Assembly: GCA_947258985.1 (NCBI GenBank)
Contig: CAMYKI010000014.1
Span: 1 to 57,930, forward strand
Source of the DNA: an uncultured Acidimicrobiaceae bacterium
GTDB lineage: Bacteria > Actinomycetota > Acidimicrobiia > Spongiisociales > UBA5794
DNA: 57,930 nucleotides
Direction of reading: 5' to 3'
Under the pieces are notes generated by a model, which saw only the letters and a program-made list of their open reading frames with translations, had not been told where the DNA came from and ran no database searches. This document shows positions 1 to 57,930 of the stretch, piece by piece. The position numbers and the translations under genes are program-made. Position 1 is the stretch's first letter, and the number at the start of each line of letters is the position of its first letter.

Positions 1-672
1 CCACTAGAGGACCCTCGCCGCGGTCGACGCATCCAGTCTGTAGGCCCAGGAGCGTGGGTAGCGCGTGGAGAATGAGTGGATCCAGACGCACCAACACGAT
101 CGGGCGAGCGTATCCTGAAGAAGACTACTCCTCCGGGTGTGGACCCGGGAGCAAGACGATGCTCTTCTTTCCTCTGTCCAAGATGTCGAGACCGGCGAGA
201 CCCACGTCTTCTCTGACTTAGAGCAGCTCAGCGCGTGGCTGCGCGGCGAGATCAGGTGCCCCCGCGGCGGAGACGGCTCTATCTGGCGCCGCGGGACTCC
301 CAAAACCGCGGCACCGGGTACCTAGCCCACCTCTGGAACCCGTGGCATCGCGTCTGCCACCTCGGCGTCGGGAAGATCGTAATTCACCAGCCGCCGTCGA
401 CATAGGCCTCATACGAACTCAGGTCGAAGTGCCCGTGGCGGAGAGCTGCAGTGGCAGATGCGCTGCACGGTCGCGAAGCCCATCGGTAGGGTTCCAGCCA
501 TCGGGGACCCTCGGGGTGCTCCCTGTGTCAACGAGCAGGGATGCTCCTGCTGCTCAGCGTTGATCTCCTCACCCGCCATGTTGACGACCTCGTCGGCTTC
601 TACCGGCTCGTACCGCGTCGTGAGCCGGGTGAACCCTGATGCAGGGAGCCGCGCCAGTTTCGAAATCGAGGT
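1..672. other. Stretch without a convincing gene
   Basis: No reading frame here has a recognisable protein or consistent coding character. The only hint is a plus-strand frame opening with GTG at 137, which reads for about 40 residues and contains a segment resembling small actinobacterial proteins with a 'DVETGE...F.DLEQL..WL' pattern. Its upstream part seems to continue in a different frame, so it is at best a decayed remnant. The stretch ends at a displaced tRNA-Ser 3' end, so it may be the host-side flank of an old integration site. Confidence 0.4.
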
Positions 673-728
673 TGGCGGGCCAGGCAGGACTCGAACCTGA
701 CACCCACGGTTTCCGAAAGGCAAACCTG
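673..728 (-). repeat. Displaced 3' part of a tRNA-Ser (att-like)
   Basis: Read on the minus strand, this has the 3' elements of a serine tRNA: a long variable arm (GGTTT / AAACC stem), a T loop TTCGAGT with a mostly paired T stem, a 7-nt acceptor strand CTGGCCC, a G discriminator base as in tRNA-Ser, and an encoded CCA. The matching 5' acceptor strand GGGCCAG, the D arm and a proper anticodon arm are absent upstream, and the T stem has one mismatch. It cannot be a working tRNA. Such 3' fragments are typically left when an element integrates into a tRNA gene by tyrosine recombinase. That origin is inference. Confidence 0.6.
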
Positions 729-970
729 GTTCCCGGCGTTGCGCGCCTCGGTTGATGAGCTGTGTCGGTTTCATGACCTAGACATACTCATGCGGCGACG
801 CTCATCGCTCAGGGTGAGCACCCAGAAATCATCCAATTGCGCCTTGGTCTCTTCGATTCGGGTCACTTTCGATACCCAAGTAGACCGTCTCGACGCTGCA
901 TTATTGCGGACTCCCGCGGACTTTTCGCGGACTCTTGGCGATTCAGGCGTCTCAGAACTCCCCCGCCAAT
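729..970. other. Gene-free arm with three GCGGACT repeats
   Basis: No gene is visible. GCGGACT occurs at 906-912, 916-922 and 927-933, so the three copies are spaced 10 and 11 bp apart, about one helical turn. Short direct repeats at helical spacing beside a tRNA 3' fragment are the usual look of integrase arm-binding sites. The run lies on the side of the tRNA-Ser fragment where an integrated element would be. No integrase is present, so only the end of an element seems to remain. Confidence 0.4.
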
Positions 971-1005
971 AGACAGAATCCCTTGCAGGGCAGAGGATTC
1001 TGTCT
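971..1005 (-). terminator. Perfect inverted repeat downstream of tRNA-Pro
   Basis: Arms AGACAGAATCC (971-981) and GGATTCTGTCT (995-1005) pair over 11 bp around a 13-nt loop. It begins 2 nt past the 3' end of tRNA-Pro, the place for a transcript terminator or processing hairpin. There is no T-run after it, so it is not a classical intrinsic terminator. Confidence 0.55.
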
Positions 1006-1007
1006 AG

Positions 1008-1081
1008 TCGGGCTGGCCGGATTTGAACCGGCGACCTCTTGACCCCCAGTCAAGCGCGCTGCCATGCTGCGCCACAGCCCG
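1008..1081 (-). tRNA. tRNA-Pro (GGG anticodon)
   Basis: A complete cloverleaf reads on the minus strand: acceptor CGGGCTG pairing with CAGCCCG, a D arm, an anticodon stem CTTGA/TCAAG with loop CTGGGGG giving anticodon GGG, and a T arm GCCGG-TTCAAAT-CCGGC. The discriminator base is A and CCA is not encoded. The anticodon reads CCC and CCU proline codons. It stands alone, 61 bp downstream of the Ntn-hydrolase gene and just upstream of a strong hairpin. Confidence 0.95.
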
Positions 1082-1142
1082 GTACCGGCTCCCGCCGGCA
1101 GACGGCAACGATAGTCGCTCGCCGATGCCATCCGGTCCTGTT

Positions 1143-1952
1143 CTACACCTCGAGCATCGCCTCGACAGACGGATAGGCGCTTCTGAATTCGCTTGCGGCA
1201 ACCTTGGACCACCGCTCACCCAACGGGACGACCATTTCCACCGTCTCCGTCGACACGCACGGATGGCCCCGGGTGACATAGAGCGTCGTCTCCTCACCCC
1301 GGCGGTGAAGCGCATACGAGTACACCGTCTGATGGCCATCATGGCTACAGATACCGGAAGACCCGTCATCGTGCGCCTGCTGCAGCGCAAGCACGTCGTC
1401 AACAGTCCCCGCGGCCTCCACTCGGCGTTGGCCAGCCGTCAGTCGGCGCTCCGTCGTCGGACTCCCCCACGACTGCCCCGGCTCTGCAAAGGCCAGGTGA
1501 TGATTCGAGCGCGCAGTTGGGCCCGACAGCGACTCAACCACCACGTCGTTCCCGCGCACCTCAACGACTGCCACCGCTGTTGAGTCGATCATGATGATGT
1601 TCGCCCAGAGGTACGGCCTACTCGTCACCGCATGGCGTATTGCTGCAATCCCCGCGTCGACACCGCCACCGGCACGCAGGGAGATCTCCGTCAACTCGTC
1701 GTAGTTCGCGTCACCAACGGCGCCGCGAACGTTGGCATCTGTGCAAAACAACCCGTGTTCATTCGCGCCCAGAGAGATCCCCGAGAACACGTCTCTCGCC
1801 TGATCCGTGCCGTCCCAGGTTGACAGTCCCTGCACACCAAAGACCTCACCGTCCAGCGCCAGCCGATCGTCAAACGTATCTCTGGCGAAGTCCTTGTTCT
1901 TGAACAGGACGTACTCGTCGCCCCCGAAGCGACGGACTCCGATCGTGCACAC
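1143..1952 (-). CDS. Ntn-hydrolase of the linear-amide / acyl-transferase type
   Basis: A 269-residue protein starting with GTG and then Cys2. A cysteine directly after the initiator is the hallmark of self-activated N-terminal nucleophile enzymes such as penicillin V acylase, bile-salt hydrolase and the C45 acyl-CoA:6-APA acyltransferases. The segment around residues 60-72 (GANEHGLFCTDANV) fits the conserved Asn/Asp region that completes the active site. No signal peptide is visible, so it is probably cytoplasmic. It would hydrolyse a C-N amide bond, but the substrate cannot be told. The start lies 9 bp after the nnrE stop, which suggests cotranscription as the last gene of the der-to-nnrE run. 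Confidence 0.7.
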   Translation of the reverse strand: MCTIGVRRFGGDEYVLFKNKDFARDTFDDRLALDGEVFGVQGLSTWDGTDQARDVFSGISLGANEHGLFCTDANVRGAVGDANYDELTEISLRAGGGVDAGIAAIRHAVTSRPYLWANIIMIDSTAVAVVEVRGNDVVVESLSGPTARSNHHLAFAEPGQSWGSPTTERRLTAGQRRVEAAGTVDDVLALQQAHDDGSSGICSHDGHQTVYSYALHRRGEETTLYVTRGHPCVSTETVEMVVPLGERWSKVAASEFRSAYPSVEAMLEV

Positions 1953-1961
1953 CTCGGCCGC

Positions 1962-2690
1962 CTACGCCAGTCGGACTATGTCGCCGAGGGCAAAGATCGC
2001 CCCCACGTCTAGATCCAGCGGCTCCCGGCCATACAACTCGGGAGGCACCGAGATATCCGCCAAATAGAGTTCTCCAACTATCCGTTCCGCTTCCGCCGAG
2101 CGCAGGCCTTCTTTCGGCAGCGCCAGGGTCATCGTCGCCGCAGCTCGGATTGCCGGTTCAAACACGATTCCGGTCGAGGTGTCCAACCCTGATGGGGCGT
2201 CCAGCGACAGCACCGGAGCGCTCCCGTCGTTTGCCCACTGGATCAGTTCCGCCGCTCGACCCCGCGGTGCTCCCCGCAGGCTGTACCCGACGATCCCGTC
2301 GATCACCAGGTCGGCGGTCGCATACGGCAAGTCATGCTGGGTAATGGGAAGGTCGAGCGCCTGGAGGACCTGAAGCTGTTCCGCAGCCACAGGCGACATG
2401 CTCTCCAGATCGGCGGTCACCGCAATGCGGACCTCCGCCCCGTACCCGCTCAACCGCCGGGCACAGACCAGCGCCCCTCCCCCGTTTCCACCGGTTCCCG
2501 CCAGGACCACCACCGTTCTTCCCCGCGGATCACCACCGAGGAAGCGTTCCCGAGCCAGGTGCGCCAGATTGCGCCCCGCGTTCTCCATCATTCGCACCAG
2601 GTCGATACCGAAGTCCTCGATCATCGCCCGATCGACTTCGATCATCTGCTCTGTGGTCAGGTACGGAACATCACCTTCAAGCCAGTTCAT
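1962..2690 (-). CDS. nnrE: NAD(P)H-hydrate epimerase (YjeF N-terminal domain)
   Basis: A 242-residue protein with the YjeF N-terminal fold. It has the opening 'YLTTEQMIEVDRAMIEDFGI', the AGRNLAHLA helix, the nucleotide-binding loop GTGGNGGGAL near residue 66, and the VIDGIVGYSLRG segment near residue 130. It interconverts the R and S epimers of hydrated NAD(P)H so that the dehydratase can repair them. In many actinobacteria this domain is fused to the ADP/ATP-dependent dehydratase (NnrD); here only the epimerase is present and no dehydratase is in the window. A GGGGAG ribosome site sits before the ATG. The gene follows the 48-residue membrane protein by 10 bp. Confidence 0.85.
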   Translation of the reverse strand: MNWLEGDVPYLTTEQMIEVDRAMIEDFGIDLVRMMENAGRNLAHLARERFLGGDPRGRTVVVLAGTGGNGGGALVCARRLSGYGAEVRIAVTADLESMSPVAAEQLQVLQALDLPITQHDLPYATADLVIDGIVGYSLRGAPRGRAAELIQWANDGSAPVLSLDAPSGLDTSTGIVFEPAIRAAATMTLALPKEGLRSAEAERIVGELYLADISVPPELYGREPLDLDVGAIFALGDIVRLA

Positions 2691-2700
2691 GGCATCTCCC

Positions 2701-2847
2701 CTAGAGCTTGTCGATCAGCCAGCCGACGCCCTGCACGAGACGCCAACCGAGGTAGAGGGCGGTCAAGGTCAGGATGATCATGAAGCCGACCGGCCACTTC
2801 TCTTCATCATCCGTCTCGACCGGCGAACCGCCGGATTCCTCAGCCAT
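2701..2847 (-). CDS. Small single-pass membrane protein, 48 aa
   Basis: A short frame: an acidic N-terminus (MAEESGGSPVETDDEE), one hydrophobic span (about residues 19-36) and a short C-terminal end (DKL). It starts 3 bp downstream of the carboxyltransferase stop and ends 10 bp upstream of nnrE, so it is translationally packed into the operon. This argues that it is a real gene. I do not recognise a named family. Actinobacterial acyl-CoA carboxylase loci often carry a small extra subunit gene (AccE/PccE) next to the beta subunit, but this membrane protein does not resemble it. Its function is unknown. Confidence 0.6.
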   Translation of the reverse strand: MAEESGGSPVETDDEEKWPVGFMIILTLTALYLGWRLVQGVGWLIDKL

Positions 2848-2849
2848 TG

Positions 2850-4385
2850 TTATACCGGGGGCACGCCGTGACGACGCTCTGAGAACGCCCGATTCTTTCG
2901 TACGGCATAGGCGAGCCTCTCCATGATCTCGGTTCGCAGGTCTTCCGGTTCGACTACACCGTCGACGATGAGCTCGGAAGCAACCCGCATCAGATCGATG
3001 TCCTCGTCATACTCGGCCTGACGCTCGGCAACGAAATCGGCACGCTGCTCCTCGGGCAGCTCCTGGATCTTGTTGTAGTAGACGGCATTGACGGCCGCTT
3101 CAGGCCCCATCACAGCGATTTCAGCCGTCGGCAGGGCCAATGTCACGTCGGGACGGAATCCAGGGCCTGAGAAGGCATACAGGCCCGCTCCGTAAGCCTT
3201 CCTCACGATGATCGACAGCCGGGGCACGGTCGCTTCGGCAATCGCCGTCAGCATCTTCGCCCCGGCACGGATGATTCCCTGACGTTCGACATCGGTGCCG
3301 ATCATGAACCCGGGAACATCCGCAAAGAACACCAGGGGAATGTTGAATGCGTCGCACAGCCAAATGAACCTTGTCGCCTTGTCCGCCGAATCAACAAACA
3401 GCACTCCGCCAAGGTGTTGTGGCTGTGAGGCGACAATGCCAACAGGCTGCCCGTCGATCCGGGCTAGAGCGGTAATCACCTCGGGCGCAAAGAGCTCCTT
3501 GATCTGCAGCAGGCTGCCTTCATCAAAGATGCCGCGGAGGAAGTCCACCATGTCGTACACGGAATTCGGCACCTCCGGGAGGATCTCCACAGGCACATAT
3601 TCTGGATGCGGGGCCGCTCCTTCATACGTAGTCGGCAATACCCGAAAGTTGTCCGGCATGTACGAGAAGTAGAAGCGAGCCCACTCGATCGCCTCTTCAT
3701 CGGATTCGACCAGGACATCGCCACAACCCGAGGTGGTGCAGTGCATGCGGGCACCGCCCAGATCCTCGAGCGTGGTCGTCTCGCCGACAACCATTTCCGC
3801 CATTCGTGGCGAACCGAGGTACATCGAAGCGTTCCCGTCGACCATGATCACGACGTCGCAAAACGCGGGGATATAGGCGCCACCCGCGGCCGATGGGCCA
3901 AAGAGACAGCAGATCTGGGGAACACGCCCCGACAGCCGAACCTGGTTGTAGAAGATCTTGCCGGCGCCACGCCTCCCGGGAAACAGGTCGATCTGGTCCG
4001 TGATTCGAGCACCGGCGGAATCAATCAGGTAGAAGACCGGCAGCATCTCGTCGTAGGCAAACTCCAGCGTACGGATCATCTTTTCGACCGTGAGCCTGCC
4101 CCAGCTCCCTGCCTTTACGGTTGGGTCGTTTGCGATCACGGCGACCGGGCGGCCGTCGACCGTCCCCCGTCCCGTGACGACTCCGTCGGCGCCGTGCTCC
4201 GGTGTTGCCGTATTGGCAAGGAGACCGTCCTCGACGAACGACCCGGGGTCGAGCAGCATTGCGACGCGGTCGCGTACGAACATCTTCTTCTGCGTCTTCA
4301 GCTTGTCATGGTGGCGTTGCGGTCCGCCGCGACGCGCCGTCTCCGCTGCTCCGCGGAACCGTTCGAAGGGCGTTTCTGTCGCCAC
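2850..4385 (-). CDS. Acyl-CoA carboxylase carboxyltransferase (beta) subunit
   Basis: A 511-residue protein of the propionyl-/acetyl-CoA carboxylase beta family, full length for the group. Both crotonase-like carboxyltransferase halves are present: the N-terminal half with KMFVRDRVAMLLD, the DGVVTG segment, SAGARI and GPSAAGGAY (CoA oxyanion loop), and the C-terminal half with FADVPGFMIG and the KAYGAGLYA segment. It transfers the carboxyl group from carboxybiotin to an acyl-CoA, feeding fatty-acid or propionate metabolism. The biotinylated alpha subunit is not in this window. The start is 2 bp after the der stop, within the same transcriptional run. Whether it prefers acetyl-, propionyl- or methylmalonyl-CoA cannot be settled by eye. 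Confidence 0.9.
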   Translation of the reverse strand: MATETPFERFRGAAETARRGGPQRHHDKLKTQKKMFVRDRVAMLLDPGSFVEDGLLANTATPEHGADGVVTGRGTVDGRPVAVIANDPTVKAGSWGRLTVEKMIRTLEFAYDEMLPVFYLIDSAGARITDQIDLFPGRRGAGKIFYNQVRLSGRVPQICCLFGPSAAGGAYIPAFCDVVIMVDGNASMYLGSPRMAEMVVGETTTLEDLGGARMHCTTSGCGDVLVESDEEAIEWARFYFSYMPDNFRVLPTTYEGAAPHPEYVPVEILPEVPNSVYDMVDFLRGIFDEGSLLQIKELFAPEVITALARIDGQPVGIVASQPQHLGGVLFVDSADKATRFIWLCDAFNIPLVFFADVPGFMIGTDVERQGIIRAGAKMLTAIAEATVPRLSIIVRKAYGAGLYAFSGPGFRPDVTLALPTAEIAVMGPEAAVNAVYYNKIQELPEEQRADFVAERQAEYDEDIDLMRVASELIVDGVVEPEDLRTEIMERLAYAVRKNRAFSERRHGVPPV

Positions 4386-4387
4386 GA

Positions 4388-5707
4388 TTACCTCCGGTTG
4401 TGCCGTCTGCGTGCGGTCAGTCGCAGGGGTGTCCCCATGAAGTCGTACTCCTCACGCAGCCGGTTCTCCAGATAGCGTAGGTAGTCCTCCCCGATATCGC
4501 CGCCTCGAAGGAACAGCACGAAGCTGGGTGGTTCGGTCTCAGCCTGCGAGGCATAGATGATCCGGGGCCGTTTCCCCTTCCTGACCGGCGGCGGGTGCGC
4601 CTGTTGCCACTGCCTGATCAGACGGTTCAGCTCTCCCGTCGGGATCCGATGCCTGCGATTCTCCAGTACCGCCCGAATTGCCGACGGGAGCCGGTGGACA
4701 CGGCTTCCGGTCTTTGCCGCCATTCTCAGTACCGGCGCCCAGGAGACAAAAGCAAGCCGGTCGGCTACTGAATCCTCAGTATGCTCCCGCTCTTCGTCGG
4801 TGATGATGTCCCACTTGTTGAGCAGCACGATCAGACCGGCTCCGGAGTCGGCGATCTCTTCCGCCAGGCGTTGTTCCTGGTGGGTCGCTCCCCTGGTTCC
4901 GTCGACTACGAGAAGGGCTACATCTGCCCTCCGCAAACTCTCCCGCGCCCGGATGACTGCGTAAAACTCGACGTCGTCCTTGATCTTGGTACGACGCTTG
5001 ATACCTGCAGTGTCGATAATCTCAAACGGCTCACCGTCCAGGTCGACCACGAGATTGATCGGATCCCGGGTGGTCCCCGGCACCTCAGAAACAAGTACCC
5101 GGTCGGTACCAGCCAGCTGGTTGAGCAGTGTTGACTTGCCGACGTTGGGTCTGCCGATAATCGCCAGACGAGCTATGTCCGATTCCTCAGACTCCTCATC
5201 CTCGAATACGGGCAATGCATCCACCAATTCGTCGAGGAAGTCCCCGGTCCCCCTTCCGTGCTTGGCGCTCACCGCGATGGGCTCTCCCAGCCCGAGACCC
5301 CACAGGTGCTCCAGGCTCTCTTCCTGGCGGGGCCCGTCCACCTTGTTCGCCACGAACAGGAACGGAACACCGCTGCGCAGCAGCAGGCGGGCGACGCCCT
5401 GATCGTCATCGACCACAGCGGATGTGGCATCGGCCACGAATATGACCAGGTCGGCGCCACCGACGGCAATCTCCGCTTGCTCTCTGATGTTCATCGTGAG
5501 CTCTTCGTCCGGGTTCAGCTCCCAGCCGCCGGTGTCTATGAGAAGGAAACGGTTGCCGAGCCAATCCGCATCGAACTCGCGGCGGTCCCTGGTCACCCCC
5601 GGCTGCTCATCGACCACAGCCGCTTTACGTTGCAGGATCCGGTTGACCAGGGTCGACTTCCCCACGTTGGGGCGACCGAGGATGGTGACGACGGGTAGCC
5701 GGCTCAT
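4388..5707 (-). CDS. der: Ribosome-assembly GTPase Der (EngA)
   Basis: A 439-residue protein with two tandem G domains, unique to Der. P-loops GRPNVGKS lie at residues 11-18 and 185-192, DTGG and DTAG switch motifs are present, NKVD is at 121-124 and NKWD in the second domain. A C-terminal KH-like domain ends in a basic tail (RLTARRRHNRR). It acts in 50S subunit maturation. The ATG overlaps the stop of the upstream DUF512 gene by 4 nt, and the carboxyltransferase follows by 2 bp. In mycobacteria der (Rv1713) also lies next to cmk and the scp/rlu genes, a conserved context seen here about 3 kb away. Confidence 0.97.
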   Translation of the reverse strand: MSRLPVVTILGRPNVGKSTLVNRILQRKAAVVDEQPGVTRDRREFDADWLGNRFLLIDTGGWELNPDEELTMNIREQAEIAVGGADLVIFVADATSAVVDDDQGVARLLLRSGVPFLFVANKVDGPRQEESLEHLWGLGLGEPIAVSAKHGRGTGDFLDELVDALPVFEDEESEESDIARLAIIGRPNVGKSTLLNQLAGTDRVLVSEVPGTTRDPINLVVDLDGEPFEIIDTAGIKRRTKIKDDVEFYAVIRARESLRRADVALLVVDGTRGATHQEQRLAEEIADSGAGLIVLLNKWDIITDEEREHTEDSVADRLAFVSWAPVLRMAAKTGSRVHRLPSAIRAVLENRRHRIPTGELNRLIRQWQQAHPPPVRKGKRPRIIYASQAETEPPSFVLFLRGGDIGEDYLRYLENRLREEYDFMGTPLRLTARRRHNRR

Positions 5708-7089
5708 GCGATAGCTCCGGCTATCAGCCCGGCCACAGTCGGCTGCACCACGTCGACCGGCTTCGAGGTGACCGCCGCCACGTCTTCGATGGCGGTGTCG
5801 TCGAGGAACCGGCCTCCGGGCACCGCTGTGTTCGGAACTAGATACCTCCTCACCGGACCGTCGTCTGCGCGCAGCGCCGCGGCCACGTCGTCACCAACGA
5901 GCAAGCCGGCCACGGCCACGTTTCCGCCAAAGAACTCGTTCTTCACACCCAAAACGCGCATCCGGCGCTCGGTGAGCGCTTCGAGACGGGGTAACAGATT
6001 GGCGAACATCTGCGCACCGTACTCGCCCGTGACGATCACGACGGGACCGTCGCCCGTATCCTCGGGTCCGCGGCGCTCGGGCCGTTCCTCCCGGTAGCCC
6101 TCGGCGGGGGCGGCCGGAATCTCTCTCCAGGCGCCCGTCATCTCCGGAAACGCTGCCGAACGACCCTCTTCCAGAACCTCGAGTTCGTCCACGAATCCCC
6201 GGATCATGCCTATGCCGTTCTCATGCTGAGCAAAGTCCTCGTAGTGCGGGCTTTCCGGCACCGTTTGGCCTGCGACTAGATACATCTCGTCCGACGCAAA
6301 GAACATGCGCCGTCCGATCCGCTTCCGAGCCTGCTCCTGCCAATAATGCACAATCTCGAGATCGGCGGCGGCGTCCTCTGCGGTGTGGGTGACGAGGCTG
6401 GTCTCCTTGCCGTGCTTCGACAGACCAAGGGGCACTATGCCCACGGAGGCCAGTCGTGGATATCGGATGAGGATCTCGGCACAAGTTTGCTCGAGCGTGG
6501 CACCGGAGTTGACACCCGGGCATAGGACTATCTGGCCGTGAACGGTGACGCCGTTGTCGAGGAGCGCTTGCAGCCAGCGAAGGCTCGTGGCCCCCCTCGG
6601 ATTGCGAAGCATCTGCGATCGGACTGCCGGGTCCGTGGCGTGAATCGATACGTACAAGGGCCCCAGCCGTTCTTCCACAACTCGCGCCAGGTCCAACTCA
6701 GTGAACCGCGTCAGCGTCGTGAAGTTGCCGTAGAGGAACGACAGTCGGTAATCATCGTCCTTCAAGTAGAGGGTGGTCCTCATCCCTGGGGGCAGCTGAT
6801 AGATGAAACAGAACTCGCAGTGGTTGTCGCAGGTCTGTACCCGGTCGAAGATCGACGAACTCAAGCGGAGGCCGAGCGGAGCGCCCGGCAACTTTTCGAT
6901 GGAGATCTCGTCGGTGTTACCGGACCGTCGCACCAATAGGGACAGGTCGGCTTCGTCAACCAGCTGCTGATACTCGATCACGTCGGTGGGGACGACGCCG
7001 TTGACGCTCAACAGCTCGTCGCCGCGTACCAGCCCAGCTTCCGCGGCGGGGCTGCCGGCCAATACTTCCAGGATTGTCGGATTCGACAT
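5704..7089 (-). CDS. DUF512-type radical-SAM protein with PDZ domain
   Basis: About 461 residues from the ATG at 7089. An upstream start at 7131 is possible but adds a 14-residue non-conserved leader. It begins with a PDZ-like domain (LAGSPAAEAGLVRGDELLSV), then has a radical-SAM cysteine cluster C-x3-C-x2-C at residues 87, 91 and 94 (CDNHCEFC), followed by the DUF512 region. The family is common next to der in actinobacteria and cyanobacteria. Its reaction is unknown; it should bind a 4Fe-4S cluster and S-adenosylmethionine. Its stop overlaps the der start by 4 nt. It diverges from ispH across about 75 bp, so promoters for both directions should lie in 7090-7164. Confidence 0.88.
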   Translation of the reverse strand: MSNPTILEVLAGSPAAEAGLVRGDELLSVNGVVPTDVIEYQQLVDEADLSLLVRRSGNTDEISIEKLPGAPLGLRLSSSIFDRVQTCDNHCEFCFIYQLPPGMRTTLYLKDDDYRLSFLYGNFTTLTRFTELDLARVVEERLGPLYVSIHATDPAVRSQMLRNPRGATSLRWLQALLDNGVTVHGQIVLCPGVNSGATLEQTCAEILIRYPRLASVGIVPLGLSKHGKETSLVTHTAEDAAADLEIVHYWQEQARKRIGRRMFFASDEMYLVAGQTVPESPHYEDFAQHENGIGMIRGFVDELEVLEEGRSAAFPEMTGAWREIPAAPAEGYREERPERRGPEDTGDGPVVIVTGEYGAQMFANLLPRLEALTERRMRVLGVKNEFFGGNVAVAGLLVGDDVAAALRADDGPVRRYLVPNTAVPGGRFLDDTAIEDVAAVTSKPVDVVQPTVAGLIAGAIA

Positions 7090-7164
7090 AGGACGCAGAG
7101 GATAGGACCCGGGGGCAGCGAACGGACACAAGCTTGTCAGTTACCGACCCGATCATCTCCTACC

Positions 7165-8220
7165 ATGACGGTCATGGTTGAAAGAGTGCTTCTGGCGCAG
7201 CCGCGCGGTTTCTGTGCGGGGGTCGAGATGGCTATCAAAGCGCTGACCTGGATGGTCAACATCTTCGACGAGCCGGTCTATTGCTATCACGAAATAGTCC
7301 ACAACGAAGCCGTCGTCGATGCCTTCGAGCGCGCCGGGGTCATCTTCGTCGACGAAGTCGAGGAAGTGCCTCCCGGCAAGCCCATCATGCTCTCGGCGCA
7401 CGGTTCGGCTCCGGAGATCGTCGCAGAAGCACAGCAGCGAGCTGCCGTCATGGTCGATGCGGTTTGCCCCCTTGTCACCAAGGTGCACCACGAGGTGAAG
7501 ATGATGGCGAGCAAAGGATTCGACATCATCTACGTCGGCCATGAAGGCCACGATGAGGCGGTTGGGGCCGTCGCCGAAGCCCCCGATGCAGTGACCCTGG
7601 TGGATCCGAGTCAGGGCCTTGGCTCCTTCGCTGCCGGGGATGCCGGCCGGGTGGCGCTGCTCGCCCAGACGACGCTTGGGATGCACGAATGGGAGGGTGT
7701 CCTTGATGACGCCAGGGAGCGGTATCCGGCGCTCACCACCGCCAGACGTAGTGATCTTTGTTACGCAACGACGAATCGACAGACCGCCATTCGTCAGCTT
7801 GCGAGCCGATCCGACACCATTCTGGTTGTTGGGTCGGAAACCTCGTCGAACACTCAGGCCCTCGTGAGGGTGGGGCGCAAAGAGGGTACGCCGTCGTATC
7901 GTGTTGACGGACCGGGCGATATCGATCCGCTCTGGCTGGAAGGAGCCGACGTCGTTGGTGTCACCGCGGGAGCCTCAGCCCCGGACCAGCGAGTGCGAGA
8001 AGTGATCGCAGCGGTGGCCCCTGCTCGCGGTGTCTCGATCCTTTCGATCACCGACGAGGACGAGTACTTCCCTCTCCCCCCGTCCCTCCGTCGACTGGTC
8101 AAAACCCTGCAGACGGTCGTCGAAGCTGGGTTTGCGGTGCCGAACCCAGGGCGACCTGGTCCCATCGAAAACGATCCGGACTACTCGGCAACAGGGGCGC
8201 TTGACCTACTGGGGGTCTAG
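7165..8220 (+). CDS. ispH: 4-Hydroxy-3-methylbut-2-enyl diphosphate reductase
   Basis: A 351-residue IspH/LytB. It performs the last step of the non-mevalonate (MEP) pathway, reducing HMBPP to IPP and DMAPP with a 4Fe-4S cluster. The three cluster cysteines are visible: C17 in RGFCAGV, C101 in DAVCPLVTKVH and C199 in SDLCYATTNRQ. The substrate histidines fall in HEIVHN and LSAHGSAPE. The start ATG at 7165 is followed by a second in-frame ATG at 7174, which may be the true one. It is one of few plus-strand genes in the first 20 kb. It converges on cmk, and a repeated palindromic element lies between their stops. Confidence 0.96.
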   Translation: MTVMVERVLLAQPRGFCAGVEMAIKALTWMVNIFDEPVYCYHEIVHNEAVVDAFERAGVIFVDEVEEVPPGKPIMLSAHGSAPEIVAEAQQRAAVMVDAVCPLVTKVHHEVKMMASKGFDIIYVGHEGHDEAVGAVAEAPDAVTLVDPSQGLGSFAAGDAGRVALLAQTTLGMHEWEGVLDDARERYPALTTARRSDLCYATTNRQTAIRQLASRSDTILVVGSETSSNTQALVRVGRKEGTPSYRVDGPGDIDPLWLEGADVVGVTAGASAPDQRVREVIAAVAPARGVSILSITDEDEYFPLPPSLRRLVKTLQTVVEAGFAVPNPGRPGPIENDPDYSATGALDLLGV

Positions 8221-8318
8221 GAGACTGCTGAGCAAATGGCGTGCGGACTGGCTCGGCCTCAAAGACGCCCGGTCACAGACACGGCTGCGAGGCCAAACTG
8301 ACATTGCTCAACAGGCTC
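8214..8318 (-). repeat. Copy A of a ~100-bp palindromic intergenic repeat
   Basis: Read on the minus strand, this segment matches 44936-45038 on the plus strand at roughly nine positions in ten. An outer stem GAGCAA / TTGCTC (8304-8309 and 8230-8235) encloses about 80 nt, with an inner GGCCTC / GAGGCC pairing. It fills the gap between the convergent genes ispH and cmk and includes both stop codons. In the other copy the outer stem is GAACAA / TTGTTC, a paired change that keeps the stem. It could be a REP-like element, a bidirectional terminator or a structured RNA. Confidence 0.75.
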
Positions 8319-8979
8319 CCGGCCGCTTGTCGGCCCTGCGTTCCGAGACGAGTCCCATGATGGTGGCGACAACCTCCTCGATTCCCATCGCAGATGTGTC
8401 AATCTCGAATGCGTCAGCCGCCTTGCGCAGCGGCGAGGCCTCGCGGGTGGAATCGGCATGGTCTCGCCTCTCCAGATCGGCCACGATCTCGGCGACCCCT
8501 TGGTCAGCAGCTTCCGCATCTCCGGCGCGCCGGGCAGCGCGTATCTCCGGCGCTGCGGTGAGGAAGGCCTTCACCGGCGCATTGGGAAAGACAACGGTAC
8601 CGATATCCCGCCCTTCCACGACCGCTTGGCCGCCCCTGTCTTCGACCCATTTGCGCTGGATCTCGACGATGTGGGCACGGACCTTCGGATGAGCCGACAC
8701 CGGGGTCACCGACTGGGTGACCTCATCTGAGCGCGTCTCGCTTGCCACCGACTCACCATTCAGATAGATCACGCCGTCGGTGTAGGTGATAGTGCTCGCT
8801 TGCACCACCTCGAGCACCGCTTCCTCATCATGGAGGCCAACACCACTGCGAAGCGCCGCCACTGTGGCCGCTCTATAGGTGGCCCCGGTATCGAGGTAGT
8901 CCACTCCGAGGAGTGTCGCCAAACGACGCGTCACTGTCGTCTTCCCGACCCCTCCCGGCCCGTCTATTGCGATGACCAA
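8308..8979 (-). CDS. cmk: Cytidylate kinase
   Basis: A 223-residue (d)CMP kinase. It has the P-loop GPGGVGKTT at 7-15, the DTGATYRA substrate segment, VVEGRDIGTVVFPNA (CMP-binding region) and the lid arginines in EIRAARR. It phosphorylates CMP and dCMP to the diphosphates with ATP. The start overlaps the end of aroA by 16 nt, so the two are co-translated. The order rluB-aroA-cmk-der is a variant of the actinobacterial rluB-cmk-der block. The stop TGA at 8308-8310 lies inside the outer stem of the palindromic repeat. Confidence 0.96.
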   Translation of the reverse strand: MVIAIDGPGGVGKTTVTRRLATLLGVDYLDTGATYRAATVAALRSGVGLHDEEAVLEVVQASTITYTDGVIYLNGESVASETRSDEVTQSVTPVSAHPKVRAHIVEIQRKWVEDRGGQAVVEGRDIGTVVFPNAPVKAFLTAAPEIRAARRAGDAEAADQGVAEIVADLERRDHADSTREASPLRKAADAFEIDTSAMGIEEVVATIMGLVSERRADKRPGAC

Positions 8980-10240
8980 AGTGCCTCCATAGCCTCGAAG
9001 AAACGCGGCCAGGAGACGGCCGCGGAATCAGCTCCCGCGATGGTAACGGGCCCGGTTGCACCGGTAGCGGCAACGGCACCCGCCATCGCGATGCGGTGAT
9101 CGCCGGCAGATTCGACCGTCCCGCTTTCCAACCATCCGACTCCGAGAATCTCGAACCCGTCCTCTGTCGCCTGAGCCCCACCGCCAAGGGCGTTCACCAT
9201 GGATACCGTGGATTCGATCCGATCGCTCTCCTTGGCCCGCAGCTCACCGGCGTCACGCACCCGCGTTATGCCTTCCGCGTAGGAACCAACAACTGCGACC
9301 AACCGGCCGCCGCCAGCGCCCCGCCGACGACCGTGCTCCGCAAGCCGCTTCCCGTGACGGAGACGGTGCCGATTGGATCTCCCAGAATGGCGCCGGTCAC
9401 CTCTCCGGTGATCGTCGCCCCCATCGCTTCCAGGATCTCGAGGAAACCGAGGCGGCCGGGGTTGAGAGAGATATTCGGTGTCACCACTCGGGCACCTTCG
9501 ACGATCGCGGCCGCTGCCCAGAGGAAGGCCGCGGACGACGGATCACCGGGGATCTCGTAATGGTACGGGGGCACATCTCCCGGGAAGATACGGAAAGTCG
9601 AGGCATCTTCCTTCCTGCCCAGGCCCATGGCCTCAAGCCATCGTTCCGTGTGATCCCGGAAACCGGGAGGGCTGGCAATGGTCGATTCACCCGACGCTCC
9701 AACGGCCCCGAGAGCAAATGCCGTCCGAACCTGCGCAGATGCGATTGAGATGTCTACATCGGCGGGGACTGTGGGCGCCCGTCCAGAGATCACGACGGGA
9801 GCCGTTCCCTCTTCGCTGAGACCGACTGAAGCTCCCAGAGCTTGCAGAGGTTCGACGAGACGTCGCATCGGTCGACGCATCAGGAACTCATCTCCCACAA
9901 GAGTGACGACGAGCTCCGAACCGGCAGCGGCTCCGGCGAGGAGCCTCATGGTCGTCCCCGAGTTGCCACAATCGAGGGGCGATGCAGGCTGCGACCAGCC
10001 GGCAATCCCCGTTGATCTGATTGTGCCCTCGGCAACGTCGACACCAAGCTGCTGAATGACCTGCAGAGTCGACTGCACGTCGCGGCCGGTGGCGAGACGC
10101 CGGACGGTGCTCGTGCCGTCTGCCATTGCCGCAAGGATTATGGCCCGATGCGAAAGCGACTTGTCGCCCGGGACCTCGATCGCGGCGGCAAAGGGCCGCC
10201 CGGGTCCCTGTATCTCTGTGGAGTCGTTGTCGCTGCTCAC
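8964..10240 (-). pseudogene. aroA: EPSP synthase, frameshifted near residue 320
   Basis: Shikimate-pathway 3-phosphoshikimate 1-carboxyvinyltransferase in two frames. The first part (GTG at 10240 down to a stop at 9266) has VPGDKSLSHRAI, DCGNSGTTMRL, RRPMRRL, SAQVRTAFAL and PGDPSSAAFLWAAAA. The second part (about 9300 to 8964) has RVRDAGELRAKESDRI and AGDHRIAMAGAV. The join falls after STVVGG, where other family members have a dozen residues including an acidic-Pro motif before the AVV segment. Only about 20 nt lie there, so 16-19 nt appear to be lost. The frame breaks and a catalytic acid is missing. It could be a true lesion or a sequencing/assembly error in a GC repeat (9316-9335). The GTG start overlaps the rluB stop by 1 nt. 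Confidence 0.85.
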
Positions 10241-10956
10241 TATCGGTCCTGCCCGGTGTGCTCCGCTGCATCTTCCCACGTGGCTCCGGCTGCCTTGTAC
10301 AACGAACGGACCTCGTGCACTGTGAGCAGACGTGATGCGCCCGGGGAGAGCTTGTTTTCCCGGAGCGGGCCGATCGCGGTCCTGACCAACCGGCCGACCG
10401 GGTGCCCGATGTGCTCCAGCATGCGGCGTACCTCCCGCTTGCGTCCTTCGGTCATCACGATCTCGATGAGGGCCTCGTTGCCGTGTTTGTCGACGGTTCT
10501 TGCGGACCGAGCACGGGCGGTGCCGTCTTCGAGATCGATGCCCGCCTCGAGATTGCGTAGGGCGGAGCGGGCCGGCGCCCCTTCCACCCGGGCCAGATAG
10601 GTCTTGGTCACCCCGTAACGAGGATGCGTCAAGAGGTTTGCAAGGGTGCCATCGTTGGTGAGGATCAACAAGCCTTCGGAATCGGCATCGAGGCGTCCTA
10701 CCGGATAGACCCGGGTGGGGGCATCTACGAGATCGACCACCGACGTCCGTCCTTGCGGGTCGTCTGCAGTGCTGATGACACCGGGCGGTTTATTGAGCAG
10801 GTAGTGGACCAGATCGGCCCGAACCGGTAGCGGCACACCGTCGATGGCGATCACTGCTGAGGCGCCGTCTGCCCGGTCACCGAGGATGGCCGTGCGCCCG
10901 TCGAGCGTTACCCGACCGGCGCGGATCACTTCCTCGGCGCGGCGACGCGACATCAA
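10240..10956 (-). CDS. rluB: 23S rRNA pseudouridine synthase, RluB/RsuA family
   Basis: The frame from the first conventional ATG (10956) gives 238 residues with an S4 RNA-binding domain and the pseudouridine synthase core. It has YLLNKPPGVIST, the catalytic-Asp motif GRLDADSEGLLILTNDG and the family end 'EGRKREVRRMLEHIGHPVGRLVR'. It converts a uridine of the 23S rRNA peptidyl-transferase region to pseudouridine. The S4 domain is truncated from this ATG: in the same frame upstream, codons down to 10,995 read IIDRLQKLIAHTGL, which is exactly the normal N-terminus. No ATG, GTG or TTG precedes it, so an ATC codon at 10992 or 10995, just after GGAGG, may be the start. The gene overlaps the end of scpB. 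Confidence 0.9.
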   Translation of the reverse strand: MMSRRRAEEVIRAGRVTLDGRTAILGDRADGASAVIAIDGVPLPVRADLVHYLLNKPPGVISTADDPQGRTSVVDLVDAPTRVYPVGRLDADSEGLLILTNDGTLANLLTHPRYGVTKTYLARVEGAPARSALRNLEAGIDLEDGTARARSARTVDKHGNEALIEIVMTEGRKREVRRMLEHIGHPVGRLVRTAIGPLRENKLSPGASRLLTVHEVRSLYKAAGATWEDAAEHTGQDR

Positions 10957-10970
10957 CCCGGTATGGGCTA

Positions 10971-11549
10971 TCAGCTTCTGGAGTCTGTCGATGATTCCTC
11001 CGCCCGGAAGGGCCGCTCGAGGACGTCGACCACATCGGCGGGTGGGACGTGGTCGGCGAGGGGCGGGAGCTCGTCGAGGGCGCGCAGCCCAAGCTTCTCC
11101 AAGAACAGCGGAGTGGTCCCATATAGGAACGCTTGTCCCGGCCCGGGTGCGGTGCCAATTTCGGCGACAAGGCCGCGACGTTCCAGGGTGCGGAGAGAGC
11201 GCTCGGAATCGACGCCGCGAATCTCAGAGACTTGGCCTCGGGACACCGGTTGCTTGTAGGCAACTACCGCAAGGGTCTCGAGAGCGGCCTTCGAAAGCCG
11301 GGCGGCTCTGTCGGTGGCCGCAAATCTCTCCAGGTAAGCGTGAGCATCCGGATGAGTGAACAGGCGCCATCCTCCCCCCAGCTCGCGGAGCACCAGACCC
11401 CGCTCGTCTTCCTGGAGGGCACGGGCGTAGGCAGCCAGTTCTTCTTCGATGGTGGCAAGGGGTTGTTCCAGCACCTCTGCCATCTCCGTTGCGGGGATCG
11501 GATCTTCTGCGACGAACAGCATTGCTTCGAGCAGCGCCTGGATTCTCAC
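10971..11549 (-). CDS. scpB: Segregation and condensation protein B
   Basis: A 192-residue ScpB (typical 180-200). Tandem winged-helix domains begin 'QALLEAMLFVAEDPI', then have ETLAVVAYKQPVSRGQVSEIRGV and LLYGTTPLFLEKLGL-like segments (here FLYGTTPLFLEKLGLRALDELPPL). It is the accessory subunit of the Smc-ScpAB condensin, which compacts newly replicated origins. The ATG overlaps the end of scpA by 4 nt, the usual scpA-scpB coupling. Its 3' end overlaps the coding start of the downstream pseudouridine synthase. Confidence 0.95.
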   Translation of the reverse strand: MRIQALLEAMLFVAEDPIPATEMAEVLEQPLATIEEELAAYARALQEDERGLVLRELGGGWRLFTHPDAHAYLERFAATDRAARLSKAALETLAVVAYKQPVSRGQVSEIRGVDSERSLRTLERRGLVAEIGTAPGPGQAFLYGTTPLFLEKLGLRALDELPPLADHVPPADVVDVLERPFRAEESSTDSRS

Positions 11550-12319
11550 CGTTCACTCCATTCGCTCTGCAGCTGTCCGGCGTCGAAGGCGCCGGGACTC
11601 TTGCTGACCACGGCGATTGGGGCGTCGCGGTGATCCTGGTCGATGCTGACCACCCCCCACCTGGCAAGCTCGAGCAGCGCCAGGAAGTAGGCGACGACAT
11701 CGAGTGGGGAATCGCAATGTGCCACAAGGTCATCAAATTCTGTTTCAACCGCCGCCGCGATCCGGATTCGGACGTCGGCTATTGCCTCGCCGACCGAAGG
11801 CAACTCGAGGTCCAGGTGATCCAGATCCGGCTCATCGGGGGCGGCCGTGAATGCCCTCTCGGCGACTCGGTGGAATCGCTCTAGATCGACCCCCAACTTG
11901 ACCTCGGGTTGCATCGGAACGATTTGCGGATCGAGTCCGGCGAGACGGGGAACAAAGCGGGCGTTGCCATCGATTCGATGCGACAGCACAGCAGCCACGT
12001 CCTTGAATGTGAGGCAGGCAAGAAGACGGGCGAGCAGGCGGTCGCGTTCCTCGGCAAGTTCGAGTTCCTCGTCGAGGTCGATTCCTCGATCATCGGGTAG
12101 TAGGTGTCGGGCCTTCAACTGGATCAGGGTCGCCGCGATGAGGAGGAACTCGCTGGTTACCTCAATGTCCATTTCCTCCATCAGTTCGAGATGGACGAGA
12201 TATTCGCCGACCAGGTCGACCAGGCTCACTTCGGTGATCTCTACCTGATGCGAGGTGATCAACTGCAGCAATAGGTCGAGCGGCCCTTCAAAGACGCGCG
12301 TTTTGACTTCGTAGCTCAT
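11546..12319 (-). CDS. scpA: Segregation and condensation protein A
   Basis: A 257-residue ScpA kleisin. The diagnostic opening is FEGPLDLLLQLI, followed by the helix 'EYLVHLELMEEMDIEVTSEFLLIAATLIQLKARHLLP', an acidic linker and a C-terminal winged helix (VAYFLALLELARWGVVSIDQ). It bridges the Smc heads and binds ScpB. It is translationally coupled to scpB (4-nt overlap) and lies next to an HD-domain gene and xerD, which is the actinobacterial arrangement (xerD...scpA-scpB-rlu-cmk-der). Confidence 0.95.
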   Translation of the reverse strand: MSYEVKTRVFEGPLDLLLQLITSHQVEITEVSLVDLVGEYLVHLELMEEMDIEVTSEFLLIAATLIQLKARHLLPDDRGIDLDEELELAEERDRLLARLLACLTFKDVAAVLSHRIDGNARFVPRLAGLDPQIVPMQPEVKLGVDLERFHRVAERAFTAAPDEPDLDHLDLELPSVGEAIADVRIRIAAAVETEFDDLVAHCDSPLDVVAYFLALLELARWGVVSIDQDHRDAPIAVVSKSPGAFDAGQLQSEWSER

Positions 12320-12385
12320 GGATCCACCTCGGCCCGCATGCTAGAGGCGCGACAGCGCCGCTCAGTGGCTTTTGAGGCCGGATCG

Positions 12386-12976
12386 TCAAGCATCGTCGGC
12401 CGCGTGCAACGCTTCCCATACCGTCGGGTCGGTTCCCGCCGGGGGCCGGTTGTCGCCCGCAGCGAAAGCAACGCTGAGACCTGTCGCACCGATACCTTCG
12501 AGATCCGCGGACCCCAGCGAACCGTGATTGCGATAGCGTCGCCAGTCCGTCGGCAACGGCATCCCCGCCATGTCCGCGACCGTAGCGAGCGAGCGGCCGA
12601 TAAGACCTGCCGACGTGTGGCGTTTACCGATGTCGTGGAGTAGTGCGGCGGCAACAGCCTCGGGATCCTCTCCGACGCTTCCCTCGACGCGGACGGCAAC
12701 GGTGTATGCGTGTCTCTGGTCTATGGGTTTCTGCTCCCAGAACAGCCCAGCTTCGGCGGCGGAGAGGGATGCCGCGACGGACATCTGCTCAATCGGTGAC
12801 AGCGGGCGGCTTGCCAGCACACCGATGAAACGCGAGACGAGATGCCGGGCGTGGCGCAGCCGCAGGGAGGAGCCGGCGATTAGGCGTTGCGCTTTGACTT
12901 GCAGTCGACGCAGTAGCGGGAGGTAGGTCGGAATTCCATGCGGGCTGCACCGATTTCCTTGCCGCACTGCTTGCAC
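12386..12976 (-). CDS. HD-domain protein (putative phosphohydrolase)
   Basis: The conserved part begins near 12,860 (LRHARHLVSRFIGVLASRPLSPIEQ) and runs to the end of the frame. It contains a metal-binding HD pattern: QRHAYTVAVRV, AALLHDIGK (His-Asp), and later YRNHGSLGSADLEG. Similar short HD proteins are common in actinobacteria; their substrate is unknown. The ATG given (12976) lies inside the zinc-finger gene upstream and its first 30 residues look non-conserved. The real start is probably non-ATG between 12,820 and 12,900, directly after that gene's stop at 12880. It precedes scpA by about 65 bp. Confidence 0.65.
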   Translation of the reverse strand: MQAVRQGNRCSPHGIPTYLPLLRRLQVKAQRLIAGSSLRLRHARHLVSRFIGVLASRPLSPIEQMSVAASLSAAEAGLFWEQKPIDQRHAYTVAVRVEGSVGEDPEAVAAALLHDIGKRHTSAGLIGRSLATVADMAGMPLPTDWRRYRNHGSLGSADLEGIGATGLSVAFAAGDNRPPAGTDPTVWEALHAADDA

Positions 12977-13233
12977 AATCCGTAGGTGCCGTCATCTACC
13001 TTCGCAAGGGCCTGATCCACATCGGCGAGAAGCTTGGTTAGGTTCTCCACGATGCCGAGCACCTCGCTCCGCTCCGCAGTCGCCGCGGCGGCGTCGGCGA
13101 AGCCATCGCCGTAATCGACATCGCCTGTCAGTTCACCGGTCTCGGTGGCGCCGAGTTCGGTAAGCTGTCGCACCAGCTTCTCTCGCTCTTCCTTCAACGC
13201 CGTTACGGCGTTATCGATGTTCACGACGACCAC
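12880..13233 (-). CDS. DksA/TraR-type C4 zinc-finger protein
   Basis: A 117-residue protein with a long helical N-terminal part (two antiparallel helices, about residues 10-30 and 53-80) and a C-terminal four-cysteine zinc finger: C87-x2-C90 and C108-x2-C111, with the family core YGLCKQCGKEIGAARMEFRPTSRYCVDCK. Proteins of this fold insert a coiled coil into the RNA polymerase secondary channel or bind other partners. In actinobacteria the group is often annotated as a general regulator near lspA/xerD. The DxxDxA tip residues of true DksA are not evident, so a ppGpp-cofactor role should not be assumed. Confidence 0.85.
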   Translation of the reverse strand: MVVVNIDNAVTALKEEREKLVRQLTELGATETGELTGDVDYGDGFADAAAATAERSEVLGIVENLTKLLADVDQALAKVDDGTYGLCKQCGKEIGAARMEFRPTSRYCVDCKSKRNA

Positions 13234-13255
13234 TCCGGTTCCTTTGCTGCGATCC

Positions 13256-14155
13256 TCATCGACCGCGTGGATGCGAGGTTACATAAACCTCGTACAGATG
13301 CTGAGGGGACACCCTCGTGTAAACCTGTGTTGTTGAGATATTAGCGTGACCGAGGAGTTCTTGGACGGTTCTCAGATCTGCACCCCCTTCCACCATGTGG
13401 GTTGCCGCGGAGTGGCGCAGCACGTGTGGAGATACGTCCGACTCGTTGAGCCCCGCCGACTTGGCGGACTTCTTGATGATCTGCCAAACGGCCTGTCTGG
13501 TCAACCGCTTCCCGCGAGCGCTCACAAAGACCGCCCCGGGGTCCCGCTCTACGCCAATCAGTGTCTGCCGTACCGGGTAGTAGTTGCGCAGCGCAGTCAC
13601 CGCGAATCCGCCCAGCGGGACAAGGCGCTCCTTTGATCCCTTCCCGGTCACCAGGGCCGTTGCCTCGTCCAGGTCAACGTCGATCTGGTCGAGGCCGATA
13701 GCCTCTGAAACCCGGGCCCCTGTCCCATAGAGGAACTCCAGCAGGGCCAGGTCGCGGCTTCCGAGCGGCGTACCCGTGTCGGCGGCACTCAGGAGGGAAG
13801 CAACGGCGTCGACCGACAGCGCCCTGGGTAGACCCTTGACCCGACGCGGGCTATCGAGTTTCGCCGTCGGATCCGTGTCTGTGTACTCCTCGACCACGAG
13901 AAAACGGTGCAAGCCTCGCACCGCCGCCACCTTTCTCCCGATCGTCGCCACCGCCGCACCACGGGCACGCAAGGTCTCGACGTATCGAGTCACATCCTCC
14001 GGTTGGATCGACTCCACCGACTCGACCCCCCACCCGCCCATCGCGGTCTGGTATTGGGCTAGGTCGCGGCGGTAGGCCTTCACTGTGTTGAGAGCCAGAC
14101 CACGTTCGGCGACAAGTGCGGTGAGAAACTCCTCGATGGCGAGGGCGATTTTCAT
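13256..14155 (-). CDS. xerD: Site-specific tyrosine recombinase XerD
   Basis: A 299-residue recombinase (typical about 298). It has a SAM-like core-binding N-terminal domain and a catalytic domain with all expected residues: R148 (GTGARVSEA), K172 (GKGSKERLVPL), H244 and R247 (HVLRHSAATH), H270 (LLGHANISTTQVYT) and nucleophile Y279. It resolves chromosome dimers at dif together with XerC. It lies between the NUDIX gene and the DksA-like gene in a conserved housekeeping block with scpAB and pyrG. It is therefore the chromosomal XerD, not the integrase of a mobile element. Confidence 0.93.
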   Translation of the reverse strand: MKIALAIEEFLTALVAERGLALNTVKAYRRDLAQYQTAMGGWGVESVESIQPEDVTRYVETLRARGAAVATIGRKVAAVRGLHRFLVVEEYTDTDPTAKLDSPRRVKGLPRALSVDAVASLLSAADTGTPLGSRDLALLEFLYGTGARVSEAIGLDQIDVDLDEATALVTGKGSKERLVPLGGFAVTALRNYYPVRQTLIGVERDPGAVFVSARGKRLTRQAVWQIIKKSAKSAGLNESDVSPHVLRHSAATHMVEGGADLRTVQELLGHANISTTQVYTRVSPQHLYEVYVTSHPRGR

Positions 14156-14158
14156 CCG

Positions 14159-14722
14159 TCAGAACGTGTTGACTTCGCGGTGCTCCCCGCCCGCCATTAC
14201 CAACGCCATCAGGCCGATCAAGGTCTTGGCGTCTTCGATCTCGGGAAGCATCTTCGGAATGTCCGCGATCGCCATGCGCACGATCTCTGCAGCTACTTCT
14301 TCCGGACCCATGGGTTTCGCCGGCACGGGTGTGAGGTCGGTTGCGAGATAGATCGTGAGGTACTCATCGAGAAACCCGGGAGTCATGTGGACGCCGGCAA
14401 TCCGCTCCATCGACCCTGCAGCAAACCCAACTTCCTCGGCCAGTTCCCGCAAGGCGGCCTCCTTGGGATCCTCGCCCGGAATGTCGAGTTTGCCGGCAGG
14501 CAGCTCGAGAAGGGCTCGGTTGAGTGGCGCCCGATACTGACGGATGAGCACGACATCATCCCCGTCGACGGCGACGACGGCGACAGCGTCTTCGATGCTG
14601 CCGATCGTCCGCTTGCTGACCTCTCCAGACGGTGTCTCTAGATCCACCTCCAAGAGCTTGACGAATGGCGTTTCAATCACCATTCGGGATCCGATGATCT
14701 CAAACCCGTCGTCTGCGCTCAT
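14159..14722 (-). CDS. NUDIX hydrolase, ADP-ribose pyrophosphatase type
   Basis: A 187-residue NUDIX protein. The Nudix box is complete (GKLDIPGEDPKEAALRELAEEVGF, residues about 82-105, with the REL.EE.G core). The 'LELPAGK' before it and the 'TPGFLDEYLTIYLA' after it are typical of ADP-ribose pyrophosphatases. It would cleave ADP-ribose or a related nucleoside diphosphate to AMP and a sugar phosphate. The ATG abuts the stop of pyrG directly, and xerD follows by 3 bp. The same pyrG-NUDIX-xerD order occurs in mycobacteria (Rv1699-Rv1701). Confidence 0.9.
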   Translation of the reverse strand: MSADDGFEIIGSRMVIETPFVKLLEVDLETPSGEVSKRTIGSIEDAVAVVAVDGDDVVLIRQYRAPLNRALLELPAGKLDIPGEDPKEAALRELAEEVGFAAGSMERIAGVHMTPGFLDEYLTIYLATDLTPVPAKPMGPEEVAAEIVRMAIADIPKMLPEIEDAKTLIGLMALVMAGGEHREVNTF

Positions 14723-16435
<1,713 letters not shown>

Positions 16436-16456
16436 CTATCGCCGTCGCCGCGAACG

Positions 16457-18058
16457 TCAGGTTTGCCGGGCAGCTGCCAACAACTCGGCAGCATGGAGTT
16501 GACCGCGCTCGCTATCGGGGAGGCCCCCAAGCATTCGGGATAGCTCTGCGAGACGGTCGCCGCCGCTCAGCAGGCGAACCCGGGCCGCGGATCCGGAGCG
16601 CTCCACGACGTAATGGTCGTCGGCGTGCGCCGCAACCTGCGGGAGATGTGTGACACAAAGAACCTGTCTACCCACGCTCAGCGCCGCCAGCTTGCTTCCC
16701 ATCTCACGGGCGGTGGCACCGCCGATCCCGGCATCGATTTCGTCAAAGGCGATTACTGCAGCATCTCCAATCCCTCCCGCCAGGCGCAACGCCAGGGTGA
16801 GACGACTCAGCTCACCACCGGACGCCGTCTTCGCCGCAGGACCGGTAGGTAGACCGCTGTCGGATGCAAAGCCGAGCTCTATCCGATCTGCCCCGGATGG
16901 ACCCAAGTCGGCGTTTGCGACAGCCAGTTTCACTACCGGATCGGTCATTCCGAGATCACGCAGATGGATTGTGGCGGCTTTCTCGAGACGACGTGCCGCT
17001 TTCCTCCGTTCCGCAGTGAGTCGTGCCGCCTCCGCCTTGGCGGCGTCGAGCCGGTCCGCTAGTTCGGTAGACAAGTCCTCCGCCCGCGAGAGCAATTTGG
17101 TCAGTTCGGCCGCCCTCTGCTCTGCCGTTGCCGCAAACAAGAGAATCTCGTCGAGGCTGTCTCCGTATTTACGGCGAAGCTCGCCGAGCAGGTGGATCCT
17201 TGTTTCCAAGCCCTCCAGGGCTCCCGGATCGTGTTCGAGGCCGGCGGCGACCGAAGCTAGGTCGACCTGCAGCTCTCCGAGCCCCTCGACTATCTCATCA
17301 AGCCGGACTTGAAAGTCATCAAGAGTGTCATCGATGCGCACCAGCTGGCGTATCTCGGCGCCGGCCGCAGCAAGTCGCCCGGCCGCGCCATCCTCGCCCA
17401 GGGCGGCGAGAATCGTTCCGAACCCGGCGACAAGGTCCTCGCGGTTGCGCAGGCGCGCCGCCCGTTGCCTGAGTTCCGCGTCCTCGCCGGCTTCGAAACC
17501 CCCGGCTGCGATCTCGTCCGCCTGAAACCGCAACACTTCGAGTTCCCGCTCCAATTCGTGTCGCCCGCCTCCGAGGAGCTCGATCGCTTGACGAGTTTCA
17601 ACGAGTTGCTGCCACGCTGTCGCGTAGGACGTGGCTGCCTTCTGCCCGGCCTTGCTCAGTGCTCCATCTACAAGGAGGCGAGCACCCCCCGGAGATGTGA
17701 GCAGCATGTGGTCGTGCTGCCCGACGATCTCCACATACCCGCGGGTCCGTTCTTGCAGGGCGCGCGCCGGCACCATGCTTCCATCGGAATACGCCTTCGA
17801 CCTTCCCTCTGATGTCACCCTGCGTCGCAGAGTCATTTCCTCGTCATCGAGGAGAAATCGCCCGTCCACCGTGCTGTGCTCGCCGAACGGTCCTACGATC
17901 TCCCGCCTGCCGGATGATCCGGTGAGCAACCGCAGTGCCCCCAAGAGCATGGTCTTGCCGGCGCCGGTCTCCCCGCTGACGACGATGAGACCGGTCCCGG
18001 GCTCGATGTGGGCCCGTTCGATGATCCCCAGGTTCTCGACGATCAGCTCGTCAAGCAT
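16457..18058 (-). CDS. recN: DNA repair protein RecN
   Basis: About 533 residues from the ATG at 18058 (MLDELIVENLGIIERA). The longer frame to 18175 runs into nadK in a non-conserved way. It is an SMC-like ATPase: Walker A GETGAGKT, long coiled-coil arms in the middle, ABC signature ASGGELSRLTLAL, and Walker B VIAFDEIDAGIGG. It acts at DNA double-strand breaks in recombinational repair. Its start overlaps the nadK end by 8 nt. The tlyA-nadK-recN-pyrG order is an actinobacterial constant. Confidence 0.95.
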   Translation of the reverse strand: MLDELIVENLGIIERAHIEPGTGLIVVSGETGAGKTMLLGALRLLTGSSGRREIVGPFGEHSTVDGRFLLDDEEMTLRRRVTSEGRSKAYSDGSMVPARALQERTRGYVEIVGQHDHMLLTSPGGARLLVDGALSKAGQKAATSYATAWQQLVETRQAIELLGGGRHELERELEVLRFQADEIAAGGFEAGEDAELRQRAARLRNREDLVAGFGTILAALGEDGAAGRLAAAGAEIRQLVRIDDTLDDFQVRLDEIVEGLGELQVDLASVAAGLEHDPGALEGLETRIHLLGELRRKYGDSLDEILLFAATAEQRAAELTKLLSRAEDLSTELADRLDAAKAEAARLTAERRKAARRLEKAATIHLRDLGMTDPVVKLAVANADLGPSGADRIELGFASDSGLPTGPAAKTASGGELSRLTLALRLAGGIGDAAVIAFDEIDAGIGGATAREMGSKLAALSVGRQVLCVTHLPQVAAHADDHYVVERSGSAARVRLLSGGDRLAELSRMLGGLPDSERGQLHAAELLAAARQT

Positions 18059-18866
18059 GGTCCAGGCCGAATTGGTGACGGGCCGCCTGGGGGAACGGAT
18101 AGGTACCCATGGTGAGAAAGCGCACCGGGCGGACACCGGCGCGAACGACAACGCTCTGACCCTCCTCCAACACAACCCCCGCCCTGCCGTCGACGTTCAC
18201 TCGAACCTGCCGCTCGGTGGCGACTGTGAAGCGTAAGGCAGCCACCGGCGTGAAGACCGTTGGCCGTGACAAGAGACTGTGAGGAGCAACCGGCGTCATG
18301 ATCAAGGCATCGAGATCGGGATCGACGACAGGGCCGCCGGCAGACAGCGAATAGGCGGTAGAGCCGAGTGGTGTGGCCACGATGAGCCCGTCGGCCCGGA
18401 AAGTTGTGAAGAACTCGTCATTCACCTCAACCGAGATCTGGACAACCCTCTGGCTGAGAACCTTCTCCATGACAACGTCGTTGATGCCGTGGTGCATCAT
18501 CCCGTCGGGTGTCTCGGCGGCAACGGTCATGCGGCTCTGCATGCCGAGCCGCCCATCGGCCAGGAGCCGGAGCATTTCCTCGATGTTCTCGGGCTCGACT
18601 TCGGTGAGGTATCCCACGGTCCCGAGGTTGACGCCGATGACGGGTACGTCGAGTTGATGGGCGAGATGGGCGGCACGCAACAGGGTCCCGTCGCCGCCAA
18701 TGCCGACGATCAAGTCGGGAGGCATCTCTGCGGCTTCGGGGCCGAAGGCGTCCACAGTGGCGAAACCAGTTGCAGCCGCTCTCTCCCCAAACCGCGCTAC
18801 GACCTGATCGATGCCGGCCCTGCCGTCGAGAATCACCATTCCAATGGTCTTCGGTACATCACTCAT
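18051..18866 (-). CDS. nadK: NAD kinase
   Basis: A 271-residue NAD kinase. GGDGT (residues 57-61) is the catalytic and phosphate-binding motif, NLGTVGYLTEVEP follows, and DGLIVATPLGSTAYSLSAGGP is the NAD-binding segment. It uses ATP (or polyphosphate in many actinobacteria) to make NADP. The start overlaps the end of tlyA by 8 nt and its own end overlaps recN by 8 nt, so the three are tightly coupled. Confidence 0.95.
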   Translation of the reverse strand: MSDVPKTIGMVILDGRAGIDQVVARFGERAAATGFATVDAFGPEAAEMPPDLIVGIGGDGTLLRAAHLAHQLDVPVIGVNLGTVGYLTEVEPENIEEMLRLLADGRLGMQSRMTVAAETPDGMMHHGINDVVMEKVLSQRVVQISVEVNDEFFTTFRADGLIVATPLGSTAYSLSAGGPVVDPDLDALIMTPVAPHSLLSRPTVFTPVAALRFTVATERQVRVNVDGRAGVVLEEGQSVVVRAGVRPVRFLTMGTYPFPQAARHQFGLDHA

Positions 18867-19641
18867 CCTGGAGCACCTTATACAGATCCGAGTCGCTCAT
18901 GGCAGCACCATCCTTCCGCATCCAAAGCAGCGCTTCCCGATTTCCGGAGCCACCGCTAATTGGCGAAGCCACACACCCCACCGTAGACAGCCCGGTCTCC
19001 AGGAAAGCCCGGCCGACATCAACCACGGCTCTGCCCCGTAGCTGCCCGTCGGTGACCACACCGGTCTTGTCGAGATTCCCTCTTCCCACCTCGAACTGCG
19101 GTTTTGCCAGCACAATCCAGTCAGAGGTCGATCGACCAAGATCCGCCAACGAAGATGCGACAACTGTGAGAGAGATAAAGGAAAGATCGGCGACGACTAC
19201 TCCGAACGGTCCGCCCAGCTCGACCGGATCAGCGTCCCTGACATTCAATCGTTCCCTCGAGTCAACCCGGGGGTTGCCCAGCAGCGACTCGTGGAGTTGG
19301 TCATGGCCGACATCCAATGCGACCACATGTCTGGCCCCTGCATCCAGCAAGACCTCAGTGAAACCACCCGTCGAGGCGCCGACATCGATAGCGGTGCGAT
19401 CAGCGACGTCTACCTGGAAGCGATCGAGAGCAAATGACAGCTTGGTGCCGCCGCGACTGACCCAGGTGCGGGCGTCATTGTCGACCGAGATCTCCGCATC
19501 GGGTCCCACCCGTTGCGCGGGCTTGGTCACAATTGCCCCCCCGACCGCCACATGGCCTTCGATGATGGCCCGGCGGGCAGCGCTCCGTGTGGTCAGCAGC
19601 CCCCGCTGCACGATCTCGACGTCGAGGCGGGCTCCCGTCAT
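18859..19641 (-). CDS. tlyA: TlyA-type rRNA 2'-O-methyltransferase
   Basis: A 260-residue protein. The N-terminal S4 RNA-binding domain (residues 4-65: RLDVEIVQRGLLTTRSAARRAIIEGHV) is followed by the linker RTWVSRGGTKLSFALD and an FtsJ-like methyltransferase with the SAM motif DVGASTGGFTEVLLDAGA. It also has AKPQFEVGR, the catalytic-lysine region. TlyA methylates the 2'-OH of cytidines in 16S and/or 23S rRNA and determines capreomycin sensitivity in mycobacteria. Its ATG overlaps the stop of the small upstream gene. Confidence 0.92.
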   Translation of the reverse strand: MTGARLDVEIVQRGLLTTRSAARRAIIEGHVAVGGAIVTKPAQRVGPDAEISVDNDARTWVSRGGTKLSFALDRFQVDVADRTAIDVGASTGGFTEVLLDAGARHVVALDVGHDQLHESLLGNPRVDSRERLNVRDADPVELGGPFGVVVADLSFISLTVVASSLADLGRSTSDWIVLAKPQFEVGRGNLDKTGVVTDGQLRGRAVVDVGRAFLETGLSTVGCVASPISGGSGNREALLWMRKDGAAMSDSDLYKVLQDE

Positions 19642-19868
19642 TCCGTGCCGGGACCCGGCTCACCGAAGGATTGCTGTTCCGGTTCTGCAGTTTCGAGGGG
19701 CTTGTCCCGAGGGCTCTCCAATTCCTCGGCGAGCCGGTCGGCAAACTGCTCTGCCGCCTGCGGAGCATCCGCCGGATCGAGGTCGCCAAGAACGTCGGCG
19801 GGATGCCTGCCCGCCAGGTTGCCGGAGGTGTCGTCGTTGCCGTCATCTGTTTGGTGCGTATCATTCAT
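19638..19868 (-). CDS. Small acidic hypothetical protein, 76 aa
   Basis: A short, strongly acidic and Pro/Glu-rich protein (MNDTHQTDDGNDD..., ending PEQQSFGEPGPGTE) with no cysteines and no membrane segment. A central amphipathic stretch (ADAPQAAEQFADRLAEELESP) could form one helix. Its stop overlaps the tlyA start by 4 nt, which supports translation. Small poorly conserved genes often sit before tlyA in actinobacteria. I do not recognise a family. Confidence 0.6.
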   Translation of the reverse strand: MNDTHQTDDGNDDTSGNLAGRHPADVLGDLDPADAPQAAEQFADRLAEELESPRDKPLETAEPEQQSFGEPGPGTE

Positions 19869-19906
19869 AACAGCATTATCCCGTCTAGCTACGACAGGAA
19901 CGTGTC

Positions 19907-20647
19907 TTGTTTCCGATCAGAGACCTCAACCCAACCAGAATCACCCCGATCATCACTCTCGCGCTGATCGGTGTGAACGTCTTGGTCTTCTTCTTCTGGC
20001 AACCGAGCGACAACCCGGCCGAGGAAATCGAATTCCTCTACGAAAACGCCGCCGTCGCCTGCGAGTTCACTACCGGAGATCCGCTCACTGAGGACGAGAT
20101 CGTCCTGGATCAGTGTCTCGACGATCCCGGCACGCCGGCATTCCCCGACAAGAACATCTGGCTGGCGGGCCTGGTAACGATGTTTCTTCACGGCGGAATC
20201 GGTCACCTCATTTCGAATATGTGGTTCCTGGGGATTTTCGGCAACAACGTCGAGGAAGCATACGGAACGCTTGGGTATCTGGCCCTCTACCTGGTCACCG
20301 GCGGGATTGCGACGGCCGCTTTCGTGCTCGGCAACCCAGAATCGACGGTACCCATGATCGGAGCATCCGGGGCCATAGCCGGTGTCCTCGGCGCTTACCT
20401 CGTGCTGTTTCCGACGCATCGGGTGTTGTCCCTATTCATCGTCTTCTTCGTGCAAGTTCCTGCAGGGGTATTCCTTGCGCTGTGGTTCTTCCTGCAGTTC
20501 GCGGTCCAGACACCGGGAGTCGCCTGGGAAGCCCACGTTGGTGGTTTCATTGCCGGCGTTGTGGTGACATTGCCGCTGCGTTCGGTGTTGCTCGACAGGG
20601 TGCGTCGGCTCCATCAAAAGGTGCCGCGCTATCGAATGACGCGGTGA
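19907..20647 (+). CDS. Rhomboid family intramembrane serine protease
   Basis: A 246-residue membrane protein with a TTG start. Six or seven hydrophobic spans can be read. The catalytic dyad is visible as Ser154 in IGASGAIAGVLGAY and His210 in AHVGGFIAG. The oxyanion residues His100 and Asn104 lie in HGGIGHLISNMWFL. An insert of about 40 residues between the first span and the active core contains two cysteines (about 52 and 70). It cleaves transmembrane substrates within the bilayer. It diverges from the small tlyA-operon gene across 38 bp and converges with the HAD gene. Confidence 0.92.
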   Translation: MFPIRDLNPTRITPIITLALIGVNVLVFFFWQPSDNPAEEIEFLYENAAVACEFTTGDPLTEDEIVLDQCLDDPGTPAFPDKNIWLAGLVTMFLHGGIGHLISNMWFLGIFGNNVEEAYGTLGYLALYLVTGGIATAAFVLGNPESTVPMIGASGAIAGVLGAYLVLFPTHRVLSLFIVFFVQVPAGVFLALWFFLQFAVQTPGVAWEAHVGGFIAGVVVTLPLRSVLLDRVRRLHQKVPRYRMTR

Positions 20648-20662
20648 CTCTAGAGCAGTCTC

Positions 20663-21439
20663 CTAGATGCCGAGATGCGCGGGCAGCTCGGCGATAGAGG
20701 CCAGCACCAGATCCGGCCGGTACTCGGCGGGGACGTCGTCGACCGATTTGGTGACGCCGGAAAGGACAAGCGCGGTCACCCAACCTTCAGCCGTGCCCAG
20801 CGCCAGATCGGTGTCGGCCCGGTCTCCGACCATGATGGCGTCGCCCGGTACGAAGTCCGCAAGCAGCCGCCGCATCGGCTCGTATGGCTTGCCGCAGGGA
20901 GTCGCTTCCACCCCTGTGGCCGTCTCGATTAGAGCAACGAGAGAACCTGCACCCGGGTAGAGGCCTTCCGGCGTCGGTAGGCTCGAATCGGTATTGGTGG
21001 CATAGAGGCTGGCCCCGTTCTGCACCGCAAGGGCGGTTTCGGCCAGCTTGCGATAGGTGACATCGAAATCGAGCCCGACCACCACAGCATCTGCTTCTTG
21101 CCACTGCTCCGTCTGGTTCACGCCGGTTTCCTTCAAGGTGGTGCGAAGCCCCGGGGAACCGAGGACGTAAACCGCACGGTGTTTCTCCGCAATCAGGTTG
21201 CCTGTGGCCCAACCGGAATTGATGATCGTGTCGAGCCCCGTCGTGTACCCGGCTGTCTCGGCAAGCCGGTCGGCCACATCCTGGCGTGTCTTGGTCGAGT
21301 TGTTGGTGATGAAGAGCACCTCGAGGCCCGCGGCGCGCATTGCCTCCAGCGCCTCCCCTGCACGCGGAATCGGACTGGTGCCGAGGACTATGACGCCGTC
21401 CACGTCACACACGACAGTGTCGACCGACTCGATGCTCAT
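20663..21439 (-). CDS. HAD-IIA (NagD-type) sugar-phosphate phosphatase
   Basis: A 258-residue HAD phosphatase. It has the nucleophile motif CDVDGV (Asp12, Asp14), the FITNNSTKTR motif II region, a C2B cap in the middle, lysine in CGKPYEPM, and MVGDRADTDLALG as motif IV. It belongs to the NagD/4-nitrophenylphosphatase/phosphoglycolate phosphatase group. A homologue near tlyA is usual in actinobacteria (Rv1692). Its ATG overlaps the stop of the M20 peptidase gene by 4 nt. The exact substrate is unknown. Confidence 0.9.
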   Translation of the reverse strand: MSIESVDTVVCDVDGVIVLGTSPIPRAGEALEAMRAAGLEVLFITNNSTKTRQDVADRLAETAGYTTGLDTIINSGWATGNLIAEKHRAVYVLGSPGLRTTLKETGVNQTEQWQEADAVVVGLDFDVTYRKLAETALAVQNGASLYATNTDSSLPTPEGLYPGAGSLVALIETATGVEATPCGKPYEPMRRLLADFVPGDAIMVGDRADTDLALGTAEGWVTALVLSGVTKSVDDVPAEYRPDLVLASIAELPAHLGI

Positions 21440-22794
21440 GCGGGCTTCGTTCCGGTGGCAGCCCCAAAGTGCTCGAGAGTGCTTTCCAGGAGTCGGGTTG
21501 TCAGCTCGACGCTGCGGACCCTGACCCTTTCATTGTTGCCGTGGAACATCGAAAGGGAATCGGCGAACGCCTCGCCCTCATCGAACAGGCCGACTCCGTA
21601 AACCGTCACTCCGCGCTGCCTGAAGAAACGCCCATCTGTCAGGACGGGGGTCAACATCGGAACGAGTGTGGTCGGCCCCACGAGGTCGGTGGCTGCATGC
21701 GCTATCGCCTCCCAGAGTGGGCCCTCTGCCGGCGATTGGTTGGCCGGGAAATCGAGGTCGGGAGTGATCTCGATGCGTTCGAGCAGATCCGGTCCGAGAG
21801 CCTTCCTGAACAAATCATCGAGGGTCGTGTGGTCCTGACCCGGGGTCAGCCTCACGTCGAGGCTGGCGACGCCACCGTCGGGAATCGTGTTCTGCTTCTG
21901 ACCGGACTCGAGGATCGTCGGAGCAACCGTCAGGTGAGTACACGCATGAACCCAGCGGGCGAAACGCTCGTCTTCAATCTCGGCGATTGCGGCATCGACA
22001 TGATTCGGGTCGGTGAGCCGCAAGACCAGACCCGGATCCAGGCCTATGGAGCTGATGAACCGAACCCAACTGTCTGAGATATCGACCGGGGACGGGGTCT
22101 CCGCCAGACGGGTTACCGCCTCCGCAAGCCCGAGCAGGGCGTTGTCGGTCGCATAGGGTTGGCTGCCGTGACCCGGGGTGCCGGCCAGGTGCAGCGAACG
22201 CCAGGCCGGGCCCTTCTCGGCGACGGTTACCGGCAGGGTGAAGCCTCCCGGTGTACTGAACCCCGGGGTGGCTACTTCGGTGAGGAGGTAGTCGCACGCA
22301 ACGAGGTCCCAGTGTGACTCGACCAGGTTGCCGGCGCCGAGCGCACCGCCGGCTTCTTCGTCGGCGACCGCGGCAAAGATGAGATCGCCGGGAAGAGGCT
22401 GCCGGGTTCCTGTCAAATAGGGCCGGAAAACCGCTGCCATCGCCGCGGTGAGGTTGAGCATGTCAACAGCGCCGCGGCCCCAGATGAAGCCGTCGACTAT
22501 CTCCCCGCCAAACGGGTCGTGATCCCATCCTGCCTCGGTGACGGGCACGACATCAAGATGTGGAAGCAACGTCAGCGTGGGGGCACCGGGCGTTGCGCCG
22601 GGCACCCGATAGACAACACTCTGGCGCCCGGGATGGGGCTCTATGACAGTCCCCTCCGACCCGAAGAACTCGGCAAGAGTCTCGACCGAACGCGATTCGT
22701 AGCCTGAGTCGGGCGTCCCATCGTTCACGCAGCGGTTTCGAATCAATCGTTGGAGCAGATCGACTACTCCGGCCGGATTGATTCCTCCCGTCAC
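21436..22794 (-). CDS. M20 family metallopeptidase / deacylase
   Basis: A 452-residue M20 hydrolase with two-zinc ligands in the expected places: H79 and the general-acid Asp81 in LPHLDVVP, D111 in WGRGAVDM, and ADEEAGG carrying the catalytic Glu. A dimerisation domain spans the middle (KGPAWRSLHLAGTPGHGSQP). It would remove an acyl or aminoacyl group from an amide substrate, like carboxypeptidase or DapE-type enzymes. Four-nt overlaps with the GNAT gene upstream and the HAD gene downstream show tight operon packing. The substrate cannot be assigned. Confidence 0.87.
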   Translation of the reverse strand: MTGGINPAGVVDLLQRLIRNRCVNDGTPDSGYESRSVETLAEFFGSEGTVIEPHPGRQSVVYRVPGATPGAPTLTLLPHLDVVPVTEAGWDHDPFGGEIVDGFIWGRGAVDMLNLTAAMAAVFRPYLTGTRQPLPGDLIFAAVADEEAGGALGAGNLVESHWDLVACDYLLTEVATPGFSTPGGFTLPVTVAEKGPAWRSLHLAGTPGHGSQPYATDNALLGLAEAVTRLAETPSPVDISDSWVRFISSIGLDPGLVLRLTDPNHVDAAIAEIEDERFARWVHACTHLTVAPTILESGQKQNTIPDGGVASLDVRLTPGQDHTTLDDLFRKALGPDLLERIEITPDLDFPANQSPAEGPLWEAIAHAATDLVGPTTLVPMLTPVLTDGRFFRQRGVTVYGVGLFDEGEAFADSLSMFHGNNERVRVRSVELTTRLLESTLEHFGAATGTKPA

Positions 22795-23276
22795 GCCTGG
22801 TCCTCGTCGCGGTGATACATCGTGATCCGACGCGCCGAGAACCCTGCGCTTTCGAAGAAGTTCTTCGCCAGACGGTGACCGGGCGACACAATGGCATCGA
22901 ACCGTCGAATACCTTTGGCTCGCATCGACACGAGCACGGCTTCCAGCAAAGCCTCGCCGATGCCCACGGCCCGCATCGCCGGGTCGACGTACACCAGGCG
23001 AACAACTCCGATCCTTTCGTCGCCGGCCTGCGGTAACAGCCGCTCGATGCGCCCCCAGATAAATCCGAAGGTCACGCCATCTACCTCACCAACCAAGAAG
23101 AAAGAATCAGCGTCTGCCATCAATTCGGCGATGGTCGTATCGAGCGGTTCCGCAAGACCCTCGGCGACACCCCACGCCTCTCTCAGCTCAACCTGCTCGG
23201 CCAGTGCCTCCCGGTACAACTCCAACAAATAGGGAACGTCTTCAGATGCAGCCGGACGGACCGTCACGTTGATCAT
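22791..23276 (-). CDS. GNAT family N-acetyltransferase
   Basis: About 161 residues from the ATG at 23276 (MINVTVRPAASEDVPYLLELYREA); the longer open frame upstream is a shadow of the glycosyltransferase. The acetyl-CoA-binding motif A is visible as RLVYVDPAMRAVGIGEALLEAVL, followed by 'AKNFFESAGFSARRITMYHR' near the end. It is a monodomain acetyltransferase of unknown acceptor. Its start overlaps the stop of the glycosyltransferase and its stop overlaps the M20 start. Confidence 0.85.
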   Translation of the reverse strand: MINVTVRPAASEDVPYLLELYREALAEQVELREAWGVAEGLAEPLDTTIAELMADADSFFLVGEVDGVTFGFIWGRIERLLPQAGDERIGVVRLVYVDPAMRAVGIGEALLEAVLVSMRAKGIRRFDAIVSPGHRLAKNFFESAGFSARRITMYHRDEDQA

Positions 23277-23998
23277 CAGCGGGCCTTGCGTCGGAACAGG
23301 CGGCTCAGGCCCCACTTCGTCACCAGCATCATTGCCTCGATGGCAATGCCCGCCCCCATCTTCGACGTGCCTCGGGCACGATCCTTGAACGTTATCGGTA
23401 CCTCGCGAACGTCGAGGCCGGCCTTTGATGCGTTCCAAGCCATCTCGACCTGGAAGCCGTAGCCGGACGCCTCGCAAGCGCCGAAATCGAGCTTGCGGAG
23501 GGCCTCCGCCCGGAAGGCACGGAATCCCGCAGTCATGTCATTGACCCTGGTACCCAGCATGAACCGGGCATAGAGATTTCCTCCCCGCGAAAGCCACCGC
23601 CGATGCCACGGCCAGTTGTCGACTCCCCCACCAGGCACGTATCGGCTGCCGATTGCCAGGTCGGCGCCATCCGTCACGGCAGCCACGAGACGCGGAAGAT
23701 CGTCCGGATCGTGTGAGAAGTCCGCATCCATCTCGCAGAGGATGTCGGCACCGTTGTCCAGCCCCCACTCAAACCCGGCGGAGTAGGCAGGCCCGAGGCC
23801 TTGTTTAGATGTGCGATGGAGTACATCGATCGAGCTGTCATCCGCTGCCAGCTCATCGGCAATGTCACCGGTACCGTCCGGCGATCCGTCATCGACGATC
23901 AATAGGCGGAGGTCATGACCACGGACGGCGTCGGCTATCAGGCGGATGTTCTCCGCTTCGTTGTACGTCGGTACGACTACAAGGACCTCAGCCCGCAC
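23276..23998 (-). CDS. GT2 glycosyltransferase (polyprenyl-phosphate mannosyltransferase-like)
   Basis: About 240 residues from a GTG at 23998 (VRAEVLVVVPTYNEAENIRLI); the open frame continues upstream but in a non-conserved way. It has the GT-A fold signatures VVPTYNEAENI, LIVDDGSPDGTGDIA and EMDADFSHDPDDLPRL (the DxD-like metal site), then GYGFQVEMAW and PITFKDRARGTSKM, all typical of dolichol/polyprenyl-phosphate mannose synthase (Ppm1-like). It would transfer a hexose from a sugar nucleotide to a lipid carrier for cell-envelope glycosylation. No C-terminal membrane domain is present. The start overlaps the DUF4193-like gene by 11 nt. Confidence 0.9.
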   Translation of the reverse strand: MRAEVLVVVPTYNEAENIRLIADAVRGHDLRLLIVDDGSPDGTGDIADELAADDSSIDVLHRTSKQGLGPAYSAGFEWGLDNGADILCEMDADFSHDPDDLPRLVAAVTDGADLAIGSRYVPGGGVDNWPWHRRWLSRGGNLYARFMLGTRVNDMTAGFRAFRAEALRKLDFGACEASGYGFQVEMAWNASKAGLDVREVPITFKDRARGTSKMGAGIAIEAMMLVTKWGLSRLFRRKAR

Positions 23999-24428
23999 AG
24001 TCGAGGCAGATCTTCTTGCGACGGCTCGATAGCTGGCTGCTCTTTTTGACGAGGTAGCAGACTGTGCAAACAAACTCGTCCTCAGCCGCACCGCCCACGG
24101 AGCCAGCTTCGATCGAGATCTGAGCCCGCCTTATGTCACGCAACTGCGTAGCCTCATCAACGACGATCGTCTCGCTCGCCTCATCTTCGGTGAGCATTTC
24201 GAGTTCCTCGGCTTCGAGATCATCCAAGGCCTCAGTGTCACCGTCGGTAGCATCATCCGAAGCATCGTCGCTCTCGTCGGCAGTATCGTCACCAGCGGCA
24301 GCGTCGTCGTCATCCAGCAGAACATCCTCCTCGACCGCGTCGTCCTCGAAAAGATCGTCTCCCAACGGCTCGTCCGAAGAAACGTCGTCCGATGTCTCGT
24401 CCTCGAAGGTTGTCTCGTCGTTGCTCAT
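23988..24428 (-). CDS. DUF4193-like acidic zinc-finger protein
   Basis: A 146-residue protein from the ATG at 24428. The first two thirds are an extreme run of Asp/Glu/Ser/Thr, probably disordered. The C-terminal 40 residues carry a C4 zinc ribbon (EFVCTVCYLVKKSSQLSS...ICLDCAG) like that of the actinobacterial DUF4193 family. Its function is unknown. It sits between the lipid kinase and the glycosyltransferase within the long run led by helY. Confidence 0.75.
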   Translation of the reverse strand: MSNDETTFEDETSDDVSSDEPLGDDLFEDDAVEEDVLLDDDDAAAGDDTADESDDASDDATDGDTEALDDLEAEELEMLTEDEASETIVVDEATQLRDIRRAQISIEAGSVGGAAEDEFVCTVCYLVKKSSQLSSRRKKICLDCAG

Positions 24429-24498
24429 GGCACCTCTCGTTGGCGCGGGATTATATCGAGGGCATTCCGTTTGCCAACCACCTTTTCGGCGGCTGGTC

Positions 24499-25383
24499 TC
24501 AAATCTTGAATTCAATCGCCGCGGGCAGCACGCTAATCGATATCGATCCGCTTCCCAGCACTTCGCCATCCGCCTCGATAGGCCAGGCGGATGGCACCTC
24601 AATTTCCACCGTACCACCCGTCAGACGCCGCACGTTCTTGTGGGTCAAATGCATCCCGCGAATCACTCTCGGCATGACTGTGAATGCCTTCCGCCGGGGG
24701 CCCCGGAACACCTGCAGGTCGAAGATCCCGTCGACGACGCTTGCCCGGGGCGCGACATTCATCCCCCCGCCGAAGAACTGCCCGTTAGCGACAACGATTG
24801 CTATCGCGGGCCCTTCGATCCTCTTCCGACCATCGACCACGGCCACGATCTCCCCCGGCTGAAATCTCGGCAGTGTTAGCCAGAAGGCAATGGCGTAACG
24901 CCTGGCGCCCACCCAGCGCGGCATACGTTCTGCGGTTCCCACGGCAGCTGCGCCAACTCCTGCCTCCACGACGTTCAGTGCGTAACGACGACCGAACTCT
25001 CCATCAACGACGAGCACGTCGCACGTGTACCAATCGGGCGTTGCCAGGTGTGCGGCGGCCCCCTCCAACGTGCGCGGCAGAGCGAATGTTCGAATGAAAT
25101 CGGATCCGCTTCCTGCCGGCAAAAGGCCAAGGCCCGGTGGTTTGGACCATTCGTGCTGCATCAAGCCGTTGAGGATCAGATGAGCTGTCCCGTCACCGCC
25201 CACCCCGGCAAAACGCCGCACCCCCGCCTCGTGACCCTCCGCGACAATCTCCGCAACGTGTTCCGGGCTCCGGGACCGTCGGATCTCGAATTTAACGCCC
25301 AGGGTGCCCAGCGCTTCTGATACGCGACTCTCCAACTCCGTGGCCACGCCCGCTGCGGGATTGATGACGATCCACCAGGTCAT
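24499..25383 (-). CDS. Diacylglycerol/lipid kinase (YegS/DgkB type)
   Basis: A 294-residue protein from the ATG at 25383 (MTWWIVINPAAGVATELE); a much longer open frame upstream is the antisense-like shadow of helY. The catalytic GGDGT motif (GVGGDGTAHLILNG) and LLPAGSGSDFIRTF identify the DAGK catalytic domain, with the second domain containing ANGQFFGGGMNVAPRA. It phosphorylates diacylglycerol or a related lipid alcohol at the membrane. The ATG overlaps the helY stop by 4 nt. Confidence 0.9.
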   Translation of the reverse strand: MTWWIVINPAAGVATELESRVSEALGTLGVKFEIRRSRSPEHVAEIVAEGHEAGVRRFAGVGGDGTAHLILNGLMQHEWSKPPGLGLLPAGSGSDFIRTFALPRTLEGAAAHLATPDWYTCDVLVVDGEFGRRYALNVVEAGVGAAAVGTAERMPRWVGARRYAIAFWLTLPRFQPGEIVAVVDGRKRIEGPAIAIVVANGQFFGGGMNVAPRASVVDGIFDLQVFRGPRRKAFTVMPRVIRGMHLTHKNVRRLTGGTVEIEVPSAWPIEADGEVLGSGSISISVLPAAIEFKI

Positions 25384-27893
25384 GCTTTGCCTCCAGCAGC
25401 CACGACGCCACGGTCCATCTTCTTGACGGCATCGGCCGCAACCCTTCGTAGTCCCGGGAACTCGTCTCGTAGCTGGCGGAGAACATCGATCAGTTGTCGG
25501 CAGTTCCTCACGAAGTCTCCTGCTGCCATGTCGTCGTCGAACAACTCCTCGAGGTCGTGCCCGGCAGCCCAGGCATGAGCTACCACAGCGAACCCCTGAT
25601 CGGGTTGTCTGGTCTCCGGCAGTCGTAGAGCTCGTTCGGCACCGCCGAGCTCGGCTGCCAGATTCTCGATCTGGCGGCATCGATCTCCGACCAATCCGGC
25701 CGGCGGTGCGGGCTCCTGTTCCACCCTGCGGGACTCGAATGTGAATACGGAGGCAACGGCGCTCAATTCTGCCGGGCTGAGGCCATCGAGCAAGCCACGG
25801 TCGATCGACTCGGTGAGGAGCAAGTCGAGTTCGTTGTACACAAACCGCAGGCGACGGCCTTTCTCCGTCAAGTTCCACCCTTTCACATAGCCCCATGTCT
25901 CGAGCAGTTCTAGTAGTGCGTTGAAGGTGAGCACGACTCCCTTGTCGCCCTTTTGAATTCGGGAGCGAAGGCGACGTATCTCTGCTTCGCTCCGCTGAGC
26001 CCGCTTCACCCAGCCGAGGTGAGCGTCGAGATCCGGGCACCCCTCGACTCCGGGCGCCGTTGAAACGGTGTATTCCACTGCTGTAAACGCGGGATCGGCC
26101 TGCCATTCCCTCAGCAATCGGGCGACTGATTTGCGGTATCCGCCATCGCGAGTCCGCACCGGCTCGGGCAGCGTCATCTGGCCGATCAAGGCCACGCCCG
26201 GGTCCAATTGGTCTGCTGCGATCCGGTGCATCTCACCGTCATCGCTCACAAGAACCATCCGCGGGTTTGCGCCATATCCTCGCGCCAGAAGCACGGCGCT
26301 CCGAGAATCATCGTGACCGAGACGTAGAACGTCGCCCTCGCCGAACCTCTGCGCAAAGTCCTGCAGTCCCCTCCGACGATCAGGGATGGCGCCACCTCGT
26401 TCAGCTACGAACTCCCAGATGTCGCCCCTGTCGCATTCGGCCCTACCGCGGAACTCGGCAGCTTCGTTCAATCTCTCCCCAAGCGTTTCCCGCAGCCTGG
26501 CCTTGCGCTCCGTGGCCCGAAACTGGGCAAATGAAGCTTCCAGGAGTTCCTCGGCCTCGTCCCTTTCGTAGTTGGCGACCAGATTCGCCGCCATGTTGTA
26601 GGTCGGCTGAAAGCTCGACACGAGTGGGTGGCTGCCTTCCGCGGCGATAGCCGCCACGCGCTCGAATGGAATATCGAAGTTGTGGAGAACTACCGCAGTA
26701 CCCCGGGTGTCGATGCCTCTCCGCCCCGCTCGCCCCGTGAGCTGGGTGTAGTCACCGGGCTGTATGACCTCGTGCGACTCCCCATTGAATTTGGAGAGGC
26801 GTTCGAGCACCACCGTACGCGCCGGCATGTTGATGCCAAGGGAAAGCGTCTCGGTGGCAAAGACGACCTTCACCAACCCCGTGCTGAAGAGCTCTTCGAC
26901 GGCTTCTTTGAATGCCGGCACCATCCCGGCATGATGTGCCGCAACCCCAGCCTCGAGCCGTCCCAACCATGTCGCGTATCCGAGGGCCCCCAGGTCCTGT
27001 TCGGGCAGGTGTTCCGTGGCGTTCTCGACCCGACTGCGGATCTCTGCTCTCTCCTCGGCTGTGGTGAGTCGCAGGCCCGCGGCGGCGACCGACTCTGCCG
27101 CCTGGTCGCACCCTGCCCTGGAGAATATGAAGTAGATGGCCGGAAGGAGACCGTCGTCTTGGAGCCTTTCGATGACTTCAACTCGTCGTGGTATCGCAAA
27201 GCGGCGTCTCTTGCCCCGGCCTTTCTTCAGCAAACCTACGACCTGGCGATTGGCGCGCTTGCCGTGAAACACGGGCAGCATTTCAACGGCGCCTTCGCGG
27301 AACCGATCCTTGATCATGTACATGCTCTGCAGCGGAATGGGCCTCTCCGTCTCGACAACCAAAGCGGTATCGCCACGGCGGCTGCGAATCCACGCCGTAA
27401 ATTCATCGGGGTTCGCGATCGTCGCCGACAGCGACACAATTGATACATCCTGGGGAAGGTGAATGATGACCTCTTCCCAGACCGATCCTCGATAGCGATT
27501 CTGCAGGTAGTGGACTTCGTCGAGCACGACAACCGAAAGTCTGGCCAGAGCCGAGGACTCTGCGTAGATCATGTTGCGCAACACTTCGGTGGTCATCACC
27601 ACGATCGGCGCATCCCCGTTGATTACGTTGTCGCCGGTGAGCAGACCGACAACGTCCTCCCCGTAGGTTTCCCTGAGATCGGTGAACTTCTGGTTGGAAA
27701 GCGCCTTGATTGGAGTCGTGTAGAAGGCCCGACCACCGGCTTCGTAGGCCCGTGCGATCGCGTGTTCGGCTACGAGAGTCTTGCCTGCTCCAGTTGGGGC
27801 AACCACAACCACTGATCTGCCCGAATCGATGTGGGCCGCGGCCTCTACCTGGAAACGGTCCGGCCGGAATGGCAGCTCCGACGTGATCGTCAT
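25380..27893 (-). CDS. helY: HelY-type Ski2/Mtr4-like DEAD/DEAH helicase
   Basis: About 837 residues from the ATG at 27893 (MTITSELPFRPDRFQVEA). Superfamily 2 motifs in order: APTGAGKT (I), TTPIKALSNQKF (Ia), LDEVHYLQ (II), LSATIANPDEF (III), FATETLSLGINMPARTVV (V) and QLTGRAGRRGID (VI), then a long C-terminal Ski2-like domain. Such helicases probably work on RNA. The order helY-tatC-tatA-pafC-pafB-pafA is the mycobacterial one (Rv2092c-Rv2097c). The start overlaps the tatC stop by 4 nt. Confidence 0.93.
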   Translation of the reverse strand: MTITSELPFRPDRFQVEAAAHIDSGRSVVVVAPTGAGKTLVAEHAIARAYEAGGRAFYTTPIKALSNQKFTDLRETYGEDVVGLLTGDNVINGDAPIVVMTTEVLRNMIYAESSALARLSVVVLDEVHYLQNRYRGSVWEEVIIHLPQDVSIVSLSATIANPDEFTAWIRSRRGDTALVVETERPIPLQSMYMIKDRFREGAVEMLPVFHGKRANRQVVGLLKKGRGKRRRFAIPRRVEVIERLQDDGLLPAIYFIFSRAGCDQAAESVAAAGLRLTTAEERAEIRSRVENATEHLPEQDLGALGYATWLGRLEAGVAAHHAGMVPAFKEAVEELFSTGLVKVVFATETLSLGINMPARTVVLERLSKFNGESHEVIQPGDYTQLTGRAGRRGIDTRGTAVVLHNFDIPFERVAAIAAEGSHPLVSSFQPTYNMAANLVANYERDEAEELLEASFAQFRATERKARLRETLGERLNEAAEFRGRAECDRGDIWEFVAERGGAIPDRRRGLQDFAQRFGEGDVLRLGHDDSRSAVLLARGYGANPRMVLVSDDGEMHRIAADQLDPGVALIGQMTLPEPVRTRDGGYRKSVARLLREWQADPAFTAVEYTVSTAPGVEGCPDLDAHLGWVKRAQRSEAEIRRLRSRIQKGDKGVVLTFNALLELLETWGYVKGWNLTEKGRRLRFVYNELDLLLTESIDRGLLDGLSPAELSAVASVFTFESRRVEQEPAPPAGLVGDRCRQIENLAAELGGAERALRLPETRQPDQGFAVVAHAWAAGHDLEELFDDDMAAGDFVRNCRQLIDVLRQLRDEFPGLRRVAADAVKKMDRGVVAAGGKA

Positions 27894-28606
27894 CGCTTGA
27901 GGATGAATCGGATGGCCAGAATCGCCAGTTCGTACAGCAGGTACATCGGCGTCGCAAGAAGCAAGAGAGTCAGCGGGTCGCCCCCCGGCGTCATGAGCGC
28001 GGCGGCAACGACCACAAAAACGACCGCCCATCGACGCTGGGAACGCAGGGTCTCGCTGGTGATCAGCCCCAGGGCGGCAGCCGCGAACAGAAACACCGGG
28101 AACTGGAATGCAATACCGAACGCCAGGATGAACCGCATCGCAAAACTGAAGTAGAAGTTGACCCCGACAGTCTCCTGAAGAAGGTCACCGGCAAAGCTGA
28201 ACAGCACTCGCAACGCAAGAGGCAGCGTGAAGTAGCCAAGAACCACGCCGGCACCGAAGAGGAGCGCGATGACTCCAGATAGTGGATAGACATATCGCTT
28301 CTCCCTCTGCGTCAACGCCGGGCCCATGAACCGCCAGATTTGATAGATGATCACGGGGCTGGCCAGAATCGTTCCGCCGAACAGGGCAACGCGCAGAGCC
28401 AGCGAAAACGGCTCGGTCGGCTGAAAGAATGCCAGTGGCTGATCGGTAGCGCCTTCGTATGGTCTCGCCAGCAGTTCGAGAATGTCTCGGTAGAAGATGA
28501 ACCCGACGACTGTTCCGATCGCAACTGCGACCACTGATTTGATGATCCTCGACCGCAACTCGACGAGGTGGCTCATGAGCGACATACGCGCCGAAGGAGA
28601 GGTCAC
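27890..28606 (-). CDS. tatC: Sec-independent protein translocase TatC
   Basis: A 238-residue polytopic membrane protein with six hydrophobic spans. TatC signatures include MSLMSHLVELRSRIIKS at the N-terminus (signal-peptide contact), FQPTEPF in the first periplasmic loop, and 'FALAFGIAFQFPVFL'-like text in span four (here FILAFGIAFQFPVFLF). It recognises twin-arginine signal peptides and forms the export channel with TatA/B. Its ATG overlaps the tatA/B stop by 4 nt and its stop overlaps helY. Confidence 0.95.
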   Translation of the reverse strand: MTSPSARMSLMSHLVELRSRIIKSVVAVAIGTVVGFIFYRDILELLARPYEGATDQPLAFFQPTEPFSLALRVALFGGTILASPVIIYQIWRFMGPALTQREKRYVYPLSGVIALLFGAGVVLGYFTLPLALRVLFSFAGDLLQETVGVNFYFSFAMRFILAFGIAFQFPVFLFAAAALGLITSETLRSQRRWAVVFVVVAAALMTPGGDPLTLLLLATPMYLLYELAILAIRFILKR

Positions 28607-29010
28607 GAATCTTCGCCTTCGTCGGCTCCGGCGTCATCAGGCGACTCTTTGTCGGCACCGGTCGCGGGTTCTGTCGACGGACGATTTATGACGTCGTCGA
28701 CCTCAGCGTTGGTTTCGCTCAGTTGGCCCTCGACCTCCTGCTTGGCCTGCACCACCTCGTCACTCAGCGATGTGAGCGTCCCGCCTACCTCCTGCTGGAC
28801 GCCTTTCAACTCGTCGCTCACATCTTTCAATGGCTGGGCGACATCCTGGAATTCCCCCTCGAATTCGTGGCGCAGATCTGAAGCCATCGTTCGTGCTTTG
28901 CGAACGAGATTCCCCGTCTTCCTGGCGATCTCGGGCAACCGTTGTGGCCCGAATACGATCAGAATGACGAGGACAATCGTCGCGATCTCGGAGAGGGTGA
29001 AGTTCGGCAT
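28603..29010 (-). CDS. Twin-arginine translocase subunit TatA/TatB
   Basis: A 135-residue protein with one N-terminal transmembrane helix (IATIVLVILIVFG), a hinge with the conserved Phe-Gly-Pro (FGPQRLPEIARKTGNLVRKAR), an amphipathic helix and a long acidic, probably disordered tail. FGP and the longer tail are somewhat TatB-like, but single-TatA/B organisms use this form for both roles. No second TatA-like gene is in the window. It partners with the adjoining tatC. A clear terminator for the upstream gene lies at 29071-29100, so tatA-tatC-helY may have their own promoter in 29011-29070. Confidence 0.9.
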   Translation of the reverse strand: MPNFTLSEIATIVLVILIVFGPQRLPEIARKTGNLVRKARTMASDLRHEFEGEFQDVAQPLKDVSDELKGVQQEVGGTLTSLSDEVVQAKQEVEGQLSETNAEVDDVINRPSTEPATGADKESPDDAGADEGEDS

Positions 29011-29070
29011 GAGGACGTGATGGTAGTGGGCATCGCGTCCGACTCGACGGGCCGGAGCGGCCCCATACGA

Positions 29071-29100
29071 GAAAAGTGCCGGTCCATCGGGCCGGCACTT
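29071..29100 (-). terminator. Intrinsic terminator of the zinc-ribbon gene
   Basis: On the minus strand a perfect stem AAGTGCCGG / CCGGCACTT closes a 9-nt loop and is followed by TTTTCTC, a classic rho-independent terminator. It lies 28 bp past the stop of the zinc-ribbon gene at 29129 and before the tatA/B start, and so separates the pafA-pafC run from the tat-helY run. Confidence 0.8.
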
Positions 29101-29128
29101 CCACTCTGGAGTATGGCTTGGTTTGTCC

Positions 29129-29422
29129 TCAGCTCGTCGCCAACTCGGAGAACCAGTCGTCGCTGTCGAGCGAGGTCACAAATCCGTCGATTTCCTGTTC
29201 GGTGATCGGCCCGGTGGTCGCAATTATGTCGTACTCGACTCCGGTTGCAAGAAGAATGCTGACAACCCTGTGGTTGGCCGGGCGTCGCTGCGTTATTCCG
29301 CAGAATGGGCATGAGAAGCGGTATGTACCGTTCGAGGTTTCCGAGCTCAGCTCGAGCCCGATATCGGCCGTGGTGAGTTCTACGTCGCCACAGCGATTGC
29401 ACGTAGTCCTTATCGTGGTCAT
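29129..29422 (-). CDS. Zinc-ribbon hypothetical protein
   Basis: A 97-residue protein from the ATG at 29422 (MTTIRTTCNRCGDVELTTADIG). Two CxxC pairs (CNRC at residues 8-11 and CPFC near 38-41) form a zinc ribbon embedded in beta-rich sequence. The C-terminal 30 residues are acidic (ITEQEIDGFVTSLDSDDWF). Similar uncharacterised proteins are widespread in actinobacteria. It lies about 100 bp downstream of pafC and is closed by an intrinsic terminator. No function can be proposed. Confidence 0.75.
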   Translation of the reverse strand: MTTIRTTCNRCGDVELTTADIGLELSSETSNGTYRFSCPFCGITQRRPANHRVVSILLATGVEYDIIATTGPITEQEIDGFVTSLDSDDWFSELATS

Positions 29423-29522
29423 TGGCCCTACTCCATGAGTGTGAATCTCTCCCCTTTCACATCGGCACACGCGAGACCGGCTAAATGACTATTTGGCAGG
29501 TAGTCATTTTGCGGGCTGGGAA

Positions 29523-30455
29523 CTAGTCCGGTGCGTAGCTCGCCAGGATTTTCGACCGCAATTCTTCCAGCGTGGCTGCAACAGCTTCCCCCTCCACCAG
29601 GTCGGCGGCCGAACCCAGCCGAAGCAGCAGACGGGCCACCACGAGCGGATCGGATGCCGAGAAGCGAACTACCAGACCATCGCCGCCGTCCCGCACAACC
29701 TCGACCGGGTAGTAATCCGCAACCCACCGGGCGGCGTCTCGGAGCACGATCGTTGCCCGCACGTCCTCTGCGCCCGGGGTGTACCCGATCTCGGGCTCGA
29801 GGGATCGCGGTATAACGGTGAAGGTTTCTCCGGTCGCCTCAATATCCCTGATGCGGTCGACGCGGAAGACCCGTTCCGCTTCGGCCATCCGACAGTGGCC
29901 CCGCAAGTACCAATTCCCCATCGTGGTGAATACCGCCCAGGGCTCGACGTCCCTCTCCGTCGTCTGGCCCGACGCAATCGCCGTATGGACGATTCGGACC
30001 ACCTCCCCCGAAGCAGCTGAACCGCGCAGCTCACCAACAAACGGCGGCTCGGCGAGATCTACCACGAGGGCGTCGCCGTCATCTCCCAGCACCACCCGTT
30101 GCAGCTTCTCGACTGCTGTCTCCAGCGCCTCAGGAGCTTGGCCCGTCGATATCAGCGCCATACCCGAGGCGAGCAGCGATAGAGCCTCCGGCGGGGTGAG
30201 CCTGACCGGATTTGCAAAGTAGTCGGCGAGTTCGACGATCACCTCGTCATCGTCGATATAGGCCACCATGAGGTCCCCGGGGCCGTATCCCGGCAACCCG
30301 CAGACAAACACGAGGTCGAGGTCGGCGGCGAGTTCCCGCTCCGTGTAGCCAAACCGTTCACACACCTCAGCAACGCTGGCTCCGGAGTTGGCAATGACCC
30401 AGGGCAGCATGGCCAGAATTCGGTTCAGTCGCTGTGCAGTCCTTGTGCTGGTCAT
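29523..30455 (-). CDS. pafC: WYL-domain regulator PafC
   Basis: A 310-residue transcriptional regulator. It has an N-terminal winged helix (TAQRLNRILAMLPWVIANSGASVAEVCERFGYTERELAADLDLVFVCGLPGYGP), a central WYL domain (PWAVFTTMGNWYLRGHCRMAEAERVFRVDRIRDIE) and a C-terminal WCX extension. PafB and PafC form a heterodimer that activates the LexA/RecA-independent DNA-damage response in mycobacteria. Its start overlaps the pafB stop by 4 nt. It lies directly downstream of pafA-pafB, as in Mycobacterium. Confidence 0.92.
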   Translation of the reverse strand: MTSTRTAQRLNRILAMLPWVIANSGASVAEVCERFGYTERELAADLDLVFVCGLPGYGPGDLMVAYIDDDEVIVELADYFANPVRLTPPEALSLLASGMALISTGQAPEALETAVEKLQRVVLGDDGDALVVDLAEPPFVGELRGSAASGEVVRIVHTAIASGQTTERDVEPWAVFTTMGNWYLRGHCRMAEAERVFRVDRIRDIEATGETFTVIPRSLEPEIGYTPGAEDVRATIVLRDAARWVADYYPVEVVRDGGDGLVVRFSASDPLVVARLLLRLGSAADLVEGEAVAATLEELRSKILASYAPD

Positions 30456-31372
30456 ACTTCGCCCCGAACCAATGCGAGGAGTTGCTCACGCAACTCGGTC
30501 GGTTCGAGCAACTCTGCTGCGTCATCGAAAGAGAGCAGCCAGCCGATGAACGCCTCGGGGTTTGCAACCGGAATGGTGGCCAACAGAGACCCATCCGGTG
30601 TCTCTGCAGTGGAACCGCGATTGCCGATCTGGCGGCGGGCCCACCAGGCAACGGCAGGATCGAACAGAATCTTTGCGGTCAGGTCCTCAGCGCCCGCTTC
30701 CCAGGGTGCTCCCGGTATGGCATCTGCCGCCCGGAACCCCTCAGGACGCTCGAATACTCCCGGGTGGCCCCCCGCCCGCACATCCGTGGCCTTGTCCATG
30801 CGGAACACTTTTGTGCGGTCGTCGTCCTCTCCGACCAGGTACCAATGTCCGCGACGATGGACCAAACCGTAGGGAGCGACCCGACGGGGTTTGTCCCGGT
30901 AGCCGAACAGGACGTGCCGACGTTCCGCGATTGCCAGAAACGCGGTACCCAGGTCGTCCGACCCCTCGCTGAGCGCCGCCGCCAACGGCTCTCCCGATCC
31001 TGTGACCGGGGCGCCACCGAGCTTGAAGATCGCATCCGGGGCGGCAACCTGTCCGCCCATCCGAACCACCTCTGCCGCCAGCCACAGGGCGGCTCGTTCG
31101 TCGTCGGTCAAGCCCGGGTCGGGCAGCGCGTAAGTTTCCGGGTCGACGACGTACCCGTGCTCAACCTGCCACCCGTCGGTCGGTGCCAATTCGAGAGGAA
31201 TCCCCAGTCGTCGCAGTAGATCCTTGTCTCTCTCGAACATTCGGTGAAAGGCTTCGTCGGTTGCCTGGCCATAGCCGGATATCGTCGTCCGGATCTCTTC
31301 GGCCGTGACCGGCCGACCCACAGTCAGCAGGAAGGCGAGAAGGTTGAGGATGCGCTCGATGACTCGTTGCAC
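30452..31372 (-). CDS. pafB: WYL-domain regulator PafB
   Basis: About 306 residues from a GTG at 31372 (VQRVIERILNLLAFLLTVGRPVTAEEI); the open frame extends further but overlaps unrelated sequence. It has a winged helix followed by a WYL domain (RVAPYGLVHRRGHWYLVGEDDDRTKVFRMDKATDV) and a WCX extension. It partners PafC; despite the name, it is not needed for pupylation. It sits 53 bp after the pafA stop, between pafA and pafC. Confidence 0.92.
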   Translation of the reverse strand: MQRVIERILNLLAFLLTVGRPVTAEEIRTTISGYGQATDEAFHRMFERDKDLLRRLGIPLELAPTDGWQVEHGYVVDPETYALPDPGLTDDERAALWLAAEVVRMGGQVAAPDAIFKLGGAPVTGSGEPLAAALSEGSDDLGTAFLAIAERRHVLFGYRDKPRRVAPYGLVHRRGHWYLVGEDDDRTKVFRMDKATDVRAGGHPGVFERPEGFRAADAIPGAPWEAGAEDLTAKILFDPAVAWWARRQIGNRGSTAETPDGSLLATIPVANPEAFIGWLLSFDDAAELLEPTELREQLLALVRGEV

Positions 31373-31425
31373 GACCCAGACATTAGACCCCGGAAGGCGG
31401 GGGTCACGCAATAACCCCGTGTCGA

Positions 31426-32781
31426 CTAGAGCCCGGAGATCAGCTTCTCGACCCTGTCGTCGACCGACTTGAAGGGATCCTTGCACAGGACTGTGCGCTG
31501 TGCCTGATCGTTCAGCTTGAGGTGCACCCAATCGACGGTGAAGTCCCGTTTGCGCGCTTTTGCGGCCTTTATGAACTCGCCGCGGAGTTTTGCCCTGGTC
31601 GTCTGCGGCGGTTCGGTCATGGCACGCCGTACCCGCTCATCCGTGACGACCCTCTCCATCTCTCCGCGCCGCTCCAGGAGGTAGTAGAGCCCGCGATCGG
31701 TGTTGACATCGTGGTAGGAGAGATCGAGAAGCGCCAACTTCGCGTCCGACAGGCTCAGGTCGTATCTTGCCTGGTAGTTCTCGATCAGCCGGTATTTAGC
31801 AACCCAGTCGATCTCCCGATGAAGTGACATTGGGTCCTTCTCGAGTCCGGTGAGCAGCTTCTCCCACATCAAGATGGCGTCTTCGACCTCCGGGGGAAAT
31901 CCGGTGGTGCGCGAGTACCGCAATGCACGATCGAGGTACTCCCACTGAATGTCGAGCGCCGACATCTCCCGACCGTTTGCCAGCCGCACCCGCTTGCGGC
32001 AAGTCATGTCGTGTGAGATCTCACGGATGGCACGAATCGGATTCTCGAGCGTCAGATCCCGAAAGACGATGTCGTCTTCGAGCATCTGCAGCAGCGCCAT
32101 CGTCGTCCCTACCTTGGCATATGCGACGTATTCCGACATGTTCGAATCGCCGGCGATTACGTGGAGTCTGCGATAACGCTCGGCATCGGCGTGAGGTTCG
32201 TCGCGCGTATTGATGATGGGACGGCTCCGTGTCGTCGCCGACGAGATCCCCTCCCAAATGTGCTCTGCCCGCTGTGCTAGGGAATACACGGTGCCGCGGG
32301 CCGTGTGGAGTAGCTTCCCGGCGCCCGCAAAGACCTGACGCGTGACAAAAAAGGGTATGAGGGTGTCGATGATCTTCTGGAAGTCGCCGTGTCTCCCTAC
32401 GAGGTAGTTCTCGTGACAACCGTAGGAGTTGCCCGCCGAGTCGGTGTTGTTCTTGAACAGGTACACCTGGCCCCGGATACCTTCGTCTTCGAGGCGGCGC
32501 TCTGCACTATGAACGAGGCCTTCCAGGATCCGCTCTCCTGCACGATCGTGGGCGATCACGTCGTAGAGGCTGTCACACTCCGGCGTGGCGTATTCCGGAT
32601 GGCTTCCAACGTCTAGGTACAGCCGGGCACCGTTTTCGAGGAACACGTTCGACGATCTGCCCCAGCTGACGACCCGACGAAACAGGTATCGGGCCACCTC
32701 GTCTGGAGAGAGACGGCGTTGGCCGCGCAGAGTGCAAGTCACTCCATATTCGTTCTCGAGACCGAAGATCCTGCGGCGCAT
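31426..32781 (-). CDS. pafA: Pup-protein ligase PafA
   Basis: A 451-residue carboxylate-amine ligase of the glutamine-synthetase-like fold. The start is [16 protein letters not shown] at 32781, which puts metal-ligand Glu9 and catalytic Asp57 ([10 protein letters not shown]) at the positions known from Mycobacterium PafA. Further signatures are [39 protein letters not shown] and [10 protein letters not shown] near the C-terminus. It uses ATP to form an isopeptide bond between the terminal Glu of Pup and substrate lysines. It is separated from prcA by one divergent small gene. Confidence 0.96.
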
Positions 32782-32854
32782 GCCCGGAACAGTAGTGCAG
32801 CGCCGACGGCACCGGCCCGTCATCACAGGTGCCGGCCGGTGGGATAATCATCCG

Positions 32855-33091
32855 ATGACGGATGGATATGCCTGCATCGCAACGGTCGCAGACCTCAACC
32901 TGGCCAACGTGGCCGCCGCACAGCTACGGAGCGAAGGGCTAGATGTGCGTGTACACGGCGAGGCCACAGGGCCCTTTCCGGTGACCATCGGGCGTCTCGC
33001 AGAGACCCAGCTCTGGGTAAGGGCCGACGATGCCGCCGCGGCTGCCCGGGTGCTCGAAGAGGTCGGCATCGCCTGTAACCCGGAACTCTGA
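32855..33091 (+). CDS. DUF2007-like small protein between pafA and prcA
   Basis: A 78-residue protein (MTDGYACIATVADLNLANVAAAQLRSEGLDVRVHGEATG...) with a beta-alpha-beta pattern and a C-terminal LWVRADDAAAAARVLEE. This resembles the DUF2007 'putative signal-transducing protein' family, whose members often accompany proteasome or phosphatase genes but have no proven function. It is transcribed against its neighbours: divergent from pafA (73 bp) and convergent with prcA (9 bp). A promoter must therefore lie in 32782-32854. Confidence 0.7.
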   Translation: MTDGYACIATVADLNLANVAAAQLRSEGLDVRVHGEATGPFPVTIGRLAETQLWVRADDAAAAARVLEEVGIACNPEL

Positions 33092-33100
33092 GCGACTAAA

Positions 33101-33781
33101 TTACGCCCTGGCGGCACCGATCTCGGATGGTGTCAGCCTGCGGAACTTGCGTCTCCCCAGATTCCGGTCCAGCGCCGCAGCCTCCCAGTCGTCGTCTCCC
33201 ACGGTCGTTTCGAGGACCTCCTCGATCGTGTCCGTCGCAAGTCGCACCGCGGTTGCCAGGTCTGGTCGGTCGGCCAACGCCTCAACGAGGCGTTCGGTCA
33301 GCTCCTCTTCCATGCCACCCATTGCCCCAAACCTCTTCATATCTCGCAGAGTGCCGTCGAACTGGATCCGATAGAGCTTCGTGTCTTCCGGGGCGTTGCC
33401 CACCTCTGCGATCATGACTTCGATCTCGTACGGCTTCATCTCATGGGTGAAGATCTGGCCGAGGGTTTGGGCGTAGGCGTTGGCGAGTCCTTTGGCGGTG
33501 ACATCTTCACGCTCGTAGGAGTAGCCCTTGAGATCGGCGTAGCGGATCCCGGCGACCCGCAACATCTCGAACTCATTGAACCGACCTACACCCGCAAACG
33601 CGACCTTGTCGTAGATCTCGCTCGTCTTGTGAAGCGAGCCGCTCGGGTTCTCCCCGATCAGGAGCACACCGTCGTCGTATTCGATGACGATGATGGGTCG
33701 TCCCCTGGCGATCCCCTTGCGAGCAAACTCCGCTCGATCCTTGGTAAGTTGCTCCGGGGGAACGTAGAAAGGCATCGTCAT
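33101..33781 (-). CDS. prcA: 20S proteasome alpha subunit
   Basis: A 226-residue alpha-type subunit. It has the N-terminal helix H0 region (PFYVPPEQLTKDRAEFARKGIARGRPIIVIEY), the core GVLLIGENPSGSLHKTSEIYDKVAFAGVGRFNEFEMLRVAGI, and no N-terminal threonine nucleophile, as expected for the gate-forming outer ring. It forms heptameric rings that stack on PrcB rings and dock Mpa. Its start overlaps the prcB stop by 4 nt. Confidence 0.95.
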   Translation of the reverse strand: MTMPFYVPPEQLTKDRAEFARKGIARGRPIIVIEYDDGVLLIGENPSGSLHKTSEIYDKVAFAGVGRFNEFEMLRVAGIRYADLKGYSYEREDVTAKGLANAYAQTLGQIFTHEMKPYEIEVMIAEVGNAPEDTKLYRIQFDGTLRDMKRFGAMGGMEEELTERLVEALADRPDLATAVRLATDTIEEVLETTVGDDDWEAAALDRNLGRRKFRRLTPSEIGAARA

Positions 33782-34578
33782 GGGCGGCCTCCCAGCACCG
33801 TCTCGGCGATCTCAGCCACCCGCTCATCGGAGACCTCGGTGATTCCCTCGTCATCCACGACAACGACGTTGGGGAAAATGCCGCGTCTCAGATCCGGCCC
33901 GCCGGTAGCGGCGTCCTCCTCGGCTGCGGCCACCAGCGCCTCAACGGCGATGGCCATCGCTCCATCCTCGTCCATCTGTTCTGTGTAGACACCCTTGAGG
34001 AAAGCCTTTGCTTCCGACCCCCCTGAACCGGTTGCCGCGTAGTCCTGCTCCTCGTACCGACCACCGACCACGTCGAATGTATAGAGGCGTCCTACGTCAT
34101 CGGCTTCGTCGTATCCGCAGAACAAGGGAACAACAATCAATCCCTGGAAGGCGAGAGCAAGGTTGCCCCGCACCATTCGTGCGAGATAGTTGGCCTTGCC
34201 CTCGAGGCTGAGCCGTGTCCCCTCGATCTTTTCATAGTGTTCGAGTTCTGTCTGGAACAGCTTGATCAGTTCTATTGCCATGCCGGCTGTCCCGGAAATG
34301 GCCACCGCGGAAAACTCGTCTGCCGGGTAGACCTTCTTGACCCGCCGATGTGCGATCACATTGCCGGCCGTAGCTCGCCGGTCTCCCGCCATGATCACAC
34401 CGTCTGAATATCGAACTGCCAGAACCGTTGTCGCTTCTGGGATGTCGAGAGGCCCGCGACCGGTGCCGGCCGCCCACGATGGCGCCATCTGGTGTGATTC
34501 GAGCAGAGAGAGAAAGCTCGAACTGGGGACAACTGAGTCCCCAGGCAGGCCATGCGGTGCGGGCATGGTGCCGCTCAC
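33778..34578 (-). CDS. prcB: 20S proteasome beta subunit
   Basis: A 266-residue beta-type subunit made with a propeptide of about 49 residues. The mature protein should begin at the Thr50-Thr51 pair in [25 protein letters not shown], which carries the catalytic N-terminal Thr, with the lysine and Asp of the family following. [19 protein letters not shown] and [17 protein letters not shown] are family signatures. It provides the proteolytic sites inside the barrel. Its ATG overlaps the pup stop by 4 nt, so pup, prcB and prcA are translationally coupled. Confidence 0.95.
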
Positions 34579-34769
34579 TCGCCGCCCTTTTGAACGTAGT
34601 TCTTGACAAATTCCTCGGCGTTCTCCTCGAGAACAGTGTCGATCTCGTCGAGGATGTCATCGATGCGCTCCGTCAGGGCTTCCCCCTGTTCCTCGGCAAC
34701 GATCTCATCAGCCGCTTCTTCGGCCTCAGATTCCCGGGAATGGGATTCCTTGCGCTCTCTTTCAGTCAT
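34575..34769 (-). CDS. pup: Prokaryotic ubiquitin-like protein Pup
   Basis: A 64-residue, highly charged, probably disordered protein. The Mpa-binding helix lies in the second half ([24 protein letters not shown]). The C-terminus is Gly-Gly-Glu, so Pup is ready for ligation by PafA without the deamidation of a terminal Gln that mycobacterial Pup (GGQ) needs. Its start overlaps the dop stop by 8 nt and its stop overlaps prcB, in the order dop-pup-prcB-prcA that is standard for actinobacteria. Confidence 0.95.
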
Positions 34770-36255
34770 TGTCGCCTCCTAACGCCCGCAGCAGTTCCGC
34801 CGGGGTGTCCGCACGGTCGAGCAACTCGCCCACTCGATCCTTGCCACCACGAAGCGGTTCCATCATAGGCACCCGACGCAACGATTCTTCCCCGATGTCG
34901 AACACCAGGGAATCCCAGTTGGCGGCGACCAGAGACTCCCCGAATCGAGACACACACATGCCGCGGAAGTAGGCGCGCGTCCCCTCTGGTGGACGGCGCA
35001 CCGCACCGTCGATCTGCTCGTCGCTGAATAGGCGCTGCATCCGGCCACCGGCCGCAAGACGGTTGTACAGCCCGCGGTCGGGGTCCACGTCGTGGTATTG
35101 CAGATCGAGCAAACGAAGCTTCGGCGCATCCCATTCGAGGCCATCGCGTGCCCGGTAGCCTTTGAACAGCCGCAGCTTCGCTGCCCAGTCGAGCCTATCG
35201 GCCACGAGCATTGGATCCTGCTCGAGGTCGGCGAGGATCTCCTCCCAGACTCGCATCACGTCGCCGTAGATCACACCGTTGTCTGCTTCACTCACATATT
35301 TTGCGACCCACTCGAGATACTGCCACTGCGCCTCCAGGGCCGTCATCGTGCGCCCATTCTCCATCTCAATCGGCCGTGCCAGGGATGTGTCATGGCTGAC
35401 CTGCCACACCGAACGCACCGGGTCCGCCATGATGAGAGACTCCGGAATCGCTTCCGCTTCCACTGCCTCCAGCATCGCTGCGGTGGCCCCGAGCTTCAGA
35501 TACGTCTGGAATTCGGACAGGTTGGCATCACCGATGATCACGTGAAGCCGGCGATATTTGGCGGGGTCAGCGTGGGGCTCATCGCGGGTATTGATGATGG
35601 GGCGCTTCAGCGTCGTTTCGAGACCGACTTCCTCCTCGAAGAAGTCCGCCCGCTGAGTCAGTTGGAAGTCGACCTCGGGCCGCCCATTCTCGCTGCCAAC
35701 CTTTCCCGATCCTGTGAAGATCTGGCGGGTCGCAAAAAAGCCGGTCATGTGCTCAACGACTTGGCCGAATGGCATGGCTCGCGAGATCAGATAGTTCTCG
35801 TGCGCCCCGTAGGAATTCCCCTTGCCATCGCTGTTGTTCTTGTGAATGACAAACCGCTGCCCTTCGGGAAGCAGCTGTTGAGCATTGCGGACGGCTCTGG
35901 CGAGCACACGCTCCCCGGCTTTGTCGTACAACGCCGCCTCCAGCGGATCGGCACACTCCGGGCTCGAATACTCGGGGTGAGCATGGTCGACGTAGAACCG
36001 AGCCCCGTTGCCGAGGACGACGTTGACGAGACCCGACTCCATATCAAACGATGGCGTCAGATCGAAGCCAAAACCGCGCGCATCCCTCCCCGGCGATTCC
36101 TCATCGAACGACCATTTGATCCTCGCCCGCTGGCCTGCGTATGAGTTGACCAGCGTTGAGGCAGCGGCGACCGGGTTGAAGTCCGTCTGGTTGAGGACGG
36201 TGATGCCGAACTCGGTCTCGGTCCCCAGCACTATTTGGGGGACGGCGTCTGTCAC
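34762..36255 (-). CDS. dop: Depupylase / Pup deamidase Dop
   Basis: About 497 residues from a GTG at 36255 ([20 protein letters not shown]). It is homologous to PafA, with the metal-binding ETEFG, catalytic Asp90 in [31 protein letters not shown] and [21 protein letters not shown]. The extra 'Dop loop' near residues 40-65 ([23 protein letters not shown]) distinguishes it from the ligase. Since the local Pup already ends in Glu, its main task is removing Pup from substrates. Its start overlaps the mpa stop by 4 nt. Confidence 0.95.
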
Positions 36256-38039
36256 AGATATTGTCCCGGCGTGACCGCTTCGATGGTCCGGCTCTCGCCA
36301 TCTCCCTCGATCAGTGTCCGCACGTACACAATGCGCTCGCCCTTCTTGCCCGAGATGCGCGCCCAATCGTCCGGGTTGGTCGTGTTGGGGAGGTCTTCGT
36401 GCTCCCGGAATTCCTGGACGATGGCGTCCAACAGGTATTGCTCGCGCAAACCGGTGCTCTCACCAGCGATCTCTCGTTTGATCGCGTCCTTCTTGGCCCG
36501 ACGCACGATGTTCTCCACCATGGCTCCGCTGGCGAAGTCGCGGAAGTAGAGGACCTCACGATCACCGTTGGCGTATGTGACCTCGAGGAATCGGTTCTCA
36601 TCAGCCTCGGAGTACATCCGCTCGACCACTCGCCCGATCATCGAACCGGTGAGTGCCGCTGCATCCCCATCGTGTTCGGCCAATGCCTCTTCTGAGTACG
36701 GCAGGTCTGGTCGCAGATATATGTCAAAGATCTTCCTCGCAGCCTCTGGCCCGGGACGGTCAATCTTGACCTTCACATCGAGCCTGCCGGGACGAAGGAT
36801 CGCCGGATCGATCAAGTCTTCGCGGTTGGAGGCGCCGATGACGATGACATTCTTCAGCGATTCGACACCGTCGAGTTCCGAAAGCAGCTGCGGTACGATC
36901 GTCGATTCAACATCCGAAGAGACCCCGGTTCCGCGGGTACGGAACAGCGAGTCCATCTCATCGAAGAACACAATGACGGGAACGCCCTCGTCAGACTTCT
37001 CCTTGGCTCGCTGGAAAATGCTTCGGATCTGCCGCTCGGTCTCGCCAACGTACTTGTTGAGCAACTCCGGGCCTTTGATATTGAGGAAGTAGGAGCGGAC
37101 GTCCTCGTCGCCCTCCTTCTCCGCCACGGCCTTGGCAAGGCTGTTGGCCACAGCTTTCGCGATGAGCGTCTTACCGCACCCCGGAGGGCCGTAGAGGAGG
37201 ACACCCTTCGGCGGGGGCAGGCTGTAGTCGAGGAAACGTTCCTTGTACAAGTAAGGAAGCTCAACTGCGTCGCGGATGGTCTCGATCTGCTCTTCAAGGC
37301 CGCCGATCTCGGCATAGGTGATGTCTGGAACCTCTTCCAGCACCAGCTCTTCGACCTCGGGTCTGATCAACTTCTCGAGCACCAATCCCGTCTTTGGCTC
37401 GATTCTCACGTGATCCCCGGCGCGCAAGAACTCCTTGTCGACAGGAGCGCCCAGCTCGACGACACGTTCCTCGTCGGCGCGGCCGAGAACGAGGAGCCGC
37501 CCGTCGGGTAGGGCCTCCTTCACAGCAACGACCTCGCCCACCGGGTCGAATTCCCGGATGTCGATGATGTTGTACGCCTCGTTCAGCAGGACTTCTTGCC
37601 CGACCTCGAGCTCTTTGATCTCCAGATTCGGTTCGACGTTGACGCGCAGCTTGCGGCCGGCAGTGAATACGTCGGCTGTGCCGTCCTGGTTGATGCCCAG
37701 AATCACGCCGAATGGATTGGGCGGAGCCGTCAACTTCTCGACCTCGTCGCGCAACAAGGCCAACTGTTCCCTGGTCTCTTCGAGGGCGGAAGACAGTTTC
37801 TGATTCTGGCCGGCCGCCTGAGCCAGCTTGTTCCTGCTCTCCAGCAGACGCTCTTCGAGAACGCGAACGCGACGTGGTGCGTCCTGCAGGCGGCGACGCA
37901 GCACGGCTATCTCTTCTTCGAGCATGCGAACCGTCGTTCGCAACTCCTCACGGTCTCTCGAGGAGTCCTCCATCATGGCCTCCGTTGGCTGATCGACTTC
38001 CTCTTCAGTGTAGGCCGCCGGAACCCTTAGAGGCCCCAT
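36252..38039 (-). CDS. mpa: Mycobacterial-type proteasomal ATPase Mpa/ARC
   Basis: A 595-residue AAA+ ATPase. It has an N-terminal coiled coil (about residues 20-100) that captures Pup, two OB-like domains, and an AAA module with Walker [14 protein letters not shown], Walker [13 protein letters not shown] and [18 protein letters not shown]. The C-terminus is Gln-Tyr-Leu, the penultimate-Tyr motif that docks into and opens the PrcA gate. It unfolds pupylated proteins into the PrcAB chamber. It is the first gene of the mpa-dop-pup-prcB-prcA run and diverges from the ferredoxin gene over 69 bp. Confidence 0.96.
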
Positions 38040-38108
38040 GTCGATTGGTGCTTGTAGCCCGCTTCAGGCAGGTACACTCCTCCCCCATAAACCTGAGAAA
38101 GGGAACCA

Positions 38109-38354
38109 ATGAAAGTCTGGATCGATCAGGATCTCTGCACCGGTGACGGCCTCTGCGAAGAAATCGCACCGGATGTGTTCGTCCTGCTCGACGACGGTCT
38201 TGCCTACGTCCGTGAGGGTGACAAGATCTTCGCCGCATCCGAAGGCAATTCTGAGGGAGCCGAGGGTCTCGCTGAGATACCCGACGGCCAGATGGACCTC
38301 GTGGTCGAATCTGCCGAAGAATGCCCGGGCGAGTGCATCTTCATCGAGCCGTGA
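38109..38354 (+). CDS. Small [3Fe-4S]-type ferredoxin
   Basis: An 81-residue single-cluster ferredoxin. The first motif is C-x5-C (CTGDGLC, residues 10-16), lacking the middle cysteine of a 4Fe-4S motif. The other ligand lies in the C-terminal ECPGECI. The pattern fits [3Fe-4S] ferredoxins that feed electrons to cytochromes P450 or similar enzymes. An insert of about 20 acidic residues sits in the middle. A GAAAGGGA ribosome site precedes the ATG. A homologue lies beside mpa in other actinobacteria. No P450 is in the window. Confidence 0.88.
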   Translation: MKVWIDQDLCTGDGLCEEIAPDVFVLLDDGLAYVREGDKIFAASEGNSEGAEGLAEIPDGQMDLVVESAEECPGECIFIEP

Positions 38355-38374
38355 GCCTGGCCTAACAACCCAAA

Positions 38375-39166
38375 CTATCTGTCGCCCGCAGGCTCCCGCT
38401 TGCGGGCGACTGTTATGAACCCCGTGTGTCCAATCATCCGGTGACTCGGCCTAACGGACCGCCCTTCAACGGCCCACTCTCGCATCATCATCTCAAATGT
38501 CATCACATCGAAGAATACATCGGCAGCGTCGATGGCGGCCCTGACTTCCTGAACCTGCGGGACAGTCGGCAGATAGCAGCAGAAGATGCCACCGGGAGCC
38601 AGCCGCTCCGCTGCGATCGGCACCGTGTGCCACGGTTCGGGCAGGTCCAGGACCACTCGATCCGGCCGGAGCTCCCGGAGACCTTCTTCAATTGCTCCCA
38701 CCCTCAGCTCGATCTGATTCGGCAACTCGTTGAAGAAGCCGCGAATGCGCTTCTCGGCCAGCTCGGCGTGGTCCTCGCGAACCTCGAACGAGATCACTTT
38801 TCCGTTTGCCCCGACCGCCCGCGCCAGCGCCATCGTCAGTGCACCCGAACCGGAACCCGCCTCGACAACGACGTTGCCGGGGTTTATGTCGGCCCATACA
38901 AGGATGGCTCCGCTGTCCTTCGGGTAAACGACGGCGGCGCCCCGTGGCATTTTCAGCGCAAAATCAGCGAGGCGGGGACGCACCGCGACAAGCGGCCGGC
39001 CCCGCGACGACTCGTGGGTTGTTCCCTCTTCAGCACCGATGATCTCGTCGTGGGGCAACAGGCCATGGTGGTGATGGAACTGTGCACCCGGGATCAGCTC
39101 GATCAGATATCGACGCCCCTTCTTATCGAACAGAAGGCAGGCATCTCCCGCGGCGAAGTCGGTCAT
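38375..39166 (-). CDS. trmI: tRNA (adenine-58-N1)-methyltransferase
   Basis: A 263-residue TrmI. The N-terminal beta domain (DACLLFDKKGRRYLIELIPGAQFHHHHGLLPHDEIIG) is followed by a Rossmann methyltransferase with SAM motif VVEAGSGSGALTMALARAVG, and DRVVLDLPEPWHTV as the catalytic-region motif. It makes m1A58 in the tRNA T loop, which stabilises tRNA. The same position near mpa is held by Rv2118c in Mycobacterium. A strong hairpin at 38381-38410 overlaps its last codons. Confidence 0.94.
   Translation of the reverse strand: MTDFAAGDACLLFDKKGRRYLIELIPGAQFHHHHGLLPHDEIIGAEEGTTHESSRGRPLVAVRPRLADFALKMPRGAAVVYPKDSGAILVWADINPGNVVVEAGSGSGALTMALARAVGANGKVISFEVREDHAELAEKRIRGFFNELPNQIELRVGAIEEGLRELRPDRVVLDLPEPWHTVPIAAERLAPGGIFCCYLPTVPQVQEVRAAIDAADVFFDVMTFEMMMREWAVEGRSVRPSHRMIGHTGFITVARKREPAGDR
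38381..38410. terminator. Perfect 10-bp hairpin shared by ferredoxin and trmI ends
   Basis: GTCGCCCGCA and TGCGGGCGAC pair perfectly around a 10-nt loop. It starts 26 bp after the ferredoxin stop and lies wholly inside the last codons of the convergent trmI gene, whose stop is at 38375. A T-rich TGTTATG follows on the plus side. It probably ends transcription from both sides. Confidence 0.65.
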
Positions 39167-39179
39167 AGGCTCCTGCCCG

Positions 39180-39278
39180 CTAGAAGAAGGTAGCCAGGGA
39201 TGCCACGACCGTCAGAATCATCGCGAGGACCACTACCCACACGACAACTTTGATGAACTGCTCACGTCTCCGAAACAT
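39180..39278 (-). CDS. Small single-pass membrane protein, 32 aa
   Basis: MFRRREQFIKVVVWVVVLAM... is a basic N-terminus followed by one hydrophobic helix ending in Phe-Phe, in the style of DUF4044-like mini membrane proteins. It lies 13 bp upstream of trmI and 8 bp downstream of the next small membrane gene, so it belongs to a run of four small membrane proteins that lead into trmI. Its function is unknown. Confidence 0.55.
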   Translation of the reverse strand: MFRRREQFIKVVVWVVVLAMILTVVASLATFF

Positions 39279-39286
39279 GCTTTACC

Positions 39287-39517
39287 TCACACAGGCCCAT
39301 CGCCGACGTCCGGTGCTACCTCACCGCGATACATGTTTATCCGGATTGTCTCGCCGTCGCGCAATTTCCTGCTGTAGACGAGCTTGTCTCGTCCGCCGAG
39401 CTTCCGAAAGAGGCCCCAGATCGTAATTGCCGTACCGAGGGCGGTGATGATCGGCTGTCCTTTGCGCGCTCCTCCGAAGAGTGACCGAACCCCGAAAGAG
39501 AAGAAGCGCTCGAACAT
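39287..39517 (-). CDS. Small hypothetical membrane-associated protein, 76 aa
   Basis: A basic N-terminal half with one weak hydrophobic stretch (IITALGTAITIWGLF, about residues 23-37), then a charged C-terminus (RDGETIRINMYRGEVAPD). It overlaps the next gene upstream by 1 nt and is followed by the 32-residue gene. I do not recognise a family. Its context in a tight cluster of small membrane proteins supports it being real. Confidence 0.6.
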   Translation of the reverse strand: MFERFFSFGVRSLFGGARKGQPIITALGTAITIWGLFRKLGGRDKLVYSRKLRDGETIRINMYRGEVAPDVGDGPV

Positions 39518-39714
39518 CAGACCCGGTATATCTCTACTCTTGCTCCGCCGGTCTTGCGACCGCGGCGCCTGCCGACGAGGAAGATGACGACCACGGCGAC
39601 CACTACCGCCACCGCTATCGCGGTCCCGGTTGTCTGTGCCTGACTCTTGGTCTCCTCGACTATCTCATCGATCTCACGGAGTTTTGCTTCGAGATCTGCT
39701 CGCTCAATAGCCAT
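39517..39714 (-). CDS. Small membrane protein with N-terminal coiled coil, 65 aa
   Basis: An N-terminal charged helix (MAIERADLEAKLREIDEIVEET) is followed by a strongly hydrophobic span (about residues 31-47, many Val/Ala) and a basic tail (GRRRGRKTGG). The layout resembles DUF3618-like or YtxH-like envelope proteins that accompany actinobacterial holin-X-like genes. It is packed 1 bp after the holin-X-like gene. Confidence 0.65.
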   Translation of the reverse strand: MAIERADLEAKLREIDEIVEETKSQAQTTGTAIAVAVVVAVVVIFLVGRRRGRKTGGARVEIYRV

Positions 39715-39715
39715 G

Positions 39716-40078
39716 TCATGCCTCCCCGGTGAGCAGCGGTTCTTCGAGTTCAGCGAGCGTGGGTGGTGGTGGCGGTGGTCCCCACTCCCGCTGTGCGATA
39801 GCGACGATCACTCCAATGATTGCGGCAAGCGCAAGTGCCCCGAGGATGTAGCCGAGAGCTTCCCAGTTGGGTCCTTCAGGTAGCAGGTAGATGATTCCCC
39901 GCGTGCCTGCGATCGCCAGCAGGATCCCGCCAATCGCAAAGAGGAATGACGCCGCGACCGTAAAGCCCGCGAAACGACCAAGGCGTTTTGCGGGTTCCAC
40001 CGTCTCTTGTCGGAGGTATTCCTTCGACAAGTCGACAAATTCGGTTACCAACTGCGGCAGTTCGCTAGGTCCGGCCAT
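39716..40078 (-). CDS. Holin-X-like (phage-holin superfamily) membrane protein
   Basis: A 120-residue protein with an amphipathic N-terminal helix (LPQLVTEFVDLSKEYLRQETVEPAKRLGRFAGF) and two transmembrane segments (about 48-68 and 78-95), ending in a proline-rich acidic tail. This matches the actinobacterial 'holin-X / DUF1469' families, which are housekeeping envelope proteins rather than phage lysis genes. It heads the four-gene run of small membrane proteins and diverges from the MFS gene over 165 bp. Confidence 0.7.
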   Translation of the reverse strand: MAGPSELPQLVTEFVDLSKEYLRQETVEPAKRLGRFAGFTVAASFLFAIGGILLAIAGTRGIIYLLPEGPNWEALGYILGALALAAIIGVIVAIAQREWGPPPPPPTLAELEEPLLTGEA

Positions 40079-40243
40079 TCCTGTCTCTCTTCCAACTCCG
40101 GAATCACACCGTACTCAACGCGAGGCTACCCGATTTTGCACGCCCGCACGGAATCGATCTCTCAGGCTCTGTGCGAGCGCTTCAGACCCGGGTACGCCGC
40201 GTGGCCTCACCAATGCAGCGAGCAGTCGGTATTATGCCCGGCG

Positions 40244-41533
40244 ATGCCCTTCGTCGAACCTCCCGATCTGAGCACCCTCCGCTACCTGAGCGGCAGCCAG
40301 CATCGGGCTCGACCGATCGTTTGGGGCCAAGCCATTTCTCTCCTGGGCGACTACGTGGCTTATGTCACGCTGCCGCTGTTCATGGTCTATCTCACCGGAC
40401 GCGGTCTCGACCTGGGACTTACCGCCGCCGCCGAGACATTGCCTACCTTGTTGTTTGGATTCACCGCGGGTGTCTACCTGGATCGCTTTGCGATCAAGCC
40501 GATCCTCATCGGCTCCGACCTGTTGCGTGCAGCCGTCTTTGTTCTTCTCTCCTTTGGCGCGGCCACCGACGCCGCCCTCCCCTGGATGGTGTTCCTGGCC
40601 GCATTTGTCGTGGGATCGCTGGCTACGTTCTTCAACAGCGGGCTGGAGGCAATGCTGCCATCGGTGGTCGCCGAAGAGCACCTCGTCGTCGTGAATTCGC
40701 ACCTGGCGCTAGCGCGCACCCTGGCCTTTGCTCTCGGCCCGGCCCTTGGTGGTGTTCTCATATCCGTCGGTGGAGGCTTTCCCGTTGCGTTCGCAGTCAA
40801 CGCCGCAACGTTCGTCATCTCGGCAGGCTTTCTCATTGGTGTCCGCGTCAGGCAACGAGTCGAAGCGACCCGTGGGGGGCCGTTTCTCGAGGAACTGCGC
40901 TCTGGGCTCGCGTTTCTGTGGGGACACCGTCAACTCCGCTGGGTGACTATCGGTGCGGCCGTAGCCAACCTCGTGTTTGCACCGCTCGAGGCCTTGTTGC
41001 CGCTCTTCATCCCCACATACCTGGAGGCAGCGCTCAATCCGCCATCCTTCCTCGAGTTCCTCTTTGCGGATGAAGCGCTCGTCGGTCTGTTCATCGGCCT
41101 CCAGGCCACCATCGGCAGCGTGATGATCTTCTTCGGGCCAAGACTCGCCAAGCGCGCCCACCTGGGCCGCATGTTCACCGCCGGCCTGGTGCTGTTCGGT
41201 GCCGGGTTTGCCATCATGGCGTTCAGCAAGAGCTTCTGGGGTGTTGTTCCCGCAGGTATCGGAGTCGGCGGCGTCGGCTACGCCAACATCGCCATCGTGA
41301 CAATGCGCCAGAGATTGTCGCCGCCCGAGATGTTGGGCCGGGTCGTCGCCGCCTCCCGCACAATCAGTTGGTCTCTCATTCCGCTGGGGGCTGCTCTTGG
41401 AGGAGCTCTGGCCGATGCCATAGGCCTGCTACCGGTTTACGCCTTCGGTGCCGCCGGGGTTCTCCTAACCGCGGCCGCGATTACACGAACCCCGGTATGG
41501 TCCGACCCGGGAGTGGCCCCCCGTCGTCGCTGA
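40244..41533 (+). CDS. MFS transporter (enterobactin-exporter/multidrug type)
   Basis: A 429-residue polytopic protein from the ATG at 40244 (MPFVEPPDLSTLRYLSGSQHRARPIVWGQ); the open frame extends upstream without conservation. About 12 hydrophobic spans are present with the family features LLGDYVAYVTLPLFMVYLTG, GVYLDRFAIKPILIGSDLLRA and MRQRLSPPEMLGRVVAASRT, typical of the EntS/MFS_3 group of exporters. The substrate is unknown. A DMT-family exporter gene follows 35 bp downstream, so the two may be cotranscribed. Confidence 0.88.
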   Translation: MPFVEPPDLSTLRYLSGSQHRARPIVWGQAISLLGDYVAYVTLPLFMVYLTGRGLDLGLTAAAETLPTLLFGFTAGVYLDRFAIKPILIGSDLLRAAVFVLLSFGAATDAALPWMVFLAAFVVGSLATFFNSGLEAMLPSVVAEEHLVVVNSHLALARTLAFALGPALGGVLISVGGGFPVAFAVNAATFVISAGFLIGVRVRQRVEATRGGPFLEELRSGLAFLWGHRQLRWVTIGAAVANLVFAPLEALLPLFIPTYLEAALNPPSFLEFLFADEALVGLFIGLQATIGSVMIFFGPRLAKRAHLGRMFTAGLVLFGAGFAIMAFSKSFWGVVPAGIGVGGVGYANIAIVTMRQRLSPPEMLGRVVAASRTISWSLIPLGAALGGALADAIGLLPVYAFGAAGVLLTAAAITRTPVWSDPGVAPRRR

Positions 41534-41568
41534 AGTGCAACCGACACCGGCCCGCAGATAACCGGCTG

Positions 41569-42498
41569 ATGAACACCAACAACACCAGCAGAAGCGCGTC
41601 CGTCATACGGACAGCGCGAGGCAGCAACCTTCAGTCGTTTGGCCCGGTCGAGTGGGCACTGCTGGCGGCGGTCGCTGCCGTGTGGGGATCTTCGTTCTTG
41701 TTCATCGCTGAAAGCCTCGAGTCGTTCGAACCCGCCTTCATCACCTCGGCCAGATTTGTCCTCGGGTTTCTCACACTCGCAGCCTTCCCTGCCGCACGTC
41801 GCGGTGTGGCACGGGCCGATTGGCCGGGGGTGATCGCCGTCGGTGTTGTGTGGATGGCGTTCCCGATGTATCTGTTTCCCGTTGCTCAGCAATGGATCTC
41901 CTCATCGCTCGCCGGCATGATCAACGGTGCAGTCCCTCTGTTTGCCGCTGCAATCGCCGCCGTATTGCTCAGGACGCGACCTCGCCGGATTCAGGTAATC
42001 GGTCTCCTTGTTGGCTTTGCCGGTGTCGTGCTGGTCTCGGCGCGGGGCGGCGCTACGACAGAGAACGGTTACGTCGGAGTCGCCCTGCTTCTGGTCGCCG
42101 TCATCTGCTACGGGCTTGGAGTGAATCTCGCCGTTCCGCTCCAGCAGCGATACGGCGCACTTCCCGTCCTGCTGCGCGCCCTTGGCGTCGCCGTCCTATT
42201 GACTCTGCCATTTGGGCTCACCGCCGTACCTGATGGCGCATCCGCTTCGAGTAGCGCTGCCTTACTGGCACTAGGGACGCTCGGGACAGGTCTCGCCTTC
42301 GTCGCCATGACCACCCTGGTCGGTCGCGCCGGCGCTACTAGGGGTGCAGTGGCGACATACTTCATTCCGCTTGTCGCCCTGGTTCTCGGCGTGACGTTCC
42401 GCAATGAGGACGCGCCGATCCTGTCGCTGCTGGGCGTCATCCTGATTCTGGTCGGTGCCTGGTTCACCAGCCGCAGTGAGCGGCCGTCGACAGCCTGA
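41569..42498 (+). CDS. EamA/DMT family exporter
   Basis: A 309-residue membrane protein from the ATG at 41569. Ten hydrophobic spans form two EamA repeats: the first with AVWGSSFLFIAESLESFEPAFITSARF, the second with ALLALGTLGTGLAFVAMTTLVGRAGATRGAVATYFIPLVALVLG. This is the RhaT/YdcZ-like drug/metabolite transporter family, which usually exports amino acids or metabolites. An earlier in-frame start at 41368 would overlap the MFS gene and is unlikely. It is followed by a 124-bp gap and lon. Confidence 0.88.
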   Translation: MNTNNTSRSASVIRTARGSNLQSFGPVEWALLAAVAAVWGSSFLFIAESLESFEPAFITSARFVLGFLTLAAFPAARRGVARADWPGVIAVGVVWMAFPMYLFPVAQQWISSSLAGMINGAVPLFAAAIAAVLLRTRPRRIQVIGLLVGFAGVVLVSARGGATTENGYVGVALLLVAVICYGLGVNLAVPLQQRYGALPVLLRALGVAVLLTLPFGLTAVPDGASASSSAALLALGTLGTGLAFVAMTTLVGRAGATRGAVATYFIPLVALVLGVTFRNEDAPILSLLGVILILVGAWFTSRSERPSTA

Positions 42499-42622
42499 CG
42501 CCGGTCGTCAATCTCCGCTGTGGATCATGCATAATATGAGTGCCTTACGCATAGATTTCTTACTAGTAGGGAATATCGCCCCGCAAACCGGGTTGTAATC
42601 GTTCCCGAGGCGAAAGGCCAGC

Positions 42623-44935
<2,313 letters not shown>

Positions 44936-45038
44936 GAACAATGAACAATGTCAGTTTGGCCTCGCAACCGCGTCTGTGACCGGGCGTTCATCGTGGCCGA
45001 GCGAGTCCGCACGCCATTTGTTCGGCAGTTCCCTAAAC
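44936..45038 (+). repeat. Copy B of the ~100-bp palindromic intergenic repeat
   Basis: This segment matches the minus strand of 8214-8318 almost throughout. Outer stem arms GAACAA (44943-44948) and TTGTTC (45018-45023) enclose about 80 nt. A GGCC / GGCC inner pairing remains. It fills the gap between lon and the convergent Rieske-ThDP gene and includes the latter's last Val codon and stop, just as copy A includes the Val-stop of ispH. Confidence 0.75.
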
Positions 45039-46982
45039 CCAGCGACCGGCTGTAGTGACCTCTACCAGCGACGGCCCATCGGCCTTCCGGAGTGCCGTCT
45101 CGAGTATCTGCTCGAGGTCATCTCCGGCTGTGACCTTGTAGCCGGTCCCTCCGCACAGTCTGGCGAACTCGGCGAAATCCGGGTTTACGAGCGAAGTCTG
45201 CCAAACCGGGCGCGTCGCGCCGACCTGCTCGCGGGATATCTTGGCCAGCTCATCGTTGTTGAGCACGATGTGCGTGATGTTCATGCCGTATTTGACTGCC
45301 GTTGTGAACTCGGCGAGATACTGGCCAAGACCCCCGTCGCCGCTGATGGATATCACTTTCCGCCTATCGCCTACGGCAGCCCAGGCGCCCAGAGCAGCCG
45401 GCAAGGCGAATCCGATGGAACCGAGGTAGCCGGACATGATCACGTCCTGTTCTCCGCTATTCACGAAGTAGTGACCAAAGGCGTAGGTGTTGTTTCCTAC
45501 GTCGACGGCAATCACGGCGTCTTCCGGGACCACAGCACTCAAAGCAGCAAATAGCCGGGCGGGGTGCATGCGGCCGGCTTCATCGACCATCTTGGACCTG
45601 CGCGTCTTCTCGGTGTCCCAACGTTGCCAACGAGCGGCCACGTCGGCACGCACCCCGGGTCGGTCGAACCGGGGCAGAGCTCGACCAAGGAGATCCAGAG
45701 TTCGGCCGATCTCTCCCCACAGCGGAACGTCGACAGGGTGAAAGCGGCCAAGAGCCATTCGATCGAAGTCCACCTGAATGGTCGGCTTCTTCGATGAGAT
45801 TCCGGTGTGATTGGAGAACGAAGCACCGAGAACCAAGAGGCAATCGCTCTTGCCCATGACCGCCGACGCCACCGGAATCCCTGATCGACCCAGCGTCCCG
45901 CAAGCCAGTGGGTGGTCCTCGGATACGGACCCCTTTGCCTTGAACGTCGTAACGATCGGCGCATCGATCCTCTCAGCGAGGGTGATGACTGCCTGTCGGT
46001 GGCTCCTGGCTCCGTTACCGACGATGATCACCGGGTGTTCGGCTCTGCCGAGCAACATGGCCGCCTGCTCGATCTCATCGGCTCCGGGAACAACGGCGGC
46101 CGGGGCAATGCGGCCCCGGCGGGGCTTGGCAGGCGGGTCGTCGGCGCCGGGCAGGTTCTGCACGTCGTCGGGGAAGATGAGATGGGCCACGTCGCGCTCC
46201 ACGACAGCGTGTTTGACTGCGAGAGCCATCAACTCGGATGCGTTCTCGGTCGCCAGAACGGTCTGACTGAAGGCACTCACCGCGGAGAATGCTTCGGCCG
46301 TCGGTATCTCCTGGAACGCCCCTGGACCGGTGACCTGAGTCTGCACCTGGCCGGTGAGGGCCAGGATGGGGGCACGATCCACCCGCGCATCCCACAAACC
46401 CGTGAGCAGGTTGGTGGCTCCGGGCCCGGCGATCGAGAAGCACGCGGCAGGCCTACCGGTGAGCTTGCCGTAGGCGGATGCGGCAAAGGCTGCGGCGCCT
46501 TCGTGGCGAATCCCGATGTACTGCAGGCGGCCGGCTTCTTCGGCGCGCCGCATTGCATCGGCCAGCCCCAGGTTGGAGTGTCCCACCATGCCGAAAACGG
46601 TATCGACATCCCACTCGGTCATGACGTCAACCACTTGATCCATCAAAGTCACACCGAGAGGCGGTTCTGGAAGCTGAAGATAGAGACCGTCGGACCGTTC
46701 CTCGAGCGGATAGACGGTGGCGACGTCGTCATACCCTTCGGGCGGTCGACCGGTGATCGGATCGTACTCGTATCCGTGCCATGGGCAGATCAGGCAGCCG
46801 TCTTCGATCTGCCCCTCTCCGAGTGGTCCGCCCTGGTGTGGACAATGGTTGTCGAGCGCTCCATAGCCCCGCTCAGTGCGGGTGACGCAGACCGCCCGAT
46901 CCGCGACCACCACGGTGGTTACCTCGCCCATCTCCAGATCGACATCCAGTCGATGCCATTCCCCGAATGCCAGTTTGGTCAC
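45033..46982 (-). CDS. Fusion of a Rieske [2Fe-2S] domain and a ThDP-dependent enzyme
   Basis: A 649-residue two-part protein. Residues 1-105 are a Rieske ferredoxin-like domain with both ligand boxes intact: C47-x-H49 (CPHQGG) and C66-x2-H69 (CPWHGYEY). Residues 112-649 are a full thiamine-diphosphate enzyme of the acetolactate synthase/pyruvate oxidase family. It has the catalytic Glu161 in IRHEGAAAFAASAYGKLTG, the central domain with GNGARSHRQAV, and the ThDP/Mg motif GDGGLGQYLAEF...NND. It probably decarboxylates a 2-oxo acid and passes electrons to the Rieske centre, so oxidase/dehydrogenase chemistry is more likely than acetolactate synthesis. No regulatory or second subunit is nearby. 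The substrate is unknown. Confidence 0.88.
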   Translation of the reverse strand: MTKLAFGEWHRLDVDLEMGEVTTVVVADRAVCVTRTERGYGALDNHCPHQGGPLGEGQIEDGCLICPWHGYEYDPITGRPPEGYDDVATVYPLEERSDGLYLQLPEPPLGVTLMDQVVDVMTEWDVDTVFGMVGHSNLGLADAMRRAEEAGRLQYIGIRHEGAAAFAASAYGKLTGRPAACFSIAGPGATNLLTGLWDARVDRAPILALTGQVQTQVTGPGAFQEIPTAEAFSAVSAFSQTVLATENASELMALAVKHAVVERDVAHLIFPDDVQNLPGADDPPAKPRRGRIAPAAVVPGADEIEQAAMLLGRAEHPVIIVGNGARSHRQAVITLAERIDAPIVTTFKAKGSVSEDHPLACGTLGRSGIPVASAVMGKSDCLLVLGASFSNHTGISSKKPTIQVDFDRMALGRFHPVDVPLWGEIGRTLDLLGRALPRFDRPGVRADVAARWQRWDTEKTRRSKMVDEAGRMHPARLFAALSAVVPEDAVIAVDVGNNTYAFGHYFVNSGEQDVIMSGYLGSIGFALPAALGAWAAVGDRRKVISISGDGGLGQYLAEFTTAVKYGMNITHIVLNNDELAKISREQVGATRPVWQTSLVNPDFAEFARLCGGTGYKVTAGDDLEQILETALRKADGPSLVEVTTAGRWV

Positions 46983-47045
46983 GGCGGTCCCTCTCTCGGA
47001 TGAAAGGAAGCCTACGCCGCCTTGCTCTGCGATTGGACGGTGTGG

Positions 47046-47174
47046 CTATCTAAAACCGCGCCGACCGCTGCGGCCGCTTGACTTGCCTCGTCCTCTGGCC
47101 AACCAGCCGATCAAAAAGCCGAAGACCACAGCAATGATGATCCACGCCATAATCTGGGCTGCGACGAACATCAT
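47046..47174 (-). CDS. Small single-pass membrane protein, 42 aa
   Basis: MMFVAAQIMAWIIIAVVFGF... is one hydrophobic span followed by a basic, Gly/Arg/Ser-rich tail (RGRGKSSGRSGRRGFR). It starts 6 bp after the stop of the OmpA-like gene, so it is probably cotranscribed and translated with it. Small partner membrane proteins are common in OmpATb-like operons. I do not recognise the family. Confidence 0.55.
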   Translation of the reverse strand: MMFVAAQIMAWIIIAVVFGFLIGWLARGRGKSSGRSGRRGFR

Positions 47175-47180
47175 CTCGCG

Positions 47181-48395
47181 CTACTCCCCGAGTGCCTTGA
47201 ACTCGATACGTCGATTGCGGGCCCTACCGTCCGCAGAGTCATTGGAGGCGATGGGCAGGTCTTCACCGTAGCCGACGACAATGAATCGGACGGGATCTTG
47301 CCCCTTGGCAACGAGGTAGTCGAAAGCGGTCTGGGCGCGGCGCTCACTGAGGTCCTGATTCTCCTCGGGTGTTCCCTGGTTGTCGGTATGGCCACCAATC
47401 TCTATCGGCACCGCCGGGAACTTCTCGAGCGCGGCGAGTATCTCGTCCAGGAGGGCGGTACCGACCGGAGTGAGGACGTCGCTGTTGAGCTGGAACTCAA
47501 CGACCTTGCCTTCGATGAGATCGTCGAGGTTCTCCTGCAGTTCCACGACCTCTGCTGCCGTGAATGCAGGCGCTTCGGGGATCGAAAGCCCGCTCACAAA
47601 CGCAAAGGTTGTCTCCCCGATGATGTCATCGATCGACTCACGGGCATCACGCCTTTGCTGGCGGGTCTCGTACACTCCCGTCACTTGAACCAGGCTCGCC
47701 CCCGGGTTGATGAAGATCTCTCCTTCGGGCAAACCCTCGGCTCCGAGGCGCACCAGGTTGATGATCTTGGAGAGCCAGTCGCGTTCGCTAGTCGCCCCTT
47801 CTTTTATCGTCAGGCCGGTCGCATCAACCCCGCGGGGGAACTGGTCCTCGAGCGCCGCGATCAGCGCATCACGATTCGCATCGTCCGAGATTTCCCCCGC
47901 CACCGTTGCCTGGCCGGCCGCCCAGGTGATGGTGATCGGTGCCGCGTCGATTCTCACCTCTCGAGCGTCGATGGGAGGCACCCATTCGAGCTCGGCAGTT
48001 ACCACTCCCATTCCTTCGATACGCTGTACCAGTTCCGGGATGGTTACGGTCATGTCCTCGTTGTCCACGGTTCCCCGCAGATGCACATCGACACCGGAGG
48101 CTTCCGCATCCACCTCTGTGATGTTACGGAACGCGGGATCCTCCTCGGCAGCGGCAATCACGATCGCATCAACGGTTCTCAGCGCCTCTGTTTCGAGGTG
48201 ACCCTCGACCGACTGCAGCCCAAAGAAGACCGCAAGGACAACGAGCAGGAATGTGCCCACCACTGTGACGGAGATGAACAGGCCCAATTCAACCAGCTGA
48301 GTATCGCTCGCCTGCCCGGGCATCGGGGGCATCCGCGTACCGGAACCGGCGTCGCCAATCTGCTGAAGGCGGTTGGAGATCTTCTTCTTAGCCAT
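47181..48395 (-). CDS. OmpA-family protein with membrane anchor and BON-like repeats
   Basis: A 404-residue protein. A basic, proline-rich N-terminus precedes one transmembrane helix (about residues 36-58), then two or three BON-like alpha/beta repeats (about 70-270, e.g. DAEASGVDVHLRGTVDNEDM and VTGVYETRQQRRDARESID). The C-terminal OmpA peptidoglycan-binding domain (295-404) has IEIGGHTDNQGTPEENQDLSERRAQTAFDYL and YGEDLPIASNDSADGRARNRRIEF. The architecture is that of mycobacterial OmpATb/ArfA. It would tie the membrane to peptidoglycan. Confidence 0.87.
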   Translation of the reverse strand: MAKKKISNRLQQIGDAGSGTRMPPMPGQASDTQLVELGLFISVTVVGTFLLVVLAVFFGLQSVEGHLETEALRTVDAIVIAAAEEDPAFRNITEVDAEASGVDVHLRGTVDNEDMTVTIPELVQRIEGMGVVTAELEWVPPIDAREVRIDAAPITITWAAGQATVAGEISDDANRDALIAALEDQFPRGVDATGLTIKEGATSERDWLSKIINLVRLGAEGLPEGEIFINPGASLVQVTGVYETRQQRRDARESIDDIIGETTFAFVSGLSIPEAPAFTAAEVVELQENLDDLIEGKVVEFQLNSDVLTPVGTALLDEILAALEKFPAVPIEIGGHTDNQGTPEENQDLSERRAQTAFDYLVAKGQDPVRFIVVGYGEDLPIASNDSADGRARNRRIEFKALGE

Positions 48396-48510
48396 GACTC
48401 TCTGGTTTGGGTTAAGGGCGTTATCGGCAGAGCCGGGGCGGAGGGTTACCGTTCTTATCGGCCGAACTAAGACAAAATGTTACCGGAGATCGCGATTTCT
48501 GCGACGAAGG

Positions 48511-49191
48511 TCAGGCGATCGCCGCACCGCGATCGGGAGCCGGGGAATCTTCCGGCCGACCGTCAAGCACAACCCTTATCGCTTCGTGGCGTTCCGCACC
48601 GCTGGCCAGCATCTCGCCAACCGCGTCCTGCAGCAACCGTAGAGCCGCAGCCAGGCGATCGTGTTGTTGCTCGGCGTTGGCAAGGATCGCACCGGCCTCT
48701 GTCTGTGCTGCTTCGAGCAGACGATCGGCCTCCGCCCGTATCTGGGCAACTGCGGTCTCACCCTCGGCGGCCGCGTTTGATCTGATCATCGCCGATTCAC
48801 GCTCCGCGTCCGAGAGCATCTCCGACGCCTGGTTCAACATCAATCGGGCCTGGGCGCGGACGGCCTCCACATCCTCGGCGCGGTCGGTGCTCGAAGCACG
48901 GGATTCCGCTCGCTCCAGAATCTGATTGGCGCGTTTCTCCGCATCGGCGAGCATGCGTTGTTTCTTTTCCACGGCCTCGAGAAACGCATGTTCGATGCTC
49001 GACGAGTGTTCGCGGCGCGCCGCAAGTTCGGATTCGAGTGTCTTGACCTTGGCGTAGAGGGCCGAATTTCGGTCTTCTGTCTCCCGCACGGCGACGACGA
49101 CGGTATCGAGGAAGTCATCGACCTCGTCCCGGTCGTAACCCCGAACGGACAGAGAGAACTGCGCTTGATCCAGTTCCGTCCACAGTTTCAT
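48511..49191 (-). CDS. DivIVA/Wag31-like coiled-coil protein
   Basis: A 226-residue protein from the ATG at 49191, chosen because GGAGG lies 6 nt upstream. The N-terminal DivIVA signature is FSLSVRGYDRDEVDDFLDTVVVAV, followed by about 130 residues of coiled coil with many Ala/Glu/Arg (ESELAARREHSS ... AEADRLLEAAQTEAGAILANAEQQ). Such proteins mark curved membrane at poles and septa and organise cell-wall growth. The C-terminus is short and lacks recognisable motifs. The promoter is unusually clear, with a palindrome in its spacer. Confidence 0.82.
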   Translation of the reverse strand: MKLWTELDQAQFSLSVRGYDRDEVDDFLDTVVVAVRETEDRNSALYAKVKTLESELAARREHSSSIEHAFLEAVEKKQRMLADAEKRANQILERAESRASSTDRAEDVEAVRAQARLMLNQASEMLSDAERESAMIRSNAAAEGETAVAQIRAEADRLLEAAQTEAGAILANAEQQHDRLAAALRLLQDAVGEMLASGAERHEAIRVVLDGRPEDSPAPDRGAAIA

Positions 49192-49230
49192 GGCCGCCTC
49201 CAAAGCTCTGCAGCAGCCTTCATCTACCGC

Positions 49231-49267
49231 CACTTAAAGTGTATCGTCCACTACATAGTGTGGTCAA
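49231..49267 (-). promoter_or_regulatory. Promoter with palindromic spacer upstream of the divIVA-like gene
   Basis: On the minus strand: -35 TTGACC (49262-49267), an 18-bp spacer, and -10 TACACT (49238-49243), 46 bp upstream of the ATG. The spacer holds the perfect palindrome CACTACATAGTG (49249-49260), and a second, CACTTAAAGTG (49231-49241), overlaps the -10. The -35 lies in the last codons of the NUDIX gene. The arrangement suggests an operator; the regulator is unknown. Confidence 0.55.
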
Positions 49268-49721
49268 GGTATTCTTTGAGTCTCTCGAGGAACGGAATCT
49301 GGCCCTGATTGAGCAGGGACGAGGCTTCCTCCACGGAGCACCAACGCACTACATCGATTTCCGGAAACTCAATCACTCTTTCCGAGTGATGCGGCCATGT
49401 CATCCGAACCGTGTTGGAGCGGAGCAACGAGACATCGAAGTTCCCCTCTACGCCCCATGCAACTACGTGCTTGCCCGACCGCAATCGAACTTCACCCAGA
49501 TCGACCATGTGGACGGCGCCCAATGCATGGCCGGTCTCTTCTTCGAATTCGCGGAGCGCCGCCACGTTCTCGTCCTCGCCCGGTTCCACCAGGCCCTTGA
49601 TGATGCTCCAGGCACCCTCGTGCTTGTTTTGCCAGAAGGGCCCGCCGGGATGACCAATCAGGACCTCGAGTGGGCCTTCGAGTCGGTAGAGCAGTATCCC
49701 TGCGCTTCTCAACGGACGCAT
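49251..49721 (-). CDS. NUDIX hydrolase
   Basis: A 156-residue protein (MRPLRSAGILLYRLEGPLEVLIGHPGGPFW). The Nudix box is GLVEPGEDENVAALREFEEETGH (residues about 43-65), and the approach 'SIIKG' with a Lys is typical of the diadenosine tetraphosphatase-like group. It hydrolyses a nucleoside diphosphate linked to another moiety; the substrate is unknown. Its last codons contain the -35 box of the downstream divIVA-like gene. Upstream is the gene-poor stretch. Confidence 0.88.
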   Translation of the reverse strand: MRPLRSAGILLYRLEGPLEVLIGHPGGPFWQNKHEGAWSIIKGLVEPGEDENVAALREFEEETGHALGAVHMVDLGEVRLRSGKHVVAWGVEGNFDVSLLRSNTVRMTWPHHSERVIEFPEIDVVRWCSVEEASSLLNQGQIPFLERLKEYLDHTM

Positions 49722-50294
49722 CCCTCAGCCATGGCAGCCTCATAACCGGAGTCCCCAACTTCCCTGCGCAAAGACGATACAGGAGCGCCATGGCCCTCGG
49801 CTGCGGATCCGAAGACATACGTGGGGCCTTCTACGATCACTTGCAATAGGAGGACATGGGCCACTGGTCGTCACCTTTCGCGCAACGACGCGAAGCCTAG
49901 ACGTGCGGCCGATCCGGCCCTTCGGAATTGGAACTGGGGAGTAGTCCCGGAGTCACGCCCGCGGCCTCTGCTTGCATGCGGCAACGTCATCGTGAAACGG
50001 CTGAACCCGTCATCTGCTCGGAGGTGAGGTCGCCATCCATCAGTCGCGTTAGGCGGCGGGCAACCGTCGTCCGCTCCCGATCGTACGACGAAATCCCGAG
50101 GCTATCCGTGGGCCATGGGCCGGGGAACGGATCGGCCGGAAAAGCCTTCGTGACGGTCTAGACACTTCGGGTTGCGCGCAAATGACCATGTTCATTGACT
50201 CAAACGCAGCGACAACCTGCCGACAGGTAACTGTAAGCGGACTGGTACGGCAATCCCCCGGCCTACCGTCGGGGCCACACCAAGGACAACTGCG
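49722..50294. other. Gene-poor stretch with a possible decayed reading frame
   Basis: No convincing gene. On the minus strand, 49987-50157 reads without stop for 57 codons as coding-looking sequence (ADPFPGPWPTDSLGISSYDRERT...) and ends in a stop, but it has no normal start codon, so it may be the end of a broken gene. Its family is not recognised. The stretch marks the change from housekeeping to accessory sequence. Confidence 0.3.
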
Positions 50295-50741
50295 ATGACG
50301 CTACTTGCAGTAAAACCCGATCTTCCACAACCCGACATCGGATCGCTCCTCGAGGCTCTTGCAGACCACGACACAGTGGAACTCGACTGCACCACATCGC
50401 CGACGAGGATCTCCACCATCGAGGTGCGAAGTCGCCACGATCTGGAGGAACGCCTCGCCGAGCTATTCCCATTCCGACCCCACATGACGCCGGTCACCGA
50501 CGAGGACCGTGTTGGTGTCGAGATCGTTCTCGTCGACGGGCCGCCGCTACGCGGCGACGGCGACAACATGGCTCAGGCGATTGCGGATCTGCTCGCCAAT
50601 GCCCTCCACTACATCGAGCGGTGGGAAACCAAGCTGCGTTTCGACCAGGCGCATCAGCGGTACTGGGGTTGGGTATACCGGCTGATGATCTGTGGCGACA
50701 ACGACCACATCAAGGCAACTCTGCTCGGCGAACAGAGCTGA
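50295..50741 (+). CDS. Hypothetical protein, 148 aa
   Basis: A soluble, mixed alpha/beta protein (MTLLAVKPDLPQPDIGSLLEALADHDTVELDC...) with conserved-looking stretches RSRHDLEERLAELFPFRPHMTPVT and AIADLLANALHYIERWETKLRF. It has no signal peptide or membrane segment and three cysteines or fewer. I do not recognise a family. It converges on a truncated cyclase fragment and partly overlaps that open frame. Amino-acid composition looks like a real protein, but there is no strong ribosome site, so confidence is moderate. Confidence 0.5.
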   Translation: MTLLAVKPDLPQPDIGSLLEALADHDTVELDCTTSPTRISTIEVRSRHDLEERLAELFPFRPHMTPVTDEDRVGVEIVLVDGPPLRGDGDNMAQAIADLLANALHYIERWETKLRFDQAHQRYWGWVYRLMICGDNDHIKATLLGEQS

Positions 50742-51031
50742 ACCGCAGCACAGCACCCGCGGCCGGCGAACTGAGCAACCGTGCCGCCGTAGCGTTCGAT
50801 GCAGACAGCCATCTCGGTGACTGCCTCGTTGACGATGTCGGCCCAATCCTCCGGGTCCAGTGTCTCGGTTGGCGCAGTCGAACCGACAACGTCGCAGAAC
50901 AAAGCGCTGATCACGCACTGCTCAGAGGCGCGCTGCTGCTCGTTGTTGTCCAACGGGTCTCCCTCCCGCACGTCGCGCCAGATGTACACGTGCGAGCCGC
51001 CCGGTGGCGACGCGAGGTCCATTCGACGCAT
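50730..51031 (-). pseudogene. Truncated class III adenylate/guanylate cyclase fragment
   Basis: The minus-strand frame contains the N-terminal third of a class III nucleotidyl cyclase catalytic domain: VISALFCDVVGSTAPTETLDPEDWADIVNEAV, with the first metal-binding Asp in CDVVGST, then ERYGGTVAQFAGRG. At this point intact cyclases read GDG followed by the second metal site. Here Gly-Arg-Gly is followed by unrelated residues, and the rest of the domain is absent. It is therefore a remnant, cut off where it meets the hypothetical gene on the other strand. Confidence 0.55.
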
Positions 51032-51058
51032 TGGCGTCCAACGGCGTAATCTCTGGGC

Positions 51059-51442
51059 ATGATCGAATTCTCAGTGAACATGGTGAATCGTCCCGGCCAA
51101 CTCGCAACCCTGGCGCGCGAGCTGGGTGCGGCAGGTGTCAATATCGAAACCCTGGCCGCGTTTTCGACCGGTCCGGAGGCGTATGTGAAGCTCGTGGTGG
51201 ACAACCACGTCAGTGCACGAATCGTTCTGAAGAACGCCGGCGTCCCCTACGAGGAGCGCCGTATCGTTTCAGCAACCTTGCACGATTCCCCGGGAGCGCT
51301 CGCCCAAATGACCGAGGCCCTCGCCGCTACCGGCGTCAACATCGAGGCGATGTATCTGCTGCGCGCCGGAGCCGACGGCCTCCACTTCGCTCTCGCCGTG
51401 GACGATCCCGACAAGGCCAACAAGCACTTCGACGGCCGCTAG
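51059..51442 (+). CDS. Tandem ACT-domain protein
   Basis: A 127-residue protein made of two ACT domains (residues 1-62: IEFSVNMVNRPGQLATLARELGAAGVNIETLAAF; 65-127: RRIVSATLHDSPGALAQMTEALAATGVNIEAMYLL). ACT pairs bind small ligands such as amino acids and usually regulate enzymes; free-standing ones have unknown partners. It lies 27 bp from the start of the truncated cyclase frame. It is the last ordinary gene before the tRNA-Leu cassette array. Confidence 0.8.
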   Translation: MIEFSVNMVNRPGQLATLARELGAAGVNIETLAAFSTGPEAYVKLVVDNHVSARIVLKNAGVPYEERRIVSATLHDSPGALAQMTEALAATGVNIEAMYLLRAGADGLHFALAVDDPDKANKHFDGR

Positions 51443-51726
51443 TCGCCCTCGCGGCAGGACCGACATGACGGAGGCCGAGAACAACTCGGCCCCCGCTCTG
51501 TCAGCTCATAAGGTTGCGGTTACGTCGAACGGTCGGCAGCAGCCGAAGATGTGGACCGCCGAAAACCCTGTGCGACACAAGTGCGGACGCCTCGGCCACT
51601 CGCCACCCCATGTGAAGTTGGGTCTCCAAACTGCAACGAAGCGCGAGTTTCGGCCTGCCGAAACTCAAACTGAGCGGCAGTTTGCGTCCGCAAACTGCAA
51701 CGGACCCACCTTCGGTGGGTCCGCAG
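51443..51726. other. Spacer with three tandem perfect hairpins
   Basis: There is no gene. Three perfect inverted repeats follow each other: GAGTTTCGGC-ct-GCCGAAACTC (51645-51666), GCAGTTTGCG-tc-CGCAAACTGC (51677-51698) and CGGACCCACC-ttc-GGTGGGTCCG (51701-51723). The last ends 4 bp before the 3' end of the tRNA-Leu fragment and could be that tRNA's original terminator. The motif CAAACTGCAACG occurs twice (near 51627 and 51691). Confidence 0.75.
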
Positions 51727-51784
51727 TGTCGGAGAGAGGACTCGAACCTCCACGAGACAATGTCTCACTAGGCCCTCAACCTGG
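51727..51784 (-). repeat. tRNA-Leu (GAG) 3' half, att-like
   Basis: Minus strand: anticodon arm CCAGG-TTGAGGG-CCTAG (anticodon GAG), a long variable arm, T arm GGAGG-TTCGAGT-CCTCT, acceptor strand CTCCGAC and discriminator A; no CCA is encoded. The 5' acceptor and D arm are absent. The 5' anticodon strand CCAGG does not pair fully with CCTAG, whereas CCAGG is the sequence used in the UAG copies, so the joint appears hybrid. Confidence 0.75.
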
Positions 51785-51920
51785 GACCGTTCATCCCAAC
51801 CAGTCCCATCCTGTCCCAATACGTCCGGCTTATGGGGCGATTTCGACCGTTTCGGCCGGTGTTCATCCCATCCAATCCCGTCCTGTACCAGCGTGTTGGG
51901 TTGCAATCGGGTTGCAGTCG
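51785..51920. repeat. Attachment-site arm, copy 1
   Basis: Next to the tRNA half lies a block also found at 56392-56527. It contains two direct copies of a 20-27-nt unit of the form TCATCCCAwCCAGTCCCrTC (51791 and 51863), ending in CCTGT, and a shared end with TTGCAATCGGGTTGCAG. The first 48 bp are nearly identical in the two blocks. Repeats like these are typical arm-binding sites of tyrosine integrases. Confidence 0.65.
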
Positions 51921-51984
51921 AGTGGTGGCGAGTGCGTCCGCCCTACCGAAACTTGTGAGGAAAGCAAGGGGTCTTTGCGACGGC

Positions 51985-52929
51985 TTACGGCTCTGGCATG
52001 TGGTTCGGCTCGAATCCGACCGCGGCAAGGGCCTCGGCGATTGCAGCGGCGCCTGCGTCGTTGGGGTGATAGCCATCACCTTCAATCCAACCTCTCTCAC
52101 GTGGGTCTTCGTCGTGATTGGGGCCGTTGAACAGGTCGAATACCGGTACCAGTGTCACTCCTTGTGCTTCTGCGGCTTGCCGCAACACGGCGAAGTTGGA
52201 TTCCCACCCGGCGATGCACTCCCGCTCCTTCCCGACTTCTCGCCAATCGCTGATCATCCCGATGGGCGCGTCAACCGTGCGTAGTACGGTCGGGAGGCCC
52301 TGGCGCAAGTGCCACACCTCGGCGAAGAGGGCCTCTAGTTCTTGTCGGTATTCCTGCCAGTCTTCTTCGGTGTAGTCCTTGGTCGGCGCTGGAGAGTTTC
52401 TCTGGTCGTACCAGCAGGTGTCTAGCCACTCTCTGGACTCCGGCACCTCCCAATTCGGTACCCCGTAGATGACGATGATTTCGGCGTTTCGTATCAGATC
52501 GCCCATCTTTGGATAGCGGAGATCCTGTAGGTGTTGCAGTGCTTGTTGGGCGGTCAGGCGGGACAGGGCCTGTTCGTGGGCCTTGACCGTGACTCCCAAA
52601 GCCTTTTCCGCGTGGGTCGCATAGTGCTGCGCAACGCGGTAGCCGAATGAGTTGCTCAGGTAGACCAGGTCCCAGGCTTCGCCTTCGGCTGGCAGTTCCA
52701 GTCTCGGGTCACTGGTGGTTGTTGGCTCGGTCGTCGTGGTCGTTGTGGTCGTGGCAGGTGCTGCTGTGGTGGTTGCCGCTTCAGTGACGCTCGTTGCCGA
52801 TGCCGCCGCAGTGGTGCCGGTTGAGTCCGATTCGGAGGACCTGCAGGCCACCGTCGCCAGTGCGAGGACCATGAGCAGCGCGCAGCGGCGACGATTCGCG
52901 AGCATGGAAGAGAGGATGTTAAGAGCCAT
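51985..52929 (-). CDS. SGNH-type hydrolase lipoprotein
   Basis: About 314 residues from the ATG at 52929, which has GGAGG 6 nt upstream. A basic N-terminus and hydrophobic segment end in a lipobox (LATVAC), so it should be a lipoprotein. A Ser/Thr linker with a run of eight Thr follows (about residues 33-75). The catalytic domain begins VYLSNSFGYRVAQHY, with Ser in the block I position, and ends GDGYHPNDAGAAAIAEAL, the DxxH block V, as in SGNH/GDSL esterases. Substrates could be envelope glycans or lipids. It is the only gene between the first two tRNA-Leu fragments. Confidence 0.75.
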   Translation of the reverse strand: MALNILSSMLANRRRCALLMVLALATVACRSSESDSTGTTAAASATSVTEAATTTAAPATTTTTTTTEPTTTSDPRLELPAEGEAWDLVYLSNSFGYRVAQHYATHAEKALGVTVKAHEQALSRLTAQQALQHLQDLRYPKMGDLIRNAEIIVIYGVPNWEVPESREWLDTCWYDQRNSPAPTKDYTEEDWQEYRQELEALFAEVWHLRQGLPTVLRTVDAPIGMISDWREVGKERECIAGWESNFAVLRQAAEAQGVTLVPVFDLFNGPNHDEDPRERGWIEGDGYHPNDAGAAAIAEALAAVGFEPNHMPEP

Positions 52930-53103
52930 CGCTTGCCTCCAATCGCAAGCGCCCCCTTCCCCCAACTTCAACCATATCGGTGGGTGGCGAGAATGGTCGC
53001 AAGCAGAACAGATTTCGGCGAGAGGTGAGGGCCGCCATGCGTCGCGAATTGCATGGATCGCTTCTCGTTCCTGGCAGCGGGAATCGCGTCATCCAGGGGA
53101 AGT

Positions 53104-53161
53104 TGGTGCGGGCGAAGGGACTCGAACCCCCACGGGCATGTGCCTACCAGGACCCGCCTGG
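53104..53161 (-). repeat. tRNA-Leu (UAG type) 3' half, eroded anticodon loop
   Basis: The first 51 nt (53104-53154) are identical to 56332-56382: encoded CCA, discriminator A, acceptor CGCCCGC, a T arm and a long variable arm. The anticodon stem CCAGG/CCTGG is present but its loop has only 5 nt (CGGGT), so it is not functional. A single arm-like unit follows at 53174-53192 (TCATCCCAATCAGTCCTGT). No tRNA 5' half is present. Confidence 0.8.
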
Positions 53162-53313
53162 CCGTTCGCTGGGTCATCCCAATCAGTCCTGTGACGGACT
53201 CAGTCGCTGGTGCTTCCGTCGCCCTTCGCCCTGATGTTGTCGTACACCTTCTGGGCGATGTAGTCCCGGAACAGGACTGACGGGTATGTTTGGGGGTGTT
53301 CTGGGAGGCCGTG

Positions 53314-56300
53314 ATGGATCTTCGGATATTGGGACCGTTGGAGGTGTGGGACGGCAGCCACCAGGTTCCGGTCGACTCTCGGACCCAATGTGCCCTGTTG
53401 GCCTTGTTGGCGATTCATCCCAATGCGGTGGTTTCGACGGATCAGATCATTGACGCCTTGTGGGGTGATGATCCGCCGAGTTCGTCGTTGCAGACTCTGC
53501 GGTACCACGTATCGAAGCTGCGGGCTGCTCTGGGGGATGCTGCGGTTCATGTGGTGACACGCTCGCCGGGGTATGTGTTGGACGTGGAGGCGGACAACAT
53601 CGATGTGTACCGGTTCGAGGCGATGGTGGCTGAGGGTCGGGGTTTGATTGCTGCGGAGCCGGAGCGGGCGGCGCGGGTGTTGGTTGAGGCGTTGGGGATG
53701 TGGCGGGGGTCTCCGTTGGCGGATTTCACGTATGAGTCGTTCGCTCGTGGTGAGATTGTGCGGTTGGAGGAGTTGCGGTTGGCGGTGGTGGAGGACCGCG
53801 TCGCCGCTGATCTGGCATCGGGTCTTCATGTCGATTTGGTTGGTGAACTGGAAGCCTTGACGGCGGAGTATCCGTTGCGGGAGCGGTTGCGGGGCCAGTT
53901 GATGATTGCCCTTTATCGGAGTGGTCGTCAGGCGGAGGCGTTGCGGGCTTGTCAGCAGGCTCGTGATGCGTTGGGTGAGATCGGGATCGAACCATCGGAA
54001 GAGTTGCAGGCGATAGAGGAGCAGGTGTTGCTCCAGGACCCGTTGTTGATCGCGGCCAGACCTCCGACCCGGCGGCGCAACCTCCCGGAGCGGCTGAGCA
54101 GTTTCATCGGTCGCGACCGTGATATTGAAGAGGTTCGGCATCTGGTTGGCAACCATCGTCTGGTCACTCTGACGGGTGTGGGTGGTGTCGGGAAGACGAG
54201 CCTGGCGGTCGAGGTTGCCCGTACCCTGATCGGCGATTACTTCGATGGCGTCTGGTTTGTCGCAACCTCGGTGGTTGCCCATGCAGATCTCATCCCGGAA
54301 CGGCTTGCTCGCATCCTTGGCGTTCCCATTCGGACGCCCGAGGGTCTCATCGTCCAACTGGGCGACTACCTCTCGGAACGTGAGTCGTTGTTCGTCTTTG
54401 ATGGGTGCGAGCGTCATATCGACGATGTAGCGGGACTCGTTCAGTCTCTGCTTAGCGCGGCTCCCAGACTCCGGGTCATCGCCACCAGCCGGGAACCTCT
54501 GGAGGTTGTCGGCGAAAGTCGGTTTGAGGTGCCCCTTCTCGATACAGACGGGGTTGGGGCCGATGCTGTTCGCCTCTTCGAGGACCGGGCCGGTCTGGTA
54601 AAGCCCCGGTTCGCGATCACTTCGGGAAACGTCGACCTTGTTGCTCGAATTTGCCGCCGGGTCGCCGGTATCCCGCTTGCAGTTGAGTTGGCTGCGGCGC
54701 GTCTGGGCGGGCTTTCTCTCGACCAGATTGGCCAGCGTCTGGATGACCAGATGACGCTGCTTGCTCGAAGCCGCAAGGGTGAGTCACCCCACGGTTCGCT
54801 ACGAGCCGTTCTCGACTGGAGCCACGAGTTACTCGAACCCGCCGAGCAGACACTGTTCCGGCGGCTCGCCGTGTTCCGAGGTGGTGCCACCCTGGAGGCA
54901 GCCGAACTGGTTTGTGCGGACGAGATTCTTCCGATTGATGCAGTGTTCAATTTGCTTGCTCGCCTCGTCGACGTCTCGCTGGTTGTGGCGGACCGGGAAA
55001 CCGATCGATTCGAGATGCTGGACCCGGTGCGGCAGTACGCCGCACGGTGGCTTGATGCTGCTGGTGAGACCGAGCAGGTGAAACGTCGGCACGCGGTCTA
55101 CTACCGGGACCTGGCGCAACGAGCGTTTGATGGCGCTATCGGTCCGGAGGAGGTCAAGTGGTCTCGGGTGTGTGTTCGGGAAGAGCCGAATCACATAGCG
55201 GCTCTCTCCTGGGCACTCGATTCGGGAGAATCCGTCTTGGCGGTGGACACGGTGGCGTATCTCACGGAGTATTGGAAAGGTGCCGGTCGTGTTGCGACGA
55301 TGGACCGCTTTCTTGGCCCGGTGCTGGAGGAGGCTCGCAAGCGCCCTTCCCGAGCGCTCGTGATGCTGCTGGTTCTCGCTGCGTATCTGGAGCCGGGTCG
55401 TGGGGTGGCGCTCGCTGAGGAGGCCCTGGGAGTGGCTCGCGAACTTGACGATGAGTATGGGATCGGTCGTGCCCTGTTTCGGTTGGGTCCCACGGTTGGG
55501 TGGGAGGAGGACTTTGACCGTGGGGCCGCAATCACCAGGGAGGCGTTCGATTTTCTGGACCGGATTGGCGACCCGTTGGCGATGGGATGCTTGTTCAACC
55601 TTTCCGGGATGCTGGTTCGGGTTGAGGATGGGCTAGACGAGGCCGAAGCAGCAGCCCGAGAACTGTTGGAGCGCGGCGAGAGTTTCTCCTCTCTCGGGGC
55701 ACAAGCCGGGGCGTACACCGCGCTCGGGTGGGTCGCAGTGTGGCGCGGCGACCTCGACGTCGCCCGCAGCTACACAATCACAGCAATGGAAATGGCCGCG
55801 GAAGTACACAACCACCGCTGGGTCGTATGGGGAGGAAAAGCCCTCGTGGAAATAGAACTCGCGGCAGGGAACATTGACCGTGCCGTGGCCTACCAGGAGG
55901 AATACGGTCCGTTGATCAGGGAAATGTGGGACATGCTGTTCGCGCCCTCGGATGGCTTAGTCCAGATTGCCGTCGGAGACACAGAAAACGGTATCGCAAC
56001 GCTGCTCGATGCGCTGGACAGCTTTGCCGAGTCGAATGAAGCGGATGCCTTCCTTGTGCTGATTGCGCTCGCAGCGGTCTGTACTGAAACGGACGCCGTC
56101 ACATCAGTCCGCCTTTATGGAGCAACGGAGGCGATGCGGATACGCAAGAACCTGGCCCCCCCGGCATACGAAGCCCAAGCAATGGACGAGAACTGCACTC
56201 GACTACGCACCGCCCTCGGCGAGGAATCTTATGAGCGCGAATGGGCTAAAGGCGAGGCAATGACCACCGACCAGGTCGTGGCCTATGCTCGCAGCGCAAT

Positions 56301-56322
56301 GCAGCCCGAAGACGCGCACTAG
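53314..56322 (+). CDS. SARP/AfsR-type regulator with NB-ARC and TPR regions
   Basis: 1002 residues from the ATG at 53314, preceded by GGGAGG; an earlier start at 53290 adds 8 residues. Domains in order: an OmpR-type winged helix (DLRILGPLEVWDG...DALWGDDPPSSSLQTLRYHVSKLRAAL), a BTAD domain (about 100-250, ADNIDVYRFEAMVAEGR...EIGIEPSEELQAIEEQVL), an NB-ARC/STAND ATPase with Walker A TGVGGVGKTSLAVEVA near residue 290 and FDGCERHIDDVA, then a long TPR region. AfsR-like proteins activate secondary-metabolite or stress genes. It fills its cassette: its stop lies 9 bp before the next tRNA-Leu fragment. It is similar in its ATPase/TPR part to the gene at the window's end. Confidence 0.88.
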   Translation: MDLRILGPLEVWDGSHQVPVDSRTQCALLALLAIHPNAVVSTDQIIDALWGDDPPSSSLQTLRYHVSKLRAALGDAAVHVVTRSPGYVLDVEADNIDVYRFEAMVAEGRGLIAAEPERAARVLVEALGMWRGSPLADFTYESFARGEIVRLEELRLAVVEDRVAADLASGLHVDLVGELEALTAEYPLRERLRGQLMIALYRSGRQAEALRACQQARDALGEIGIEPSEELQAIEEQVLLQDPLLIAARPPTRRRNLPERLSSFIGRDRDIEEVRHLVGNHRLVTLTGVGGVGKTSLAVEVARTLIGDYFDGVWFVATSVVAHADLIPERLARILGVPIRTPEGLIVQLGDYLSERESLFVFDGCERHIDDVAGLVQSLLSAAPRLRVIATSREPLEVVGESRFEVPLLDTDGVGADAVRLFEDRAGLVKPRFAITSGNVDLVARICRRVAGIPLAVELAAARLGGLSLDQIGQRLDDQMTLLARSRKGESPHGSLRAVLDWSHELLEPAEQTLFRRLAVFRGGATLEAAELVCADEILPIDAVFNLLARLVDVSLVVADRETDRFEMLDPVRQYAARWLDAAGETEQVKRRHAVYYRDLAQRAFDGAIGPEEVKWSRVCVREEPNHIAALSWALDSGESVLAVDTVAYLTEYWKGAGRVATMDRFLGPVLEEARKRPSRALVMLLVLAAYLEPGRGVALAEEALGVARELDDEYGIGRALFRLGPTVGWEEDFDRGAAITREAFDFLDRIGDPLAMGCLFNLSGMLVRVEDGLDEAEAAARELLERGESFSSLGAQAGAYTALGWVAVWRGDLDVARSYTITAMEMAAEVHNHRWVVWGGKALVEIELAAGNIDRAVAYQEEYGPLIREMWDMLFAPSDGLVQIAVGDTENGIATLLDALDSFAESNEADAFLVLIALAAVCTETDAVTSVRLYGATEAMRIRKNLAPPAYEAQAMDENCTRLRTALGEESYEREWAKGEAMTTDQVVAYARSAMQPEDAH

Positions 56323-56331
56323 CGAGCCAGA

Positions 56332-56391
56332 TGGTGCGGGCGAAGGGACTCGAACCCCCACGGGCATGTGCCTACCAGGACCTAAACCTGG
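56332..56391 (-). repeat. tRNA-Leu (UAG) 3' half, att-like
   Basis: Minus strand: perfect anticodon arm CCAGG-TTTAGGT-CCTGG (anticodon TAG), a variable arm, a T arm with loop TTCGAGT, acceptor CGCCCGC, discriminator A and encoded CCA. The expected 5' acceptor GCGGGCG and D arm are missing; the sequence on the 5' side is the repeat-bearing arm. It shares 51 identical nt with 53104-53154. Confidence 0.85.
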
Positions 56392-56527
56392 GACCGTTCA
56401 TCCCATCCAGTCCCGTCCTGTCCCAATACGTCCGAGATCCCGGGCGATTCAGCCGGGTTCAAGAGGGGTTCGTCCCATCCTGTCCCGTCCTGTACCAGCG
56501 TGTTGGACTGCAATTGGGTTGCAGCGG
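56392..56527. repeat. Attachment-site arm, copy 2
   Basis: A block similar to 51785-51920, with direct repeat units at 56398 (TCATCCCATCCAGTCCCGTC) and 56470 (TCGTCCCATCCTGTCCCGTC), followed by a shared terminal segment with GTGTTGG and TTGGGTTGCAG. It lies between the tRNA-Leu half and the next gene and has no coding capacity. Confidence 0.65.
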
Positions 56528-56596
56528 GGTGATTGTGGTAGCGGCCCCGCGCACGGTCCTGCTGAGGTCGGGAATCTCTCCGGTGTCGGCGTGGTG

Positions 56597-57930
56597 TTAG
56601 TTGCTGAGTGCGTTGAGGGTCTTGGTGACGATTTCATCATCGAGACTGACGACGGGCGTGCATTCGAGAGCGGCTGGGGCGTAGCGGTGTTGTTCGGCGA
56701 GGGCTGAGCAGTGACCGAGGAGGACCGCTGCAGTCTCGTTGTCGTTGGTGTGTGCGAACCATTCGGCCGCGGCGTAGAACGTTTCCCACAGTCGGTAACG
56801 GTTCCCAAGAGTGTGGGTGTTCTTGATGGCTGCGCGGAGTCTAATTCTGGCCGACTCGATGTCGCCGCTGCGGAGATCGACAAGGCCAAGGCTGCTATGC
56901 GAGGTGTCAGTCGCTATTCCGTGGTCGTGCCAGAACCTCTCCTGAGACTCGAGAATTGGGCGGGCCTCGTCGATCTGCCCAAGGTTGACTAGGGCAGCGG
57001 CGATCATGCCCACGAAGTTCTTGGAAGCCAATTCAGACCTCGCGAGGGCAAGACCTCTTCGGGCCAGTTCCAAAGAGCCTTGATGATCGCCCTCGTATGC
57101 GGCAGTGAGACTGTCCACGGCGAGTGCCCTGCGCTGGCCGTCAGTCTCCTCATGGTCGAATCGTTCGGCGAGTTCCCGGACACGATCGATTTCCCCGATC
57201 AGCACGGCGATGTGCGCGAGATTCCAGAGATGACGAGACATTCTCGGATCACCGTCGTCATCGGCACGAGCGAGGGCCGCCTCTTCATAGGCGACCGATT
57301 CGACCACATCACCTCTATTGAGAGCTAGCTGGCCTCGCCAGGTGGAGATATCGGCTATGCCGTATGCGATTTCTAGGCGGCCAGCTAGCCGATCGGCTTC
57401 ATCGAGAGACGCCGCGGCGCGAATCCGGTCGTCCATGACTGCATGTGCACGACCGAGGAATGTGGTCGCGGCAAATCTCAGGGACGTCTCCGGGCAGTCG
57501 TCCCGGTTTAGTACGGTGTCGAGATGGCCAATTGCCTCGCGGGTATTTGCCGCGCTCACCAAGCTTTCGGCCAATGGGGTGACGATTTCGAGTGCCGCCT
57601 CAAGAACGCCGGTTTGGAGCGTCCAGTCGAGGGCGTGTTGCAGGTTGGCGAGATCATTCTTGATCACATCACGCCACGCCAGGGCCTCCTCTGGTGAGTC
57701 TGGCTTCGGGCTGAACGGTGTGTCCATTCGCTCAAAGGCTTGGCGCGCCATGGAGGCATAGTGGGCAGCGTGCCTCTGTCGCACCTCAGTCATCTCGCCC
57801 TGCTCGTTGAGGAGTCCGGTGGCGTATTCGCCGACGGTATCGAGAAGCACATAGCGGGTCGTAGTTCCCGGGGTGGAGACGGTGACGAGGGACGCGTCAA
57901 CGAGCCTCTCAACCCCATCGGCAATCACAC
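56597..57930 (-). CDS. C-terminal part of an AfsR/LuxR-like STAND regulator, partial
   Basis: At least 444 codons, open to the end of the window, so the N-terminus lies outside it. The visible part begins in a winged-helix-like segment (GVERLVDASLVTVSTPGTTTRYVLLDTVGEYATGLLNEQGE), which corresponds to the segment RLVDVSLVVADRETDRFEMLDP of the plus-strand regulator. It continues as TPR repeats (e.g. RGDVVESVAYEEAALARADDDGD, LRSGDIESARIRLRAAIKNTH). It is presumably a transcriptional activator with an NB-ARC module upstream. It lies beyond the third tRNA-Leu fragment and is oriented against the SARP gene. Related regulators in neighbouring cassettes suggest a family of cargo genes. Confidence 0.75.
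   Translation of the reverse strand, partial: VIADGVERLVDASLVTVSTPGTTTRYVLLDTVGEYATGLLNEQGEMTEVRQRHAAHYASMARQAFERMDTPFSPKPDSPEEALAWRDVIKNDLANLQHALDWTLQTGVLEAALEIVTPLAESLVSAANTREAIGHLDTVLNRDDCPETSLRFAATTFLGRAHAVMDDRIRAAASLDEADRLAGRLEIAYGIADISTWRGQLALNRGDVVESVAYEEAALARADDDGDPRMSRHLWNLAHIAVLIGEIDRVRELAERFDHEETDGQRRALAVDSLTAAYEGDHQGSLELARRGLALARSELASKNFVGMIAAALVNLGQIDEARPILESQERFWHDHGIATDTSHSSLGLVDLRSGDIESARIRLRAAIKNTHTLGNRYRLWETFYAAAEWFAHTNDNETAAVLLGHCSALAEQHRYAPAALECTPVVSLDDEIVTKTLNALSN

Follow-up and report, generated by a model that had tools for sequence, protein, structure and literature searches.

Putative integrase-less integrative cassettes arrayed at the 3' end of a tRNA-Leu(GAG) gene in an Acidimicrobiia genome

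The window, i.e. the whole stretch of 57,930 bp that was analysed, is part of contig C14 (59,782 bases) of draft genome G000 (93% complete, 150 contigs). Its right-hand portion probably represents an array of small integrative cassettes, which lack an integrase of their own, were moved in trans and have built up behind the 3' half of a tRNA-Leu(GAG) gene; we assign this reading a probability of roughly 0.7. With good grounds in the sequence, the units can be regarded as minimal CIME-like cassettes mobilised in trans by tRNA-specific tyrosine integrases. Each unit comprises a tRNA-Leu 3' half as att core, an arm of ~140-190 bp, in which repeats of the integrase type are found, and in most cases a single gene.

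The earlier note on this DNA had described three same-oriented tRNA-Leu 3' halves. Indeed, the minus strand carries three such halves (51726, 53104 and 56332). They are, however, not copies of a single tRNA: the first is of the GAG type, while the second and the third are of the UAG type. Core 1 (51726 to ~51782) matches an intact tRNA-Leu(GAG) gene located at G000:C43:220-306, with whose 3' half it agrees in 51/51 nt, and would correspond to the displaced, attR-like chromosomal end. Core 2 (53104 to ~53158) is a tRNA-Leu(UAG)-type 3' half with an encoded CCA and a damaged anticodon part, and core 3 (56332 to ~56389) is a tRNA-Leu(UAG) 3' half, in which CCA is likewise encoded. The latter two share 98% identity across 54 nt. 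A complete tRNA called by ARAGORN at 51726 proved to be false, as copy 1 departs from the true gene directly after the anticodon: CTCAACCT is followed by GGGACCG in copy 1 as compared to AGCGCG in the C43 gene. A predicted terminator-like hairpin (GGACCCACC-TTCG-GGTGGGTCC; 51700..51725) borders the displaced half at its 3' end. When the whole 3.6-Mb G000 assembly was searched for additional half copies, only short and weak matches to other tRNA-type sequences were obtained. Since no further copy exists in the assembly, a chance origin of the three halves is excluded.

An intact tRNA-Leu gene, for which the earlier note had proposed to look to the right of the array, was found in the form of the GAG copy on contig C43, where it starts 220 bases into the contig and is followed by oppF. 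The congeners G002 and G003 exhibit the gene order DivIVA...tRNA-Leu(GAG)-oppF without half copies, and the DivIVA/ACT side present in the window stops at core 1. Most simply, C14 and C43 thus flank a single tRNA-Leu(GAG) site, and everything to the right of position 51782 would be inserted DNA. The chromosomal flank to the left of the array includes a gene for an ACT-domain protein (51059..51442, plus strand; Pfam ACT), and G006 has a homologue with a near-identical N-terminus (L065 16883-17266), likewise on this side of its tRNA-Leu(GAG) site. The middle between C14 and C43 is unassembled, and the array is interrupted by contig ends; the first 80 bases of C43 contain a reading-frame end of 25 aa. 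An intact tRNA-Leu(UAG) gene of G000 was not found in the draft assembly.

The repeat-bearing arms noted beside the fragments hold for copies 1 and 3, but not for copy 2. Arm 1 (51783..51918, plus strand) contains two repeats of the type TTCATCCCA..CAGTCCC and terminates in TTGGGTTGCAATCGGGTTGCAG, and arm 3 (56390..56525, plus strand) has the same architecture; repeats of the TTCRTCCCATCC.GTCCCGTCCTGT type occur twice in both arms, which have a common terminus, with small differences in arm 3. Arm 2 (53159..53205, plus strand) is a degenerate remnant (GGGTCATCCCAATCAGTCCTGT...), which like arm 1 is covered by alignment A1. Arms 1 and 3 are about 81-83% identical over ~140 nt, whereas arm 1 shares 86-87% identity with the arms of G001 and thus resembles these more closely than arm 3 from the same genome, to which it is 81% identical in this comparison. 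Among the genomes of the class, the arm-end motif is present in 13/395, as compared to 0 for a reversed-pattern control. The arm is absent from the plasmid and phage records searched, and the exact core-arm junction pattern was recovered from four other contigs in the genome contig collection and from none of the viral contigs.

According to the earlier note, each segment carries a single cargo gene. This applies to segments 1 and 2, which contain one intact gene each, while the third gene exceeds the window. Cargo 1 (51985..52971, minus strand) encodes a GDSL-type lipoprotein (Pfam Lipase_GDSL above cut-off), which shares 39% identity over 226 aa with the cargo of a G004 cassette. Cargo 2 (53290..56322, plus strand; ATG start probably at 53314) encodes a SARP regulator with BTAD, NB-ARC and TPR domains according to Pfam, and its stop codon ends 9 nt ahead of core 3. 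Only one close relative of cargo 2 was detected among 60 genomes. It is located in a tRNA-Leu cassette of G032, has the same orientation and is 68% identical over its full length. The SARP cassettes of two genera have a common orientation and a SARP-to-core gap of ~10 nt. Cargo 3 (56597..57928, minus strand) had been taken for a merely partial STAND regulator, but C14 continues to 59782 and contains the 5' part of this gene as well (up to C14:59612), revealing a second SARP/BTAD-NB-ARC regulator, of which the C-terminal part lies in the window. A scaffold gap of 24 N with a 22-bp overlap is present at 57932-57955. The N-terminal part of the cargo 3 product, encoded past the window, is 48% identical to the cargo 2 product over 541 aa. 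As judged from Pfam and comparison of the cargo, neighbouring genes are mostly unrelated.

The cores and arms are not unique to this locus, contrary to one of the outcomes that the earlier note would have taken as a refutation. Related ones were detected in arrays of two genera, namely g1 (G000, G001, G004, G006) and g12 (G017, G032). The segments, of which 17 were measured, have a median size of 2.2 kb (range 0.9-4.4 kb). A parallel family in g12 employs tRNA-Arg(ACG) halves together with a similarly built arm and an identical end motif; in G045, this family comprises more than 10 halves distributed over several contigs. Related arms accompany unrelated cargo in other species. Some kinds of cargo recur across arrays: G000 and G032 both have SARP regulators, G000 shares GDSL-like lipoproteins with G004, and a related repeat protein is encoded in G001 and G032 as well as in the Arg array of G045. 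Occupancy of the sites is polymorphic among relatives, contrary to what is expected for a fixed, syntenic locus. The tRNA-Leu(GAG) site is empty in G002, G003 and G017, is occupied by a single insert of ~1.2 kb in G006 and by a single insert of ~1.5 kb with an integrase scrap in G004, and contains at least three segments in G000; the inserts of G004 and G006 differ from the G000 segments. At the tRNA-Leu(UAG) site, at least two cassettes adjoin the intact tRNA gene in G001, one or two cassettes are present in G017 and none in G002 and G045. In G032, this site lacks a second half and an integrase scrap is found 1.4 kb off.

In line with the earlier note, no integrase gene is present in any array cassette. 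Candidate movers are encoded elsewhere. A 38-kb element at tRNA-Leu(GAG) in G014 and a 14-kb element at tRNA-Leu(CAG) in G355 each carry an Arm-DNA-bind/Phage_integrase protein and the same arm-end motif. The G355 integrase copy may be truncated, as its reading frame comprises 340 aa and the Pfam match ends at profile position 140/172. Integrases of the same group are also located at tRNA-Leu genes in G008, G013, G050 and G118, and C-terminal scraps of such integrases adjoin the tRNA gene in G004, G006 and G032, which adds to the link between this group and the inserts. None of the Leu cassette arrays, which are cut by contig ends, was found to be connected to an intact integrase gene. The integrases of G000 identified by Pfam scan reside at tRNA-Val, at tRNA-Gln and near tRNA-Ala/Ile, and none of them has the Leu arm. 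An integrase on contig C38 of G006 was rejected as mover, since it is located at tRNA-Met.

How could such units move? A tRNA-specific tyrosine integrase of the G014/G355 group would be provided by another element and would recombine two adjacent cores, thereby releasing a circle composed of core, arm and gene. This circle would insert into the core of a tRNA gene, whereby the 3' half of the cassette would replace that of the tRNA. Consequently, the newest units would enter beside the intact tRNA gene and the original 3' half would be pushed to the far end, here at 51726. The role of the tRNA 3' halves as att cores, as put forward by the earlier note, is supported. CCA is encoded in 4/5 intact tRNA-Leu genes beside an insert vs. 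0/8 genes without insert (Fisher p = 0.007), in a small sample of related species. Against this, the intact tRNA-Leu(GAG) gene of G000 lacks CCA. Moreover, the cassette cores of G032 carry the variant CCCTTCGCCCGC, whereas the tRNA-Leu(UAG) of G032 itself reads CCCTCCGCCCGC; in the family, the intact tRNA-Leu(UAG) genes that were seen have the CCCTTCGCCCGC variant in genus g1 only. One of these cores, core c, equals the 3' half of the G002 tRNA apart from the added CCA. Further observations speak against the cassette model. First, UAG-type cores in an array at a GAG site predict a mismatched hybrid tRNA if exchange takes place in the anticodon loop. The far core of G006 is chimeric, with acceptor and T-arm of the GAG type and variable arm and anticodon of the UAG type, which points to the T-loop, where the two tRNAs do not differ in sequence, as the place of exchange, but this chimera leaves the mismatch between UAG core and GAG tRNA standing. 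Second, the relatedness of the neighbouring SARP genes in the window (48%) makes a duplication of that gene possible.

Alternatively, the segments could be remnants of autonomous islands that lost their integrase by deletion, in which case the array would be a fossil that is now immobile. We consider such decay and accretion unlikely, albeit deserving serious attention. C-terminal scraps of a G014/G355-group integrase indeed adjoin the tRNA within the inserts of G004, G006 and G032, core and arm are degenerate at copy 2, and a route through accretion to tandem structures and CIMEs has been described (PMC5704250). However, tblastn searches detected no trace of an integrase in the array cassettes of L009, L062, L063, L064 and L067 at E < 0.1. 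In addition, each of several independent deletions would have had to spare the same arm and leave roughly one gene intact, and the shared orientation and spacing of the SARP cassettes in two genera likewise argue against decay. It is very improbable that the segments were spread by ordinary homologous recombination or by tandem duplication between the repeated tRNA halves, with no site-specific step involved. The cores do constitute recombinogenic repeats, in which contigs often break, and the two SARP genes of the window are related. Yet, the insertions begin at the tRNA, whose 3' end is rebuilt, the arms are not most alike within one genome, and the genes of most adjacent segments are unrelated; the unrelated neighbouring cargo and the closest similarity of arm 1 to the G001 arms thus argue against local duplication. 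An artefact of MAG assembly or binning is scarcely credible, because the same architecture with syntenic chromosomal flanks recurs in at least five other assemblies, even though the array-bearing genomes whose records were examined are all MAGs and a scaffold gap with overlap is present in C14.

In its presumed way of working, the cassette array resembles CIMEs and the tRNA cassettes of additive islands. CIMEs and their accretion are reviewed in PMC5704250 with reference to Pavlovic 2004 and Bellanger 2011. CIMEs retain att sites. Like the cassettes, they lack integrase and transfer genes and form tandems at the 3' terminus of a tRNA gene or another gene, and they depend on another element, as the cassettes would; they are, however, decayed ICEs or IMEs and usually form a tandem with one functional element (PMC5704250). 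The units studied here mostly consist of one gene of 1-3 kb, with several in a row and a single conserved arm each. Cargo Pfam analysis and integrase tblastn revealed no integration or transfer genes, and a core is present at each end, while the conserved arm is found on one side only. The array also exhibits the traits of additive-island tRNA cassettes, i.e. small cassettes at a tRNA gene, direct repeats of partial tRNA and variable occupancy among relatives. Actinomarinales are an order within the class Acidimicrobiia. For their flexible island fGI1, the compared passages of PMC7771536 report small gene cassettes at tRNA genes, partial-tRNA direct repeats and exchange between genera. Hence, the assumption of the earlier note that this form is unfamiliar in actinobacteria is not supported. 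The fGI1 island is mainly concerned with cell-envelope sugars, and in these passages neither a conserved arm nor an integrase link nor a rebuilt CCA is described; the word "integrase" is absent from the text of PMC7771536. A literature search combining Acidimicrobiia, integrase and cassette yielded nothing specific.

Parallels exist in other bacteria and among complete elements. The ssrA islands of Dehalococcoides form chains downstream of one RNA gene, are bordered by short duplicates of the 3' terminus of this gene and in 15/31 cases lack an integration module (PMC3146451), but they differ by their integrase DsiB, which is related to staphylococcal Ccr, by the tmRNA target and by the frequent rdhA cargo (PMC3146451). 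In the additive island fGI-2 of Methylophilaceae, the terminal 20 nt of a tRNA-Lys recur repeatedly, and the islands start from 330 bp and one gene; these bacteria are Proteobacteria, and arm or integrase are not described in the compared passages (PMC10872708). The earlier note had also invoked tycheposons, which according to the summary consulted in PMC10872708 are tRNA-bordered, measure 4-200 kb and possess their own tyrosine recombinase. This label is not supported, as among the tested features the recombinase-free segments of 0.9-4.4 kb have only the tRNA-linked insertion of cargo in common with them. AICEs are recognised by int, rep and FtsK-like tra genes, and none of these is found among the cargo. 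Tandem AICEs likewise insert at tRNA genes of actinobacteria through tyrosine integrases, but are complete and possess int, rep and tra genes, in contrast to the cassettes (PMC3218068). Phage satellites of the PICI or P4-like type, which encode an integrase of their own and phage-hijacking genes, are not supported by the Pfam content of the cargo or by the searches of phage, plasmid and viral records. In integrons, the intI integrase adjoins an array with attC hairpin sites. The cores described here consist of tRNA 3' halves located at tRNA genes, and the Leu arrays, as far as they are assembled, showed no adjoining integrase gene.

A wider reading, which we regard as possible but tentative, is that of a tRNA-based counterpart of the integron. 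Here, mostly one-gene cassettes, each with a dedicated integrase arm, would pass from one Acidimicrobiia genus to another and be lined up at tRNA-Leu or tRNA-Arg genes by integrases encoded elsewhere, the tRNA 3' end being remade upon each insertion. As far as the compared passages go, it is new that the units mostly hold one gene and have a single conserved arm, as are the use of two tRNA families, the link to an integrase group and the donor-tagged cores. If the cassettes are mobile, very small units of gene and att site would shuffle between genera without a recombinase, the tRNA core would tag the donor lineage, and the one-by-one build-up of regulators, lipoproteins and enzymes at tRNA genes would be explained. 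A simple sequence signature for detection of such arrays would also be gained. Finally, the SARP proteins of G000 and G032 are 68% identical and the core protein Lon 67%. As both diverged to a similar extent, the SARP cassette may be old and vertically inherited.

Many tRNA-Arg(ACG) half-cores in the array of G045, a relative from genus g12, carry a small hairpin in place of the T-loop (loci L184, L186, L261 and L278). Examples are CCTGTCC-GGCA-GGACAGG, CCTGTCG-CCTG-CGACAGG and CCTGTCG-CCCT-CGACAGG, and covariation is seen between both sides of the hairpin. A half-core altered in this manner would probably fail to restore a working tRNA. An IS110-type transposase gene also lies within this array (L184, 6607-7632). 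In another relative, G118, the 5' half of tRNA-Leu(GAG) passes directly into an element (contig C70, L190, near 5100-5870). This element contains an integrase scrap as well as the arm-end motif, and a restored 3' half of the tRNA is apparently missing.

Left of core 1 of the tRNA-Leu array in G000, imperfect AAACTGCAACG / GAGTTTCGGC repeats are present within 51600-51702, and such repeats recur at the end of the same contig (C14:59680-59782). Just past the window end, the second SARP gene is interrupted by a 24-N scaffold gap (C14:57932-57955), which is flanked on either side by identical 22 bases and is probably an overlap left unclosed by the assembler. Elsewhere in G000, ordinary integrase genes (contigs C53, C72, C66 and C11; L079-L082) adjoin tRNA-Val and tRNA-Gln or lie near tRNA-Ala/Ile. 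Two of these contigs, C53 and C72, have a terminator hairpin separating integrase from tRNA, a placement resembling that left of the intact tRNA-Leu(GAG) on contig C43.
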